From NCBI GenBank assembly GCA_038659295.1, contig JASNGC010000002.1, positions 434,001 through 498,000 on the forward strand: DNA of 64,000 nucleotides, written 5' to 3'. A program made the position numbers and the translations under genes. Under the pieces are notes generated by a model, which searched no databases, was not told where the DNA came from, and saw only the letters and a program-made list of their open reading frames with translations. Source of the stretch: Enterocytospora artemiae. Its lineage: Eukaryota > Microsporidia. This document shows, piece after piece, positions 1 to 64,000 of this stretch (positions are counted from its first letter, which is position 1; the number at the start of each line of letters is the position of its first letter).

Positions 1-551
1 AGACTTGAACCACTCTTAGACAGGGATTTTTGTTTTTTCTCCTTAACAACAATCTCTTCTCCGTCATCGTCATCAAATTCCGCAGCATAATCTATTTCGT
101 CTTCACTCACCGATTCTTCACTCTCAGGATTATCTGTTAGTCGTGCTTCAAGCTGCTCAATCTTCTTCTGGAAAGATTCTGATTTGGAAGAAGAAATAGC
201 TTTTACAAAACCGTACCATTTATCAATTGGGATTACCTGAATTTCATTGTTTAACGGAATAAATGCAAAATACATACTGTTATCCGAAACCTCCTGCAGC
301 TTCCCCCTAAATATTCTTTGTCCTGAGTCTGTTACTATGTATGGATTCTGTTCTATTTCCTTTAGATTTACATACTTTTCATCCTCGTAATCAATAACTT
401 CGCTCTTGGCCTTGCCAAATACTGCAGACTCTTCATCTACAGGACATTCCTCTCTATGGATTGTAACTGGCTCCTCAAGTTCGCCCATGTCAAGACTGTT
501 AAAAAGAACCAAAGACCGTCCATTTTGCATTTTTAGTTTGAACTTAGTCAT
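1..551 (-). CDS. TFG1: TFIIF alpha subunit (Tfg1/RAP74), 3' part cut by window edge
   Basis: Large subunit of general transcription factor TFIIF, which escorts RNA polymerase II to promoters. The 183 visible codons begin MTKFKLKMQNGR and contain a segment (about residues 75-115) with the pattern F-x-G-K-L, then SMYFAFIPLNNEIQVIPIDKWYGF. This matches the RAP74 stretch in which a fold-forming strand is followed by a conserved W-Y-x-F. It is followed by a highly acidic tract, as in RAP74. The start at 551 is preceded by AGCCCTGGA, the C-rich start motif; no in-frame ATG lies further upstream before a stop. The C-terminal winged helix lies outside the window. Assignment rests on the motif and on the order globular domain then acidic region. 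Confidence 0.72.
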   Translation of the reverse strand, partial: MTKFKLKMQNGRSLVLFNSLDMGELEEPVTIHREECPVDEESAVFGKAKSEVIDYEDEKYVNLKEIEQNPYIVTDSGQRIFRGKLQEVSDNSMYFAFIPLNNEIQVIPIDKWYGFVKAISSSKSESFQKKIEQLEARLTDNPESEESVSEDEIDYAAEFDDDDGEEIVVKEKKQKSLSKSGSS

Positions 552-723
552 TCCAGGGCTGAATTTTGGAAATTTATTCAGTCTTTTAGCATCCGAATGG
601 CAAAAAGATAATAAGAGCTTATCTCAACACCGAAATAATGTTGTTTAAAATAAAATTGATGCTGGGTACGAATAATTGTCTCTAATCTGGTTGTATGTTC
701 GTTATTTTATTTAATAACATCGT

Positions 724-1503
724 TTATTTTGTATCTGCCATCTTCAATTCTTCCCTAACTGTTTTAATAAACTTATTAAAGCATTTTCCTTCGGTCAATA
801 AAGTATTGTATCTCTCCAGATTAATCTTGGGCTCGACCTCTGTAATGGGCTCACTTTTACCAAAATCAATTGTAATGTAGCAGGGCTTATTCATGGAAAA
901 GTTAATCCTTATACAATTTGCCTTTAGCTTTACAATATCGATTCCCATATACTTTTTATAATTCTCATTCAGTAGAATCTGCTCATTATTCATTTTCTCG
1001 TTTTTCTTGATTAGAGCCGACAACTTCTCATCCAATCTCATGAGCATGTCCTCCTTTTCCGATAATACACTGCGCAAGTATGAATTCGATCTCTCCACCT
1101 CCCTTTCATGTATCTTATACTTTTCATTTTCGAACTCAAACTCCTTTATCTGTTGGCTTTCCACACAGAGCTTCTTTTGAAGCTGCTCTTTCATGCTCAT
1201 CAAATCGGCCTGTCTTTGTTTCAATGTGTCCAATTTGGTTGTTATGCACAGATTTTCTTCCAATTTTTCCTTTTTGGATTTCTCTTTCCTGAACTTAACA
1301 GAATTTATCTCGCCTTTCAGTTTTTGGATTTTTCTGTTCAATCTACTGCCTATCTCATTAATTAACTTTCTAATGTCGTTGGCAAAAGAATTGGAAACAT
1401 TTCCATATGTTGTTGAAATACTTGAAGCAACACTTACATCATCTTCCAAGGGAGAAACTGACTCGACTTTACTATCGGACAATTCTTTATGTTTTTTTGC
1501 CAT
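724..1503 (-). CDS. SPC25: Kinetochore NDC80-complex subunit Spc25
   Basis: 259 residues. A charged N-terminus is followed by a long coiled coil (about residues 45-175, rich in K/E with heptads such as SMKEQLQKKL). A small globular C-terminal domain starts YKKYMGIDIVKLKANCIRINF and ends in an FNKFIKTVREEL helix. This order and the C-terminal pattern (short helix, G-I/L-E/D-I, two beta strands, final helix) are those of Spc25, which pairs with Spc24 and anchors the Ndc80 complex to the inner kinetochore. No C-rich block precedes the ATG, only GCC. A generic coiled-coil protein remains possible, but the C-terminal domain argues against it. Confidence 0.65.
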   Translation of the reverse strand: MAKKHKELSDSKVESVSPLEDDVSVASSISTTYGNVSNSFANDIRKLINEIGSRLNRKIQKLKGEINSVKFRKEKSKKEKLEENLCITTKLDTLKQRQADLMSMKEQLQKKLCVESQQIKEFEFENEKYKIHEREVERSNSYLRSVLSEKEDMLMRLDEKLSALIKKNEKMNNEQILLNENYKKYMGIDIVKLKANCIRINFSMNKPCYITIDFGKSEPITEVEPKINLERYNTLLTEGKCFNKFIKTVREELKMADTK

Positions 1504-1907
1504 TTTAGGCTAAACTTCGGAGAAATATTATAAACAAGAGTAGATATAAAGAATAAAGCACTAAATACAGAATCAGTAAGTGTGCAGCATTCAGTACTTA
1601 CCAGCAACAAATTGCTATAGTCAAACCCTTATCTGTTCCATGTCGATCAACTTCATTTTATGTGTCATAACTAACTATAATAGCTATCTAATCCATGATT
1701 TATTTCTGCAGCAACTACTTACTTATAGCATATGAATAAGATTATTTGTTGGTTTATTAACATAGCCAAACTACCTCACTACCTATTTAGAAAGACTTTT
1801 CATTTATTCATCCTATTAATTTAAGTGATCCATATATCATTACCAAATTCGTGGACACCTTAACCAACTATGGTCATACAACACCAGAGTTTTGGTATTT
1901 TTAAATA
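1504..1907. other. Intergenic spacer, 404 bp
   Basis: AT-rich spacer between two minus-strand genes. It contains a GTAAGT-like splice-donor word on each strand close together (plus about 1576, minus about 1603) but no exon-like reading frame joins them. No RNA gene was recognised. Confidence 0.5.
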
Positions 1908-2969
1908 TTATGTTCGTCTAACAATTAACTTTCTGATTCCTTCCTTCTGTGGAGTCCACCTCCACTTTTTCAATGCACCCTGTACATTTTGTAATTTCAG
2001 ATCAAACTCGTTAATGAATTCTCTCGAACAACCATTTGTCTCATCAGAAAAGTCTCCTTGTCTTAAATATTCAATAATATCCTTCACACAGTAGTTTTTC
2101 TTCTCAGACGATCGAATTAGCAGATCCAGCAACTCTTCACTCTCCAGCTTATACCTATCTATATCAGTGGATATTATACCTTTGTTCTTATTGATGATGT
2201 TCTCTAGATTATTATCAAATCCACTGGTTACATCTGCCATGCTCTCTTGTATTATCGGTGGATTGCAAGTATAACCTTCATTTACTCCATAAATTATTCC
2301 ACCAGTTTCAAAATCATTTCTAACTAGCAATCCTTTGAAAAAGTCTTCGAGATTTTCAAATCTTCTACTCATTTTACTCTTAGGATCATCATCAAAAAAT
2401 GGAATTTCCTCCAAAGATGAATAGGGTATTGTGGTCCTACCGATTTCATTGGAGTTGTCACTTGACATCGAAGCACCTCCAATATATCTTTTATTCTCGA
2501 CACAGTGATTATTTAAGCTATGTTTTACCTTTTTAGAAGCACTTTTCATTCTTAAGGCATACTTTCCTCCAAAATTACTGTGAGTAACGACATTTGAAGG
2601 GGCTACGGTATTTTCCATAATAAAAACCCAATAATTAAACAGATTAACACCACCTATAATCGATTTGCTTGGACTTTCAGAACTTTTACCCAGAACCAAT
2701 TCACTTTTTGCAGAGCTGAAAACTACATAGAGACGGGTGACTGGTTTCAAATGGTTCAAAACCGCGGAAATAAATTTTGTGCTGTTTCTGTGAAAACCAG
2801 TTGAGTCGACGTAAGAGACAAAACAGACGGATTCTCTGTGCTGCAGAACAACAATTGAAGAGACAATCTCATTACAGAATAAGACATACATCTGGTAGCC
2901 ATCATCATCAACAAAAGTGCATATGCTGTAGTTTGTCTTTATTTCACCGTTGGAGACATTTTTATTCAT
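1908..2969 (-). CDS. RTT109: Histone H3-K56 acetyltransferase Rtt109
   Basis: 353 residues. Rtt109 acetylates newly made histone H3 at Lys56 during replication-coupled nucleosome assembly. Visible landmarks in the family order are CFVSYVDSTGFHRNSTKF (about residues 49-66), the acetyl-CoA-side segment IIGGVNLFNYW (about 104-114) and IPFFDDDPKSKM (about 188-199), followed by a helix and FETGGIIYG. The corresponding fungal motifs are D-T-N-G, a G-x-x-L-x-x-W-W segment and I-P-x-F-x-D-D-P-K-x-R-F. The C-terminus is basic, as in fungi (KKWRWTPQKEG). The start is a plain ATG without a C-rich block. It is divergent from the next gene, with 268 bp between them. Confidence 0.8.
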   Translation of the reverse strand: MNKNVSNGEIKTNYSICTFVDDDGYQMYVLFCNEIVSSIVVLQHRESVCFVSYVDSTGFHRNSTKFISAVLNHLKPVTRLYVVFSSAKSELVLGKSSESPSKSIIGGVNLFNYWVFIMENTVAPSNVVTHSNFGGKYALRMKSASKKVKHSLNNHCVENKRYIGGASMSSDNSNEIGRTTIPYSSLEEIPFFDDDPKSKMSRRFENLEDFFKGLLVRNDFETGGIIYGVNEGYTCNPPIIQESMADVTSGFDNNLENIINKNKGIISTDIDRYKLESEELLDLLIRSSEKKNYCVKDIIEYLRQGDFSDETNGCSREFINEFDLKLQNVQGALKKWRWTPQKEGIRKLIVRRT

Positions 2970-3237
2970 AAGGACAGAAACAGAATGAACACTTCATAGG
3001 TATAAGAATACTTTTGTGGATAGTGAGCAGTACAACAGAGAAGTCAGCACTACAATTTATACAAGCTATGACCTTTTGGGCTGGTATGCTTTACTATGTC
3101 ATTATAATGCATAAATTGCAAATATACAAAGTTAAAATTTTTAATTTCGGCAATCTCAAATCATAGGGAGTTGGATTTTGTATTTAGGTAATCTATTTTA
3201 ATTTCGCAGAGATGAGTGTTTTTAGCCCATTCATTTG

Positions 3238-4455
3238 ATGAAAATAGTTTCAATTGAATGCATAAATGAGATGATAAACAATGAAGAGTTTAAAAAGCTG
3301 GCAGATGTTTTTAGTTTAAAAAGATTGAATGAAATTAAACAGTTAGAAATGATTCCAGTGGCTGATTGTGGAAATACTGGTGTTTTGAAAGCTCAAATGG
3401 ATTTTGTAGGGATCAATACTCTTCCTAAAATATTTCCAGAACCATTTTTCGAGTTTATTGTTCTTCACAAGGCATTTTCAGTTAACCATTTACCGGAAAC
3501 TGCAATATCCATTCTTAAGAGATATCATTTGCTGGCCAATAGAAGGTATTTTCCCATCTTAAAACAACTAATTAATAACTGCTTGATGCTACACCAGTGC
3601 CATAACACCTTCGGAGACATTGAGGCTTCGTTTCCTCTCAAGTATTTTAGTGAGTTACTTGGTGAGATGTTTAAGTTTTTTTTGAGGGAAGATGTTCCTA
3701 CTGCCATTTACATACTCAACATTCTATGCGCGATCATGTTTGATGAAAAAGATGTGTTAAAAAATTTTATTAAATTGATAGACAAAGACATACAGATTGG
3801 GTTTGGTGTCGACTTCTCTGTGTATTCATTCTTTAGGGCGATGATAGAAGTATATTCTGGAGAATTTGTGGAAGCTGGAAAATCCATATTGAATGTGACA
3901 AGCAATAGAGTTAAAAATCAAATTAGAGATGAGCTATACATAATAGATATAATGAAGGGAAACTACACAAATGATTACTTAAGTGAGGTTATGAGACGTG
4001 GATTGGTGAATTTACTAGAGAAGGAAGTTGAAAGAATGGTCAATAGTGGCACAATATGTCCTAATAGATGCACAAAGAATAACAGTGGTGGAGTTTTCAG
4101 CAGAAAAGTTGATAATTTCGAGTTCCGGAACTGTGTAGGTACAGAAAATTTTGGAGAACCAAAAGAAAATATTACGAGCAACAATAATTCAAATGGATTT
4201 TGTCCAGTATTATATAGGATAATTTTGGTGTATTTTCCGCTCTTATGCTTTAGGAATTTAATTAGAAGAATTTATAAACCTGAGTCCAACAAGGTTTCAC
4301 TTGATGGATTGGATGCTTTATTTGATGTTAAAGTTGAAACTATACAAGGCTATGCAATAAACTGCATTGATAGGGGAATAATCAGAGGATATTTAAGTGT
4401 CAACAAGAATGTATTGGTTTTGAGTAAGAGCAATCCATTTCCAGAATTTATCTAA
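3238..4455 (+). CDS. PCI-domain protein, TREX-2 subunit Thp1/PCID2-like
   Basis: 405 residues. All-helical repeats lead into a C-terminal PCI winged helix. The diagnostic part is the end: CIDRGIIRGYLSVNKNVLVLSKSNPFPEF, which matches the Thp1/PCID2 ending with G-x-I-K-G-Y-I-S-x..L-V-x-S-K-x-N-P-F-P. In the family this subunit joins Sac3 and Sem1 in the TREX-2 mRNA-export complex at the nuclear pore. An Asn/Ser-rich stretch (about residues 270-320) interrupts the fold. Translation is placed at the ATG at 3238 with AGCCC 12 bases upstream. A CSN12-type PCI protein is the main alternative. Confidence 0.62.
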   Translation: MKIVSIECINEMINNEEFKKLADVFSLKRLNEIKQLEMIPVADCGNTGVLKAQMDFVGINTLPKIFPEPFFEFIVLHKAFSVNHLPETAISILKRYHLLANRRYFPILKQLINNCLMLHQCHNTFGDIEASFPLKYFSELLGEMFKFFLREDVPTAIYILNILCAIMFDEKDVLKNFIKLIDKDIQIGFGVDFSVYSFFRAMIEVYSGEFVEAGKSILNVTSNRVKNQIRDELYIIDIMKGNYTNDYLSEVMRRGLVNLLEKEVERMVNSGTICPNRCTKNNSGGVFSRKVDNFEFRNCVGTENFGEPKENITSNNNSNGFCPVLYRIILVYFPLLCFRNLIRRIYKPESNKVSLDGLDALFDVKVETIQGYAINCIDRGIIRGYLSVNKNVLVLSKSNPFPEFI

Positions 4456-4694
4456 TTGGCTCAAGAAGGCAGAAGTTTGAATTAAATTGGTTTGTTGGCA
4501 AAGTTTATCATAAAGCCTAATAGCTATATCGTGCCGCTAATTAAAGGCAGCATTTTTAATTACAATAACTATGGATTAACCTACCAAGACAATGTTACTG
4601 AATGCTTATTTATTTAAAAATGTTAAGAATTCGTTTCCACCAGTAATAAGATGTTTATATTGCCATAATGATGCTTAAATTAACCACATCTATA

Positions 4695-5291
4695 CTATTG
4701 TCTCTTATATAAATAGTTTATTACCGATGGTAATGATCCGCTTGATTTAAACAGTTTAAACATATTTCCTTCACTCTTTAAACTCTGATCCATTCGGTTT
4801 TTTACATTTAACGATTCGGTTTGGCCCGATTTTACGTTTAGTGGAGTCTGCCTAAAGGTATGAATCGGCGGAAACTCAGGCATGAAATCATATATATGGA
4901 TGAACTTATCAACCCTATTGCTTAAGGGGCTAATCCACTCAAAAGTATCTGTAAACTCCTCGAAAGTAAGCTCCATCGAATAATTGTTGTCCAGAATATT
5001 ATTGATCTCCCCGATATCACAGCTTGTATGCCTGTTAGTCGGGCTATTGACCAGTAGCTTTATTACATTCATTGGTCTCATCTCCTCCTCTTGCTGAATC
5101 AGATCAAATAGCGTAGTTTTGGTTCTATTTCCTTGCAAAGTGGCTGAGGCCAGCGTTTTACAAACTGAAAACAGTCTATCCTCATAAACACGGGCAAGCA
5201 GGTCGATAGACTGTGACGACGCATGTGTAAACCCAGCATTCTTCAAAACGAAAACAATAGCTTTGTTTATAAATGGTGCAATGTTATGCAT
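4695..5291 (-). CDS. TAF8: TFIID subunit TAF8
   Basis: 198 residues. The N-terminal 80 residues form a histone fold of the bromodomain-associated type (GFTHASSQSIDLLARVYEDR). A TAF8-type C-terminal signature follows: IYDFMPEFPPIHTFRQTP at about 128-145, matching the family pattern P-x-F-P-P-x-H-T-Y/F-x-x-T-P. TAF8 pairs with TAF10 in TFIID and supports Pol II promoter recognition. The tail after residue 145 is short, as expected for a reduced genome. No C-rich block lies at the start. It is divergent from the CTU2-like gene. Confidence 0.78.
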   Translation of the reverse strand: MHNIAPFINKAIVFVLKNAGFTHASSQSIDLLARVYEDRLFSVCKTLASATLQGNRTKTTLFDLIQQEEEMRPMNVIKLLVNSPTNRHTSCDIGEINNILDNNYSMELTFEEFTDTFEWISPLSNRVDKFIHIYDFMPEFPPIHTFRQTPLNVKSGQTESLNVKNRMDQSLKSEGNMFKLFKSSGSLPSVINYLYKRQ

Positions 5292-5437
5292 TTACTAAGG
5301 AAGGGTAAGTTACTTCAAACGAATTTTGAAAATGTCAATAGTACAGCAAGTGACACTCCCCGCTTAATACTCTGCCCAATCACAGGACTCGCCCATAATA
5401 CTATATCAGTAGTTATTTGCTTGAATTTATCCCCTCT

Positions 5438-6253
5438 ATGAAGCTACTGTGTAAAAAATGCAAAAATACTCCAAATATTAAAATCAATAATCTTTTGTAT
5501 TGTTCAGACTGCTTTCAGACTGGATTTCAACAAAAAATAGTAAAGAACATCAGAAATATTCGGCCACAGAGCAAGTTGATATTTTTATGTAAAAATGAAA
5601 CTGAGGAGCAAATAAGTGAAAACATAATAAAAGTGATCAATGCACAGAAAGGAATTGCATGTTTTTATGATATACAACGGCTGGATAATGAAAAGCACAA
5701 GCATCTTTCCAAAACATGCGATAATGAAGATATGACTGAAGGAGGTAAATCACAGATGTCTTCAAATGATGGTATCATTACACGCCACAGAGATGAGGAA
5801 ATGCCATCTTACACTTCTAACTGCTGCAATTCTCAAGAAAGTTGTCCTTATATGCGTCTTAATCAAATATCAACTTGGATAGCCAAATACTCAACAGATG
5901 GTAACTTTGACTTCATATTTTACTTTGAAACACTGAATAGTATAGCAATAAACAGTCTGGAATTGCTTTGCCAGGGCAATGGAGTTGGGGCAGCAAAGAA
6001 TTGCAGCATTAATGAGCATGTGGGCGAAGATGCTACAATTTGTAATCTCTTTCATGAAGTCAAGGACAAAGAAGTAGCATATTATTGCTATCTCAAGAAT
6101 ATTCAGAGAAAGGTCTATAGCGAACCGAGCAAGGTTAGAATTATCCTGAGAGACTTTATCAACGAAGCAGATGATAGGAATGGATTGATACTCTATAACA
6201 TAGTTAACACCTTAAAGAAGATGGACAATCATAGTTTGGCACGATCGGTTTAG
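5438..6253 (+). CDS. NCS2: Cytoplasmic tRNA 2-thiolation protein CTU2/Ncs2-like
   Basis: 271 residues. It opens with a four-cysteine motif, CKKCKNTP...LLYCSDCFQTGFQQK, the CTU2 pattern of paired cysteines followed by a basic helix, and then LIFLCKNE in place of the usual ATP-pyrophosphatase P-loop. The C-terminal KVRIILRDFINE segment and a C-P-Y pair also fit. CTU2 works with CTU1 and URM1 to thiolate U34 of Lys, Glu and Gln tRNAs. The P-loop is degenerate, as in other CTU2 proteins. The start is the ATG at 5438, directly after ATCCCCTCT. The middle (about residues 75-150) is poorly conserved, so the call is moderate. Confidence 0.58.
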   Translation: MKLLCKKCKNTPNIKINNLLYCSDCFQTGFQQKIVKNIRNIRPQSKLIFLCKNETEEQISENIIKVINAQKGIACFYDIQRLDNEKHKHLSKTCDNEDMTEGGKSQMSSNDGIITRHRDEEMPSYTSNCCNSQESCPYMRLNQISTWIAKYSTDGNFDFIFYFETLNSIAINSLELLCQGNGVGAAKNCSINEHVGEDATICNLFHEVKDKEVAYYCYLKNIQRKVYSEPSKVRIILRDFINEADDRNGLILYNIVNTLKKMDNHSLARSV

Positions 6254-6502
6254 AGTGATTCTAGTCCAGATTCAATGAATGATATATCTACGTTTGTGTT
6301 TTTATTTTAACCGTATTTAAATACCATATTGTGTAATATCGCATGAATAGACATATTTGGCCTATTTTTATATCTTATATTACATGTTTCAGATACTCCT
6401 TTTTATTGGTCTATTGCTCTACTAGCTGTTTAACTGAAATGCCATCCTAAAACATTTGTTTCATGTTTGAAAACTAATAAAAATTACCACAGTTGTATCA
6501 TA

Positions 6503-7327
6503 ATGAATCTTTCTAAGAACCTGCTTAGTGGCATGTCTCGATTTGGCCAAATAAATTTATTTAGCCTCGTATACTTATTACAATTTGCAATGTTCGATAG
6601 CCCTGGTGAAGGCTGCATAGACGATAAGAAAACATATATTATTAACTTCCATGCTCATATCCAGAAGGAAATCCAGGATGCAATTGTGTCAATTGCCACC
6701 AAATCAAACAATGAGTCTGTAGTCAATGGAATTATTGGGCAGGATGGGGAATTGGCTGTGGTTACTGCCACCAAATCATACTTAGGCACTCTGATTGACG
6801 AGATTAATGAGGATTTGTACAAGTATAAGGTGCAAATCAATCTGGTGTTGGATCCACAGGAAATTGATATGGTCAGTAGTAGCGGACAATATGATCCATC
6901 TTGTGAAATGGTGGATCCGGTCAAAAATATGACTAGGATAGCCTATGATGGCCTAGTGCAGCAATTCGATGATTCTGTAGGTATCCACTTCTATATGTAT
7001 GGCTGTATATTCGATAAAGGAAACAATGCAACCACAGAAATAATTAGAAAGGGTAGATGTGCCCGGGTTGTGGGGGTTATGTGGAGAGGATCCAATCTTA
7101 CGAAGAATCTTCTCAAGTCTGCAATTGTCGAGGCCATCACAGAGAATAAAAATGCATATGAAAGTGGTTCATTGAATCTACCAGACAAGTCGGGTCTCTG
7201 CAAATTCTCAGAGAAATGCATTGGAGATCTCAAGAGCCCATTGGGGGTGATTCTTCCTTATTTGAGTATGATCAAGTATACGTCAGAAAATGAATCGGTG
7301 TCGTCGAATGTTATAGACATAATTTAA
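6503..7327 (+). CDS. Secreted or membrane-anchored orphan protein
   Basis: 274 residues, not firmly recognised. A hydrophobic segment near the N-terminus (INLFSLVYLLQFAMF, about residues 18-32) looks like a signal peptide; translation could also start at the Met 10 residues further in (6533). The mature part has several Cys and N-glycosylation-type N-x-S/T sites. The order of a helix-strand unit (LIDEINEDLYKYKVQINLVL) followed later by CARVVGVMW weakly recalls reprolysin/ADAM metalloproteases, but no HExxH is present, so any such relative would be inactive. AATAAA overlaps the stop. No C-rich start block was seen. Confidence 0.6.
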   Translation: MNLSKNLLSGMSRFGQINLFSLVYLLQFAMFDSPGEGCIDDKKTYIINFHAHIQKEIQDAIVSIATKSNNESVVNGIIGQDGELAVVTATKSYLGTLIDEINEDLYKYKVQINLVLDPQEIDMVSSSGQYDPSCEMVDPVKNMTRIAYDGLVQQFDDSVGIHFYMYGCIFDKGNNATTEIIRKGRCARVVGVMWRGSNLTKNLLKSAIVEAITENKNAYESGSLNLPDKSGLCKFSEKCIGDLKSPLGVILPYLSMIKYTSENESVSSNVIDII

Positions 7328-7407
7328 TAAAGAAACCAACAACTAATTCTTTCCTGTAAGTTTTAATGAAACCTCCAGTGTTGTTTTGTTTTATCCCTCG
7401 AAAGACA

Positions 7408-7638
7408 ATGAATGAAGTGACTGATACAGAGAAGAATTCCTCATCTGCAAATGCCTCAGAAGGAGATGTTTACGAGAACTTTTCAAAAACTTTGGCCAAA
7501 ACAGATAAGTTGTTGCGTGTTTTCGAAAGTAAGGCCAAATTTATTACTCAACATGTGGACACAGCAATCTTAAGTGTAATCAAAAAAACTCCTCAGAAAG
7601 AAAGCTGTGATAAATCTGCAGAGGAATCATTATCTTAG
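7408..7638 (+). CDS. Small orphan protein, 76 aa
   Basis: The frame is open from 7366 (90 residues), but the ATG at 7408 has ATCCC 10 bases upstream and is the likelier start, giving 76 residues. The core is a single amphipathic helix (ENFSKTLAKTDKLLRVFESK) between Ser/Glu-rich ends. The size and helical character resemble small kinetochore or tethering-complex subunits, but no family was identified. A GTAAGT at 7356 lies upstream of the longer start. Confidence 0.5.
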   Translation: MNEVTDTEKNSSSANASEGDVYENFSKTLAKTDKLLRVFESKAKFITQHVDTAILSVIKKTPQKESCDKSAEESLS

Positions 7639-7711
7639 TGAATAAAATGTTTCACATTATTTCTACGTATGTGAAGTGGAATTGATACTGTTATTTTCAT
7701 TATATGTGTAT

Positions 7712-8986
7712 TTATTCAATGGAAACTGGGCATCTTTGATTCATTGAGGTAGATAGCACTGTATTGTACTTCTCCAATGCACTCGGCTCGGTCATAAACG
7801 TATATATCAAACCAAGGGATCCTGAGGAAACAATTCTGATGAATGCAGAAAATAACACACTACTTAGTAGTCCATATACAATAGCAGACAAAATAAGGTC
7901 GTCCTTGTTTGTCGAGAGAACATATGTAGCATTAGAAATGCCCAGAACGAGTATTCCAAATAAATTAAGTATATTTAGAGCATATTCAATGGCTATCCAT
8001 GTGGACATAGGATATGATGCAGAGCTTATGAATTCATGCGATTGAATTATCGAGTCTTTATAGGATGTGCCTTTTACAGCTAAATATGGGAAAGCAAATC
8101 TATTGAAGCATTCTACAAGTGCTTCAAAGAAAACCAAAAATATACTTGTGATAATGTATAGTATGAATATAAAAATGTATGAGATACCATTTCTTTGCCT
8201 ACTAGTTCTTTGATATTGTTGAGCGTTAAGAAATCTTAAGGTTTGAATAATTGCCACCAGCAGGGCTCCAAGGCAAACAGATCCAAGTGAAAAAAGAGTG
8301 TTTTTAGTTGCAATAAATGAGACAGAACGATTATCAGAGGACTCCCCAGTGTTGGTTTGCTGATTGCTAGCTTCATTAACCTTTGAAATCACATGCCCGT
8401 ATATTATTCCGGCTGCAAACACATCAAATATGTACGAAAATATTCCAAACGTCCACAGTGTTAGGAATAAAGCAAAGATGCCTATGGTTTTGGATTCTTT
8501 GGAATCGGAAATTGAGATAAGACCCACTATAAACCCACAGGTAGAAAACAGGCTAATGTACATGGCTAATGTAGAGAAAATGTAAGAAATAAGAATTTTT
8601 GTCGCATCTGTGATGATGGCACAAATTGTATGAATATCCCTTTTAATAATTGAAAACACATACAAAAGTCCCAGAAATGATAGAATTGTTAGAACAAATA
8701 CCGCGATATTGGGGTATAATACCAAAAAGGCTATTTGAAGGATTGGGGTCATTGCCAAAGAGAAGTATATTGTGAATTTGGTGAAGAACCTGAAGCCTAT
8801 CAATGCCATAATATTCATGGAAAGTAGTGTAACTAAGTTCACTATCGCAACTTGGGGGATAGAAAATGATTCTATTCCCGGCTTTTTAAAACCAATACTT
8901 ATTGCTGCATATGTTGAGAGGCAAATAATGTAAAGAGCAAATGCCCAGAAGTCGTGAAATCTTCTCTTTGTAGTAATCTGAGACAT
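7712..8986 (-). CDS. Choline-transporter-like protein (CTL/Pns1 family)
   Basis: 424 residues with about ten hydrophobic membrane segments. The family signature is near the end: FNRFAFPYLAVKGTSYKDS (about residues 301-319), equivalent to the CTL motif N-R-x-A-Y/F..A-x-x-G-x-x-F-x-x-S. CTL proteins sit in plasma or organelle membranes; some move choline, others have unknown cargo. For a parasite that depends on host lipids, choline uptake would be plausible, but this is inference. The ATG is immediately preceded by AGCCCT. The N-terminus is short and basic (SQITTKRRFHD), with no signal peptide. Confidence 0.75.
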   Translation of the reverse strand: MSQITTKRRFHDFWAFALYIICLSTYAAISIGFKKPGIESFSIPQVAIVNLVTLLSMNIMALIGFRFFTKFTIYFSLAMTPILQIAFLVLYPNIAVFVLTILSFLGLLYVFSIIKRDIHTICAIITDATKILISYIFSTLAMYISLFSTCGFIVGLISISDSKESKTIGIFALFLTLWTFGIFSYIFDVFAAGIIYGHVISKVNEASNQQTNTGESSDNRSVSFIATKNTLFSLGSVCLGALLVAIIQTLRFLNAQQYQRTSRQRNGISYIFIFILYIITSIFLVFFEALVECFNRFAFPYLAVKGTSYKDSIIQSHEFISSASYPMSTWIAIEYALNILNLFGILVLGISNATYVLSTNKDDLILSAIVYGLLSSVLFSAFIRIVSSGSLGLIYTFMTEPSALEKYNTVLSTSMNQRCPVSIE

Positions 8987-9386
8987 AGGGCTGAAAACAT
9001 TATTGTGGTTATGTTAATGTTTCAGGATTGTTTACAAACATAACAAATAACAGGCCAAAAATGGTTTTTGTGGATCAATGATGATGACAGATCGACTATA
9101 TTCTTGGAAAGATTGTCGAATACACTATATAATAAATTATGTTTGGTATTGATTTTTGAAACAAATATATTGTTGATTAAAAAATTTTGGTATCAAAAGA
9201 AGATCAATCAAGGTATTTATTCCACAGACAATATCCCTGTCCACTAGCTCATCCCAATTAACTATCTTTATCTATTAGTGCTATAATTTTGGTTAGCATA
9301 TATCTAAAAAACTAGATCTTTTTCTATCATAAAATGAACAGGATTGCTCTATTTTTTGAATTTAAGATGTTTTCCAGCCCTTGAAA
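8987..9386. other. Divergent promoter region, 400 bp
   Basis: Very AT-rich spacer between the transporter and the Pol III subunit gene. It contains TATA-like runs (for example ACTATATAATAAAT near 9125) and the C-rich start motifs at both edges. No reading frame of note. Confidence 0.5.
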
Positions 9387-12300
9387 ATGGTGTCGAACGA
9401 TCAAAACTTTGAATTGCTAAAATTATTCTTCAAAGAAAAAAGCTTGGTCCGCCAGCATGTTGATTCTTTTAACTATTTCATTGATGTAGAAATGAAATCC
9501 ATAATGAGAGCCAATAATATTGTGGATTCAGACATTGATCATACTTTCTATCTGAAATACTTGGACATCAGAGTGGCCGTGCCATCAGTAATAGAAAATA
9601 TGGTCGAAAACAATCTGTACCCTCAGGAATGCAGGAACAGAGATCTAACCTACTCAGCCAACATCTATGTGGACGTAGAATATACAAGAAATAGGCAGAT
9701 AGTTGTAAAGAGAGATTTATGTATGGGGAAAATGCCAATAATGCTGAGAAGCAACCGGTGCCTGCTTAGTACAGTGCAAAATGATACTATAGAGAGTAAT
9801 TATACGAGATATCAACGAAATTGTTTATCTCAGGAGTGTTTTATTGACAATGGCGGGTACTTCATCATTAAGGGAAATGAACGAGTGATTCAGATTCAGG
9901 AACAGCTCAGCAAGAACAGGATTATATTGGAGAGTGGTAAGAATGGTACTTATGCTTCAGTAACATCGTCCAGTATTGAGCACAAAAGTAAGACTAATGT
10001 CATATACAAAAATGACTGCTTCTATGTTCAAAGTACTATATTTACGGAAGAAGTCCCAGCAATTATTGTGGCCAAGGCCCTAGGCATTGGCAGTGATAAA
10101 TCGATTTCTGAAGTAATTGGAAAGGACTTGTTCCATATATTGCATTTGAGCTTTGAAGAACCTATTTCTAAGAGTATTTACAGAGAAGAGCAGGCAATGC
10201 TATATCTATCGAAGTACATAAAAATCAAGCCTGAAGACAACAAATTAGAAACGGTCAGATCTCTTTTGTCGGAGAAGCTTCTACCAAATGTAAAATTTGA
10301 TATTAATTTGAGAAGTAAGGGAATATATATTTGTCTAATGATCAGGCGTCTTGCCATGGCAAAGGCAGGGATACTGAAGTTGGACGACAAGGATTTCTTA
10401 GGAAATAAGAGGTTTGAGTTGGCAGGACAGCTTTTAAGTATCCTATTTGAGGACACATTTAAAAAATTCAATTTTGAGTTGAAAAGATCAATCGATAAGA
10501 TTCTAAGTAAGAGAACTCGAACATCTGAGTTTGATGCTCTTACATTCTTCAATTTACAGACATCCAACGTAACATCTGCACTTAATCGGGCAATTGCCTC
10601 TGGTAATTGGAATCTGAAAAGATTTAGAATGGAAAGAGCTGGAGTGACCCATGTTTTGACAAGATACTCATACATTTGTGCATTGGGAATGATGACCAAA
10701 ATCAACAGTCACTTTGAAAAAACGAGAAAGGTTAGTGGTCCAAGAGCCTTACACACTAGTTCGTGGGGTATGTTTTGTCCAGCTGATACTCCTGAAGGTG
10801 AAAGTTGTGGACTAGTGAAAAACCTAGCTCTTTTGGCAGAGATAACAACAGATTCTGAGGTTGGACCTGTGGAAGAATTACTTGAGAGAAGCGGGGTAAT
10901 TCGGACCGAATTTTGTCTAACAGAGGAGTTTTTTCAAGATGGAAACTTTCTGGTTTTTGTAAATGGGTCACTGTTTGGGATAACAGGAAACCCCACTCTT
11001 CTTTCAAAGTTATTTAAGAGAAGTCGAAGAAATGGCGAGATAGATCAGTTTGTATCCATTTTCATAAACGACATTGAGCGGAGTGTGTTTATTTCTGCCG
11101 ACAATGGACGTATCTCCAGACCAGTAATAATTATCGATGAGTTGAAACTGAAAAAGGTGGATTTCGACAAAGTAAAAAGACCTGTTATGGACAATTTCGC
11201 AAAAAGATTTGTTGATGAAGAGATGATTAACTTGCTTGATGACCTTGGAATTAACTTTAATTCCATAAATTTAAAATACAAAACATTTTCTGATCTGATC
11301 AGAGAGGGTAAGATTGAGTACTTGGATGTTAATGAGGAGAATAACTGTAGGATAGCATTCCGTCCAGAAGACATCGATGCATTTACAACTCATCTTGAAA
11401 TATCTGAGTTTACAATTTTGGGAAATGTGGCAGGCTTGGTTCCATTCCCTCACCACAACCAGAGTCCCAGAAATACATATCAGTGTGCCATGGGAAAACA
11501 GGCTATTGGTCATATTTCCACAAATGTTAAAAAGAGATATGATTCTGTTATTCTTCAGTTGAATTACACGCACCGACCAATGGCAGCATCGAAAACGTTG
11601 GAAATCAATAACTATATTAAGCTGCCCTCCGGACTGAATGCAATGGTGGCCGTTATGAGTTATAGTGGCTATGATATAGAAGATGCATTGATTCTGAATC
11701 AAGGATCTGTAGATAGAGGTTTTGCTAGGGTGGAGGTATATAGAACTAATAAGATATCTCTAAAAAAGTATCCATCTGGCCAGTGTGAAACCTTACATTT
11801 GGATGACAATGGAGGAATTGTGAGTGTTGGGCAATATGTGACGGAAAGTGATGTTCTGGTAAGTAAGGTGAATCCAACAGATAAATCCATATGTCATATT
11901 CGTCATAAAGGACATCCTGCCTATATCGACAAAATCCTTCTGACCAAATCAGAGGATGAAACTATCATAAAGATTGTTACAAGAGAAACCCGTGTGCCTG
12001 AACTTGGAGATAAGTTTAGTAGCAGACATGGCCAAAAGGGCGTTGTTGGATTGATTGTTCCACAGGCCGATATGCCATTCAGTGAGCAGGGATTATCCCC
12101 TGACATGATCATGAATCCGCACGGATTTCCATCGAGAATGACAGTGGGGAAGATATTGGAGCTGGTTACTGGAAAAGCTGGAGTTTTAGGGGGCAGATTT
12201 GCAGACGCTACAGCATTTAAGAAGAATTCTGTTGAGGAGACATGCAAAGAGCTTGTTGAATACGGATATAGCTTTTCAGGGAAGGATGTGTTTACAAGTG

Positions 12301-12713
12301 GGACGACAGGAGAATCTTTTGAGGCATATATCTTCTATGGTCCTATATTCTACCAAAGATTGAAGCATATGGTGGCGGATAAAATGCATTGCCGTGCACG
12401 AGGACCCAGAGCTGTGTTAACCCGCCAGCCAACGGAGGGCAGATCAAAGGATGGAGGATTGCGATTGGGGGAGATGGAGAGAGATTGCTTGATTGGATAT
12501 GGAGCTTCCAATCTGTTAAACGAACGTCTAATGCTGTCGTCAGATGTATTTGAAGCATTTGTTTGTAAGGAATGTGGGATTATATGTTTTAAAGGTTGCT
12601 GTACAATGTGTAATAAAAACAATCCTGTCACAGTGAAAATACCCTATGCCTGCAAACTTTTATTCCAAGAGCTAATGGCCATGAATATCCTACCAAAAAT
12701 ATCGCTCGAATAA
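9387..12713 (+). CDS. RET1: RNA polymerase III second-largest subunit RPC2
   Basis: 1108 residues, close to full length for this subunit. The start reads LVRQHVDSFNYFIDVEMKSI and HTFYLKYLDIRVAVPS, then YPQECRNRDLTYSANIYVDVEYTR, all characteristic of RPC2 rather than RPB2 or RPA2. Catalytic-core landmarks include MSYSGYDIEDALILNQGS, the GDKFSSRHGQKGVVG hybrid-binding loop and a C-terminal zinc ribbon (CKECGIICFKGCCTMC). It forms the Pol III cleft with RPC1 and would transcribe the tRNA genes seen here. The ATG at 9387 follows CAGCCCTTGAAA. AATAAA overlaps the stop. Confidence 0.95.
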   Translation: MVSNDQNFELLKLFFKEKSLVRQHVDSFNYFIDVEMKSIMRANNIVDSDIDHTFYLKYLDIRVAVPSVIENMVENNLYPQECRNRDLTYSANIYVDVEYTRNRQIVVKRDLCMGKMPIMLRSNRCLLSTVQNDTIESNYTRYQRNCLSQECFIDNGGYFIIKGNERVIQIQEQLSKNRIILESGKNGTYASVTSSSIEHKSKTNVIYKNDCFYVQSTIFTEEVPAIIVAKALGIGSDKSISEVIGKDLFHILHLSFEEPISKSIYREEQAMLYLSKYIKIKPEDNKLETVRSLLSEKLLPNVKFDINLRSKGIYICLMIRRLAMAKAGILKLDDKDFLGNKRFELAGQLLSILFEDTFKKFNFELKRSIDKILSKRTRTSEFDALTFFNLQTSNVTSALNRAIASGNWNLKRFRMERAGVTHVLTRYSYICALGMMTKINSHFEKTRKVSGPRALHTSSWGMFCPADTPEGESCGLVKNLALLAEITTDSEVGPVEELLERSGVIRTEFCLTEEFFQDGNFLVFVNGSLFGITGNPTLLSKLFKRSRRNGEIDQFVSIFINDIERSVFISADNGRISRPVIIIDELKLKKVDFDKVKRPVMDNFAKRFVDEEMINLLDDLGINFNSINLKYKTFSDLIREGKIEYLDVNEENNCRIAFRPEDIDAFTTHLEISEFTILGNVAGLVPFPHHNQSPRNTYQCAMGKQAIGHISTNVKKRYDSVILQLNYTHRPMAASKTLEINNYIKLPSGLNAMVAVMSYSGYDIEDALILNQGSVDRGFARVEVYRTNKISLKKYPSGQCETLHLDDNGGIVSVGQYVTESDVLVSKVNPTDKSICHIRHKGHPAYIDKILLTKSEDETIIKIVTRETRVPELGDKFSSRHGQKGVVGLIVPQADMPFSEQGLSPDMIMNPHGFPSRMTVGKILELVTGKAGVLGGRFADATAFKKNSVEETCKELVEYGYSFSGKDVFTSGTTGESFEAYIFYGPIFYQRLKHMVADKMHCRARGPRAVLTRQPTEGRSKDGGLRLGEMERDCLIGYGASNLLNERLMLSSDVFEAFVCKECGIICFKGCCTMCNKNNPVTVKIPYACKLLFQELMAMNILPKISLE

Positions 12714-12787
12714 ATATTTTAATAAGTTAACCACATTTTCTTTAAAAGACCTTGCGGTCCAAAAACTAAACAGTTGAAAAATTAAAT

Positions 12788-14551
12788 TTAATGGGCTTTA
12801 AATATGTCGTTTTGATTAATATCACTTGGTGAAAGAACCTTTACCTTTTGATTTTCTATAAGCAGGACTTTATCAAACATATTCAATAAGTGCAGGTTGT
12901 GGACAATGGTAATTACTGTCAATTCTTCCATGGACAGAATACACTTTAAAACATGATACTCTGAATTTTTATCCAAGCTGGCAGTTGGCTCATCCATTAG
13001 AAGCATGGGTGCTTCACGAAGAAGCGAACGTAAAATTAGAATCTTCTGTCTCTCCCCACCACTTAAAGAAGATCCATTCTCTCCACACCGGGTATTGTAT
13101 CCATGCTCCAGCTTGACTAGGGACTCATGAAGTCCCAATTTTTTACTCAGCGAAAATATCTGATCGTCAAAAACTTTTGGGTTTCCGTATTTGATATTGT
13201 AAATTACACTCTCGTCAAATAAAATGGCCAATTGAGGAACATACGAAGCCATATGCTTCAAAGACTTATCTGTAAGTTCGTTTATATTTGTGTCGTCAAA
13301 ATAAATTTCAGCCCTTGATTCATTAATTCCTATTAGGGACTTTATCAAAGTCGACTTACCTACTCCATTTTGACCAATAATAGCCACTTTCTCACCTTTC
13401 AAAATTTCAAAGGTGGCATCGTCCAAAATGACTTTCTGTTGGTATGTAAATCTCATATTTTTGACTGTGAATCTGTTGTAGAAATTATACATGCTTTGAA
13501 ATCCTTCATTTCTTTTGAATCTGGGTGGTAGATTCGTCTGCCTTATATTCAGCATTCCAGCCTTGTACTTTCCATAAACTCCTCCAAGATTGAACATTGA
13601 AACATGAAATGTTGCTGTTATCGATAGAAAAAAGTTAAATTGGCTAGGATTCATCTTTTCAACCAAAATTCCATATGAAAGTAAGCCAATCACTAAAATA
13701 GCCTGCACACCCCATATCAGCCCTTGAGAGATGTTAAGAAGATACATTGATCGATGCAAGGCAATATTCTGCTGTTGAGTTATTTTGAGTGCATTTTCAT
13801 ACCGACAAATCTCATAGTGGTCTGTATTATTCGTAAAAATAGTTTCAAAATTATTAAGTCCATCAACAAGCAAGTTTGAAGAGACATCTGAGGTCTTGTT
13901 CAGGTCTCTACGCATTTTATTTCTCCAAATAGTGATTTTAATGGTTACGATTATATAAATTATCAAGGAAAGCAAAACAATCATTAAAGGAAATATTCCC
14001 AATGAACTGATAATTTGAACTGAGGCAAATAAAATGGTCAGGCCTATGGGTATAATCATCAGGGTAATTACATCTACAATATCCTGAACCGCCTGGGATT
14101 TTCTATTAATGGTATTCTGAATTTCCCCCTTTCCAATTGCTCTAAATGACATTGGAGAGAGATCCAAAAAATAGTGGTATGTATTTCTGTTGGCAACTCT
14201 GTATCCAATTTGTCCTGCTTTACACAAGTAAAGTGAGCTTAGCTCAACCAAAAGAATACTGGAAATATAAACTATCGAATAGGTAAACAGTGATGAAAGC
14301 AGATTAATTTCTGTTTTGATGGAGATAGATAGCTTTTCGATCAATCTTGAAACCAAAACTTGAAGATAACGTGACAAGGTCATTATTCCCAACGCTGGCA
14401 CCATCATATTCCTAATCTCTTTGATTCCCAAAATGTATTCATGGAAAATGTCTTTCAAAATTTGAAAATCCGTCTGCTGTGATTCCATTGCATTAAACAT
14501 AAAAAATTTTTTTAAACTAAGTTTCAAAATATTTATCGGTAACTGATACAT
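12788..14551 (-). CDS. ATM1: Half-size ABC transporter, Atm1/ABCB type (probably mitosomal)
   Basis: 587 residues: an N-terminal membrane domain with about six segments followed by one ATPase domain. The Walker A is GQNGVGKS, the Q-loop ASYVPQ, the signature LSGGERQ, Walker B MLLMDEP and the switch histidine IVHN; all are intact, so it should hydrolyse ATP. Half-transporters of this kind in microsporidia are related to mitochondrial Atm1, which exports a sulfur compound needed for cytosolic iron-sulfur protein assembly. The N-terminus (PINILKLSLKKFFMF) is basic and amphipathic, compatible with mitosomal targeting. The subfamily assignment is less sure than the ABC assignment. Confidence 0.8.
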   Translation of the reverse strand: MYQLPINILKLSLKKFFMFNAMESQQTDFQILKDIFHEYILGIKEIRNMMVPALGIMTLSRYLQVLVSRLIEKLSISIKTEINLLSSLFTYSIVYISSILLVELSSLYLCKAGQIGYRVANRNTYHYFLDLSPMSFRAIGKGEIQNTINRKSQAVQDIVDVITLMIIPIGLTILFASVQIISSLGIFPLMIVLLSLIIYIIVTIKITIWRNKMRRDLNKTSDVSSNLLVDGLNNFETIFTNNTDHYEICRYENALKITQQQNIALHRSMYLLNISQGLIWGVQAILVIGLLSYGILVEKMNPSQFNFFLSITATFHVSMFNLGGVYGKYKAGMLNIRQTNLPPRFKRNEGFQSMYNFYNRFTVKNMRFTYQQKVILDDATFEILKGEKVAIIGQNGVGKSTLIKSLIGINESRAEIYFDDTNINELTDKSLKHMASYVPQLAILFDESVIYNIKYGNPKVFDDQIFSLSKKLGLHESLVKLEHGYNTRCGENGSSLSGGERQKILILRSLLREAPMLLMDEPTASLDKNSEYHVLKCILSMEELTVITIVHNLHLLNMFDKVLLIENQKVKVLSPSDINQNDIFKAH

Positions 14552-14746
14552 TAGGAAATAAAGTGTTACAACTGGTGAGTGCAGATAGATAAAGAAGAAT
14601 ACTGCTTTCTGCAGGCACCCATTCGATTGTTTTAAGTATGTCGATAAAATTTACAGCAAGTGGTTAAGAGATTCATATAAAAATAACTATCTTAAACATC
14701 TAAATTTTATTTTTACAGAGAAATACGACTGTCTCTCTTATCAGAC

Positions 14747-16018
14747 TCAAAGCGCTTGAGCATAGTAATATCGACTATGCGCCTTATAACTGTTGGCATA
14801 TCTGCTCAAAGCTAAGAACCCTACAACAACAGTTATTAGCAAAGAAAAAAAAAGTCTCTGTAAAATATCACGAATATTCCATAAAGACCTATGATCAATA
14901 GTGGCATATAATTGGCCTGAACCATCACTAACATCATTTTTCCCAGGCCCAGAACTCAAATTATTAAGAGGTAAATCATTCTTATTATAGGATCCAGCTG
15001 CTGGAATGGCTTCTCTTGATGTCTTAAGATAATTTTCCATTCCAGTAGTGTCATTATCTTCTCTATCTTCAACAATAACATTAATGCGGAGTGATCCATT
15101 TTTTATTGAATCATATGGAGGTAGTTCCTCAAATCCCTTTGCCGATTTCTCGTGGGACAAATTAATCTTCCCAAAAAATATAATATAGCCAAAATGCCTA
15201 GCATCACTGGTCACTAAATGATTTTGACTCAGTCTTAAAGATTCTCCTACATCTTTGCCTATAACAGTTGAGTAAAAATGTCGCATATTGTAATCCAATA
15301 GAACCTTCTTATCCTCGTCCTTAAAGGTATACTTCCTTGGCTTTTCTCCATGTGATTTGGGACAAATAACGTTGAAATGCACATCAAATGTTCTTACATT
15401 CAAGAATGTCACAACACACACGATATTTTCTGGTTTCTTACTTGAACCTTTGTTGATCATATAGTAAAGATTTGGAAGCATGGTGAATAAATCTAATTCT
15501 GATGGTCCTTTTTGGTTAACCTCGTTAATTTCTTTGACTACACTATTACATTTCTTATCGATCTCCTCTATTACTTTAGCATCGTAAAGTTTGTCCAGAT
15601 TCCTGGAGCTTTGAAAATACTTATGGGCAAACTTGATTTGATTTGCAAATAAAATTGTGTCATATTTTGGATAGAGACATATTTCATCTGAATTAAGTAT
15701 GGAAAGCCCACAGCTTCCGGATATATCCTTGTTTTCTAAATCAGTATTGCTATCAGGTTCTACCAATGTAAGAAATATCGGTGCCATTCCTGGCTCATAG
15801 CAATTTATTGTAAAATCTGGAATAAAATCCAAGTTTTTATCATCCACAATGAACGAATTTTCATCCTTTGTGGAATTAGCTACCTCTAGCCAGATCTGGT
15901 ACTCTTCGGCATCTTCAAATACATCTTCTGAACTTATACAATATTCGAATACATCTGTTTCTGGACTCATTGAGTCTGTAACTCTACAATTTAGTATAAA
16001 TGACAGAATTTTAAACAT
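14747..16018 (-). CDS. Orphan single-pass membrane protein
   Basis: 423 residues with no family recognised. The frame is open further upstream, but the ATG at 16018 is directly preceded by ATCCCC and gives an N-terminal hydrophobic stretch (FKILSFILN). A large acidic soluble region follows, and a single membrane segment near the C-terminus (LFFSLLITVVVGFLALS) precedes a Tyr-rich tail of about 20 residues. Topology would be type I if the N-terminal stretch is a signal peptide. It is divergent from the next gene. Confidence 0.6.
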   Translation of the reverse strand: MFKILSFILNCRVTDSMSPETDVFEYCISSEDVFEDAEEYQIWLEVANSTKDENSFIVDDKNLDFIPDFTINCYEPGMAPIFLTLVEPDSNTDLENKDISGSCGLSILNSDEICLYPKYDTILFANQIKFAHKYFQSSRNLDKLYDAKVIEEIDKKCNSVVKEINEVNQKGPSELDLFTMLPNLYYMINKGSSKKPENIVCVVTFLNVRTFDVHFNVICPKSHGEKPRKYTFKDEDKKVLLDYNMRHFYSTVIGKDVGESLRLSQNHLVTSDARHFGYIIFFGKINLSHEKSAKGFEELPPYDSIKNGSLRINVIVEDREDNDTTGMENYLKTSREAIPAAGSYNKNDLPLNNLSSGPGKNDVSDGSGQLYATIDHRSLWNIRDILQRLFFSLLITVVVGFLALSRYANSYKAHSRYYYAQAL

Positions 16019-16241
16019 GGGGATAATTTCACGAAAATTCTTAGAAAAATAAAAGGAGAAGATTACAATAAAGGAGGAGAATGGAGAAAAACCTATCTTT
16101 GTATGAAAGCCATCCAGTTTCGATGATAAAACAAGAAGTTCTAAATAGAAATAGATCTTCGATGTATGGAAATAAACCATACAAAGGACTGATGAGATTT
16201 TTGATGAGCTCATTCACTGTTTTCCTATACATTATACCCCA

Positions 16242-17192
16242 ATGAAAGTGGTTGTTCAAGCATCCATAAGCAACTTTGAAGAGTTTATCCCAACGAAACT
16301 GTTCAATCAATTGAAGTCAGCAGCAGACACCTTAACCATTGCCAAGCCATCAGCTTCTGATTTAAATCCGACAATCACAATTCAGCCACAATCAGAGTCG
16401 GAGTGGGCTTTTTCATATTTTGGAATCAGGAAAATTATTCAAAAAGAGGATATTTCGAAGGAATTCGACAGACTAGTTCCATCACTCTTAGGATATTCGT
16501 CCTCTTTAATTACCGGAATGACAGTAAAAAACTCCTCTGGTTTGAAGCTAAAGCCTACAATACCCATCTTTATTAAGAATGTAGGATCTATTAATAATGA
16601 GTCAAAGATCACCACAGCAAGGTTTACAGAGCACTGTAAGACATTTTCCCTTTTCAAGGGATCTCCTGCAATGGGCAAAAACCAAAGGGTTTTCGAAGTT
16701 TTTTCTGATTCTGAGATTTTAGTTGATATACTTCAAAGACGCGAAATTTACCTAAAGTCTGCCAATTCCAGTATTTGCAAATTATATGCGGTTAAGCATA
16801 AGGACAAGCAAATTCAAAGGATCAAAATATTCATCTCTATCGAAGAAGAACCGGTAGCCCCCATAATCTGCTTTCTAACAAATTATATGCAGAGCAAGGA
16901 GGCAACCAAAAACCAAATTGATTATTGTAATATAATGAATGAAACTATCCATAAGATAGAAAAGGGATTCAACTTCAAATTGAAGGAAGTTGAACATATT
17001 TTTAGAATAGTCGAAGGTGCACCACATTTTAATAGTGAAGTAGATAAGCAGATTAACCTTATTGAGAAGTTTTTAATAAACAGACATATTCTAGAGCCAA
17101 TGGGTAGTGGAGAGTATTTACAGTTTAAAAGACAAAAAATTCCCATACGTCACCATGAAAACTCATTGGGGGCGTTTCGTTTTAAATATTGA
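16242..17192 (+). CDS. Orphan protein, 316 aa
   Basis: No family recognised. It is predicted soluble and rather basic, with mixed alpha/beta composition and no membrane segment or signal peptide. The ATG follows TACCCCA, so it is very likely a translated gene. The N-terminus reads MKVVVQASISNFEEFIPTK, and a central region (KPTIPIFIKNVG) looks strand-rich. The tail is basic (FKRQKIPIRHHE), compatible with a nucleic-acid role, but that is only a guess. Confidence 0.55.
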   Translation: MKVVVQASISNFEEFIPTKLFNQLKSAADTLTIAKPSASDLNPTITIQPQSESEWAFSYFGIRKIIQKEDISKEFDRLVPSLLGYSSSLITGMTVKNSSGLKLKPTIPIFIKNVGSINNESKITTARFTEHCKTFSLFKGSPAMGKNQRVFEVFSDSEILVDILQRREIYLKSANSSICKLYAVKHKDKQIQRIKIFISIEEEPVAPIICFLTNYMQSKEATKNQIDYCNIMNETIHKIEKGFNFKLKEVEHIFRIVEGAPHFNSEVDKQINLIEKFLINRHILEPMGSGEYLQFKRQKIPIRHHENSLGAFRFKY

Positions 17193-17205
17193 AGATTCCA
17201 TACTG

Positions 17206-17403
17206 CTATAAATAAATTATCCGACCAGCTTCAATTATGTACCAATGGCATGTTTCACACCATATTTCAATAGATTTGAAAGGATTCTTTTGAAATCGAT
17301 CAGGACTGGTGTAACAGCTGTCAACACAGAAAATATCATGGATATGAGGATGTGTAATGGCTAGTGATCTATTATATAGATCGTTTATTTTTACAGACAT
17401 CAT
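17206..17403 (-). CDS. Possible small CSL-type zinc-finger protein (DPH3/DPH4-like)
   Basis: 65 codons on the strand opposite its neighbours, filling an otherwise empty 270-bp gap; its stop lies 14 bp past the previous gene's stop. Two cysteine pairs, FCVDSC and IWCETCHWYII, resemble the CSL zinc finger of diphthamide proteins DPH3 and DPH4, where the second pair is C-x-x-C followed by hydrophobic residues. The first pair has C-x3-C spacing instead of the usual C-x-C, so the match is imperfect. An RPB12-like zinc ribbon is an alternative. It may be a chance frame. Confidence 0.33.
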   Translation of the reverse strand: MMSVKINDLYNRSLAITHPHIHDIFCVDSCYTSPDRFQKNPFKSIEIWCETCHWYIIEAGRIIYL

Positions 17404-17462
17404 CCTATCTTATTTAACAAAGTATTCATGGCATCAATTTGCTTAATTTGCTCGCCCTCCTT

Positions 17463-17744
17463 ATGGCCAGAACAAGCTTTGAGATGGACTTGGAATTTAT
17501 TCAACTTCTCTGCAATCCGGAATATCTGAAGTGGCTTTACAACGAAAAGTATTTTTCCAATAAAGATTTTATGGAGTACTTAGATTATTTGCTATACTTT
17601 GATACAGATAGTTTTAGGAAATTTCTTATCTATCCTCAATGTATTCCAATTCTTAAAAAGCTGTTGAGCTCTAAGGAAACACCGAGTGAAAAGTTTTATG
17701 AAAGACTGGGTGCTGAACAATATTTTACATGGAAAAATAAATAG
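17463..17744 (+). CDS. MED31: Mediator subunit MED31 (Soh1)
   Basis: 93 residues, near the minimal size of this highly conserved Mediator middle-module subunit. The family core is plain: DLEFIQLLCNPEYLKWL, then FMEYLDYLLYF, then FLIYPQCIPILKKL. The start is the ATG at 17463, five bases after GCCC; the frame is open upstream but has no earlier ATG. It links to TFIID, TFIIH and SIN3 elsewhere in the window only by function. Confidence 0.93.
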   Translation: MARTSFEMDLEFIQLLCNPEYLKWLYNEKYFSNKDFMEYLDYLLYFDTDSFRKFLIYPQCIPILKKLLSSKETPSEKFYERLGAEQYFTWKNK

Positions 17745-17777
17745 CTATAAATGAAACATATTCACGGGGTCTGTCCT

Positions 17778-17793
17778 GGAGATTGAACTCTCC
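17778..17793. repeat. Short perfect hairpin
   Basis: GGAGA and TCTCC pair around a six-base loop (TTGAAC on plus, GTTCAA on minus), just downstream of MED31 and of the tRNA-Leu terminator. The loop looks like a T-arm, but no other tRNA part is present. Confidence 0.5.
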
Positions 17794-17813
17794 CATTTCC
17801 ATATGGCGAAAAA

Positions 17814-17897
17814 TAGCGTAAGGGGGATTCGAACCCCCGCTCATTGTAGTGAACTGGAGCCTAATTCCAGCGCCTTAGACCACTCGGCCATCACGCT
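17814..17897 (-). tRNA. tRNA-Leu(UAG)
   Basis: An 84-nt class II tRNA. The acceptor stem AGCGTGA pairs with TTACGCT (one G-U). The D-arm reads GGCCGAGTGGTCTAAGGC, the anticodon stem is CTGGA/TCCAG with loop ATTAGGC (anticodon UAG, reading CUA). A long variable arm follows, then T-arm GGGGG-TTCGAAT-CCCCC and discriminator A, as expected for Leu. A TTTTT Pol III terminator follows directly (17809-17813 on the complementary strand). No intron. Confidence 0.95.
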
Positions 17898-18224
17898 AGG
17901 GCTTGCAGAAATGCACATAAAGATGAATATTTTCAAATCTGTTGAAATAGCAATCTATACATAAAATCAACCAATATTTTGAAGAAGTCTAACAGTTAAA
18001 ACCCAAACAGTAAGGCAATTATTGATTGACCAATATTTACTATATCGAATAGCACATAGGCTAGGCTATAGTTGCTTTATACTACAGAGTGTTATCTTGT
18101 CTGAAAAGACACAAAATTTTATTCACAATGACAAGCGATGTAAGTGCCTCCTTTTTTCAACTGTTCGAATCCCATTTATTTCCATCTCCTTTCCTTTATT
18201 TCTTTTATTTTACCCCATTAAATA

Positions 18225-20702
18225 ATGAATAATAAGAATTCTGAAAATAAAGACAGCCGTTCGTATTCTGATTTGAGTACAGATGCTTTTCAAAACAGAA
18301 ATGTGATGAGTTGCAATGTTTGTGGTCGCTTGGGACATGAAAATTGCTGTAAACCACATATTCATACCGACGTTACTCAAAATCATACCGACGTTACTCA
18401 AAATTCTAGTAGAGTTATGTCTCCATCAAATATTAGTGAGTCTGAAATTAGAAATATACAGAAAACAGATTCTTTAGTGGGTTCAGCTCAACAGAATACA
18501 AGGTTTTATCAGAATAGAAATCAAAACAACATAAAAATAAATCAGTTTGATATCCCCAGTTTCCATAATAGTTCAACACCTCCTGGCAATAACACAGGTG
18601 CCAAGCAGTCATATGTCGGTCATACAAATAGGAGTATTGCTAACAACACCATGAACAGACAGCTTATGAATCAGCAATATAGAAGTTGTGATAGTATGCC
18701 TTATAACTATATGCATTTCAACAAACAAAATAACTTTCCAAACTCCAACTCTTCATTGGTGAATTCTAATTTAAACCCGTGTGTTGGGGTTCGCAATTCT
18801 AACGATTCCTCCAACAGTATCCTGCAAGACACGTTTACTCACATTGTATCGAATCCTACCTGTCGAAAAAATAGTGCATATGACTTGCTCATCAGTGGGG
18901 ATGAGATAAATAAGAAATTTAAGCCTATAAACAATTCTACTGCAAAAAACATTGATAGCATGTTTCCAATGAATGAAAATGAAAACAAAACACCGAATAC
19001 AAAAGAAGAACAAGGCGATTTTGGAGTTAATAGCAACTTATATGACAATAATGTCTTAAATCATGGAAATTTTAATGAAAACTCTCACATTCATAGGAGG
19101 ATAAATATGGATCAGGGTCAAAAAAGAAAATTAAATGATCCAACTACATATAATTTCGATGGTAGAAATATGGATAATAAAAATTCCCAGGCTGATCACG
19201 CAGGTTTGGGGCTATTTGAAAAAGATTTTCATCTGTTTAATCCGTCCTCGAACGAAAAATCAATACAATTCATGGACAATATCAGAAATCAGTCTTCTAA
19301 ACAAACTAGAACACTAGATGGACAAAATCAATCCTATCCTAGGCGTAAAACTGCAGCCATCAACAACTTTACAGAGCCGGAATTGATTAGTTATGGCAAT
19401 AATGTAGACTCTCATCAATTACAAAATGGTTCTCTGTCATTTAATCCAAATTCTCATCTCTATGGAAATCGCGGAGTTATTCCCGAGTCAAGTCCTGTAT
19501 TTCTAACAAAAAACCCGAATTTCAACACAAATATGATTAGAAATCAGCATGAAATTCGGAATGGAAATATGAATTTCCGACCCCAGAGCCAAAGTCTAAG
19601 GTCAAATCCAATATTGTCCAGTGATTACACAGAAGTGTATGGTAGTCAACCACGGCAAAGCCCTATATCGATCCTTGATGGAAATTATGCAAAGGCAGGG
19701 CCAAATAAATCTAATCATAAGGTTATCAACACTGTTGCTAATAGAAACTTTCTAAACTCACCCATACCCACGGGTTTCTCATCTAAACCTATTCAAAATA
19801 AGAATTATAGGAAGAACTCTCCGAATTATATTCCACGAATTAGTCCACATGTTCAAGAGGAGTTAGACAGATATAATTCAGAAGTCCTTCAAATCCATTC
19901 TCAGCAACTTAACCATAGTCCTTCCTTTAATTCTCCAAAGCCTGGCTTTAACTTTCAATTTCAAAGTAGTTTTGAGAAAAATCATCTTGGGAATATGGCG
20001 AGAGAAAGTAAATTCTACCCTCAAAATGAACCTCTTTTTACTCATCCAGTGCCCACTCCCACTCATCAAGCACAGGACCTAGATGAAACGACTTTTATGC
20101 CCGGCTTAACCAGAAAACAAAAGGAGCCACGCAGGAATAAGGCTCAGCAAGATCCAAGCATGGCAAAGAAGTTGACTAAGCATAAAATTAAAGGCACTTT
20201 GCCAGAAGATGAAAAAAAAGATGATTCCAGAGACAGAGCTGGTTGCAAAATACTAAAGAGTCCCTATGCTGCAAGTTCGTCACTAGGAAAGCCAAGGATT
20301 TTCAATCACAAACTGACATCTTCAATGTGGGAAAACTTGCTTGGAATTAAAAAGGTAGCATTAAATGTAGATTATAAAAATCAGATACGAGAAAAATATA
20401 TTTTAGCCAAAAGATGTAGCCAGGAAATGAATAGTGGTCTGAAGAATTCGCCCTGTATTAAGAGGCAATTAGATGAGTCTTCAACATCAGGAGATGAAGA
20501 AAACACATATTCATCTACAGGCGATCAAAATCAAAAGTCTAACAGACAATATGATGTTGTAAGCAACCACTCGGCCAACTATGCTATAAAATCACATGAT
20601 GATGGTCAGCATACTGGATTCCACATTGATACAAACATAGAAGGTCAGGAAGATGCCTACGATGGCGAAGGAATGCATGCATCATATGATAACTTCTTCT
20701 AA
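18225..20702 (+). CDS. Large Asn/Ser-rich orphan with short Cys motif and internal repeat
   Basis: 825 residues, mostly low-complexity (Asn, Ser, Gln, His), so probably disordered. Near the N-terminus there is CNVCGRLGHENC, a zinc-knuckle-like motif with shortened last spacing, and then two copies of HTDVTQN encoded by a perfect 21-bp tandem repeat. The only ordered-looking part is the C-terminal region from about 660 on, with basic patches (RKQKEPRRNKAQQ) and a predicted helix (SSMWENLLGIKKVALNVDYK). The ATG lies 10 bases after ACCCC. A nucleic-acid-binding or scaffold role is a guess. Confidence 0.6.
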   Translation: MNNKNSENKDSRSYSDLSTDAFQNRNVMSCNVCGRLGHENCCKPHIHTDVTQNHTDVTQNSSRVMSPSNISESEIRNIQKTDSLVGSAQQNTRFYQNRNQNNIKINQFDIPSFHNSSTPPGNNTGAKQSYVGHTNRSIANNTMNRQLMNQQYRSCDSMPYNYMHFNKQNNFPNSNSSLVNSNLNPCVGVRNSNDSSNSILQDTFTHIVSNPTCRKNSAYDLLISGDEINKKFKPINNSTAKNIDSMFPMNENENKTPNTKEEQGDFGVNSNLYDNNVLNHGNFNENSHIHRRINMDQGQKRKLNDPTTYNFDGRNMDNKNSQADHAGLGLFEKDFHLFNPSSNEKSIQFMDNIRNQSSKQTRTLDGQNQSYPRRKTAAINNFTEPELISYGNNVDSHQLQNGSLSFNPNSHLYGNRGVIPESSPVFLTKNPNFNTNMIRNQHEIRNGNMNFRPQSQSLRSNPILSSDYTEVYGSQPRQSPISILDGNYAKAGPNKSNHKVINTVANRNFLNSPIPTGFSSKPIQNKNYRKNSPNYIPRISPHVQEELDRYNSEVLQIHSQQLNHSPSFNSPKPGFNFQFQSSFEKNHLGNMARESKFYPQNEPLFTHPVPTPTHQAQDLDETTFMPGLTRKQKEPRRNKAQQDPSMAKKLTKHKIKGTLPEDEKKDDSRDRAGCKILKSPYAASSSLGKPRIFNHKLTSSMWENLLGIKKVALNVDYKNQIREKYILAKRCSQEMNSGLKNSPCIKRQLDESSTSGDEENTYSSTGDQNQKSNRQYDVVSNHSANYAIKSHDDGQHTGFHIDTNIEGQEDAYDGEGMHASYDNFF
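18363..18404 (+). repeat. 21-bp perfect tandem repeat (2 copies)
   Basis: Two identical copies at 18363-18383 and 18384-18404, in frame within the Asn-rich orphan gene and encoding HTDVTQN twice. Perfect identity, including silent positions, suggests a recent duplication. Confidence 0.95.
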
Positions 20703-20844
20703 ATAAATTTTGTATGTTTATCAGCATCATCTCGAAACAAACTATCAAATTAAATTTTACTGTAAATGCCTAGATCTTGTCAAATCCAGTTCACTTTCTC
20801 CTTAGCCATGAAATACTGGAAATAGAAATACCACAGCGACTTAT

Positions 20845-22947
20845 TTAAAACAGTTTATTGAGAATGCCCCTCTTTTTAACACTGGTTTCATCAAATAGTT
20901 CAGTAACAGCCTTTACTAGCTGTGATTTCTGATGTTGATCGAGATCATTTTTCTTATTTATAATATTAACTATCATCTTCGAAGAAATATCCATTTTTGC
21001 ACGCTTTAGACTTTTGAGCTCCAATATAAAGATATCCTCGTTGGTTGTCTCTATTAATGGAATCAATTTAACCAATGGGCTAAGATCCTCGGCCAAATCA
21101 TCTGTTTTAGTAAACATACCCATCAAATGCAGAATAGCATCGTGGTCATGTTTTAGCATAACCGTAGTTTTTCCATCAAGCTTAATCTTGTTGGACATAA
21201 GTCTCTTAAAATAGGCATTTACCAGGCACCCAACCAATTCACTACAGAAGGTTATAAATGAGAAGTCACACATTGTCTTAAAATAATCCTGGATAAAATC
21301 TTCCAGGGTAATTAAGAGTATATTCGATTCCTCAGCCCAATCGCTGGTAAATATCTTATTTATAGCTGGCTTACAGGTAAAAATAACAAACTCAGATAGG
21401 AAGTGGTTGCAGGTCTTCAAAATACTTATAAAAATGTTTCCCAGCTCCCTAACTTCTTCAGATTGGCACTGAGGTAGGCTCGTAATGTATTGGGTCAGTC
21501 TCAGACCACTATTTCCAAACATAATGCAATAATCCTCATATCCTGGTTTCCCCTTATTATTACATGTAGGAATAAACTCACTCTCAATGCACTCACAAAT
21601 CTTTTCCTTAAATATCTCACAGTGATCAACTACTGTTTTTGTGATAATCAAAAACACCTTTTTATTAAAAGCGATTGGTTCCAATTGCATCTTAATAATC
21701 TGTAGCAAGTTAATAAAGCCTGCCGAAATCAACTTATTCTCCTCATCTTTGTTCACCTCCTTATCTCGGGTTGTAAACTTCTCCACCTCACTTGCTGTGA
21801 TATTCTCGATCCATGTGGAGAGTTTTTTCGAAGCTGTAGATGCATATTTTTCCAGCAGTGAATTTTCACTCTCAATAAGACGCTCGCCCAATGCCTCTCC
21901 AATTTTATTGAACTTACTTTCCATAGTTTCGTAGTAGTCTGTTTTAAACTCTATCAGCCTCAATATCTCTCCTGCATCCAAGTCGTCAATGTTTTGATCA
22001 ATCAACCTCTTCAAGTTTGAATGGTATTCCGAAAGAAAGTCATTAAAGGAGAAAAATGACAGACTGATATTTTCTCTGATAAATGAAAGGTCGCTTAGCA
22101 CAAAATCCAGTTTAGTGACAAATGCAGCCCTAACTGCCGTAAATTTCTTTCTTATGGAGGACTTCAGAACCTTTATTGCCTTTTCTTTCAGCTCTTTCGT
22201 ATTCCTCATCAAATATCTTTTGTACATTATTGAAATCTGGTGCAGAAGTGGATCCTTGTTTTTTTCTCCTTCTTTAGCCTTAATAGTCAGTTCGTCCCTC
22301 TTTGTTTCCTGCTGAATTATATCATCTACCTGCGACAAGACTAGACTATTTTCAATAAATTCTTCCAATACTTCCAAAAGAAATATTGTGAAGTCCAATG
22401 AAGAAGCCTGAATGCTGGAAACACACTCTTCTACTATTTGGAAGTCAGACCTGCTTAAATCAACATTATAGAGCTGTAATTCGCACATGAATTCTTCCCG
22501 AGCATAAATTTCCCTGTGATACTCCACAAGCTTTTGTTTGACCTCCTCGTCTGTTTCGTTCTCATTCTTCGGATCAAAAATGTATCTTTGACTATAGGTT
22601 TTCAGGTTTTCAACAAATGCCTTTATTTTTAGGAAATTCTGGTGTGCCTGGCAGATGGTTTTTACTGTTTTATAATCTCTTATCAAATAGTTGAAATCTG
22701 TTAAAATTTGTATATTTTTCTTTTTTACATTCGAGAATGAAGAAACATTCAAAGACAGTTTGGCTAGATCATCGTTCATCCCATTAATCTCCTTATAGCT
22801 TGAGGATATTCTTCCATTGAACTTGGTCTGGTGGAGTTCGTAGTTGTTTTTTGAATCCTTTTCCACTTCTGATAATTTATTTATGATGTCTTCTGTATTT
22901 CTGAGTGTTTCAGATAAATCAAAAGTTGCCTTGGTCATTTTATCCAT
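20845..22947 (-). CDS. SEC6: Exocyst subunit SEC6 (EXOC3)
   Basis: 700 residues from the ATG at 22947 (the frame is open for 26 more codons, but those begin at a TTG). The protein is nearly all helical: an N-terminal coiled coil (LRNTEDIINKLSEVEK), central rod bundles, and a C-terminal Sec6 domain with TCKPAINKIFTSDWAEES and LEDFIQDYFKTM. SEC6 is a core exocyst rod that tethers secretory vesicles to the plasma membrane and contacts the Qa/Qbc SNAREs. SEC3 and a syntaxin are in the same window. No C-rich block was seen at the start. Confidence 0.75.
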   Translation of the reverse strand: MDKMTKATFDLSETLRNTEDIINKLSEVEKDSKNNYELHQTKFNGRISSSYKEINGMNDDLAKLSLNVSSFSNVKKKNIQILTDFNYLIRDYKTVKTICQAHQNFLKIKAFVENLKTYSQRYIFDPKNENETDEEVKQKLVEYHREIYAREEFMCELQLYNVDLSRSDFQIVEECVSSIQASSLDFTIFLLEVLEEFIENSLVLSQVDDIIQQETKRDELTIKAKEGEKNKDPLLHQISIMYKRYLMRNTKELKEKAIKVLKSSIRKKFTAVRAAFVTKLDFVLSDLSFIRENISLSFFSFNDFLSEYHSNLKRLIDQNIDDLDAGEILRLIEFKTDYYETMESKFNKIGEALGERLIESENSLLEKYASTASKKLSTWIENITASEVEKFTTRDKEVNKDEENKLISAGFINLLQIIKMQLEPIAFNKKVFLIITKTVVDHCEIFKEKICECIESEFIPTCNNKGKPGYEDYCIMFGNSGLRLTQYITSLPQCQSEEVRELGNIFISILKTCNHFLSEFVIFTCKPAINKIFTSDWAEESNILLITLEDFIQDYFKTMCDFSFITFCSELVGCLVNAYFKRLMSNKIKLDGKTTVMLKHDHDAILHLMGMFTKTDDLAEDLSPLVKLIPLIETTNEDIFILELKSLKRAKMDISSKMIVNIINKKNDLDQHQKSQLVKAVTELFDETSVKKRGILNKLF

Positions 22948-23440
22948 TTTTATTTTTGGTTTTTTAAAACAAACAAAGTTGTGTAATACAAAGAAAAGAG
23001 GAGGAAATGTTAAACACCAGAACAAATAGAAATATGAATGCAGTATGCTTCGGCTTCTATATAGTTAAAAATCTACAAAAGTTTTAGTAGCAAGTCAGAG
23101 GACATACAAAACACTTCTAGAAATATAATATAAAAATGAAATAGAATACTGATGAATTTACGGTGATGCGTCTTTATTGTTGGTAATTTTCTATTCTGTT
23201 AAATATTCTCTTTCCATTTTGTGAAGGTTAACCTTTCAACATTTTGTCACATTAAATATTGTGTAATAACTAAGACTGTTGCAGACGACTATTATTAGGT
23301 AGTTAATGACAATTGAAAAATAAACGGAGAAAGTATGGGTTGTATCCACCTTATTCAATACTTATTGGTGCATTGATCATGCAACTAACACAATTTCCAA
23401 CAATAACTCATTTTATTGCATTTATTCCCAACAGTTTCTG
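22948..23440. other. Intergenic spacer, 493 bp
   Basis: AT-rich, with no supported frame. It holds a perfect 12-bp palindrome (AAGGTTAACCTT, 23224-23235), which could be a dimeric factor site or chance. Confidence 0.45.
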
Positions 23441-23980
23441 TTAGTTCTTCATTTTTCTAGATTTTCCCAAATTCATCAAATAATCCAAAAATATTCTCGC
23501 GTAAGTTTTTACATGACTATTTTGGGATTTGATAAATAAGACCTCGTCTGTAGCACTCATACTGAAAAAGAAGGCAAAGGGGGTGATCCACACAAGAATG
23601 AAGCAGAATATTATTGCAACTATGTTACTGCTCCGTTCAAAGAAATATTTAATCATCAGGAAGTGGTTCACAAGAGATGCCACCACTCCGTAGATAAATC
23701 GAATATCCTCTGGCTTCACTGCTGGATAAGATTGCATAAAGCAGTTGAAGGTGTATTGCACGGAAAGGCTTAATATCAGGTGGTATATTGGAACACCAGC
23801 AAACAAAAGATAGATATGGCATAAGACAGCACCATAGATGATATTTTGAATTTTCTCCTTGGCAGCATAGGTATTCTCCTCTATGTATTCGATAGATCTA
23901 ATGGTTGCCACACAGATACCTATAACAAATGCCAAAATTAAAACAAACATAGCAGAAATCCATAGGAATTCTAAAAACAT
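23441..23980 (-). CDS. SVP26: SVP26/TEX261 family ER-Golgi cargo adaptor
   Basis: 179 residues with about five membrane segments. Family landmarks are an N-terminal segment followed by SIEYIEENTYAAKEKI, a central FNCFMQSYP, VASLVNHFLMIKYFFE, and the last segment VWITPFAFFFSMSA. The same order is seen in TEX261 and yeast Svp26 (E-E-Y-T, L-L-Q-x-F-P, V-N-H-Y-L-x-x-x-F-F, I-P-F-A-F-F-x-S). The adaptor loads membrane glycosyltransferases into COPII vesicles. Start chosen at 23980, preceded by ATCCCCAAA. Confidence 0.85.
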   Translation of the reverse strand: MFLEFLWISAMFVLILAFVIGICVATIRSIEYIEENTYAAKEKIQNIIYGAVLCHIYLLFAGVPIYHLILSLSVQYTFNCFMQSYPAVKPEDIRFIYGVVASLVNHFLMIKYFFERSSNIVAIIFCFILVWITPFAFFFSMSATDEVLFIKSQNSHVKTYARIFLDYLMNLGKSRKMKN

Positions 23981-24230
23981 TTTGGGGATGTTTAAAAAAC
24001 ACAACTAAGAAAATAATGAATTAGAAGAAAGTGTAAATATGCAGTCTCGAAGAAGAGTTGTTTTAAAAGATTGTAAAAGCATCTGGGAGGTTGCAGAGCT
24101 TGGTATACGATAAAGTGGAGGGCACAAGCTATTACAGTGGGTTCTGAAATGTTATGCGTAAGCTTCTCTCACCTCAATACAGGTTATGAAAGCAAATCAA
24201 GAGTAATCATGCTTTGTTTCTTTTTCACCC

Positions 24231-24980
24231 ATGGTTGTCCAAATCGATATAGGAAATGTTTATAACCAGAATGGAAAGATTGTGCAAATTGAATACGCAA
24301 AAAAGTGTGTTGACAGGGGCAATACTGTCATCGCACTCAAAAACTCGAAAGGTGTTGTAATGGCAGTGTTGAAGCCAATATATTCAAAGTTAGATATTCC
24401 TGAAGAAGATGAAAAAATTTACAAGATATCCGAAAACTGCTATATAGCAGCAACTGGAATGGCAACAGATATTGCAGTGATAGTTGACCTGGTCAAGGGG
24501 ATTGCCAAGCAATATTTTGAGACATTTAAGGAAGAACTCAGTGGGGAGTATTTGAGAGAAAAATTAAATGAGTATTTATATATATTCACCAAAAACTTGG
24601 GGTTGAGAGTTATTGGAGCTAACTTCCTGATCATCAAAAGAGAGGCCAATGGTGGACCAAATGGACCATATTCCATATTTCATGCCGATAACACTGGAAA
24701 GATCATAAAGTTTCGTGGGTTTGTGATGGGGTCGATGCACCGAAGGGCTCAGACTGAAATTGAAAAGCTGGATTTGGAAAATATGTCTACAGATCAAATG
24801 GTAGATTCCGTTGTAAAAACTTTCTACAGATGTTATGATCCAATGAACGACAAAAAATTCAATTTAGAAATAGGTTTAATTTCAGAAGATTCTAAGGGTA
24901 AGTTTGTCAGGCTTTCACCAGAGGCAGTTGAATCATATGTCTCAAGGTATTGCAACTTGACAGTGGATGATGTTGAATAA
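24231..24980 (+). CDS. PRE10: 20S proteasome subunit alpha-7 (Pre10/PSMA3)
   Basis: 249 residues. The alpha-type N-terminal motif is NQNGKIVQIEYAKKCV. KPIYSKL and RRAQTEIEKLDLENMSTDQMV match the alpha-7 lineage (L-x-S-K-L and A-K-T-E-I-E-K-L-x-x-x-x-M-T). Alpha subunits gate the 20S barrel and are not catalytic. The N-terminus is shorter than usual because the ATG comes just before the first strand. The start is directly preceded by CACCC. AATAAA overlaps the stop. The RPT1 gene of the 19S cap is in the same window. Confidence 0.85.
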   Translation: MVVQIDIGNVYNQNGKIVQIEYAKKCVDRGNTVIALKNSKGVVMAVLKPIYSKLDIPEEDEKIYKISENCYIAATGMATDIAVIVDLVKGIAKQYFETFKEELSGEYLREKLNEYLYIFTKNLGLRVIGANFLIIKREANGGPNGPYSIFHADNTGKIIKFRGFVMGSMHRRAQTEIEKLDLENMSTDQMVDSVVKTFYRCYDPMNDKKFNLEIGLISEDSKGKFVRLSPEAVESYVSRYCNLTVDDVE

Positions 24981-25300
24981 ATCAGTTGAAGGGAAATTTG
25001 GAGTGCAGTATTATTTAATTAGTGTGCGACACCTATTGGCATCATTTGATAAGCCGATTTCAAATTGGCGAGTGGTGGGCTCAAAGACATGATCTTTCAT
25101 ATATTTTCTTGTCTTAGCCATCATATGTTTCTTTTTTATTATGCAAATTGTGCGTGATATTCATTAAATTGTAATTAATTGTTTCTGAATAATCTAAGCA
25201 TTTGCTCCTGTACTCTAGAGGAATGGTTATTCAATGGAACTACCCTACCGGAGCTTATGACAGAATTGCATTTTGTAAATTCAGCCGACTTTATCCCCAA
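24981..25300. other. Intergenic spacer, 320 bp, with a possible small minus-strand frame
   Basis: Between the proteasome and SWT1-like genes. It contains a 37-codon minus-strand frame (25011-25124), listed separately. Otherwise AT-rich and featureless. Confidence 0.4.
25011..25124 (-). CDS. Possible micro-protein, 37 aa
   Basis: Begins MMAKTRKYMKDHVFEPTTR and ends CRTLIK. The basic N-terminus is reminiscent of tiny ribosomal proteins, but no family matches. Support is only that it is the longest frame in an unusually large gap and is not AT-repeat sequence. Confidence 0.22.
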   Translation of the reverse strand: MMAKTRKYMKDHVFEPTTRQFEIGLSNDANRCRTLIK

Positions 25301-26158
25301 ATGAAAGTATCTATTGTTCCGGACACAAATGTGCTAATTGATGATTTGGAATTTGTAAACAATTTAATGTCCTCTAGAAATCCATTTCATTTGGTTTTAA
25401 GCATTCCCAGAATTGTCCTGTCAGAACTTGACGGCCTAAAAAAGTCATCCAGCAGAGCACGAGATGCCGTAACGTATATTTTGTCCGTGAAAGACGACTT
25501 TAGAGTAGAAATTGAAGGGAATATTGACGAAAGAAAGATTCAAATTGAGATTGAGAAGAAGGACAAAATAAAACCAGAAAATAACGATGATAAAATTATT
25601 AACTATGCCTTTGAAATTGAAAACCCAGTTATTTTATCTAATGATAAGGTGTTTCTCCTGAAATGTAAATCTCATAATTTGAAGGCATTGCCAGTCGATG
25701 GCAAAAATCAAATTAACACATATACTACTCTAATGAATCTGATTCAGGGAGTTGGAGATGTTCTTGAGAGTAATAATGATCGCAGAGCAGAAACCATGGG
25801 TGGTATTCCTAATGTAGATGATGATAGAACATCAAAATTCACAACATATCCACAGTTAGATCTTGAAGCAACATCGTCCATCTGTAAAATGGTGGAGGAA
25901 TTCAGGAGAAAACTACTACCAATCGTTGTTGAAATTCTATTTAAGGAGTTGGGAGACAACTACGTTTTGATTCTACCAAAGTATGATATCCTCTCAATAA
26001 TGAGCATGGTTATAAAGGAATTCTTCCTCTTCAGAAACTACTTGCCTAGTTCCTCCGTGAGTCAACTTGTGAAATTTAGAAATTTACTGAAGAAAGAGGA
26101 TTTCTTGGAAATTAAACGATTATTACCTCAAATAAAGCAAATATTCAAAATTGTGTAG
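25301..26158 (+). CDS. SWT1: PIN-domain endoribonuclease, SWT1-like
   Basis: 285 residues. The PIN domain opens with VSIVPDTNVLIDDLEFV (catalytic first Asp) and continues with LSIPRIVLSELDGLKKSS (acidic Glu) and a later NDDKIINYAFEIENPVILSNDKVFLLK (third and fourth acidic residues), the layout of Swt1. Swt1 cleaves faulty mRNPs near the nuclear pore. A helical C-terminal domain follows. The ATG at 25301 sits two bases after TCCCC; an in-frame ATG at 25223 would add 26 residues before the PIN strand and is less likely. Confidence 0.68.
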   Translation: MKVSIVPDTNVLIDDLEFVNNLMSSRNPFHLVLSIPRIVLSELDGLKKSSSRARDAVTYILSVKDDFRVEIEGNIDERKIQIEIEKKDKIKPENNDDKIINYAFEIENPVILSNDKVFLLKCKSHNLKALPVDGKNQINTYTTLMNLIQGVGDVLESNNDRRAETMGGIPNVDDDRTSKFTTYPQLDLEATSSICKMVEEFRRKLLPIVVEILFKELGDNYVLILPKYDILSIMSMVIKEFFLFRNYLPSSSVSQLVKFRNLLKKEDFLEIKRLLPQIKQIFKIV

Positions 26159-26341
26159 TAGCAGAAGAAATATTGTAATAGTGTTTATTCTATAATAAAA
26201 GACCTTCAAAACATGCTGAGTAAACGTATTGATGGCTTTTGTGAAAGATTCTAGGCTTAAGTTGGTCTAATATTATGGCCATGTATTACAGATTCATATT
26301 CTCAATCAAAAATTTTAATTAACATTCATAAACTTATCCCA

Positions 26342-26956
26342 ATGGTAAAAAAGATGCATGCAAAAACTAGAACCAAAGGTAAAAACGTGGATCATATGCT
26401 AGAAGAGATGCTTTCCATACCAAACAGCTTTTTGGCTATACTTAAAGCCATTTTATTCCTTCAACCTGCCAAGTTTCAAAATATCTCTGACTCGAGTATT
26501 ATTGGTATAACATTTTCGTTCCTAAATAGTGTAATTCTTACTTTCACTCTTGAAACATTCAGTTGTGGACAAGTACACAAACATCAATCATTAGAGATAA
26601 TAAAAGCCATTACCACGCTGTTTTTTCTGGTTCATACTATATTTATTTGCATCTTGACCAATATTCAGAAACTTTTTTTCAAAATCGAAAGGGTAATACC
26701 ACTATACAATGCCTACTCTGCTTGTTTGATAACACTGCCATCCTCGGTGATTATAGTAAAGGCAGTTGGGATTCCAGTTTCTTATGCCTTTTTGTTGTCG
26801 CACGTTTATTCATCGTATTTTATTTCCAGTAGCATTAATCATTCTAAAAGATTCACAGACCATAGAAGTAACTTTCTATCTTGCATATTTGTTTCTGGAT
26901 CGCAACATATCCTTTACTCAATATTCAGGGTTTTAATAGATCTTTTATACTATTAA
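26342..26956 (+). CDS. Orphan multi-pass membrane protein
   Basis: 204 residues with about five hydrophobic segments after a basic cytosolic N-terminus (KKMHAKTRTKGKN). No family recognised; the layout is compatible with Yip1-type ER/Golgi proteins, but no signature was found. The ATG is preceded by TCCCA, so expression is likely. Confidence 0.55.
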   Translation: MVKKMHAKTRTKGKNVDHMLEEMLSIPNSFLAILKAILFLQPAKFQNISDSSIIGITFSFLNSVILTFTLETFSCGQVHKHQSLEIIKAITTLFFLVHTIFICILTNIQKLFFKIERVIPLYNAYSACLITLPSSVIIVKAVGIPVSYAFLLSHVYSSYFISSSINHSKRFTDHRSNFLSCIFVSGSQHILYSIFRVLIDLLYY

Positions 26957-27363
26957 GCTACAATATATTAAATAAAGAATCTCAAGATCATACACTTTTT
27001 GGTGCTTAACAACCAATTATGTAAACAGCGATCCTTTCTATATGACTAACAGGCGATGTATTGGTGAATATGGAATTTTTTACAACGGCAGAAGTTCATA
27101 ATCATATTTGTTTTAGTCCTAAGTATAAGCAGATTTGTGGCTCTTGATTTGTACATTTGTAAAGACATCTTGGTCGTTTGAGTGTTACCAAGGAAGTTAT
27201 ACAGGAATATGTGGTAAAGAAACCCAAAGTTTTGATAGTTCGGGTTACTTGTGGCAATAAACATCTAGTTTAATCTATAGGAGAAAGTTGAGTATTCTAG
27301 TTGGGGTTTCCAACTTAAGATTATTTTCACATTAATTTTGAAAATTATGGAGCAGCCCAATCT
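26957..27363. other. Intergenic spacer, 407 bp
   Basis: A 72-codon minus-strand frame at 27046-27264 exists but has no recognisable features or start motif. No RNA gene was seen. Confidence 0.4.
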
Positions 27364-29187
27364 ATGCATAAAATTATAGACGAGGTAATAAACAATCCAA
27401 GTCTTTACGATGATATGTTTGTGAAAAAGTATGTGAAGATTGATACTGAGTGTTTTATCTGCAATATGGAGATGTCGAAAGACATAAGAAAGTTGAGCGT
27501 AGGACCAGCAAATGCACTTGGAGGACCAGAAGAAGAAAATAAATTGAATATATGTAAGGAAAATGACAACATATCAGGGACAACATCGAGGATAGCGTCT
27601 GAACAATCCAAATCTATTTCCAATGCTGAAGTTGATCAGCAAGGTTCCATCTCTAAAGATGATCACTATATTTCTGGAAACACCAAATATATTATGTCAA
27701 ATATGAATTTGTACAAATTCTCCAGGCCAGTCAACTTTCCGATATCCAAATCCCGTTCACAATTATCGCCTAGAAGAATAGAAAATTACATAAAGTTTAT
27801 TAATTCTATCGATTTGAGTAAAACAACAAGGTCTATAAAATTGTTTGAGGTGCATGTATTTCATGATATTTTTGTAAGTGGGGTCACTGATAATATCATC
27901 GACCAATTTATCAACAAGCTGGTTGATGATCCTCTCGATTATGAGAAAGGACTCAAGGTTACCTGCTTAAATATACTAATTTTTGCATACTACTATTGTC
28001 TTACGTCCGGTAATAAACAGACACACGGTCCACAACTCATCAAACTCAAAAAAAAAATTTCATCAAACTCATATCTCTTTAAACCAGAAATGAAGTTCAC
28101 AATCAATTTTACAAAAGACCATTTTATTAACGGGTATATTTATCAGATGAATGGCAATAGCGATCCATATGAGGAATCTGTCTTTTTAAATCACATATAT
28201 TTGAATTTCAAGGACGACAGAAGTATTTTTCATAGGCGATTAATAGATAGCTTGGCCAGGATTGACCCAAAATATCTATTCAGCTTCCTGAAAAATGTTT
28301 TTACCCACGGAACCATTCTGTATTCGTGTGTGAGTGAATTACAGCTTTACCAGTTGATATTTTCGTTCTATAAAAACTCGTTAAAATCAGAATTTTATTT
28401 TGGACTACTAGAGATTTTATTCTACAGGGTTGGGATAGCTGAGATCACAGATCTCATAATTAAAGAAATTCTTTCCCTAAATCTCAAATCCCCAAAGTAT
28501 GCAAAAATGAAATATTTGGTAGAAATAACTACATTCAAGTTTATGAACGAATTTAAAGACTTTTTTATTCAACACAAAGATTCCTTTGATGCAATAAACC
28601 ACGGGTTTACTCAACTGACAACGATTTCAAGGGTGAAATGGGATTTACAAAAAGAAATTAATATGTACAACCTTGAAGGTGACTTGCAAGGATATTTTGA
28701 GACTTCTCTTGTCAAATATTCTCAAAACGATGCAAGTATACAAATAAGAGATAATGAGGATAAGTGTTTTGTACTAAATGAGTCATGTGAAAGAGAGACA
28801 TCGATTAATCACTTCACTTTGGAGGTTCTCGATATATGTGTGTGTTTATTTGAAGCCATTACCGTAGAGTTTGTTCAAACTATGTTTAAAGATTTCATAG
28901 CCTTCCTAATTGAATGTTTTGGAAAAATATCAATAATAGATCAAAAATTTTTAGAGTTTAATAAAAATAGCTGGGATAAGCTTTCGAAGATCATATTATT
29001 TGGTCAGAGATATGGAGTGCAAGATATTGACCTTAAAAAAAAGAAATGCGGTAACATTATGAAGATGTCTAAGGTTACTAAAACGGTTGAAAAATTATGG
29101 AGCGATATTGTCAGCATAGAGGATCTGGCAGTATCTACCGGAAAGCATATAGTTCGAATTAGAAAGAAGGGTTTCAAAATAGACTAG
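27364..29187 (+). CDS. Orphan helical protein, 607 aa
   Basis: Not recognised. A variable, charged region (about residues 40-110) is followed by a long, probably all-helical domain. Few distinctive motifs; the C-terminus is basic (KHIVRIRKKGFKID). The composition suggests a soluble HEAT-like or scaffold protein. The ATG is four bases after AGCCCAA. It is convergent with SEC3. Confidence 0.55.
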   Translation: MHKIIDEVINNPSLYDDMFVKKYVKIDTECFICNMEMSKDIRKLSVGPANALGGPEEENKLNICKENDNISGTTSRIASEQSKSISNAEVDQQGSISKDDHYISGNTKYIMSNMNLYKFSRPVNFPISKSRSQLSPRRIENYIKFINSIDLSKTTRSIKLFEVHVFHDIFVSGVTDNIIDQFINKLVDDPLDYEKGLKVTCLNILIFAYYYCLTSGNKQTHGPQLIKLKKKISSNSYLFKPEMKFTINFTKDHFINGYIYQMNGNSDPYEESVFLNHIYLNFKDDRSIFHRRLIDSLARIDPKYLFSFLKNVFTHGTILYSCVSELQLYQLIFSFYKNSLKSEFYFGLLEILFYRVGIAEITDLIIKEILSLNLKSPKYAKMKYLVEITTFKFMNEFKDFFIQHKDSFDAINHGFTQLTTISRVKWDLQKEINMYNLEGDLQGYFETSLVKYSQNDASIQIRDNEDKCFVLNESCERETSINHFTLEVLDICVCLFEAITVEFVQTMFKDFIAFLIECFGKISIIDQKFLEFNKNSWDKLSKIILFGQRYGVQDIDLKKKKCGNIMKMSKVTKTVEKLWSDIVSIEDLAVSTGKHIVRIRKKGFKID

Positions 29188-29469
29188 AGACGTTTATGAA
29201 CATAATTTTAAATTTTACCACATCAATTTAATACAGTTTCCCTCTTTGGAACGTATATGGATGGTTTTATGCACCTACAGTATATATGCTTAACAAAGAA
29301 CATTAGTCTCGTTCGCAAAAAGCCAGGAACTGTTTGATTCCAAGAAAAAACATATTCTTGAGATTTCCCTTATAGATAAGTTTTTATCTCTAAAGATTAA
29401 TAAATCAATAAAACTTAATAATTACTCTATATCTACACTAAAGCTGTGTGCCAAGATCATTGTGCAATA

Positions 29470-30945
29470 TTATTCTACAGCTGTATTCTCAAAGAGTTTA
29501 AGAAGCTCATCTTGTGATTTCTTATCTGCATTTTCCAAAACTACCTCCCTGACAAAAAACAATATCTCATTTGAAACTTCACTTTTATCCAAGTTAATCA
29601 TTTGAATTACCTCCTTTGTCCGATCCATCTCGTTTTCTGAAGAAAATATGAAATCGATCAGTTTCGGAACAATCAATTTTTTAATATCAGTTATAACAGA
29701 AGCCTTTTTGATTTCTAACTCATCCATTTGATTTGTTGCAATCGAGCTGATCATCTGTAATCGAGAAATCATTTTATTCAGGTCACTACCATCCATATGC
29801 TTTGTCAGTCTATCAAGATATAAACTTAGCAGCTTCAGCTTTAGTTCCCCCATTCCATTCTGAATCAAAACCTGTTTCAGAACAGAAATGTTCGTTGATT
29901 GTTCCAAATTTTCTTTTTCGGATTTTAGAAATATTTCCTCGAGCAACTTGTATTTTGTCTGAAGCTCATCATGAAAATGCCGATAAACAATGTTCATTTC
30001 ATTTCTGTCCTCCTCAATAAATGGAGAAATCGAAACCAATGTAACAAACTTGTTCTTTTTAGACAGTTTGTCTATGAAATCGAAAATAAGAGTATTAGTG
30101 TTTTTGAAAACTTCCTGGGTTTTGGGATGTACCTGATCAGACCTAATTTCCATATTCTTCAGGAAATTGATTTCGCAGCCTACCAGAGAAGAATAGCTTT
30201 TTATAAGTACCTCCACACACACATACAGCTTCTTGGGGTCATCCACTAAGAGAAGAATGCTTTTGAGATTGGACTCAAACTCATTTTGGTACAGATTTTT
30301 TGCGTGATTTATATAGGAGCCCAGAATGACGGTATAGTATTCATCATATTGTTGACTGTGCTGAAATATAAACTTAAACTGCCTCATTGACTTGTAAAGA
30401 CTTGTGTGCACCCGTAACTCTCCAGAGCTTTGAGTTTTTACAAGCGCTTTGCTCAAAAAGGCAACAAATCTTTTGAAAAAGATTCTCTGGGTCTCTTCGA
30501 TTTTCTTTCTTGTCTCCTTTACAACCCGGATTGTAAACTTCTCGACTTCAAAGCCAGATAAAATATCCAGGGATCTTTCCATTTTGACCAAATCATCTAT
30601 ATTATTAAATGATCCGTTGTGCAGAATCGATAGATGTTCGTCATCGATACTTAGAGCAATTGTCAAATTCTTGAGTTTTTCATAGACCTGCCGCTCACAT
30701 TCCATTTTGAATTCTAACTGGCGATTTTTCTCCTGGATTTCGTTTAACTCAATTCCCAGAGCATTGAGTTGAATATCATAAATAGAGAAGTTAGATTTAA
30801 TGGATTCGATATCGGACCTAATCATCTGGAAGTATGGAACAACTTCCTTCATATTTGCCGAATATTCTTTTAAATTTTCTATCTTTACCATGTCCGATGT
30901 AACATTTTCTGCACTCAGAAAAACATCATCGATTTCCTTTTCCAT
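29470..30945 (-). CDS. SEC3: Exocyst subunit SEC3 (EXOC1), lacking the N-terminal PH domain
   Basis: 491 residues. The N-terminal coiled coil (YFQMIRSDIESIKSNFSIYDIQLNALGIELNEIQ) and the following LKNLTIALSIDDEHLSIL...IDDLVKMERSLDIL reproduce the conserved Sec3 core, with helical bundles thereafter. Fungal and animal Sec3 carry an N-terminal PH-like domain that binds PI(4,5)P2 and Rho GTPases; here translation begins directly at the coiled coil. The ATG follows CACCC with no gap, so this is not a missed upstream start. The C-terminus is also shorter than usual. Confidence 0.7.
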   Translation of the reverse strand: MEKEIDDVFLSAENVTSDMVKIENLKEYSANMKEVVPYFQMIRSDIESIKSNFSIYDIQLNALGIELNEIQEKNRQLEFKMECERQVYEKLKNLTIALSIDDEHLSILHNGSFNNIDDLVKMERSLDILSGFEVEKFTIRVVKETRKKIEETQRIFFKRFVAFLSKALVKTQSSGELRVHTSLYKSMRQFKFIFQHSQQYDEYYTVILGSYINHAKNLYQNEFESNLKSILLLVDDPKKLYVCVEVLIKSYSSLVGCEINFLKNMEIRSDQVHPKTQEVFKNTNTLIFDFIDKLSKKNKFVTLVSISPFIEEDRNEMNIVYRHFHDELQTKYKLLEEIFLKSEKENLEQSTNISVLKQVLIQNGMGELKLKLLSLYLDRLTKHMDGSDLNKMISRLQMISSIATNQMDELEIKKASVITDIKKLIVPKLIDFIFSSENEMDRTKEVIQMINLDKSEVSNEILFFVREVVLENADKKSQDELLKLFENTAVE

Positions 30946-31298
30946 GGGTGAATAAACAATGAAAACCTAATGATTGATTTAGCAAATTGCTATTGCCTCT
31001 TCAATTAAAGGAAAGCCGAGAATTTATCACCTAAATATGTGATGAGGAAATATTACATGAGGCACGAAACTTCATTAACAAGTTTTAAGGCAACTGGCTA
31101 CAGATGTAATCATCCATTCTCCCGTCTCATAAATCTATTTCAATATGGTGAGCATTGCACAAATATTTTTCAGGCCTAGCCAAGTTCATTATTTTCTGTG
31201 CAGATACACTTGAATAGATCAATCTACTCGATTTGAATACTATTTTAGGACAGCTGAGTTCCACATTCCTTTAAAAGTAATATTTTACTTCCCCCAGT
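30946..31298. other. Divergent promoter region, 353 bp
   Basis: Spacer between SEC3 and the EDC4-like gene, with C-rich start motifs at both edges (CACCC and CCCCC). No coding or RNA gene was seen. Confidence 0.45.
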
Positions 31299-34200
31299 AT
31301 GAATGCTAAAATAAATGAATTTTTAGCAGATAATGATGAAAGCAGTGATACATATGAATTAGAATATCCTTGTAACGACTGTAAGAACGAAAGAAGCTTA
31401 AATTTAGAGATACGTGCCGTTTCAAAGCCACCATCGGTGAAGGCATCAAACTCACTTATTCACACAGACATGATTAGTTTTTTTTATACTTTTGATTGTA
31501 AAGTACTGAATTTCGAAACTTCAGAAGTATACACTGCTCCAGAAACAATTATTGAGCTTTTTATTGTAGAGGAACACCACAGATACTGTTTTGTCCTGAC
31601 AGAACATAATAAGTTGGTTTACACTATCTTTGGATTGAAAGCTACGAGAAGGACCATTTGCAACAATGTTTTGCAAATGGTCAAAACCAAGAATAGAATA
31701 TACTACTTACAGAAGAAGGACCATCTTTATCTTGTTGGAGAAGTTATATTTAATGGCATGGAGTTTATCACCAAACAAATTTCACCATTTTTTAACGGCG
31801 ATAATTTGAATTTAGTAGGAACAGACGGAACATTTTATATCATTAAAAATAATCAAATATTTGACAAGAATAATATAGAAAATTGCAGTTGGAGAGGCAG
31901 TTTTGTCCACAGATTCAAGAATTTTCATGCAGTGGGAAATGTGTCGTGCAGAAATTATGAGCTTTTCCTATATAAAGGCTATCTTCAGGTTGCAAAACTG
32001 GTGCTGCAAGGAGATTTTAGACGTCAGGTAAGAGCTTATGAAGATATTATCGTGATCTCATGCAGGGACAGGTTTACTATAGTAAAAATCTGTGAGGATG
32101 ATATGTGTATTAATGATGACTTTTCTGTTAATTTTACAGTTTACAGCTACGATATTTATGTGTATCATATGACCCTATATATTACGATTTTGACTGATAA
32201 GCAGGATTTTAAGGAGGAGGATTCAATCATAGACTTATCAGACAGATCCCAGCCTAGTGTAATGAACTATATAAGTAACAATAGTGATATATGCTATGCA
32301 TATAAGATGCCACACAGTGTTATTGATAGCTCTGTATTCACACAAATTTCACTCTTGGATCCAGTCAAGTTGTATAAATCGTTGTCTGCTGCTTTTCTAC
32401 AGCAAGCTAGCGATAGGGGCTTTATGAATTATGACTCCAATCTCTTGGAACAGATATTCTTTTCAAAAGCATTAAACACAGATGAAAGGCGAGAGTTCGA
32501 AGCATTACCTGACAAAATTAAGGATCAGATTATTGATGGGTTTTCGGACTTTATTGCTGGTTCGAAAAAACTGAAGGATTTTGAGAGATTAATTCTTAAG
32601 AATACCCAAAAAGATGGATTCTTACAGAAGTATTTTTTATTTAATATTTCACCAGAGCATCGAAAAGAGTTTCGGAATATAACCCCTAATATAACTAATA
32701 TGATAAACGACTCTTTCCTTGCCGAAGTCAAATCGAAATTAGTAAATAGACTCACACAAAAGGCGAGCAATCAACAAGCTAAAGCCTCTCAAACAAGCAC
32801 ATCTTCTCCTGTAATTGATAATGAATCCATTATGAACAGTTTGGAGAATAATTCTTCATCCCAAAGGGATTCTAAAAATTTAGACAAACAAAATGTTCAA
32901 ACTAAGGAAGGTTCGTTCCATGATGGAAACATATCCAGTATGGAAGAAATATCAACCAAAGATGGCGAGGAATCTGATAAAGATGATACTTCCCCAAATA
33001 CTGAGGCAATTTCAGTTTGCGAAAACACACAAAATAATATTGTCGAATCAGAAATCGATTCTCCAGAGAATGATAATGCAGGGAACAATGTGATGAGCTA
33101 TAATATCTCTGAAATTCAAAACGACAGCATGGAATATGGCACCGATGAAGCTTGTTTTAAACCGGATGAAGCTGTAAAAGATGTTAAGGAGACTAAAGTT
33201 GATGACGAGGATTTTATTAATTATTCTAGTAATACTTCTCCACCCAGAAGTGAGGAATCTCTGAAAACTGCCAGGTTAATACTCTCCAAATATTTGGATA
33301 CAAAGGGTTCATTTGGGTTTAAAAGATTTCGTGAAGATATTAAGCTTGGTCTTTTTGATCACAATGAAGTTGGTAAACTCTTGGAGAATTTCATTGATGC
33401 TCTCAATCAAGATATATCGATGGACAGTGAGTCACAAACAAAAAAATCTAAGGCAAAAACTCAGAGAATTAAACAAATAAATTCCATCATTAGTGAGTTG
33501 TATGCATATTCTATCACGGAGAGGGACACACCTGTTCATATAGGTGAAGAAAGTTCCTCTTGCGTCAATTATAATGTATCGGTGGATTCCATGGTAGATC
33601 CTATTGCATCCATAGAAGTATGTGATGAGAAGAAAAGTTTACTATCTAAGCCAACCATCAAAAATCACGTTACTAACTCCATGCCTGGCCTGATGGACTC
33701 ATCTGCATGTTCGGGAAAAATCAATAAATCTCAGAAAAAAGATGTCAATAAGGGCAGGGCATTAGATTCTGCCGTGAAGGAAGAGCTTGAAAATACCTCA
33801 CAACCTGACAGATTCCAAAGGTATTTTGCAAAAAATGGGGCTTCAGAAAAGATGCTTCTGGGGAAGGGATTAGATGCTTCTGATGCTGGACAACATCTCG
33901 AGAAATTATTTGATCGTCTGATGCAACAGCAGTCAAGAGCGCTTTCAGATCTTAAGATCAGCTTGGAACACTATGTTGAAAAGAGTATCAGTCGGGCATT
34001 TAGTGGCTCAGAAGCTTATAAGAGTCTTGTTGTAGATGTCTTGGCCCCTAAGATAGAGGCTGTTCTCACTGAAATGAAGGTTCAAGTTATTGCGGAAGTT
34101 AGAGACATGAGAGGTGTTCTTGCCACTCCAATCGAACCAAGGCTATTGAAAAACCTGAAGGATGGTGAGATTTCTGTGGAAGAATTGGTTCAAAAGATGC

Positions 34201-34568
34201 TCCAGATGAGCAAGGGAGATTTCAAGCTAACGGTTGAGTTTTTTACTCTGAACCGGGAAATGCTATTGGAAGTCTCCCAAGACTCTCTTGTAGCACTTAT
34301 AATAAAGCTAGGAGAGCTTTTGGGAAATTGCAACCCAGCCGCGTTCGACTCTCTCTCTGAGGCTTATGAAGTGTTTTTGGAGGAGATTAACATATCATCA
34401 GTTTCTATAGATCTTATTCCGAAATTGGCAACGATTCTAAAGATAACAGCATCATTGGATAATATCTCCAATGGTAGAAATCCGGAACTGTTGTTTTTGA
34501 TAAAGCTGACACAGAAAAAGATAAGTCAGCGTAGTGCATTGATTGGAACATTGAAACTGAAAAAATAG
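31299..34568 (+). CDS. Possible mRNA-decapping scaffold (EDC4/Ge-1-like)
   Basis: 1089 residues. The first ~350 look strand-rich with repeated short beta segments, as in a beta-propeller. A disordered Ser/Asp/Asn-rich linker spans about 490-640. The end is helical: a coiled coil (LEKLFDRLMQQQSRALSDLK) and then KLTVEFFTLNREMLLEVSQDSLVALIIKLGELL. Propeller, acidic linker and helical tail, plus this last pattern, resemble EDC4/Ge-1, which bridges DCP2 and DCP1 in P-bodies. Sequence similarity is thin, so this is a lead. The ATG is preceded by CCCCCAGT. Confidence 0.4.
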   Translation: MNAKINEFLADNDESSDTYELEYPCNDCKNERSLNLEIRAVSKPPSVKASNSLIHTDMISFFYTFDCKVLNFETSEVYTAPETIIELFIVEEHHRYCFVLTEHNKLVYTIFGLKATRRTICNNVLQMVKTKNRIYYLQKKDHLYLVGEVIFNGMEFITKQISPFFNGDNLNLVGTDGTFYIIKNNQIFDKNNIENCSWRGSFVHRFKNFHAVGNVSCRNYELFLYKGYLQVAKLVLQGDFRRQVRAYEDIIVISCRDRFTIVKICEDDMCINDDFSVNFTVYSYDIYVYHMTLYITILTDKQDFKEEDSIIDLSDRSQPSVMNYISNNSDICYAYKMPHSVIDSSVFTQISLLDPVKLYKSLSAAFLQQASDRGFMNYDSNLLEQIFFSKALNTDERREFEALPDKIKDQIIDGFSDFIAGSKKLKDFERLILKNTQKDGFLQKYFLFNISPEHRKEFRNITPNITNMINDSFLAEVKSKLVNRLTQKASNQQAKASQTSTSSPVIDNESIMNSLENNSSSQRDSKNLDKQNVQTKEGSFHDGNISSMEEISTKDGEESDKDDTSPNTEAISVCENTQNNIVESEIDSPENDNAGNNVMSYNISEIQNDSMEYGTDEACFKPDEAVKDVKETKVDDEDFINYSSNTSPPRSEESLKTARLILSKYLDTKGSFGFKRFREDIKLGLFDHNEVGKLLENFIDALNQDISMDSESQTKKSKAKTQRIKQINSIISELYAYSITERDTPVHIGEESSSCVNYNVSVDSMVDPIASIEVCDEKKSLLSKPTIKNHVTNSMPGLMDSSACSGKINKSQKKDVNKGRALDSAVKEELENTSQPDRFQRYFAKNGASEKMLLGKGLDASDAGQHLEKLFDRLMQQQSRALSDLKISLEHYVEKSISRAFSGSEAYKSLVVDVLAPKIEAVLTEMKVQVIAEVRDMRGVLATPIEPRLLKNLKDGEISVEELVQKMLQMSKGDFKLTVEFFTLNREMLLEVSQDSLVALIIKLGELLGNCNPAAFDSLSEAYEVFLEEINISSVSIDLIPKLATILKITASLDNISNGRNPELLFLIKLTQKKISQRSALIGTLKLKK

Positions 34569-34668
34569 AATAAATCAGGAATTCCACCAAATACACTGTT
34601 GTCGTTGTACATTTTTTAACACACAAAGCAAAACCCATCACCGTGGCGATGTCCTTGTTGATCAAAAA

Positions 34669-34740
34669 CGAACACGACGGGATTCGAACCCACAGCCTTC
34701 GGCTCCGTAGACCGACGCGCTACCATTGCGCCACGTGTCC
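34669..34740 (-). tRNA. tRNA-Arg(ACG)
   Basis: A 72-nt tRNA. The acceptor stem GGACACG pairs with CGTGTTC (two G-U pairs), the D-arm is GCGC-AATGGTA-GCGC, the anticodon stem TCGGT/GCCGA with loop CTACGGA (anticodon ACG, read as ICG for CGU/CGC/CGA), the T-arm GTGGG-TTCGAAT-CCCGT, and discriminator G. A TTTTT terminator follows directly (34664-34668 on the complement). The long spacer 34569-34951 contains nothing else that I recognise. Confidence 0.95.
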
Positions 34741-34951
34741 TCGAAACCCTCTACAGGGCACTTAAGACAAATCACTTTTCTTGAATCAAATTTATTGCTC
34801 AAATTAGCGAACAGCATCATCCTAAATCTGAAGAGTCCTAACTTCACAACAATTTCTTTGGTTTTTACAGAAATAGTATTTATTTGAAAAAATAAATACA
34901 ATAAAACTGTTTCATATTACCAAAATAAAAAAGAAAAATCGAAAAGAAACA

Positions 34952-36742
34952 ATGCGACAAAGACGAAGAGGCACAAAGATGAAGAAATCAGAATCTATGC
35001 CGAATAGTGCAGAGGTGAAAGTTTTACAGGACTGTGTAACTGAGGAACAGAATAGTTGTGGGTCTTTGCATATTGATAAAGTAGAAAAAACAGATATGTA
35101 TAAGGTATCTCAAAGTACCTTAAGAGATATTGAGATTGGATCATCTCATATAAACGAACATCTGGTGGACAGTTGCATGCATGTTGAAAATTCTATAATA
35201 GTCAATCAATTTAGCTCACTGCCCATTCCTATTGGCATAGAAGAAACAAATGGGCCTGAGGAGACTCTGGGTGAGATTGCAGTTGATGATGCGCTGTATT
35301 TAAGAAATGAACAAACTCCAATTTATGATTCTGCTGACATTGATGGCAAACTGAAATTGTATGCCGAGAGAAACCTGCAAATTAGAAATAAATTGCAAAA
35401 TTCAAAAATCAGTCAACTTGAACTAGCAGACGAAGAAACATTTGAAAACGTAATGCAAAATCTATCACCCATTGAAATAGGCAGTGTGTTTTCTCAAGGA
35501 TCTCAGGAAATTACCAACCAGACCTTTCAAATCAAAGAACTTGAAACCTCATCTGTTACTGTGGATCAGAAAGTCGATTATCAAAAGTTTGTTGAAGTAA
35601 ATGGAAGGAAGAGATCTAATGATGCTTTAGAGTTCCAGAAAACAAATAGGACCTGCCAGGGCAACAAAATAGATGAGTTAAAAAAGAAATTCGATCAAAG
35701 AGAGGACTCTGTCTATTCATCTTTTAAGAGTAACAATCCTATTGGAAAGAATTCAGTGGAAACCCGGATAAATGAAGAAAAGGAAGATGACTTAGAGGAG
35801 CTGAATGCATTCATTCAAAATACAGATTATAGTAAAGAGACACCTTCATTAGATAGGATTAATATTTCAATTACTCCTAAGGTCAGTGTGAAAGAATTAG
35901 CATCAAAAATCGAAAGAATGAATGAAAACACTAATCAGTTTGAAATCTTAGAATTTAAACCATTCAGCAAACCAAACACCACCACTCCATCTAAACCGTT
36001 GGGACCAAAGTTAACTATTGAGGAGGAGAAAGCCCTAATAAATGAAGCCAGTAAAAACATTGTTGATGTCTTAGGATTTGATGAAATTTTGAACGAATTC
36101 AGAGGAAATGAGTTGGCCCATGGTGATATCGCTGGCTATGAGCAATCACTGTCGAAAGAAACACTCAAGTTTGTTGGAAACAACGAATGTCAGGTTGATA
36201 AGCATCAAAAGAAGTTGTTCATCAGTGATGAAGATCCGTATAATCAGAAAATCAGGGAAGCAGATCTGCAATTTGTTGACAAATTTAAGGTAGTCGAAAA
36301 AATAAGCCCAGTACATGTTAGAAAAATGAGAAATCAAAGAAAATACACCATTGGAAATAATGTAGACTGTGATTCTGAAAATGATTCGTCTGATTACTCA
36401 ACTAGGGACTTTTCTTCTGGTTTAACAAAATCAGCACTTACTCTTAAGGATAGCACTACACCTTATAGAGTTATGGATTTAACGGAACAAGATGCTTTAA
36501 ATATATCCTTTATGGTCAGCCAGAAGCCACACAAAGAGGAGGAATCGCCTACAGAAACTGCAATAAAGAAGCATAGTAATTACACCTATCTCAATAGTAC
36601 TATTGTAGACATGGCTAAAAAAGAAAGAACACTAATTCCCGACGAGCAGATACAGGTCACATATTGGATTAAGGATGAGGTGAAAATTAAGAGAGGGATC
36701 TTTTCTAGACTAAAGTCGCTCTTTTGTTGTCAAAGAGAATAA
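34952..36742 (+). CDS. Orphan acidic protein with Cys-containing basic C-terminus
   Basis: 596 residues, largely disordered and acidic, no family recognised. It begins with a basic patch (RQRRRGTKMKK) and ends IKRGIFSRLKSLFCCQRE: an amphipathic basic-hydrophobic helix with two adjacent Cys, the sort of tail that can be palmitoylated and held on a membrane. No C-rich start block. AATAAA overlaps the stop. Confidence 0.55.
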   Translation: MRQRRRGTKMKKSESMPNSAEVKVLQDCVTEEQNSCGSLHIDKVEKTDMYKVSQSTLRDIEIGSSHINEHLVDSCMHVENSIIVNQFSSLPIPIGIEETNGPEETLGEIAVDDALYLRNEQTPIYDSADIDGKLKLYAERNLQIRNKLQNSKISQLELADEETFENVMQNLSPIEIGSVFSQGSQEITNQTFQIKELETSSVTVDQKVDYQKFVEVNGRKRSNDALEFQKTNRTCQGNKIDELKKKFDQREDSVYSSFKSNNPIGKNSVETRINEEKEDDLEELNAFIQNTDYSKETPSLDRINISITPKVSVKELASKIERMNENTNQFEILEFKPFSKPNTTTPSKPLGPKLTIEEEKALINEASKNIVDVLGFDEILNEFRGNELAHGDIAGYEQSLSKETLKFVGNNECQVDKHQKKLFISDEDPYNQKIREADLQFVDKFKVVEKISPVHVRKMRNQRKYTIGNNVDCDSENDSSDYSTRDFSSGLTKSALTLKDSTTPYRVMDLTEQDALNISFMVSQKPHKEEESPTETAIKKHSNYTYLNSTIVDMAKKERTLIPDEQIQVTYWIKDEVKIKRGIFSRLKSLFCCQRE

Positions 36743-36842
36743 ATAAGCACCTATAACTCAACTTATCTAAACTGGCAGAAAAAATTAATATCTAGTTTAA
36801 GTTTTAAAAGCGACACCTAACCAACATCTTCATTTTAATAGT

Positions 36843-39800
36843 TTATTGGAGTTTTGCAATTCTCTCATGAAGGATCTCCATATCCTCTTGAATATCCTCA
36901 TCACAGCCAAACTCATAAATTTTGACTGTAAAGTCGTTTAGATGGTTTTTAAACTCCTCTTTGTTTCTTATTTCAAAGATACCCTTGGAAAACAGAACCA
37001 ACGAGTTTTCAGTAAGATTTTTGAAATTACCTTTAAATAGGCTCTTGATAAACTCATCGATTGTTTCAACATTTGATCTTTGCGAAATAGGTCCTATCTG
37101 GCGAGAATAATCAATCAAATTAAAAAACAGATCGACTTGGAGTTCGTGGTTTTGTTTGGTGTCCTTGTCAAATATCAATCCCAGAATATTTTCAAGAGTT
37201 GGCAAGAAAAATCTGTTAAAGAAGGCTTGTGTCCCGTTTTTGAAGGATAATGTGAACAAAGAATTGAGCAGGGTTAGCCCATGGTCGCTTATATCCTTTA
37301 TGCATCCTAGGCTGGCCAAAACAGAATTCATGACGTTATCATAGCTTTCTGAATTCATCAAAAGCGGCAGGAAAATTGAATAATAGTCCAAAACCAGTAG
37401 ATTCATAAGCTTTAGGAATTCTATGGCAACCTCTTGATTGTTATCACCATCATTTACAAATTTGACCGAAGGAACAATAATGATTTTGATCAAAAACATT
37501 ATTATTGATGTGCTATTGTTTGTGACAAGTGCACAGATCTTTGATTGCTTATCCATTATTGTTTTTGAAAGAGTGATGATGGAAGCGTGAGAGCTGTTTT
37601 GAAAATCCACTAAAACAATTTCTGAAATGTTCTTCAGGAAATTTTCATCGGTTGATCCTTCTGCAATGTTTATAAACAATTTGAGAAGAACACTCTTGAT
37701 TATTGTTGAACTCTGGCTATTAATAGGAGCAATACCTCTATAATATTCTATCAAGGGCATGTGAATAGGGAAATTATGGAAAATTGTAGGAAGTATTCTA
37801 AACCCCAACGAGTACACTTCGAATAAATGGCACACTGCTTTCACACTAGAATAATCATTCAGGTATTTGGAATCAAAATTAACTAACTGGCTATCTGTCA
37901 GACAATCCAAGATTGTAACTACCTGAGTGTTGGAATCAGGGCGCACAGCTACTACTGTGAATAAAGCTTCTATAACAACTCTCTGCAGGTAAAAATCCAG
38001 GTGCTTCTTAATGCCAGGCAAGTCATACATTATGGAGTCAATAAAATACATGCCATTTTTCTTAAAATAAAACTGTGATGGGCAACTTTCGGCAATCTTC
38101 TGGAAATTGTCACAAACCATCTCCTTGATCCCTTCATAATCCTCCTCCATAAATTCAAACAGTTTTTTAATCACCACATACAGAAACTCAGCATTGAAAC
38201 GGAGGAATCGGTTATACTGGCCAATAATAAATATGATATTTGATGCGACAATAGCCTTTTCGTCTCTTTGATGCCTTATCTCACAAATAGTCAGGAGTGA
38301 CTTAATAATGAAAACAAAAAAATCCTTTTCCGTCTCCTCTTCAAGTGCATTAGCAATCGAACCGACTGTCCAACACAATCTATTTAGATGATCGTATGAA
38401 TGGTTCGAAATGAAACTGTTTGGGGACTCTGTAGCACTCAAACTACAAAATTGAGAAATGCTTTTTTCCAAGTGGTTTAGCAGCTGTGTCTCCACACAGA
38501 AAGACAGGTAATAGAATGTGTCCTTCATCTTTCTGTAAAATTCTATTTCAGAAGTTGCAATATTCTTGTCCTTGATAATTTCACCCAGATCATTCACGAC
38601 GATAAACACCTCTTCTGGTCTTGGCATAGCAGAAATAAAAATCGGAATCATCGATTCAAGAATAAATGCATATTCTTTTCTTCTTTGTGGGAGTTTTGTG
38701 GGAGTTCTTAAAGGATATTCCAAGTAAAACTGCCTGATCAAAAATGCCCATGTATCAAACACGATGGAAAATACTGACAAATCCCTGATTCTAGTGATGG
38801 TCTTCAAGATCATCAACCCGTTCTTTGTCTTTTCTGACGGAAGCATAGTGAAATAATTTTGGTACAGTGAACAGAATACTCGGCTCAATGCCTTGACAAA
38901 AAGTTTTTCAGCATCATCAAATTTTGAAAATCCATTTGCAAGCTCTGATTCGCAGTCAAATTTTCCCAAATAAACCTTGAAAAATGCTGAACAGTCATCG
39001 TTTATTTTCGTGATCTTTTCCAGAACCACAGACTGATCAATTTCACTAGGTATAATAATATTCGAGGTTTTGGAATCTGTGGAACCATCCGCTGCAAACA
39101 AATCAACAACTTCTAGCAAGCATTCAAGAACCCCAATGGAGTGTGGAGAGTTGAGATGCTTCAGAATAATTTCAATAATTCTAGTTGAAAAAATAAACTG
39201 AGGCGGCATGGATCGACAGAACGAACAAAAGCAGCTCAAGCAGTTCTTCAATAAAATCTCATCCAACTCCTGGGTTTCCGAGTATTCTAGGATAAGCTGA
39301 ATGAACGAAAAAATATTGTGGTATTCATCCTTTAGAGTAGTTCTCAAAAGTCTCTTTTTGGCTGTTGTAATGTCTCCAGACTGCAAAAAGGCTTGCTCAT
39401 TAACCATCTTCAATATTTCAAGAGAGTTGCTTGAGACAGCCATAGATGTGGACTGACTTACCGAAATTAGATCTGTAATAAATGTAGGCCATCTCTTGGG
39501 CCAGTCTTTCTTGACAATGTCGACCAAAATAGAATTGAACTTCCTTAATATAATTGATGGACCTTGATTGGTAATAACATATGTGAAAACATACTGGCGA
39601 AGCCCATTTTTCATTTCCTCATCAAAAATAGACCATTTACACTTAACATTTTCCTCTAAAATCTGCAGGGCAATAAATTTTGCTTGCTGCGATGACGAAC
39701 TTTTAAGGATAGAATCAACCTTTGTCCAACTACTAGGCAATTCCTTAAAGCGAATCAAAACGGCCTCTGCCTCTTTTTTTTTCTCCGAATTGCTGGAAAG

Positions 39801-39869
39801 TGCAGTTTGTACCACTTGATCAAACAAAATAACATTGAACTCAGAGCTTGGGTCAAGTATATTTTCCAT
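36843..39869 (-). CDS. CRM1: Exportin-1 (CRM1)
   Basis: 1008 residues. The N-terminal IBN/Exportin region reads LPSSWTKVDSILKSSSSQQAKFIALQILEENVKCKW; the cargo-groove region has LNRLCWTVGSIANALEEETEKDFFVFIIKSLLTIC and KAIVASNIIFIIGQYNRFLR, a clear CRM1 signature. CRM1 exports NES cargoes with Ran-GTP. Cys529 lies at the position alkylated by leptomycin in sensitive species. The ATG follows ACCC directly. AATAAA lies at the stop, which is convergent with the preceding gene. Confidence 0.95.
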   Translation of the reverse strand: MENILDPSSEFNVILFDQVVQTALSSNSEKKKEAEAVLIRFKELPSSWTKVDSILKSSSSQQAKFIALQILEENVKCKWSIFDEEMKNGLRQYVFTYVITNQGPSIILRKFNSILVDIVKKDWPKRWPTFITDLISVSQSTSMAVSSNSLEILKMVNEQAFLQSGDITTAKKRLLRTTLKDEYHNIFSFIQLILEYSETQELDEILLKNCLSCFCSFCRSMPPQFIFSTRIIEIILKHLNSPHSIGVLECLLEVVDLFAADGSTDSKTSNIIIPSEIDQSVVLEKITKINDDCSAFFKVYLGKFDCESELANGFSKFDDAEKLFVKALSRVFCSLYQNYFTMLPSEKTKNGLMILKTITRIRDLSVFSIVFDTWAFLIRQFYLEYPLRTPTKLPQRRKEYAFILESMIPIFISAMPRPEEVFIVVNDLGEIIKDKNIATSEIEFYRKMKDTFYYLSFCVETQLLNHLEKSISQFCSLSATESPNSFISNHSYDHLNRLCWTVGSIANALEEETEKDFFVFIIKSLLTICEIRHQRDEKAIVASNIIFIIGQYNRFLRFNAEFLYVVIKKLFEFMEEDYEGIKEMVCDNFQKIAESCPSQFYFKKNGMYFIDSIMYDLPGIKKHLDFYLQRVVIEALFTVVAVRPDSNTQVVTILDCLTDSQLVNFDSKYLNDYSSVKAVCHLFEVYSLGFRILPTIFHNFPIHMPLIEYYRGIAPINSQSSTIIKSVLLKLFINIAEGSTDENFLKNISEIVLVDFQNSSHASIITLSKTIMDKQSKICALVTNNSTSIIMFLIKIIIVPSVKFVNDGDNNQEVAIEFLKLMNLLVLDYYSIFLPLLMNSESYDNVMNSVLASLGCIKDISDHGLTLLNSLFTLSFKNGTQAFFNRFFLPTLENILGLIFDKDTKQNHELQVDLFFNLIDYSRQIGPISQRSNVETIDEFIKSLFKGNFKNLTENSLVLFSKGIFEIRNKEEFKNHLNDFTVKIYEFGCDEDIQEDMEILHERIAKLQ

Positions 39870-40461
39870 GGGTAAAAAAATTCGGAGGAAAAATTAAGGG
39901 AACCTTTTGATATAAAATGACAACTGCATCAAGCCAAAAGTAGTACTCTCTCCAATAAGTTATTGAAAAGAGGTGTCATTATTTATTGGCCCGGATATTA
40001 AAATCGGCCTATCCTCGATTACAAAGATAACGAAATAGAGTAACTTATTTGGTAGTTGTACTCACAAGGAATATTGAAAAATGTGGCTACATTGTTGTAT
40101 TACCTATATACCCTATATAATAGGTAGCACTCTTTGCTTATCATTATTGTTGATCCATATTAGAGCCAAATATACATCTTTTAGATATTTAGTTTTTACT
40201 CTGAGGATTTGTTACCATTATCTGCAAAATAATAATATGGTTACAATCTTTTCCGATTGCATCAAGGTAATAATCTCCTAAAAATTATCAGGTATACATA
40301 ATTACCATCATCGCCATGGGATTTGAACAGAGCACAATAATATGTTTTTAATAATAAATACATCAAAAACCCCAAATAATAATATTATTGGCCAAAAATT
40401 CTTCATTTTTATTGATCAAAATTTCCAGAAATACGACTAAACAGATTACTTAACTCCTCAA
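39870..40461. other. Divergent promoter region, 592 bp
   Basis: AT-rich spacer between CRM1 and triosephosphate isomerase. It contains a 66-codon plus-strand frame (40081-40281, hydrophobic N-terminus, no start motif) and, on the minus strand near 40325, a lone B-box-like TGTTCAAATCC without the rest of a tRNA. Neither is convincing. Confidence 0.4.
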
Positions 40462-41493
40462 ATGAAGAAACTCTTGATAGGAGGAAATTGGAAAAACTGT
40501 AAAGATTTTACTGTGTTTCACCGTTTGATACTAAGCAAAAACTATGATAGAGTAGTAAAAAATACTAAAACCTTAGCCAAAGTCGATGTTTTTGTAGCAG
40601 TTCCAAATATTTGGATGAGGGATGCCGAAAAGCTCCTTGAATTCCCACTTGGAATACAAGATATTAGTGCATGTGATGAAACAGTTACTGGTGAAATATT
40701 GGCCGGTATGGTGAAAGACAAGGTGGCATATGCTATAATAGGGCATAGCGAGCGTAGGACAGTCTTGGATGAATCAAATGAAATGGTACAAAGAAAGGTA
40801 AGATGCGCACTGTCGAATGGAATAAGACCTGTTTTATGTATTGGTGAGAATATTCAACAAAGACAAAGCGACAATTTCTTACATTTTTTGAAGAATCAAT
40901 TGATTGGCTCAATACCAATGGGACTTGAACGAGCTTTATTACATCAAATTAATAAGAATATTGACTCAGTTAATGAGTCTGAAATCACTGATGCTAGATC
41001 AACTCCAGAAAACAACATGAGTTGTGGAATACATCAAAGTATTAAAAACAACTCTCCAAAAGACCAAACACCAAAGACTAGTTCACATGAGGATGCTAGT
41101 ACCCAGATTACCGACAAAAAACTTAATGAAAAAGCCTGTTTGTCGGAGAACTATCAGATTTTATCAGAAGTTCTCAACACCCATTTAAGCGATTCATATC
41201 TCGATACAATGGAGATGCATCTTGAACTGGATATTGCATATGAGCCACTATGGGCAATAGGAAAAGAGTCTGCTACTTTGGAGCAAATAGAAATGGTTGC
41301 TCAAAATATTAAGGAGTGGATGTTGCAATACAACATCAGAGGCCGAATAATCTATGGAGGAGCTGTAACCGACGAAAATGCAGAGAAAATTTTACGAATT
41401 AGAAACATCAGCGGTCTTCTCATAGGTGGAGCATCTTTAGACGAACGATTTATCAACATTTTAGAAATTGCAAGTAAAATTAGTGATAAATAG
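40462..41493 (+). CDS. TPI1: Triosephosphate isomerase with a ~95-residue internal insertion
   Basis: 343 residues against about 248 for the family. It interconverts dihydroxyacetone phosphate and glyceraldehyde 3-phosphate. Catalytic parts are intact: GGNWKNCK (Asn9, Lys11), IIGHSERR (His95), AYEPLWAIG (Glu261), YGGAVT and GLLIGGAS for phosphate binding. The extra residues (about 152-255) lie between helix 5 and the Glu-bearing strand, on the face of the barrel away from the active site, and are Ser/Asn/Asp-rich. The frame is continuous with no splice-site pattern, so this is coding. The start ATG has only CTCCTCAA upstream. Confidence 0.93.
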   Translation: MKKLLIGGNWKNCKDFTVFHRLILSKNYDRVVKNTKTLAKVDVFVAVPNIWMRDAEKLLEFPLGIQDISACDETVTGEILAGMVKDKVAYAIIGHSERRTVLDESNEMVQRKVRCALSNGIRPVLCIGENIQQRQSDNFLHFLKNQLIGSIPMGLERALLHQINKNIDSVNESEITDARSTPENNMSCGIHQSIKNNSPKDQTPKTSSHEDASTQITDKKLNEKACLSENYQILSEVLNTHLSDSYLDTMEMHLELDIAYEPLWAIGKESATLEQIEMVAQNIKEWMLQYNIRGRIIYGGAVTDENAEKILRIRNISGLLIGGASLDERFINILEIASKISDK

Positions 41494-41783
41494 GTTGTGT
41501 AGAACTGATCCCAGATTTAAAATGTGTTGCTGCGTTGGATAATCCGATATGCATTGTCTTAAAATCAGATTCTGGCATGTATTTGTTAATGCTTAGCATT
41601 AGTTTTTTCAGAGCTACGAATATAAATCAAATAACCCATAGGTTAAACAATAAATATGCCAGTAAAATGAAACTTCATGTGGTTTTCTCACCATATACGT
41701 ACCACATTGTGAATAGTTCTTAAATATCAGTAATTTATCTTTAATTTTGCCAAAATATTTTTTCCAAAATTTTTACACCCAAG

Positions 41784-41972
41784 ATGAGTATTAGAAAATG
41801 TGACTTTACAATGAGACCGATTGAGCCAAGGGACAGGGCCAGTGTCCAGATATTGTTGGCAACATTAGATAACAAGGGGTGTGCAACAGGCGAAGTGGAG
41901 GTTGTTAATGTTTGTGGAGAAATTAGAAGGACTGGAGAAGTCGATGCACTTCTGTCGGAAAGGGAGCTTTAA
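41784..41972 (+). CDS. RPS21: Ribosomal protein eS21
   Basis: 62 residues, shorter than the usual 80-87. IRKCDFTMRPIEPRDRASVQILLATLD and VCGEIRRTGEVDALL follow the eS21 pattern (P-R-K-C-S..I-x-x-x-D-H-A-S-I-Q, then C-G-x-I-R-R-x-G-E-x-D). The C-terminal extension is missing. It sits on the 40S head/platform near mRNA exit. The ATG is preceded by CACCCAAG. Confidence 0.92.
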   Translation: MSIRKCDFTMRPIEPRDRASVQILLATLDNKGCATGEVEVVNVCGEIRRTGEVDALLSEREL

Positions 41973-42038
41973 GTAAATATCTACTTGCAGTGTTGGTTTG
42001 CAAATTTATTGAATAATTTTTTTATTTTTTGGCCTCTG

Positions 42039-42689
42039 ATGGCCTCTTTCGAGTTGAAGTGCCCCGTTTGTAAGAGCGATTCGTTTCTGAATCCGAATAT
42101 AAAGATATTTATAAGTCCATGTTTCCATAAACTATGTGAGCAATGCCTCTACAAGATCTTTGCACATGGATATGCACCTTGTCCAGAGTGTAAAACCCAA
42201 TTAAGGCGGATAAACTTTATCACAAGCACCTTTGAAGATATGGAAGTGGAAAGAGAGCTGAAGATTCGTAAGCAGCTCAATAAGATTTATGAAAAACAGA
42301 TAAAAGCAATAAATGATTCCGACAGGGAGATTGGAGATGATGAAATCGTGCAGCACAATGATTGGCTTGAGGCATTTGAGGATCTTGTGTTTCAGCTTAT
42401 GGAACTAAAGAGCAATAGCTTAATTAATGCTAGAATTAACGAAATTAAAAGCGACAATTCCATCCTAAATAGTAAATTCAACATCAGAAAGCCTAGTGTT
42501 AGCGTTAAAGATCCCTTGGAAGAATCAGGGGCTGACTTCGGTATCTATGATGATTCAAGAGATTATGAAGTTCCTAAAGAATATATAGTTCCGGAAATAA
42601 TATTCAAGTTCCACGAGGGATGTGGTGTTGATAATGAATATATATTGTCACAAATTATGCGGCAAACGGACAAATATTTTGGCAAATAG
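42039..42689 (+). CDS. TFB3: TFIIH/CAK assembly factor TFB3 (MAT1)
   Basis: 216 residues. The N-terminal RING reads CPVCKSDSFLNPNIKIFISPCFHKLC...C...CPEC, followed by LRRINFITSTFEDMEVERELKIRKQL, the characteristic MAT1 sequence after the RING. A coiled coil and a shortened C-terminal region follow. MAT1 couples the CDK7-cyclin H kinase to TFIIH. Start at the ATG 42039 (MASFELKCPVC); the frame is open upstream from a non-ATG codon. The gene begins 66 bases after eS21. Confidence 0.9.
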   Translation: MASFELKCPVCKSDSFLNPNIKIFISPCFHKLCEQCLYKIFAHGYAPCPECKTQLRRINFITSTFEDMEVERELKIRKQLNKIYEKQIKAINDSDREIGDDEIVQHNDWLEAFEDLVFQLMELKSNSLINARINEIKSDNSILNSKFNIRKPSVSVKDPLEESGADFGIYDDSRDYEVPKEYIVPEIIFKFHEGCGVDNEYILSQIMRQTDKYFGK

Positions 42690-42760
42690 GATCAACACAT
42701 CGGCTTAGACTATTCTACGAAATCGATTGAAGGCTATTATCACTTGAATAAATAACTTCG

Positions 42761-43201
42761 CTAGTCCTTTTTTAAAAAATACGAGCCTATGTACTCTTCT
42801 GGGTTTGTGATAATTTTTCTTTTTTCAGAAGTATCCAATAGAGCAATAAAATCATCTATTGACATATCGCCTGATTTCAACATACCAAATCGTACCTTGC
42901 CCTTCGCGCCAGAATTGAAAGTATAAGGAAACATGATCCTTTTTGTTTCATCCAAGTTTCCAGTAAAACACATGTCAAAGTTCTGCTGATCACATCCCAT
43001 TTCTACAAACTCCTTGGGCATTTCGGTTTTGGAGGCTTTGTATCTAGATTTCAAATAGTTCTGAGTAATCAGATAATATTTGCCGTTGATTAAAACCAGC
43101 CTAAACTCATAAATAGAATACTTTTCGGAAATCCTTTGTTCTAAAGATCCCTCTTCAGAAGAAATATCGAGCTCAACATTGTAAAATGTTTTTATCTTCA
43201 T
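42761..43201 (-). CDS. Orphan protein, 146 aa, with ubiquitin-like N-terminus
   Basis: The first ~45 residues (MKIKTFYNVELDISSEEG...YSIYEFRLVLINGKYY) have the strand-strand-helix-strand rhythm of a ubiquitin-like domain, but without a sequence signature. The rest is mixed, with EYIGSYFLKKD at the end. No function is offered. No C-rich start block. It is convergent with TFB3. Confidence 0.5.
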   Translation of the reverse strand: MKIKTFYNVELDISSEEGSLEQRISEKYSIYEFRLVLINGKYYLITQNYLKSRYKASKTEMPKEFVEMGCDQQNFDMCFTGNLDETKRIMFPYTFNSGAKGKVRFGMLKSGDMSIDDFIALLDTSEKRKIITNPEEYIGSYFLKKD

Positions 43202-43380
43202 CAGCTTCAAGCAACGGCAGAAAATAAAGAAATTTCAGTACTCCAATAGTCAGGGTGGTTCTTACCAAGTAGTTGATGAGATGGAGTTGATTTCATTCGA
43301 GGCTGTAACATCCATTCGATCAACAAGATTCCTATAACATTTGAAATTGAAAGTTTGAAGACTTCTTTGTATCCCCATTT

Positions 43381-43635
43381 ATGAAGAAGCATGCAAGTAA
43401 AATTTTAGAAAGAGCACTGAAAGAGGTGGAAAAGTTTGTTGAGGATCAGAAATCCCCAAAGGAGAAGATTCATTTCAAAAGAAAGCAGCTTCAGTTTCTT
43501 AAAGCAGATGTCCATAGAGCAAAACTACCCTTCAGAAGATGCATGCTGAGTTTGGAAAGAAAAAAACAGAGAAGACAGACTTTGGTTAATAAGAGAAGGG
43601 ATCTGGGGTTGTATAGGAGAAAAGATAAAAATTAG
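43381..43635 (+). CDS. Small very basic orphan, 84 aa
   Basis: Highly basic and helical (HFKRKQLQFLKADVHRAK, ERKKQRRQTLVNKRRDLG), suggesting a nucleolar or ribosome-biogenesis factor; no family was assigned. ATCCCCATTT precedes the ATG, supporting translation. Confidence 0.55.
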   Translation: MKKHASKILERALKEVEKFVEDQKSPKEKIHFKRKQLQFLKADVHRAKLPFRRCMLSLERKKQRRQTLVNKRRDLGLYRRKDKN

Positions 43636-43997
43636 TACTACGGAGTCTTTCAAGTTTTGGCCCAAAGCTATACTATACCGTCTCTTTACTTTTACGAAAA
43701 ATAGTGCTTTTAAATAAAATATTTATCTGATTATCACTATCCGGTCTTGGGAAGCCTCTAGCAAGAGATAAGTGTGGTTCTGTATTTGGTGAGTGGTTGG
43801 GCTCTATAATTACAGGATCTATTATGTATAAACACAGTTTTCCTGATGTATTTTGTATTGCTCAATGTCTTCACAATTTTAACGTCCTTTCAAGTTTACA
43901 GTTTGAATATATTCAAATTACAGAAATTATCGGGAATTTTAATTCTAAGAAGTAACTTTTCGGTTTAGGATCAAAGCCTATATTTCACAGCCCTTTG
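43636..43997. other. Intergenic spacer, 362 bp
   Basis: No supported gene. Ends with the C-rich motif of the next gene (CAGCCCTTTG before ATG). Confidence 0.45.
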
Positions 43998-44555
43998 ATG
44001 ACTCTGGAAAACGTAAAAATCGAGGAATTAATAAGGGAAGTCAACAAATGTCATACCACCGAGCAGGAACTCAAATCAAAAGTATATTCTTTACAAAATG
44101 AAATCCACACAAAGCACAGTCAAATATTTGTTTTGAAAGGTGATCTGAGAAAGTTGCAAGAAGAGAATACCTTTTTGAAGAGTGAAAAGAGATCCCTTTC
44201 TGTAAAACATTCAAACAAGATTAAGCAATTAGAAACTGAAATCAAGAAGAAGGATCTTTTCTCTCAAACGTACAGAGGAACATCTAAGACGAGGAAGGAA
44301 GCCCTTTTTAATAAGGAAATGAATGAGTTGAGAAGGATCAACAGGATTTTATGTGATGTAATTAAGCAAATTGCCACAAAATTGCAGTTTGACGACGAAA
44401 CTATAAAATACATATGTTCTGTTGCAGATAGTCCCACAGATTCTGTGATTGAGGCTCTTATCAAAAATCTAACTGAGAGTACTGAAGATGACACAGACTT
44501 ATTTTCGACTAATCCAGATGCCTTGGAGAAAAATATTGATCAATTTTTGAATTAA
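43998..44555 (+). CDS. Coiled-coil orphan, 185 aa
   Basis: Starts MTLENVKIEELIREVNKC and continues as a coiled coil to about residue 85, then a second helix (KEALFNKEMNELRRINRILCDVI) and an acidic tail. Size and architecture suit a kinetochore, spindle or tethering subunit, but no family motif was found. The ATG follows GCCCTTTG. Confidence 0.55.
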   Translation: MTLENVKIEELIREVNKCHTTEQELKSKVYSLQNEIHTKHSQIFVLKGDLRKLQEENTFLKSEKRSLSVKHSNKIKQLETEIKKKDLFSQTYRGTSKTRKEALFNKEMNELRRINRILCDVIKQIATKLQFDDETIKYICSVADSPTDSVIEALIKNLTESTEDDTDLFSTNPDALEKNIDQFLN

Positions 44556-44624
44556 ATGTAGAGTACTGATTGAGGTATTTCTGTAGCATATAAATTATTT
44601 GATATTGTGGATAAAATTTATTTA

Positions 44625-45113
44625 TTAAATTAAATTTGTTGTGGGGAAATCTGTGAGCGTCTTCTTATATTTTTTGTCACTGCTGTACTGACGAATTTCC
44701 AACAATACATTATTATCCAATGGTTTATTCTTAGGTTCTGAGATTACCACATAGATACCCTTGTCCTCATTGTACTTACCTCTAGTAAGTATGGTTTCGT
44801 TGTCTTGCTCAAAAAAAAAGCTTTTGTTTGACAAGAATGTTGAGAATACTGCATTATTGGCATTCTTAGATGCACACGTTCTGTATTCTGGGCTGTCCAT
44901 GCTTCTACAGAGGAAAGAGCCCTCTTCACTTCTAATTCTATTGTCTCCAAAATAAATTTTCTCCTTGGATGAAATATCATCAATTTTTTTAATTTCCTTA
45001 AACCCTACATGACCATCTCCTATGCTCATTAGCAGTGTTGGTTCATGTGCCAAGGCAATAGTGTAGAAATCCCTTGAAAAAATTGAACCAACTTGGAGTA
45101 ATAACAGATTCAT
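44625..45113 (-). CDS. Secreted ricin-B-type beta-trefoil protein (lectin cluster 1)
   Basis: 162 residues from the ATG at 45113, which gives a signal-peptide-like start (NLLLLQVGSIFS); an in-frame ATG at 45155 is an alternative. The body has the short strand repeats and C-x-x-S...C-A-S-K-N pattern (FLCRSMDSPEYRTCASKN) of the microsporidian ricin-B lectin-like family, small secreted trefoils expanded in several species. The sugar-binding QxW motif is not evident, so carbohydrate binding is unproven. Part of an 8-kb group of such genes. Confidence 0.6.
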   Translation of the reverse strand: MNLLLLQVGSIFSRDFYTIALAHEPTLLMSIGDGHVGFKEIKKIDDISSKEKIYFGDNRIRSEEGSFLCRSMDSPEYRTCASKNANNAVFSTFLSNKSFFFEQDNETILTRGKYNEDKGIYVVISEPKNKPLDNNVLLEIRQYSSDKKYKKTLTDFPTTNLI

Positions 45114-45398
45114 TAGTTTTCCATAACTCGGGAATTTTATTAATTGATGTTTCATATTTTAAATTATTGTTTCAAAGAATTTGAAGCTGAAACATTGGAA
45201 ATGATCGAATAGTCGAAGAAAAGATATTGGGTTGAAAGCGTGATATTATTTCCTATAATCAAGCATAGAATATCTCCATCTTTAATAAGTCTGCGTTACT
45301 TCAAAAATTTCTGAATAAATTATTAAGCATCAGCATCCTATAGTCTAGAAACTGGGTGTTTAAGTAATAAACCGTAGATATTTTAGTATTATGATTTA

Positions 45399-45962
45399 TT
45401 AATAGGATTTAATATAACCCCCTCTAGTGCTTGAAAATGATGATGATGAAAATGACGACGATGATGATAATCCACGAGGTTTGCTAAAAAGAGTGTTATT
45501 GTCGTTCACCTCAACAGGACGCTTGACCATCTTGAATACAGTTTTATATTTCTGGTCGTCACATGCTGTCATAGATATGGGACTAAGATCTCCCAACAGA
45601 AGAGAGTAAGCGGCACAAGTACCATCGTTGTTGAACAGTTGAACTAAATCTTTGCCAACTGGGCGTAGAGACCAGTTCCTTCCCCAACGAATAAACTTGC
45701 AGGTTGTCATCTCGGTGTTGATCCATCCAAATGAACATGCCTTTCTATCTCCTATATTTATTTCCGTGCCCTCGATCTTGAATTCTGTTTGAAGCTGCTT
45801 TAATTTAACATGCTCATCCTTAGCCATGTAGAAGTCCTCACCATCAGTTGCCAATAAGTCTGTCGGGTTTATCACACTGTATAGCTGAAATGCCTGGGTG
45901 TCTTGGGTGAAACAGTCTACAGTGGCAGCATATCTTAGAAGATCAGAAATAATGGAAAACAT
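45399..45962 (-). CDS. Secreted ricin-B-type trefoil with Ser-rich tail (lectin cluster 2)
   Basis: 187 residues. A hydrophobic start precedes a trefoil-type body: KACSFGWINTEMTTCKFIRWGRNWSLRP, then LFNNDGTCAAYSLL...MTACDD, the C-x(n)-T-x-C and D-G-x-C-x repeats of the family. The C-terminus is a run of Ser/Phe blocks (about residues 163-180) encoded by a degenerate trinucleotide tract (45427-45472). Such Ser-rich tails can carry O-glycans. No C-rich start motif. Confidence 0.65.
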   Translation of the reverse strand: MFSIISDLLRYAATVDCFTQDTQAFQLYSVINPTDLLATDGEDFYMAKDEHVKLKQLQTEFKIEGTEINIGDRKACSFGWINTEMTTCKFIRWGRNWSLRPVGKDLVQLFNNDGTCAAYSLLLGDLSPISMTACDDQKYKTVFKMVKRPVEVNDNNTLFSKPRGLSSSSSFSSSSFSSTRGGYIKSY

Positions 45963-46234
45963 TTGTGTGCTATCAACATCTGCTTTTGACTTCTATTTCT
46001 GAAACTACAGTTTCACAATCACCCAACAAGTTTCAACTATTGAAACATTCGAACAGATCATATTTTAGTGGACCAACTTCGATTTTCTGCACAAACCAAT
46101 ACAAAACAGAGTGATCTTTGAAATTTGATAGATCCACACTTAATCACAATCCAGTAGAATTTGTGAGCGCAGAAGATCATTAGTTCTATTAATAATTAGT
46201 TTTATTTATCAAGGCATATAAAACATATTGACAC

Positions 46235-46762
46235 TTAAATTTCATTTTTACCAGGTTTGTCGACCTGATCGAATAAAAGTGGATTTGATGCCATATTGTG
46301 TTTTTCAAAAGTTTGTTTTGAAATAAACTTAAATATCTTCTCGGTTCTTTGTATTTCACACGATCTAAAATCTAATGTAACTCTATCTGAACCATCAAAA
46401 TGTTCTGTTGCAAACAAACACTTATTGTCCCTAGTGCGGATTTCTACCAAGTTGTCTGTATTAGATATTCTTTTAATATTCACAATATATGGACGTGGGC
46501 AGAAGCTTAATGTATCTAGGTTATCTTTTTGGCAGAGGAATCCCCTGATGGATTCAATCGAATATCCCTTAAAGCCTATTCTGTAATCGATCAAATGGAA
46601 TTCGTATGTCACATTACTTTCCTTTGCCTTACGGATATCAAAAACCCCCACCTTTTGATTTAAAATGCCAACAACGTTATATTTTCCATTAAATGGTTGA
46701 ATATAAAACTCATTTGATACAGGATAGCAATTTCCGAAGAGAAATAGCATCCAGGGATTCAT
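46235..46762 (-). CDS. Secreted ricin-B-type trefoil protein (lectin cluster 3)
   Basis: 175 residues from the ATG at 46762. The signal-like start is MNPWMLFLFGNCYPVS. The body has FLCQKDNLDTLSFC and KCLFATEHFDGSDRVTLDFRSC, paired Cys and the trefoil repeat pattern. Parallel in size and orientation to the two preceding trefoil genes, suggesting tandem duplication with strong divergence. No C-rich start motif. Confidence 0.62.
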   Translation of the reverse strand: MNPWMLFLFGNCYPVSNEFYIQPFNGKYNVVGILNQKVGVFDIRKAKESNVTYEFHLIDYRIGFKGYSIESIRGFLCQKDNLDTLSFCPRPYIVNIKRISNTDNLVEIRTRDNKCLFATEHFDGSDRVTLDFRSCEIQRTEKIFKFISKQTFEKHNMASNPLLFDQVDKPGKNEI

Positions 46763-46898
46763 TCGCACAAATAATCATTCAGATAAATACAGATGTTTCA
46801 AGGTATTTATTTTCTGGAAAAATCGAAACTCTAATTTTGCCTCATCATTACCAGACCTATTGTATGCTATAACTAACCTGATATTCTAAAGTATTTAT

Positions 46899-48248
46899 CT
46901 ATTCACAGGCCAAATTAGCAGATTCGATTTGTTTGTGTTTTCTTTGGTCACTTGCTTTTTGGTCGGTTTTGTAGAAATTTCTGTAGAACCATATCTGCCA
47001 TACCTCAATCTTGGCACCAATTCTGTACAGTATATTCCTAAATCCTGGAAAATCCCTATATACCATACTATGATGAAATTTTTTTTCTGGTATACTTTTG
47101 TATACCTCAGAAGTTTTTTCCGCTATTAATTTCCATGAATATTCTTTATATAGTGTCTTCATGCAATGAATAGCTCTCTTAATTCGAGATTTTGCAGCAG
47201 CCTCTAACACTCTGGCTGCAATACTTCTTCCATTGGGGCTGCAATAGTATAGATCCTTTAATCCCTTTATTTCTGATATTCCTCCAACATTTGTTGTTAC
47301 GATGGACAAGCCACACACGGCAGCCTCCACAATAACCATACAAAATGTTTCTGTCAGGGATGTATTCAAGAGAATGTCATTCTCACGGAAAATATCTCCT
47401 ATTTCTTGATGACTTTTCGATCCCAAAACAAACACTTGGTTTTCAAGACAATTCTCACTAATTACTTGTAGTATCTCATCCATTTTCACTCCTTCACCTA
47501 CAATATTCAATACTATATCCTTGTCCTTACAAATTAACGGGATTGCATCTATTAAGAGATCTATCCCCTTGCGGAATACTAATCTGGAACAAACCACTAC
47601 TCTTATCTTAGGCTTTATGGGACTATTCTTATATGCCAATGTCTCTGGTACAGCAACTGGTGATGTTCTACGAGACTGATAAAAATACTTCGGATCAAAC
47701 CCGTTCGGAATTACAATCATTTTGTCTTCGGGCAATTTTGTTCTCAAGTGAGTGTTTTTCTGACTAATCTTAGAAACACAAATAGCCATATCCACATATT
47801 TACAGACAAACACCATGATGTTATTGACCAAAATACGTTCAAACTTGTCGAACTCGAACATTGAATGATCTGTCAAGACAGTTCTAATATTCAGGAAATT
47901 GGCATGGAATATTGATTCAATGCACATGGAAGACATTGACTGGTGGCCATGCACAATATCGATGGAGTGTTTTGTAAATATTTCATAATAAATTGCAAAA
48001 GAACTAAATGCTAAGGGTAGTGTTGTATTACAGGCAACTATAGGCAAATCAAGATAGTAAACAGTCAAATTGCCAACCTGAACACACCCCTCATATACGA
48101 TGCTTTTATCAGTATATTTGTGTGTTATCACAATAACATTATGCCCTAGGAGATGTAGCTGATCTCCAATGGATTTTATATGGCTTTCGATTCCCCCAGT
48201 TGAAGGGTAAAAATAGTCAGAAACTAGAGCAATGTTTAAAAATGACAT
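46899..48248 (-). CDS. GPI3: GPI GlcNAc transferase catalytic subunit PIG-A (Gpi3/Spt14)
   Basis: 449 residues. A GT4-fold glycosyltransferase: IALVSDYFYPSTGGIESHI at the start, IVHGHQSMSSM, TDHSMFEFDKFERI, VIPNGFDPKYF, VVCSRLVFRKGIDLL, and the E-x7-E motif ETFCMVIVE, all typical of PIG-A. It adds GlcNAc to phosphatidylinositol on the ER cytosolic face, the first step of GPI-anchor synthesis. A C-terminal hydrophobic segment (about residues 400-420) matches the usual membrane anchor. The ATG at 48248 is preceded by ATCCCCAAA. Confidence 0.93.
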   Translation of the reverse strand: MSFLNIALVSDYFYPSTGGIESHIKSIGDQLHLLGHNVIVITHKYTDKSIVYEGCVQVGNLTVYYLDLPIVACNTTLPLAFSSFAIYYEIFTKHSIDIVHGHQSMSSMCIESIFHANFLNIRTVLTDHSMFEFDKFERILVNNIMVFVCKYVDMAICVSKISQKNTHLRTKLPEDKMIVIPNGFDPKYFYQSRRTSPVAVPETLAYKNSPIKPKIRVVVCSRLVFRKGIDLLIDAIPLICKDKDIVLNIVGEGVKMDEILQVISENCLENQVFVLGSKSHQEIGDIFRENDILLNTSLTETFCMVIVEAAVCGLSIVTTNVGGISEIKGLKDLYYCSPNGRSIAARVLEAAAKSRIKRAIHCMKTLYKEYSWKLIAEKTSEVYKSIPEKKFHHSMVYRDFPGFRNILYRIGAKIEVWQIWFYRNFYKTDQKASDQRKHKQIESANLACE

Positions 48249-48533
48249 TTTGGGGATCAAAAACCAAACTTTCGGATGAGTAAACAATATGGGTCGTGAG
48301 AAACATTCTCGGAGAATTTTCGAAGTATATTGTTAGGATCAAATAAAAACAACGACAGCCATTTCTATTCTCCTGATTTAGGTTGTATGCGAGCCATTTC
48401 CCTTAACCATGCCATGCTTTTATCAAGGGTTCAGCGATGACTTTAAAATGCTTAACTACTTATGGAAAACAATTTGAAGTTTTTTGGTTTTTCATAAATT
48501 TTGTAAAATTTTTCCAGTTGTTTTTTCCCCCAA

Positions 48534-49085
48534 ATGGTGGTTTTGAAAGAACTCGATCCAGAGTATGACTACTTAACTGTTAGAGTTGTGGGTGCCGATC
48601 AGCCTGGCCCGACGTTTTCGCAGAAAGTTGGACCGTTGAAAATTGCAGGAAAAGTTGTTGGAGAAGAGATTAAAAAGCTTACTGCGAAGGACTACAAGTT
48701 CCAGAAGGTTCATGTCCAGTTGAAGGTCAAGGATAGAAAGGCCACTGTCGAATTGGCTCCAACAACTGCACAGCTGATTATTAGAGAATTAAAGGAAGAT
48801 AGACAACCAAAAAAAAAGGGTGCGGAGAAGATCAATGGAACCCATGAAGGTAGTTTGAGCCTGACTAGTTTATTTAAGATTGCTGGTGAAATTAGAGATA
48901 GATCTCGTGCCAGGACACTGAAAGGTACCTGCAAGGAAATTCTGGGAACTGCTCAAGCTGTTGGTTGTACAATCGAAGGTGTTAAGGTCAAGGATGCGAT
49001 TTCTGCGATCTCTGAATCTAGAGCTGCGTTTGCCGAGCTGTTTTCGGTTGATATAAATTCATTGCCTGAGTTCCTAGATGAATAA
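48534..49085 (+). CDS. RPL12: Ribosomal protein uL11 (RPL12)
   Basis: 183 residues. Eukaryotic uL11: TVRVVGADQPGPTFSQKVGPLKI, GEEIKKLTAKDYKFQKVHVQLKVKDRKA, and a C-terminal rRNA-binding domain ending with LGTAQAVGCTIEGVKVKDAI. It forms the GTPase-centre stalk base with the P0 stalk. The ATG is preceded by a run of five C. AATAAA overlaps the stop. It sits inside the lectin region but keeps the C-rich start motif, unlike the lectins. Confidence 0.95.
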   Translation: MVVLKELDPEYDYLTVRVVGADQPGPTFSQKVGPLKIAGKVVGEEIKKLTAKDYKFQKVHVQLKVKDRKATVELAPTTAQLIIRELKEDRQPKKKGAEKINGTHEGSLSLTSLFKIAGEIRDRSRARTLKGTCKEILGTAQAVGCTIEGVKVKDAISAISESRAAFAELFSVDINSLPEFLDE

Positions 49086-49576
49086 ATTAATATCATTTTA
49101 TCACGGCATAGTTTGCACATTCTGACTCCATATTATTTTTCTCTTCTCACCCTTGGCTATTAGTTTATTCCTTATATTATCTATTAATTCTTCCTAGTTA
49201 TTTAAAACAAGGATACCTTAGAATCTTTTTATTTTAGATAAAGAATTTAAACAAAGGTCATTGTGTAGGCTTTCATTTAATTGCCTGGTGATATATAGAG
49301 AGATATAAAACGAGTGGGGATGTGCACTAATGTGGTCAATCTCTTACCAATGAAAACAACTAATAAATATTCCTCAAATAATTTCACCATATTGGTATGA
49401 ATTTGAATGTTAGTTGAGCCACGTAAAATAAATTGTTATATAAATGGCTTGCTTCTTATTTTTGTCTGGATTGAGCTGGTGTTCCAAGATTATTTCTATA
49501 GAAATTTACCAATGATTAAAGTATTACAAAACATGTTTCAAACATTTATTAATTCATAACACAGTTTCCTTTAACT
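49086..49576. other. Intergenic spacer, 491 bp
   Basis: AT-rich. No coding or RNA gene recognised. Confidence 0.45.
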
Positions 49577-50293
49577 ATGAATGTGCTGATTTTTCTACAG
49601 TTAGTGCATCCTAGAAAAACAGCAAAGATGTATACCAAGATGCAGCTGGACAGTCTAGATAACACGTCAGAAGTTGATGTGATAGACAATATGCTAAGGT
49701 CTGTGCTGAATGATAAAAAATGCTATTTGGGAAGAATTAACTGGAAAGGTGAAAGAGTGTTTTCTCTTTCTGAAAATACCTGTGTAAGCCCACAGTTAAA
49801 ATTAACTCAGTGCACCGAGGGGATTCAGCTCACTTTTGTTAAGGAATTCGTTTGTGGCAACTGGGTGGTTCGGGAGTCAAACACCGGCAAATGCCTCAAC
49901 AGAATATATAATGACCTATACCTTACTAACTGTAACCTGTGTTCAAAAAATTTCTTCTGGAGTACAGCAAATGATTGCTTAAAACCAAGTATCTCCGACA
50001 CTTTCAACACGCTTCTGATAGATTATGCCAAAAAAATAGAGAGGATGCCGGTTAAGATGAATTCAAAATCACCAAGCTGTTTTCTTTCCAATGTGAAGAA
50101 GTCAATTGGATCTTCGGGAAGAGACATGCTAAAAAACTCTGGAATTTTCAAGATCATCAGAAACAAAAGAAAAGTTGTAATTCCCAAACATGATGCGATA
50201 AAAAATATAGACTTTCAGAGCAAATCCAATTGTTTTCCACATAGGAGAAGGAAGCGGTATAGAAACAGAAGAAATAGGCTTGACTGTGATTAA
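49577..50293 (+). CDS. Secreted ricin-B-type trefoil with basic C-terminus (lectin cluster 4)
   Basis: 238 residues. A short hydrophobic N-terminus is followed by a trefoil core (CYLGRINWKGERVFSLSENTCVSP, then CLNRIYNDLYLTNC) with paired Cys. The C-terminal third is not trefoil: it is very basic, ending HRRRKRYRNRRNRLDCD. A secreted protein with such a tail could bind acidic surfaces; alternatively it may be nuclear. No C-rich start motif. Confidence 0.6.
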   Translation: MNVLIFLQLVHPRKTAKMYTKMQLDSLDNTSEVDVIDNMLRSVLNDKKCYLGRINWKGERVFSLSENTCVSPQLKLTQCTEGIQLTFVKEFVCGNWVVRESNTGKCLNRIYNDLYLTNCNLCSKNFFWSTANDCLKPSISDTFNTLLIDYAKKIERMPVKMNSKSPSCFLSNVKKSIGSSGRDMLKNSGIFKIIRNKRKVVIPKHDAIKNIDFQSKSNCFPHRRRKRYRNRRNRLDCD

Positions 50294-50487
50294 AAGGTTA
50301 TACTTATATGAAGTGTCGGATGTTAATAAATAAAATACTCCAAGTTTGGACTGTTGTAAGACATTCATTAATATTTCTTGAGAGATGGTTTTATTGATAG
50401 TCTAGTTAACATAGAAAACTTAATATGTATAATCAAAATCTGTCAATATTAGGTGATACCAAGGTATATTTTGACTTGAGAGATTAT

Positions 50488-51669
50488 TCAGTTTGTTTTC
50501 CTAGTGAATGATGTCATTTCCTTGAACAAAAATATTGCTAAACCTATAACCCCCACTACAATCGCAACATACTGGAGATTTGACTGATTACTTAGTTGGG
50601 TTTTTGTTACACTGGCAACGATATATTCGAAGGCATTTACAGTTCGCAAAACCTGATTGAGTTTGATTTCGAATTCATTGAGGCGGTTGGACAAGTCACC
50701 TCTCGGCTCGTCTTTTTTCTTCTTCTTCATCAGTAGATCGATTTTGTCCGAAATCACTTTGATGTCCTTTTCAATCTCATCCTTTGCAATTGCAATGTTT
50801 GTTCTGGGCAATTCTCCAAGTGAAAATTTCACTAAATGCTCCACAAGCTCGGCCTTATGAATAAACTCTCTGATATCACTATCATTATGTTTTATCTCAC
50901 TCTTTTCTCTCAGCCTACTTTGAATTTTTGACATTTCAGACTTAAAAACGTTGTAGGGTCCGTTTTCCTCTCTTTGGTAGAGCTGTGCATCTTTAAGAAT
51001 GAATGCTTTGTTAGAAGGGCAATCCTTATAATCGGCAATAATCCCAAAGTACTTTCCTGCCTTATTGGCTCCCTGTGAGTTTGTCATTTTAAAGGCATCG
51101 TACTTTAGCACCCCATCTCCATATACCTCAATCTTTATGTTTAATGAGGTTGCTATCACCTTGAAAGTTAACTCTTTCACATTCCTAAATCTTTCAGGAT
51201 TTATACTATCCCTCCTTGTGGCAAACTCAGCAATATGCATGAAGTTCTGACCGTCGTTCTGGCCATAAAAAAGATCCATTGCCTTCCCCTTCATTTCCAA
51301 GCCAAACACATAGCCGTTGAAATGTTCGTTTCCTCCGTTGAATGCACCCGTTGTTGTTTTGTCCTGTGTGTAGTACAGATATATTCCTGCAAATTCATCG
51401 CTTCCTAGATTCGGTTCTGTAACTGTAAATGAAAATGACCAGTTCTCCACAGGGTTGGGCTTATCCCACCTGACCATCGAGCTCTCTCCAAAATTGGTGC
51501 GTAAATTAAGTTGGTGCAATTTTACTAGCACATTGCTCAGACCTATATGATCGTTGTACACATTTGGTTTGTAGTCAATATCTGCTATTTTCGACTCACT
51601 GATTCCATCGGAAAGTGACATCTGGGTCGATGCAATCAGCCAGTTACAGATTGTTTGTGTAAGAAACAT
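50488..51669 (-). CDS. L-type lectin cargo receptor (ERGIC-53/VIP36-like)
   Basis: 393 residues. Signal peptide, an L-type lectin domain (about 35-240: NWSFSFTVTEPNLGSDEFAGIYLYYTQDK, HFNGYVFGLEMKGK, with Asp/Asn at the calcium-site loops), a coiled coil with a lysine-rich stretch, and one membrane segment near the C-terminus (YVAIVVGVIGLAIFLF) before a short cytosolic tail. It would carry glycoproteins from ER to Golgi. The tail KEMTSFTRKTN lacks a C-terminal KKxx signal. No C-rich start motif. Confidence 0.8.
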   Translation of the reverse strand: MFLTQTICNWLIASTQMSLSDGISESKIADIDYKPNVYNDHIGLSNVLVKLHQLNLRTNFGESSMVRWDKPNPVENWSFSFTVTEPNLGSDEFAGIYLYYTQDKTTTGAFNGGNEHFNGYVFGLEMKGKAMDLFYGQNDGQNFMHIAEFATRRDSINPERFRNVKELTFKVIATSLNIKIEVYGDGVLKYDAFKMTNSQGANKAGKYFGIIADYKDCPSNKAFILKDAQLYQREENGPYNVFKSEMSKIQSRLREKSEIKHNDSDIREFIHKAELVEHLVKFSLGELPRTNIAIAKDEIEKDIKVISDKIDLLMKKKKKDEPRGDLSNRLNEFEIKLNQVLRTVNAFEYIVASVTKTQLSNQSNLQYVAIVVGVIGLAIFLFKEMTSFTRKTN

Positions 51670-51925
51670 GTTTGTTTGTAATGTAAAGTTATTTAAAGGA
51701 AACCTGAAACTGTTTTGTTGTCTATAAATACAATAAACAACATATTGTTTAGTTGTTTTTATACAAGCCTTCTCGATACTTGCGACGAAACCTATTTATT
51801 ACAATCTTGTCAGTGTTTCAGTTAAACCAATCAATGGCTGTCTTTGGGCTATATCTAACCAATAAATATTTCAATGTTTTAGATTGTAAAACATATTTAT
51901 TAAAACCATTTTTTCCTGAAATAAT

Positions 51926-52588
51926 ATGTTGTTTTTTGGCTGTAATATCCTTATAGTAACAGCAAAGACGATTATCGTTCCAAAGACCCATTTGAATCAT
52001 AGGTTGACGCTTTCAGGTGATAAGCCCATGTTCATTAACAGTGCCCTAAATGCATCTACATTGGAAAACGACTATTTCAAATCAGCAAACAATGTTACAA
52101 ATCTCATTCAGAAGAACAAAAGACTCTGTGTAGATCCCAAAACAAAAAAGTTGGATACATGCTCTAAGGATTCAAGAGATTTGGAGATTTGGGGGATTGA
52201 AGATGTTGTAAGGGAAGTAAGATTGAAAACAGCAGATGGATATTGTGTTTCTGTTGGGGATTATAACTCTGCTAAGGACCAATATTCTGCCAAACTGAGT
52301 GAATGCGACCGTACAAACAATGCCCAAGTATTTATTCTCCATGGGACGCATGGATCCATCAGTTCAGCCGCAGGAATTTCTAAGAATCCAAATGCACCAA
52401 AGGTACAGTCAGCGACCCCAAATATGGATTCTGCAATGGTTTCATCCCCAGATAGCACTTATAAACCGAAGCGAGAAGGAGGTTTGAGGGACGATTTGCC
52501 AGCTCCAACATTTGATAACAACTATTCTATTGTTCCCAGTAGTGATTCGCCTAATGCAAGACGTGAAAAAAGTCTCTTACTTGAATAA
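51926..52588 (+). CDS. Secreted ricin-B-type trefoil with disordered tail (lectin cluster 5)
   Basis: 220 residues. A signal-like start (LFFGCNILIVTAK) leads to a trefoil core: KRLCVDPKTKKLDTCSKD, then LKTADGYCVSVGDYN...AKLSECDRTNNAQVFIL, with the repeated C-V and x-C pattern of the family. The tail (about 130-220) is Ser/Pro/Asn-rich. Divergent from the L-type lectin gene. AATAAA at the stop, no C-rich start motif. Confidence 0.65.
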   Translation: MLFFGCNILIVTAKTIIVPKTHLNHRLTLSGDKPMFINSALNASTLENDYFKSANNVTNLIQKNKRLCVDPKTKKLDTCSKDSRDLEIWGIEDVVREVRLKTADGYCVSVGDYNSAKDQYSAKLSECDRTNNAQVFILHGTHGSISSAAGISKNPNAPKVQSATPNMDSAMVSSPDSTYKPKREGGLRDDLPAPTFDNNYSIVPSSDSPNARREKSLLLE

Positions 52589-53213
52589 ATTTAATCCAAG
52601 AAATTTAAGCAACATATTTTTTCTGGAGATAAAACCTCCAGACCCCATAATACTCAGAGAGACAAACTTATGAAAAATAAATTTGTCACGATACATATAC
52701 TATTTTATGTGCAGATAATTACTAATAAATGTAGGCTATTGAGTTTTCAGAAGAAAAATTATCAGTAAATGCTTTGATTCATAAAACATCAAATTCTGAT
52801 AAATCCTGTCAATATACATTATAGTGCTCCCAAGGAACTATATAAAACAAACCAATAATCTCTTCATTCTATATTTTAGCTCCACAACCGTTATTTAAAA
52901 ATTTTGATCGATTAATTGGATTTTGCAACCTACAAATAAATATCGAAACCTTCGCATAAATATGCCTTTATATTTCTTATCTATATATCTTGACAATAAG
53001 GTAAGTGTCTGAGTTTTTATTCATACTTTAGAGATACACAAATCGACTTGGTATTTAATACAGAATAATTTTTGATTTTCAGCAATGCAACAGCTGGTTT
53101 CTATTAGTAGATGGTTTTGTTGGACACTGAAAGCTTTGAAATATTTTCTCAAAAATTATTTATCAAATTTGTTTCGGTCAAATAAAATAAAGTGATATTA
53201 AACAAATACCCCT
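52589..53213. other. Intergenic spacer, 625 bp, with hairpin and splice-like signals
   Basis: Includes a perfect 7-bp inverted repeat (52622-52642: TCTGGAG/CTCCAGA, 7-base loop) and a GTAAGT at 53001 with TTTAG at 53031 and TTTTCAG at 53082 (see findings). Otherwise AT-rich. Confidence 0.5.
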
Positions 53214-56200
53214 ATGGACAGTACAGAGAAAGAAATTTCATCAACAGAAAGTTTGGAGCCAAATAAGAAGCTAAAGATCGATCCAACCGCAAACAATGTA
53301 GTGAACCCAAACTTAACAAATGAACAAACAAAGAATGATGTCAGGGAGAATGGAAAAAGTATGAAGGCTGAATTAGGAAATAGTTCTCATGTTGATAATT
53401 GTTCTGACTCGGGGAATAATCAGGAGGGCTATTTAGAAGATTATTTGTCCGAGAATGTGGAGTGTTCAGGCACATTAAACGAAACATCTAAAAACTCTGA
53501 GAATAGCAAATACACCTGCTCTGAAGAGAATGAAAGTTTTAATGACCTAGGAGTTGAAGAGAATGAAAGTCCCAGCGAGAAACAGCCAGTGGTTGAAGAA
53601 AATGCCGAATCAGTTTCACATGCAAATCACCAATCTGAAGGGTCGAAGAGGCCTTTGAACCTAGAGCCATCTGCAAATAGACCATCTTCCAATTATGATC
53701 AGGGGCAGCATGGCATGGTAGCCAATGGCTCTCATATTCCTCACCTGCAGCATGGAAAGACACCTTATTTTCCATCTTATCAGGGAGTGCAAATGGGACA
53801 TACAAGGCAGGGACCAGGCATGAGAGTTCCGCCCCATCTTGTGCCAGGCCATTCCAGGCAGGATTTCAAAAATGAGCAGAGCAGGCCGATAATAGAAAAT
53901 AAACCCTCTCCCGACGATGCAGATCTTACGGATGCTATGGTATTTTTGAATAGGATAAAAGAAGAATATTCGTCAGAACCACATGTCTATGACCGCTTCT
54001 TGGAAGCAATGAGAGATTTCAAATTTGGAAAAATAGATGCCGATGAAGTCTGTAGAGTGATCAGACAGTTGTTTAAGGACAAGCAGCATCTTATTGCTTC
54101 ATTTGATGAATATTTACCATACCATTTGAAATTCTCTAACGATAGTAAGGATTCATATAGACAATCTTCAATACCCCAAAAAAATGTAGAAAGATATATT
54201 CCTAATACACACCCATCTGTACACGATGCTAGGCAAATTATTCAGCCCGATCATAGACCAATTTCCTCCGTTCCAATTCAACCTCAAGGGCCTCCCATTC
54301 TCCACGATCACTCTAGAAAGGTGCCTGAGTATAGGCCGATACATCCAGATCCAAGGATAATGCATGATGCCAGAATTCAACCGACTCCTTATGATGAGAG
54401 AATTGGATTTCCAACATACAGACCTCAGCCCATATATCATCAGCAGCAGCATCACAACATTCATTATGGAGGATATCCATATGGAAGGAGTCCTCCAAGA
54501 TATCCTTCGGTCGCCCAACACTTTCCCGGTGAGAATAGATTCAGGTCAACCCCACCAAACACCGCCGTACATCTGGAAAGAAAGGAATCTGACAGGTCTA
54601 TGGGTGTAAATAACCAGAAGCTATTTATAGACAGGCTGAAGCAGAGGTATAAACCCAATGATCGAGTTTACATTGCAGCGATCGATGCACTTGCAAATTC
54701 TAATCTTACCATTGATGATCTGAAGAAACAAATGAAGGTTATTCTGATAGATGACAAAGAACTTTTCAATGAATATTTGAAATGCTGCGATTACGAGGGT
54801 AGAGAAGCCACCCTGCACAAGGAAAATAGAATCCTCACAAATATCAGAAACATAATGTCGGAAAAAGGGCTCTTAGAGGACTTTTCAAAAATGATCAATT
54901 TTTACAATCAAAATTACATTTCAGGATCTAAACTTTTCACACTTCTGGGGAAAATTATTGGTAGTGATGAATTGGAGGAGTTGAAAAGATATTTGTCATA
55001 CAATGAAGAGGCAGTTCATCCAGAGGTCTCTAAATATGAAAAAAGTGAAAAGATTGGTTCTTATGTTGTATTAAAAGAAGACACCAGGACCTATGATTGT
55101 CCAGAGTTATCAAGAAATGTGTTGAATGATAGGTATGTCAGCGTGAGCACACACCTATCAGAAGATGATGTATATGTCTTTAGACAGAAGAACACGTCGG
55201 AGGAGTATCTGATTCGAATGGGAGATGATCGTTCGGAATTCAATGTTATTATCTGTAGATTGAAGTATTTGATTTGCAAGTTAAATAAGTTGAGCACTCT
55301 TTTGCCAGAGAATCCACATGAGATAGAGTTGAAAGATATTGAGATGTCGCCAGGTGTTTTGAAGGAAACCTTGAAGTTGATTTACGGGGAAGAATCCAGT
55401 ACAATATTAGAAAAAATTCTTACCTCTCCAAAAAATGCCATTTCTAAGGTACTAAAAAGATGTTATTCGGTGTACAGAGAATTCAGTAAAAAGCAAAGAG
55501 AAAACAGATTTCATTGGAGAATTGCTACGGAGAGCCATTATTACAAGGCCTATGATATTGATGGGATTGAATATAAAAATGCAGAAAGAAATAACTTGCA
55601 TTTTAAAAATATTCAAGCCATGAGTTCTGTGCCTGTGATTAAACAAGTTGGTGATAGAAAAACAATCGATTTAATTACAGAGTTATTTGATCTCTATGTT
55701 CAAAACAATTATAACTCCAGCAAGAAGCACACTGCATCTGAGAAATCAGAATATTTCAGAAAGGTTACTGAGGTTTACTCTAATGAAGAGTTTAATTTCA
55801 CTGTGGATGTAGACTTTTATTTGCTTTATTACTTGCTTTCTCTTCTCTGTGAGAGGTTTGAGGAGGTAGAATGTCTAAAAATTCCAGTGGAGCCTGTTTC
55901 CAAAGTGGCTTTATCATTAAAGTTGGTTGAAGACTCGGCATATACCACAATGTTCGACGGAGTAGTATCTCTCTCCAGAAATGTGATGTCAAAGGTGATT
56001 GATAGCGACACCTATGAAGAACAGATAAGGATAATTACACAGTCCAAAGGGTTTAAGTTGTATAACCTGAAGAAAATTATGGGGAAGATTTCTAAACTAA
56101 TAACCAGTATTATGGAAAGAGATGATGGGGCTTCTCCCTCCAGTGAATTTTTAATTTATAAGAAAGATGGCATATTAACACTATGCCAAGCAGAAAATAG

Positions 56201-56249
56201 TGTAGCCCATCATCGGTCAGACCTAGGGAATTCAGAGGTAGTTGAATAA
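53214..56249 (+). CDS. SIN3: SIN3 corepressor scaffold
   Basis: 1011 residues, shorter than the ~1300-1500 of fungi. Paired amphipathic helix domains are visible: PAH1 about 236-306 (ADLTDAMVFLNRIKEEYSSEPHVYDRFLEAMRDFK), PAH2 about 465-525 (FIDRLKQRYKPNDRVYIAAIDAL) and a weaker PAH3 about 535-597. The HDAC-interaction region follows (from about 615, CPELSRNVLNDRYVSVSTHLSEDDVYVFRQK). SIN3 recruits the Rpd3-type deacetylase. The acidic N-terminus and Pro/His-rich spacer are disordered. The ATG follows ACCCCT; AATAAA lies at the stop. Confidence 0.92.
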   Translation: MDSTEKEISSTESLEPNKKLKIDPTANNVVNPNLTNEQTKNDVRENGKSMKAELGNSSHVDNCSDSGNNQEGYLEDYLSENVECSGTLNETSKNSENSKYTCSEENESFNDLGVEENESPSEKQPVVEENAESVSHANHQSEGSKRPLNLEPSANRPSSNYDQGQHGMVANGSHIPHLQHGKTPYFPSYQGVQMGHTRQGPGMRVPPHLVPGHSRQDFKNEQSRPIIENKPSPDDADLTDAMVFLNRIKEEYSSEPHVYDRFLEAMRDFKFGKIDADEVCRVIRQLFKDKQHLIASFDEYLPYHLKFSNDSKDSYRQSSIPQKNVERYIPNTHPSVHDARQIIQPDHRPISSVPIQPQGPPILHDHSRKVPEYRPIHPDPRIMHDARIQPTPYDERIGFPTYRPQPIYHQQQHHNIHYGGYPYGRSPPRYPSVAQHFPGENRFRSTPPNTAVHLERKESDRSMGVNNQKLFIDRLKQRYKPNDRVYIAAIDALANSNLTIDDLKKQMKVILIDDKELFNEYLKCCDYEGREATLHKENRILTNIRNIMSEKGLLEDFSKMINFYNQNYISGSKLFTLLGKIIGSDELEELKRYLSYNEEAVHPEVSKYEKSEKIGSYVVLKEDTRTYDCPELSRNVLNDRYVSVSTHLSEDDVYVFRQKNTSEEYLIRMGDDRSEFNVIICRLKYLICKLNKLSTLLPENPHEIELKDIEMSPGVLKETLKLIYGEESSTILEKILTSPKNAISKVLKRCYSVYREFSKKQRENRFHWRIATESHYYKAYDIDGIEYKNAERNNLHFKNIQAMSSVPVIKQVGDRKTIDLITELFDLYVQNNYNSSKKHTASEKSEYFRKVTEVYSNEEFNFTVDVDFYLLYYLLSLLCERFEEVECLKIPVEPVSKVALSLKLVEDSAYTTMFDGVVSLSRNVMSKVIDSDTYEEQIRIITQSKGFKLYNLKKIMGKISKLITSIMERDDGASPSSEFLIYKKDGILTLCQAENSVAHHRSDLGNSEVVE

Positions 56250-56337
56250 ATAATCCATTCAGAGATTTACCTTTACAAAATTTTAAGCAATAAGAGGCCA
56301 AAGTGAAACATTTTTAAAAACAGACACAGACTTCATT

Positions 56338-56480
56338 AAAAACGCTTTGCAGCGTTAGCGGAAGGCCATTCCACTTTGACAAATCGAATTGTGTTCTACT
56401 AGATGGACGAGTCAATTCTAGCATCCAACCTACCTCCGTCGGGACGTCATCGGTAAGAACCCCTGCGCAAGGATGGGTGC
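56338..56480 (-). ncRNA. Candidate structured RNA gene in a GC-rich island
   Basis: About half G+C in an AT-rich genome and with distinctly non-random structure. Reading the minus strand: a foldable 5' region, GTGGAA/TTCCGC (six pairs) around TGGCC, then AACGCT-GCAA-AGCGTT, a six-pair hairpin capped by a GNRA tetraloop and followed directly by TTTTT, a Pol III-style 3' end. The plus strand holds CCCCTGCGCAAGGATG (56460-56475), identical to the internal stem-loop region of U6 snRNA, but no ACAGAGA box is seen. Identity is open: divergent snRNA, other small RNA, or remnant of a foreign element. The 5' end is not determined. Confidence 0.45.
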
Positions 56481-56643
56481 AAAAACAAACAAACAAATTA
56501 TAGAACCACAGGTAATAATTTATTGTAAATTTCAATTCAAAGAAGAATAGAGTAACAAGCTCTTACTGGACTTTAGCTTGGATCTCTCTATTTTTTGCAG
56601 TTTTATAAGTCGTAAACTAAATGTTTAACATGAAGGATAAACT

Positions 56644-57480
56644 TCAGGATGTATTATTGTTTGGTGTGGTAACCGTAATATTTTGTGATCGGCCGATATT
56701 TCCCCCAAACAAATAGATTAGAAGCAAGCCAAATAGGACAATTCCTATTATTACAAGAATTCTCTTGATCCTCTGTGCTCTAATTTCGTACTGTAGGGCC
56801 GAATCCAACTCCGTGTTAGCCTGGGTGGTGTTTTCTTGTGCTTCAATCATATTTATCAAGATTTTGTCCACCACATGTGTGTTTTCATCCACTAGCCTGT
56901 CAATTTCTTCAATGAGTGCTACGAGCTGGGAGATTGTTTTGACAATCTTCTCAATTTTTAATTTCCGATTTTTTGCCTCATTCAGGATATTTTTTGCAGA
57001 ATGGCTTCCCAATGCAAATGCAGACTCCAATATGGCATCTCCCTTTTCACTATCTGTCAAATTTTCCAAATCAGAGTCCGTTGCATCAGGACAAGCTATA
57101 AGAAACGTTTCTCGTAGTTTGATCTTCTCACGCTGTCTATACTCACACTGGACATTTTGAAATGCTCTCAATGCTTCAGCCAATTTTTTACTCTGGCCAT
57201 ATGTATGATTTTCTCGCATCGCAATCATTTGCTTGTTTTCGCTTTGCTCCTTCATTTTTGTGGTTTCTTCTTGGTTGCACTTCAGTTGGGTCTTTAGCTT
57301 GTCGCTCAAGCTCTCAAAGTTTATATTTATAGCGTCGATTTTAATGTCTAGATTTTTTTCTTCATCACCACTCAAAACACTATTCTGCTTCTTCACAGTA
57401 CAGCGACTCATTTCTTCTGTATACTTGTTCAGTTGTGCCAAATTACGATTTATGTCCTTACATTTCGTTAGAAAGTCCAT
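56644..57480 (-). CDS. Qa-SNARE (syntaxin, Sso1-like)
   Basis: 278 residues. N-terminal helical bundle, a SNARE motif about residues 174-231 (KIVKTISQLVALIEEIDRLVDENTHVV...), then a C-terminal membrane anchor (ILVIIGIVLFGLLLIYLF). The motif aligns without gaps to plasma-membrane syntaxins, but the zero-layer Gln is Asn200. Works with the exocyst genes found here in surface secretion. Start at 57480, preceded by ACCCCTTAT; the frame is open upstream without ATG support. Confidence 0.82.
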   Translation of the reverse strand: MDFLTKCKDINRNLAQLNKYTEEMSRCTVKKQNSVLSGDEEKNLDIKIDAININFESLSDKLKTQLKCNQEETTKMKEQSENKQMIAMRENHTYGQSKKLAEALRAFQNVQCEYRQREKIKLRETFLIACPDATDSDLENLTDSEKGDAILESAFALGSHSAKNILNEAKNRKLKIEKIVKTISQLVALIEEIDRLVDENTHVVDKILINMIEAQENTTQANTELDSALQYEIRAQRIKRILVIIGIVLFGLLLIYLFGGNIGRSQNITVTTPNNNTS

Positions 57481-57707
57481 ATAAGGGGTTTTGCAAATGA
57501 AAAAATCGGGAATTAGTTGCAAAGGGGCTATGCAAAAAGTTACTGGTTCATAAATCCAGACGTAATTACTGATCTCAAAAAGAGGGTCTCTACACTTTAT
57601 CATAGTTTAATACGTTTACCAAGTGAAATTTGTCTGATCATAGAAAATTACAATAAGGTATTTTTTAAAACTTGTGCAGATTTTTTTGAAGGATTAAAAG
57701 CTCCCCA

Positions 57708-58535
57708 ATGAAATTAATCGGTGCTCACTTGCCAATTGGGAAGGGTATTTGGACCATACAGAAACAAATGGAACTGTTGGGTTGTAAATCATGTGCTATC
57801 TTTCTGAAGTCGCAGAGGACATTTGCTTTCAAGCCGCTTGAGCCGAAAGCACAACAGTATTTCATTTCAACAGTTAAAAATCCACGGAATATTTTGCCAC
57901 ACGGTTCTTACCTAATCAACTTAGCGAGTAGCACCAATGAGAGAGGATACCAGTGCTTGATAGATGATTTAAAGCGATGTACGGACTTGGGAATTTGTCT
58001 TTATAATCTGCACCCTGGGTCTGATGTGAATAAAAGAGGAAGCAGCGCTTATAGACTTATTTCCGATCAAATTAATAAGGCTCATTCAGAAGTTCCAGAT
58101 GTTATTATCTGCTTGGAGAATATGGCTGGCCAGGGGAATACTCTAGGAAGAACATTTGAGGAGTTGAAAGAAATAATTGATGGTGTTTCAGACAAGGCTC
58201 GTATTGGCATTACATTAGACACCTGCCATCTTTTTGGTGGTGGGTACGATATCAGAACCGGCGAAAAGTTCGAAGAAGTTATGAATGAATTTGATAAAAT
58301 AGTAGGGCTGAGATATCTCAAGGCTATGCATTTAAATGATAGTAGGTATGACTTAAATACCCGAAAAGATAGGCATGAGTGTCTGGGAAATGGAAAAATA
58401 GGACTAGAAGCATTCAAGTATATTATGAATAGTCCTTTATTTGAAGATATCCCACTGATTCTCGAAACACCAGAGCCTGATAAGTACAAATCAGAGATTG
58501 AGTTGCTTCTCAGCTTCATTGAGCAAGAAAAATAG
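57708..58535 (+). CDS. APN1: Endonuclease IV / AP endonuclease APN1
   Basis: 275 residues, near the bacterial length and without the C-terminal extension of yeast Apn1. Metal-binding motifs are in order: PHGSYLIN, NLHPGSD, CLENMAG, LDTCHLFGGGYD, AMHLNDS, DRHECLGNGKIG and LETPEP, so all three zinc sites look complete. It cuts 5' of abasic sites in base-excision repair. The ATG follows CTCCCCA. Confidence 0.95.
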   Translation: MKLIGAHLPIGKGIWTIQKQMELLGCKSCAIFLKSQRTFAFKPLEPKAQQYFISTVKNPRNILPHGSYLINLASSTNERGYQCLIDDLKRCTDLGICLYNLHPGSDVNKRGSSAYRLISDQINKAHSEVPDVIICLENMAGQGNTLGRTFEELKEIIDGVSDKARIGITLDTCHLFGGGYDIRTGEKFEEVMNEFDKIVGLRYLKAMHLNDSRYDLNTRKDRHECLGNGKIGLEAFKYIMNSPLFEDIPLILETPEPDKYKSEIELLLSFIEQEK

Positions 58536-58709
58536 CGAATACACCCCATCTTTTCCCTAAAATCAGTAAATAGATTTTAAAAAATCACATCCGGAAGTGC
58601 TAAGCCTTCTGAGAATTATAATCGACTTTAAATATTTATTTTTAGGGAATCTGAAAATTCGCTTAAGTGTTCAAGTCGAATGAAGAACTATAAAAAAATC
58701 CCTCTGACT

Positions 58710-59918
58710 TTATTTGTCACTTATATTGTTTTTATTTTCGGATCCAAAGTCGAACTGTGAGTGCTTTCTTGTTTTGTTCAAACCCGCAATAATATTGTAA
58801 TCACATTCAAAAATAGAACTATTTCGATATTTCAAGAGACCCAGGTCACGACTGGTACTCAGGTGCCTGCTCAAATCAGACTTGAAGACTGGCTTGTTTT
58901 CAAAGTATGGGTGATTTAAGAGTGTATGAGCTTGAGCCCTCTGAAGATAGAATGGATCTATTGCACACAAAATCAAGTCAGTGAGCAGCTCCGCTTCTTG
59001 TGCATTAACAATCTTTTCGTTGATTTTCTCTACCATGTCCGAGATAACAAATTTATTGCCGGTTATCTTTGTCTTGTAGATCCCCTCTACTTTGTTAAAG
59101 TATTTTGCGGTGTTTTTTCCATGGTCAAGCATCATTATTGGGAAGGCACTGCCAAAAAAGTCGTGAATCCGGTTGATTTGATCGCAGTTGTCTTTTCCAG
59201 GAAACAACGGATCACCACATATCATCTCGTAAGCAATGCATCCAAAGGACCACATATCAACCATGTTTGTGTAAGGAATGCCCAATATAACCTCTGGTGC
59301 TCGATAGTATCTAGATTGGGCATAGAACACCGTACACATCGTTTTTGTGCTGGACGAGCTAAAATCTATAATTTTAACCTTGTGATTAAATGGGTCTGAA
59401 AGGAGAATGTTCTCAGGTTTAATATCCCCATGAGTAATTTGTCTCCTGTGCAGATGATTTAAGCTCGTCAGGATTTGTTCAAACACATTTCTCAACAATA
59501 TTGATGGAAGTCCCATATATTTGGTTAATTTCAGCATATCCAACACACTTCTGTTGAGTAACTCCATTACAATACACAAATGACCATTGAATAAAAAGCC
59601 ATCCAGAATTTCAACGAATGAATCCGTCAGACCCTGTTCTTTCAACATTTTCAAAATTCTTATTTCATGTAACTCGTATTGATAATAGCGTAGCTCATTC
59701 TTAATCACCTTTATTGCTACTTCATCTCCGTAATTGCTGACACATCTAAATACCTGTCCAAACGTTCCTTGTCCAAGCTTGTCAATGACAAGGTAATCCT
59801 TGTCCTCAGACATCTTAAGTCTATCACCTTTGTATACTACAAGATTTTTTTCGATATTATCACTTGTAAATCCTACTTTCTGTGATGGGTTTGTTAGACA
59901 AACGCGATGCTGAGACAT
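58710..59918 (-). CDS. YAK1: YAK1/DYRK-family protein kinase with altered DFG
   Basis: 402 residues, mostly kinase domain. Gly loop LGQGTFGQVF, Lys70 in VAIKVIK, catalytic loop HGDIKPENILL (His163-Gly-Asp165, DYRK-like in lacking Arg), APE as RAPEVILGIPYTNMVDMWSFGC, typical of Yak1/DYRK. Two departures: the magnesium-binding DFG is DFS (185-187) and the first Tyr of the activation-loop YxY is Val (V-F-Y), the second being Tyr199. Possibly reduced activity. The ATG at 59918 is preceded by TGCCCAAA. Confidence 0.85.
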   Translation of the reverse strand: MSQHRVCLTNPSQKVGFTSDNIEKNLVVYKGDRLKMSEDKDYLVIDKLGQGTFGQVFRCVSNYGDEVAIKVIKNELRYYQYELHEIRILKMLKEQGLTDSFVEILDGFLFNGHLCIVMELLNRSVLDMLKLTKYMGLPSILLRNVFEQILTSLNHLHRRQITHGDIKPENILLSDPFNHKVKIIDFSSSSTKTMCTVFYAQSRYYRAPEVILGIPYTNMVDMWSFGCIAYEMICGDPLFPGKDNCDQINRIHDFFGSAFPIMMLDHGKNTAKYFNKVEGIYKTKITGNKFVISDMVEKINEKIVNAQEAELLTDLILCAIDPFYLQRAQAHTLLNHPYFENKPVFKSDLSRHLSTSRDLGLLKYRNSSIFECDYNIIAGLNKTRKHSQFDFGSENKNNISDK

Positions 59919-60700
59919 TTTGGGCAATTTTAACAGAGCTTTTGTTAGAAATAATACTTGAAGTTGAAAAATTTGGATACATTAAGAGCACCATGGAATT
60001 CGATGTATATCATTCCACTCGTACTACCACTTGAGTGCTTTAACTTCATATCGTTATAGTAAATTAATTTTTTCATATATGAACTACAAATATATTAATT
60101 TTTTTATAAAAATTTGTTGAAAATTACTAGTATTAAGTCGGTATGTCCATTTTCTGCGATGATGGAGAACTTAGATTTGGGCTGGCCAAAACTGTCAAAG
60201 TATTTTTGTCAATAATTTTCCTAAGCATGGATATTAATAATCAGGATTGATTAAAAAACTATGAAAATTGAGAATATGTATTAATAGATGTTTACTTACT
60301 ACAGTTGGGCAAACAATGGCAATCTGCAAGATATAATATATCTTTTGATCAAAACATAGTTGCATATGCTAAAGAACAGTAGTAGAATAAATTTAATTAT
60401 TTTATTGAACGAATCAACTAGCTTCAAAAGTTTAATCTCAACAGTAACGGATATATCCCATTATAAAAAGCAAATATGTCAGCTTATCGAATAATATCTC
60501 TCCAATATCTAATCCAGTACAATGTTAATTCTTTGGATCTGAACTTATAGTCAAAAATAAAACTATAGATACTAAAAGTCTAACTCCCACTTAAATGATT
60601 ATAACAATTATATCGTTATCAAATATAGAAATTCAAACCTATGAGAAAAATGCTACTCAAACAAATCGGAATATTTTCTTAAACCAAAGAGAACATACAT
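59919..60700. other. Long gene-poor AT-rich spacer, 782 bp
   Basis: One of the two longest gaps. Only a 35-codon plus-strand frame (60143-60250) is notable; no RNA gene recognised. Confidence 0.5.
60143..60250 (+). CDS. Possible micro-protein, 35 aa
   Basis: Starts MSIFCDDGELRFGL and has a hydrophobic helix (TVKVFLSIIFLS) near the end, like tiny tail-anchored subunits of membrane complexes. Ranked low: no start motif and no family match. Confidence 0.18.
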   Translation: MSIFCDDGELRFGLAKTVKVFLSIIFLSMDINNQD

Positions 60701-61945
60701 TTAATTATAGGTTAAATATCTCGGAGTTGACGAAAACTTGCTTCCCTCCTTGATAACCTTGTCTACTGCTTTAAAGAAATCATCTTCGGTAGCTATCTTT
60801 CTCCTTTCTCTTATCGCAAACATCCCAGCTTCGATGCATACTGATCTCAGCTCGGCGCCAGTTGCCCCATTGCACAATCTTGCAAGAAGATCAAAACGAA
60901 TACTCTTCTCAACACTCATTGTTCGGGCATTGATCTCCAGTATCTTCACTCTCCCCTCAAGGTCGGGCAGCCCAAACTCTATTTTTCTGTCCAGTCTTCC
61001 TGGACGCAGCAATGCCGGATCAAGCGTGTCAGGCCTATTAGTGGCCATCAAAACCTTGACATTCCCACGGTTATCAAACCCATCCAATTGATTGATCAGC
61101 TCCAGCATTGTTCGTTGAACTTCATTGTCTTCTCCATCTCCAAAACGAGTTCCTCCAAACGCATCAACCTCATCAAAGAATATTATACAAGCTTTTTTGG
61201 TTCTAGCAAGGTTGAAAATCTCTCTGACCATCCTAGCACCCTCGCCCACATACTTCTGGACCAATTCAGACCCTATTACTCTGATAAAGCATGCCTCGCT
61301 TCTATTTGCAACTGCCCTTGCTAAGAGTGTCTTACCAGTACCAGGTGGTCCATAAAGCAACACCCCCTTCGGAGGATCTATTCCTAGATTTATAAACTTG
61401 TCTGGATTCAGAAGAGGTTCTTCCACAACCTCTCGAATTTTTTCAATTTCGTCTTTACACCCTCCTATATCGTTATACGTGACATCAGGCTTATCTTCTA
61501 CCTGCATTAATGTGACTGACGAGTCTATTTTTCTTGGAAGAGGCAATATTATCGAGTACTTCATTCTATCAACCCCCACACGCATACCCTCAGAAATCTC
61601 ACTATGATCGAGTTTTTTGGATTTACTCACAATGAATTTGGCCATTTGTCGAATACTTATCATATACTTTCCATCTCCAGACCCCTTAAGAATTTTCACG
61701 ACCTTTGCAACCTGAAGAGGATGATCCTGGGACAGTGAAGCTTTATCTCTCGCCAAATCCCATTGATTTGGAGGTGCCAACCCCGTCTCGACCTCTTTTG
61801 TTCCAAGCTTTAAGTTGATTTTGTCTTGAATGCTCACGATTGTCCTTTCCAGCATATTTATTTCTGCTGCATAATAATTCTTGCTGAGATTTAACACCAT
61901 GCCTATTTCTGTTTCGTCCATCAGCGGCTTCTGTTTGGAGTCCAT
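60701..61945 (-). CDS. RPT1: 26S proteasome regulatory ATPase RPT1
   Basis: 414 residues. RPT1-specific [18 protein letters not shown] at the N-side, then the AAA+ module: Walker A GPPGTGKT, Walker [13 protein letters not shown], second region of homology [22 protein letters not shown], and C-terminal TYN tail. It unfolds substrates for the 20S core. Start at 61945, preceded by GCCCCAAA; 23 further open codons upstream lack an ATG. Confidence 0.95.
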
Positions 61946-62730
61946 TTTGGGGCAAATATTTGTAAAATAATAAACGCCAATCTGCGATTTGACAACATAG
62001 CAAAATATTAACAAAAGATGGAAGGCAGATAGGTATATAAATCATATGGTATCTTCGAGTATAACAACTTTCAAAACGGCAACTATTCAGGTTTGTCATT
62101 TGATTTAGGTTATTCACTTCAAACTGGGGAGTTTTTTGTTTTCAGCATCTGACATACAGAACTCCGGCATTAGAGGTATTACCCAATCCAATAGGATTTT
62201 GGAGGGAGAATTGATCTAAATATATTATTTTCTGCCTAGTTAAATATCACTTTAATTAAACAAAATCTCAAAATCATTTTTTTACGTCAGCAAAACATTT
62301 TCTTATCTGGGGTAAACCTTTCCCAGTATATCAGTTTTTCAGGTAAAAGAAGTATATTTGACTATAGACTTAATTTAATCTACGATGCATCCTTTGGGAC
62401 CTTTAAAGTGGCTGTCATAACTTGTGTCAAAGAACCATTATGCATGCGAATCTGTTCTGTATTACGTTATCTCCTTTTAGTAAAATTTTGATTGGTTAAT
62501 TCTTTGTTGTCGAAACGTTTTTAAGATTAATTTGAGTTAGTTAAAAATATTTGTTTATTTGAAGTCTATTAGATACTATAATTTAAACAAGGAGTAGACT
62601 AGGGGCAAATATTCCCACAATCAAATACAGGCACCCACAGGGCACTTATCATTTTCGAACAAAGGGATAAATCAACTTTTTAATTTGATCCTTTTTTAAA
62701 TATAAAAACTAGTTTATAACCCCCAGAAAT
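61946..62730. other. Long divergent promoter region, 785 bp
   Basis: AT-rich spacer between RPT1 and the HECT ligase, with only tiny frames (for example an 18-codon minus-strand frame near 62140). The C-rich start motifs lie at both edges. No RNA gene recognised. Confidence 0.5.
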
Positions 62731-64000
62731 ATGAGTTCCACCTTCTCACATCTTCAATGTAAGAATCCAGGATGTCTAAAAATATTCTGCAGAAGACACA
62801 GCTGTCCAGAAACAGAGAGCCGTGTCGAAGAAATTTTGGAAAAATATGGTGATCTATTCTCATGCGAGAATGTGGAAAAACTGATATCGAATCCATCAGT
62901 CACAATATATGAGAATGACATTATTAATTTGTATTTTTACCTGATCGATTTGGTTTACAGGAAGGACTATTGTACACCTCAACTTTGTAATCAGAAAGCA
63001 TTTACATTTCAGAAGTCCAAGATGCTAAAGCAAAAGAATAGCCTTGCGAAGAAAAGAAATAAAGTAGTGGATACCAGAATTAGCCCATGCCATGACTTGG
63101 AGCACTCTTATTGCCAAATTGGCCATACCAAGCTCTCTCATGTTGACTCATATCTTGTAATAGGTGTGTTGCATTTAATTTTGTGTAAATTCCAGATCGC
63201 CCAGGATTTAACCGTTGCTTTGGTGATTATTAGGTTATTTTGTATCGTATCTCCACATTCGTGTGTGGAGGACTGCTACTATCCTCAGCTCTTCAGCGTA
63301 TTCAATTTTGTATATCTTTCCATCACTAATTCTATGATTAAGCAGAGCATAAATGAAATCTATAGATGTGGTCCCTGCCGATGCTTGTTCCAGTCTACAT
63401 TCACCAAAATGGATTTTACAAAGAGTCTTGAGTCCATAAAGAATCTGTTGAATTCTGCAACCACTGCGGATTTTAGGGAAGATAAGACAAACAAAATTTT
63501 GTGCGATATCCATCATATTCTTTACCGCATTAACAGTTTCTACAAGTTTACTGACTACGAAAAATTTTATTGCGAAAAGCTTTCCAGTCTGATTAATTTA
63601 AAGGAAGAACTCAGATACTTAAAGTCAAAAACTAATACTATTCTACAATACAAGCATATTTTGCCGGTAACTGTCAAGGCTGAGTTTCTCAAGGTAGCAA
63701 ACACGGATATCCAAAAAAGTACCTTACAGGACTCTTTTTTCAGAGCTCTTTTTGAAGGGTTAACAGAACCATATCTATTTATTACCATACGTAGAGATTA
63801 TATCTATTCAGATACCCTGAAGATCCTTGGACAAATTCCAGAAGGTGATTTAAAAAAGCAATTGAAAATCAATTTTGTGAATGAAGATGGAATTGATTCT
63901 GGTGGAATCCGAAAGGAATATTTTCAGCTTCTAAGCCATGAGATTACACACGATGAATCTATTTTCACAATCAAAAATGAAAGAGTTTGGCTTAAATCTG
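62731..64000 (+). CDS. UBE3A-like HECT ubiquitin ligase with AZUL zinc finger (5' part)
   Basis: 423 complete codons are visible, open to the window edge. Residues 10-26 give CKNPGCLKIFCRRHSCP, with a further Cys in LFSCENVEKL, the layout of the AZUL zinc finger of UBE3A/E6-AP. A helical middle follows. The HECT N-lobe starts near 330; VNEDGIDSGGIRKEYFQLL at about 380-398 is diagnostic of HECT domains. The catalytic Cys lies beyond the window. The ATG is preceded by ACCCCCAGAAAT. I found this frame by translating the plus strand directly. Confidence 0.8.
   Translation, partial: MSSTFSHLQCKNPGCLKIFCRRHSCPETESRVEEILEKYGDLFSCENVEKLISNPSVTIYENDIINLYFYLIDLVYRKDYCTPQLCNQKAFTFQKSKMLKQKNSLAKKRNKVVDTRISPCHDLEHSYCQIGHTKLSHVDSYLVIGVLHLILCKFQIAQDLTVALVIIRLFCIVSPHSCVEDCYYPQLFSVFNFVYLSITNSMIKQSINEIYRCGPCRCLFQSTFTKMDFTKSLESIKNLLNSATTADFREDKTNKILCDIHHILYRINSFYKFTDYEKFYCEKLSSLINLKEELRYLKSKTNTILQYKHILPVTVKAEFLKVANTDIQKSTLQDSFFRALFEGLTEPYLFITIRRDYIYSDTLKILGQIPEGDLKKQLKINFVNEDGIDSGGIRKEYFQLLSHEITHDESIFTIKNERVWLKS

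Follow-up and report, generated by a model that had tools for sequence, protein, structure and literature searches.

The GC-rich block at positions 56338–56480 of the 64,000-nucleotide stretch of Enterocytospora artemiae DNA analyzed here (hereafter, the window) raises the question of whether it holds an RNA gene and, if so, which one. The initial annotation, made from the letters alone, saw in it a structured small-RNA gene of the minus strand, offering a new small RNA, a divergent snRNA and a transferred fragment as options. Its general reading is borne out by our analysis. Among the options, the divergent snRNA stood, whereas those of a new small RNA and of a transferred fragment gave way to an end-to-end match to the U4 model and to both U4/U6 helices formed with the organism's own U6. 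To judge by its sequence, the block is very probably a divergent U4 spliceosomal RNA gene on the minus strand, and thus a known kind of RNA.

The composition that first drew attention to the block was described accurately as roughly half G+C, the value being 50.3% for 56338–56480 and 35.4% for the window, and 0.9% of all 137-nt windows match or exceed the GC content of 56338–56474. Stable-RNA genes tend toward GC richness in AT-rich genomes, and the stretches of the window that are free of long ORFs contain four GC islands, two of them tRNA genes, one the gene for ribosomal protein S21e and one the present block. The S21e island (41813–41967) was considered as another RNA and ruled out on account of this gene, whose ORF is easily overlooked under the usual ORF length limits.

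The Rfam covariance search that the annotation had proposed, run on the window with an E-value threshold, returned U4 (RF00015) at 56474–56343 of the minus strand (26.6 bits, E = 3.7e-4), in an alignment that extends from the first to the last position of the model (1–138) with a mean posterior of 0.67 and a poorly aligned central part. In the whole genome (3.0 Mb) the block is the top U4 match (26.6 bits, E = 5.8e-4), with a lead of 14 bits over the other three matches listed (12.4, 11.2 and 10.9 bits), and within the sensitivity of the search used it is present once. The score does not reach the Rfam gathering score for U4 (46 bits), which is a database cut-off and not a biological trait; a default Rfam scan therefore misses the block, and at the gathering thresholds the window yields two tRNAs and nothing else. 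Matches to U6, mir-1284 and sR10 in or near the block were discounted, as their E-values were 3 or more. Prokaryotic contigs scanned for a 20-mer of the block gave no match, and the 19 loci found in viral contigs with the stem II 15-mer had no U4-like K-turn by eye in the 75 bases taken from each.

The evidence that carries this identification is the pairing with U6. The organism's own U6 lies on another contig and scores 57.6 bits, above the Rfam cut-off. Its sequence AGCCCCUGCGCAAGGA and the UCCUUGCGCAGGGGUU of the block make up stem II, in which 15 of the 16 pairs are Watson–Crick and one is G-U. Stems II and I occur in the right U4/U6 order with the K-turn stem-loop between them, and a joint fold of the two RNAs reproduces both helices as well as the stem-loop. 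When the block is folded together with the organism's own U6, −26.3 kcal/mol is gained; the corresponding values are −6.0 ± 2.9 in a set of 98 random stretches (best −14.4) and −5.7 ± 3.1 in a GC-matched set of 100 (best −13.8). By best-duplex energy with U6, the block (−52.7) is not separated from 297 random stretches (mean −38.5, best −61.8); this is a poor statistic, for which reason we relied on the co-folding gain and give both. The 13-mer CCTTGCGCAGGGG occurs in exactly two places in the genome, the block and antisense to U6, with one more place at one mismatch. U4 and U6 are complementary in stem II by function, which accounts for another early observation: the plus strand does carry the reported 16-base match (CCCCTGCGCAAGGATG, 56460–56475), identical to the Rfam U6 consensus throughout and to the organism's own U6 over its first 14 bases, yet it looks U6-like because it lies opposite the U4 strand engaged in pairing with U6. 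Its interpretation as a U6 internal stem-loop does not hold, since the sequence is complementary to U4 stem II and no remnant of U6.

The remaining parts follow in the order known for U4, that is, stem II strand, 5' stem-loop with K-turn, stem I strand, central region, linker and 3' stem-loop (Table 1). In the K-turn, a C-stem CUUACC/GGUAGG with one G-U pair is followed by the bulge GAU, the tandem GA/GA, the stem CGU/ACG and the loop CCCG, and we predict from this sequence that it is the Snu13 site. The possible central stem-loop overlaps stem I by one base, its first G, with which the count for stem I ends. Of the hairpins noticed earlier, the terminal one is as described (AACGCT-GCAA-AGCGTT, six pairs, 56356–56341, minus strand), and so is the TTTTT end at 56342–56338, which shares the last two hairpin bases. 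The second one exists, but AGTGGAA-TGGCC-TTCCGCT (56375–56357) has seven pairs, one of them G-U, and not six. Folded alone, the block behaves like its shuffles (z = 0.00, with 98 of 200 shuffles as good), and the hairpins by themselves are thus no evidence, while the pairing with U6 is.

Table 1. Features of the proposed U4 gene and related loci; positions are those of the window unless a locus is named.
Feature	Position	Strand	Remarks
U4 snRNA gene (proposed)	56338..56474	-	about 137 nt; putative RNA 5' end near 56474, putative 3' end near 56338
Upstream element CCTGTGG	56506..56512	-	at -38; CCTGTKG in U2 at -35, in U6 at -36
TATA-like box CTATAAT	56497..56503	-	behind the upstream element
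U4 strand of U4/U6 stem II	56458..56473	-	UCCUUGCGCAGGGGUU; 16 pairs with own U6
5' stem-loop with K-turn	56429..56457	-	from sequence and cofold
U4 strand of U4/U6 stem I	56418..56424	-	AUGCUAG; pairs with UUAGCAU of own U6 over 7 bp, one G-U
Possible central stem-loop	56386..56418	-	GAAUUG/CAAUUC, six pairs; by eye, absent from the minimum-energy cofold
Sm-like linker (putative)	56378..56385	-	GAUUUGUC; expected place, non-canonical
3' stem-loop	56357..56375	-	7 pairs, one G-U; as in the U4 3' stem-loop
Terminal hairpin, GCAA loop, into TTTTT	56338..56356	-	Pol III-like end
Ribosomal protein S21e gene	41784-41972	+	62-aa ORF; Pfam PF01249, E = 1.5e-14
Own U2	1501-1674 of locus L007 (G000:C3)	-	52.0 bits
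Own U6 ACUGAGA	1534-1540 of locus L001 (G000:C1)		Rfam consensus there is ACAGAGA

The Sm site expected before the 3' stem-loop of U4 is of the type RAUUUUUGR. In the own U2, GAUUCGUC lies directly before stem III, with AAUGUUGG also present as an alternative, and it is possible, from the two sequences, that U2 and U4 have a lineage-specific Sm site in common. Stems IIb and III of that U2 have no canonical Sm U-run between them, and a hairpin and T4 stand at its end. The own U6 and the two tRNA genes in the window run into T5 as the block does; outside long ORFs, about 0.4% of positions start such a run. The T5 end suggests, without proving it, that the RNA would be a product of Pol III.

Upstream of U2, U6 and U4 we found CCTGTKG, then 0–4 bases, then a TATA-like CTWTWWW, the distances of −35, −36 and −38 being those from the start of CCTGTKG to the respective model starts. 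The combined pattern matches six places in the genome and its reversed control eight, and it is therefore not enriched as such; the three snRNA genes are among the six by construction, because the pattern was written from them. The other three places fall within ORFs (269, 569 and 799 codons), and an Rfam scan of these loci gave one weak and unrelated match (E = 4.1). CCTGTKG has a density in the window (10 per 128,000 strand positions) close to the 8.9 expected by chance. The informative part of the promoter evidence is position and not pattern frequency: at its density in the window, the chance of finding CCTGTKG within three bases of −36 is approximately 5e-4, as reckoned after the motif had been seen. 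The first listing of shared words and the promoter pattern likewise came after the three genes had been looked at, and a random-triple test carried out later is fairer. When the 60 bases upstream of each gene are compared and one column at most may vary, the longest word that all three have at matching places is seven bases long. Among 1500 random triples drawn from non-ORF stretches, 9 reach this length, none of the nine with a word as GC-rich; in a second run, 0 of 400 triples reached a seven-base word with four or more G/C. These data leave room for a tentative, on balance doubtful, generalization, namely that a single type of promoter, with CCTGTKG and a TATA-like box near −36, serves U2, U4 and U6, which also share T-run ends, that all three are made by RNA polymerase III, and that U2 and U4 carry a lineage-specific Sm site, GAUUYGUC.

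Other parts of the spliceosome were sought in the same genome. The U2 exceeds its Rfam cut-off. The Rfam model of U5 gave no match in the own genome; the U5 loop pattern GCCTTTYAYY occurred at 34 places (46 for the reversed control), of which 30 were tested for a closing stem (best, 3 pairs) and the other four judged by eye, and the combination of CCTTT and GATTYGTC gave 7 places against 10 for its reversed control. For U1 the best match had 14.1 bits (E = 0.43), and none was seen by eye in one stretch of each of two loci. A search with the Nop domain (Prp31, Nop56, Nop58) led to two proteins, both closer to Nop56/Nop58, which is a weak negative for Prp31; Prp3 was not found either, also a weak negative, the search controls being silent too. 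In 242 kb (the window and partly overlapping loci of the own genome), two strict intron matches and four lines of first-exon candidates, at three places, were obtained, none convincing; one of these candidate first-exon introns is antisense to SIN3. Missing splicing parts are to be expected, because strongly reduced microsporidian spliceosomes have been published, Encephalitozoon cuniculi having 30 spliceosomal ORFs and U1 not identified according to PMC3629993, and because some microsporidians have lost all introns (PMC10245619). The latter source also covers the mikrocytids, which are unrelated and similarly reduced and whose identified snRNAs, as given there, are U2, U4 and U6, the identical trio found here. 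A further observation concerns the own U6, which has ACUGAGA in place of the ACAGAGA of the Rfam consensus. At the 5' splice site, the changed base is the one that lies opposite position +4 (PMC11732430), and its U would pair with a +4A; the intron consensus of E. cuniculi is GTAAGT (PMC2483917).

One rival explanation is that of a decayed pseudogene, derived from U4 and no longer working, as in a lineage that is losing splicing. The low U4 score and the lack of a canonical Sm site would suit it, as would the failure to find U5, U1, Prp31 and Prp3 and the total intron loss of some microsporidians (PMC10245619). However, the two strands that pair with U6 are intact, as is the K-turn, the promoter element has been kept, and the block is the only clear U4 in a genome whose U6 and U2 are present above cut-off, so that we regard decay as very unlikely. 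A different, new noncoding RNA that pairs with U6, e.g., a guide or a regulator, would account for the long pairing and for a central region and Sm linker that match U4 poorly; it would leave unaccounted for a match that covers the whole U4 model, the two helices, K-turn and 3' stem-loop in U4 order, and the lack of any other U4 among our matches, and is hardly credible.

Two more readings can be set aside with near certainty. Taking the plus strand for a divergent U6, or for a fragment of one, would explain the exact 16-base consensus match, yet as a U6 the plus strand has 11.2 bits (E = 6), which depend on that 16-mer. It has neither ACAGAGA, whose absence from the inspected surroundings of the block agrees with what had been stated, nor a match to the full model; the real U6, at 57.6 bits, is elsewhere; and the complementarity of U4 and U6 predicts the match in any case, which brings the probability of this reading close to nil. 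The minus strand is indeed open, over 82 codons from stop to stop (56562–56317) and not the 73 reported, but a protein-coding role has a practically negligible probability, as the frame extends across the promoter as well as the end of the RNA, and Pfam gave no significant match for it (best E = 0.04, below the cut-off). The frame looks incidental. A single-copy microsporidian U4 snRNA gene on the minus strand, with an snRNA-type promoter of its own, is with very high probability the best explanation of the block.

The sequence, the complementarity to the own U6 in two helices, the K-turn sequence and the upstream element common to U2 and U6 are direct observations. By analogy with established U4 biology, on which its expression, RNA ends, protein binding and function are all modeled, we propose that the RNA would pair with U6 through stems II and I and keep it inactive in a U4/U6 particle, that the K-turn, placed between the two helices, would serve as the binding site of Snu13 and the 3' part as the seat of the Sm ring, and that the helicase Brr2 would unwind the duplex, setting U6 free for splicing catalysis.

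As for the neighborhood of the gene, which lies between SIN3 and the syntaxin gene, the YAK1-like kinase of the window is closest to microsporidian proteins (49% identity in Vittaforma corneae and 48% in Glugoides intestinalis). A 273-amino-acid protein assigned to an oribatid mite, Medioppia subpectinata, joins a piece of this kinase to one of the proteasome-type ATPase of the window (both within 58710–61945), with 143 of 146 residues identical to the ATPase and 92% identity over 25% to the kinase. From this similarity, it probably belongs to a very closely related microsporidian, present in the mite sample as a contaminant or an infection.

Reduced spliceosomes help to show which parts of splicing are dispensable, and an overlooked U4 would pass for a loss. 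Complementarity to the own U6 and the shared upstream element recover a U4 that the default Rfam threshold misses, by a route that can be used in other microsporidian genomes, and through the T5 end and the element common to U2, U4 and U6 it becomes testable whether this parasite makes its snRNAs with a single polymerase. Compared with the U4 of RF00015, the block agrees in the order of parts and the complementarity to U6, and differs in its low model score, its non-canonical Sm linker and an extra terminal hairpin running into T5; these departures, like the element in common with U2 and U6, are leads and not demonstrated novelties. A close parallel is offered by the nucleomorph U4 RNAs as described in PMC6461891, which cites Davila Lopez et al. 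2008 for the computational prediction of a nucleomorph U4: they too are divergent U4 RNAs of a reduced genome, found by covariance model and U6 pairing, with a shortened K-turn stem. Unlike the block, which is known from DNA, they are backed by small-RNA reads in that account, and the short K-turn stem of the block differs from theirs in consisting of three Watson–Crick pairs. The promoter, in turn, resembles those of vertebrate and plant snRNA genes, where a proximal sequence element and a TATA box are described (PMC1796607), in having an upstream element and a TATA-like box at a fixed distance that are common to U6 and other snRNA genes, although the element found here has a different sequence and lies nearer to the start, at about −36.
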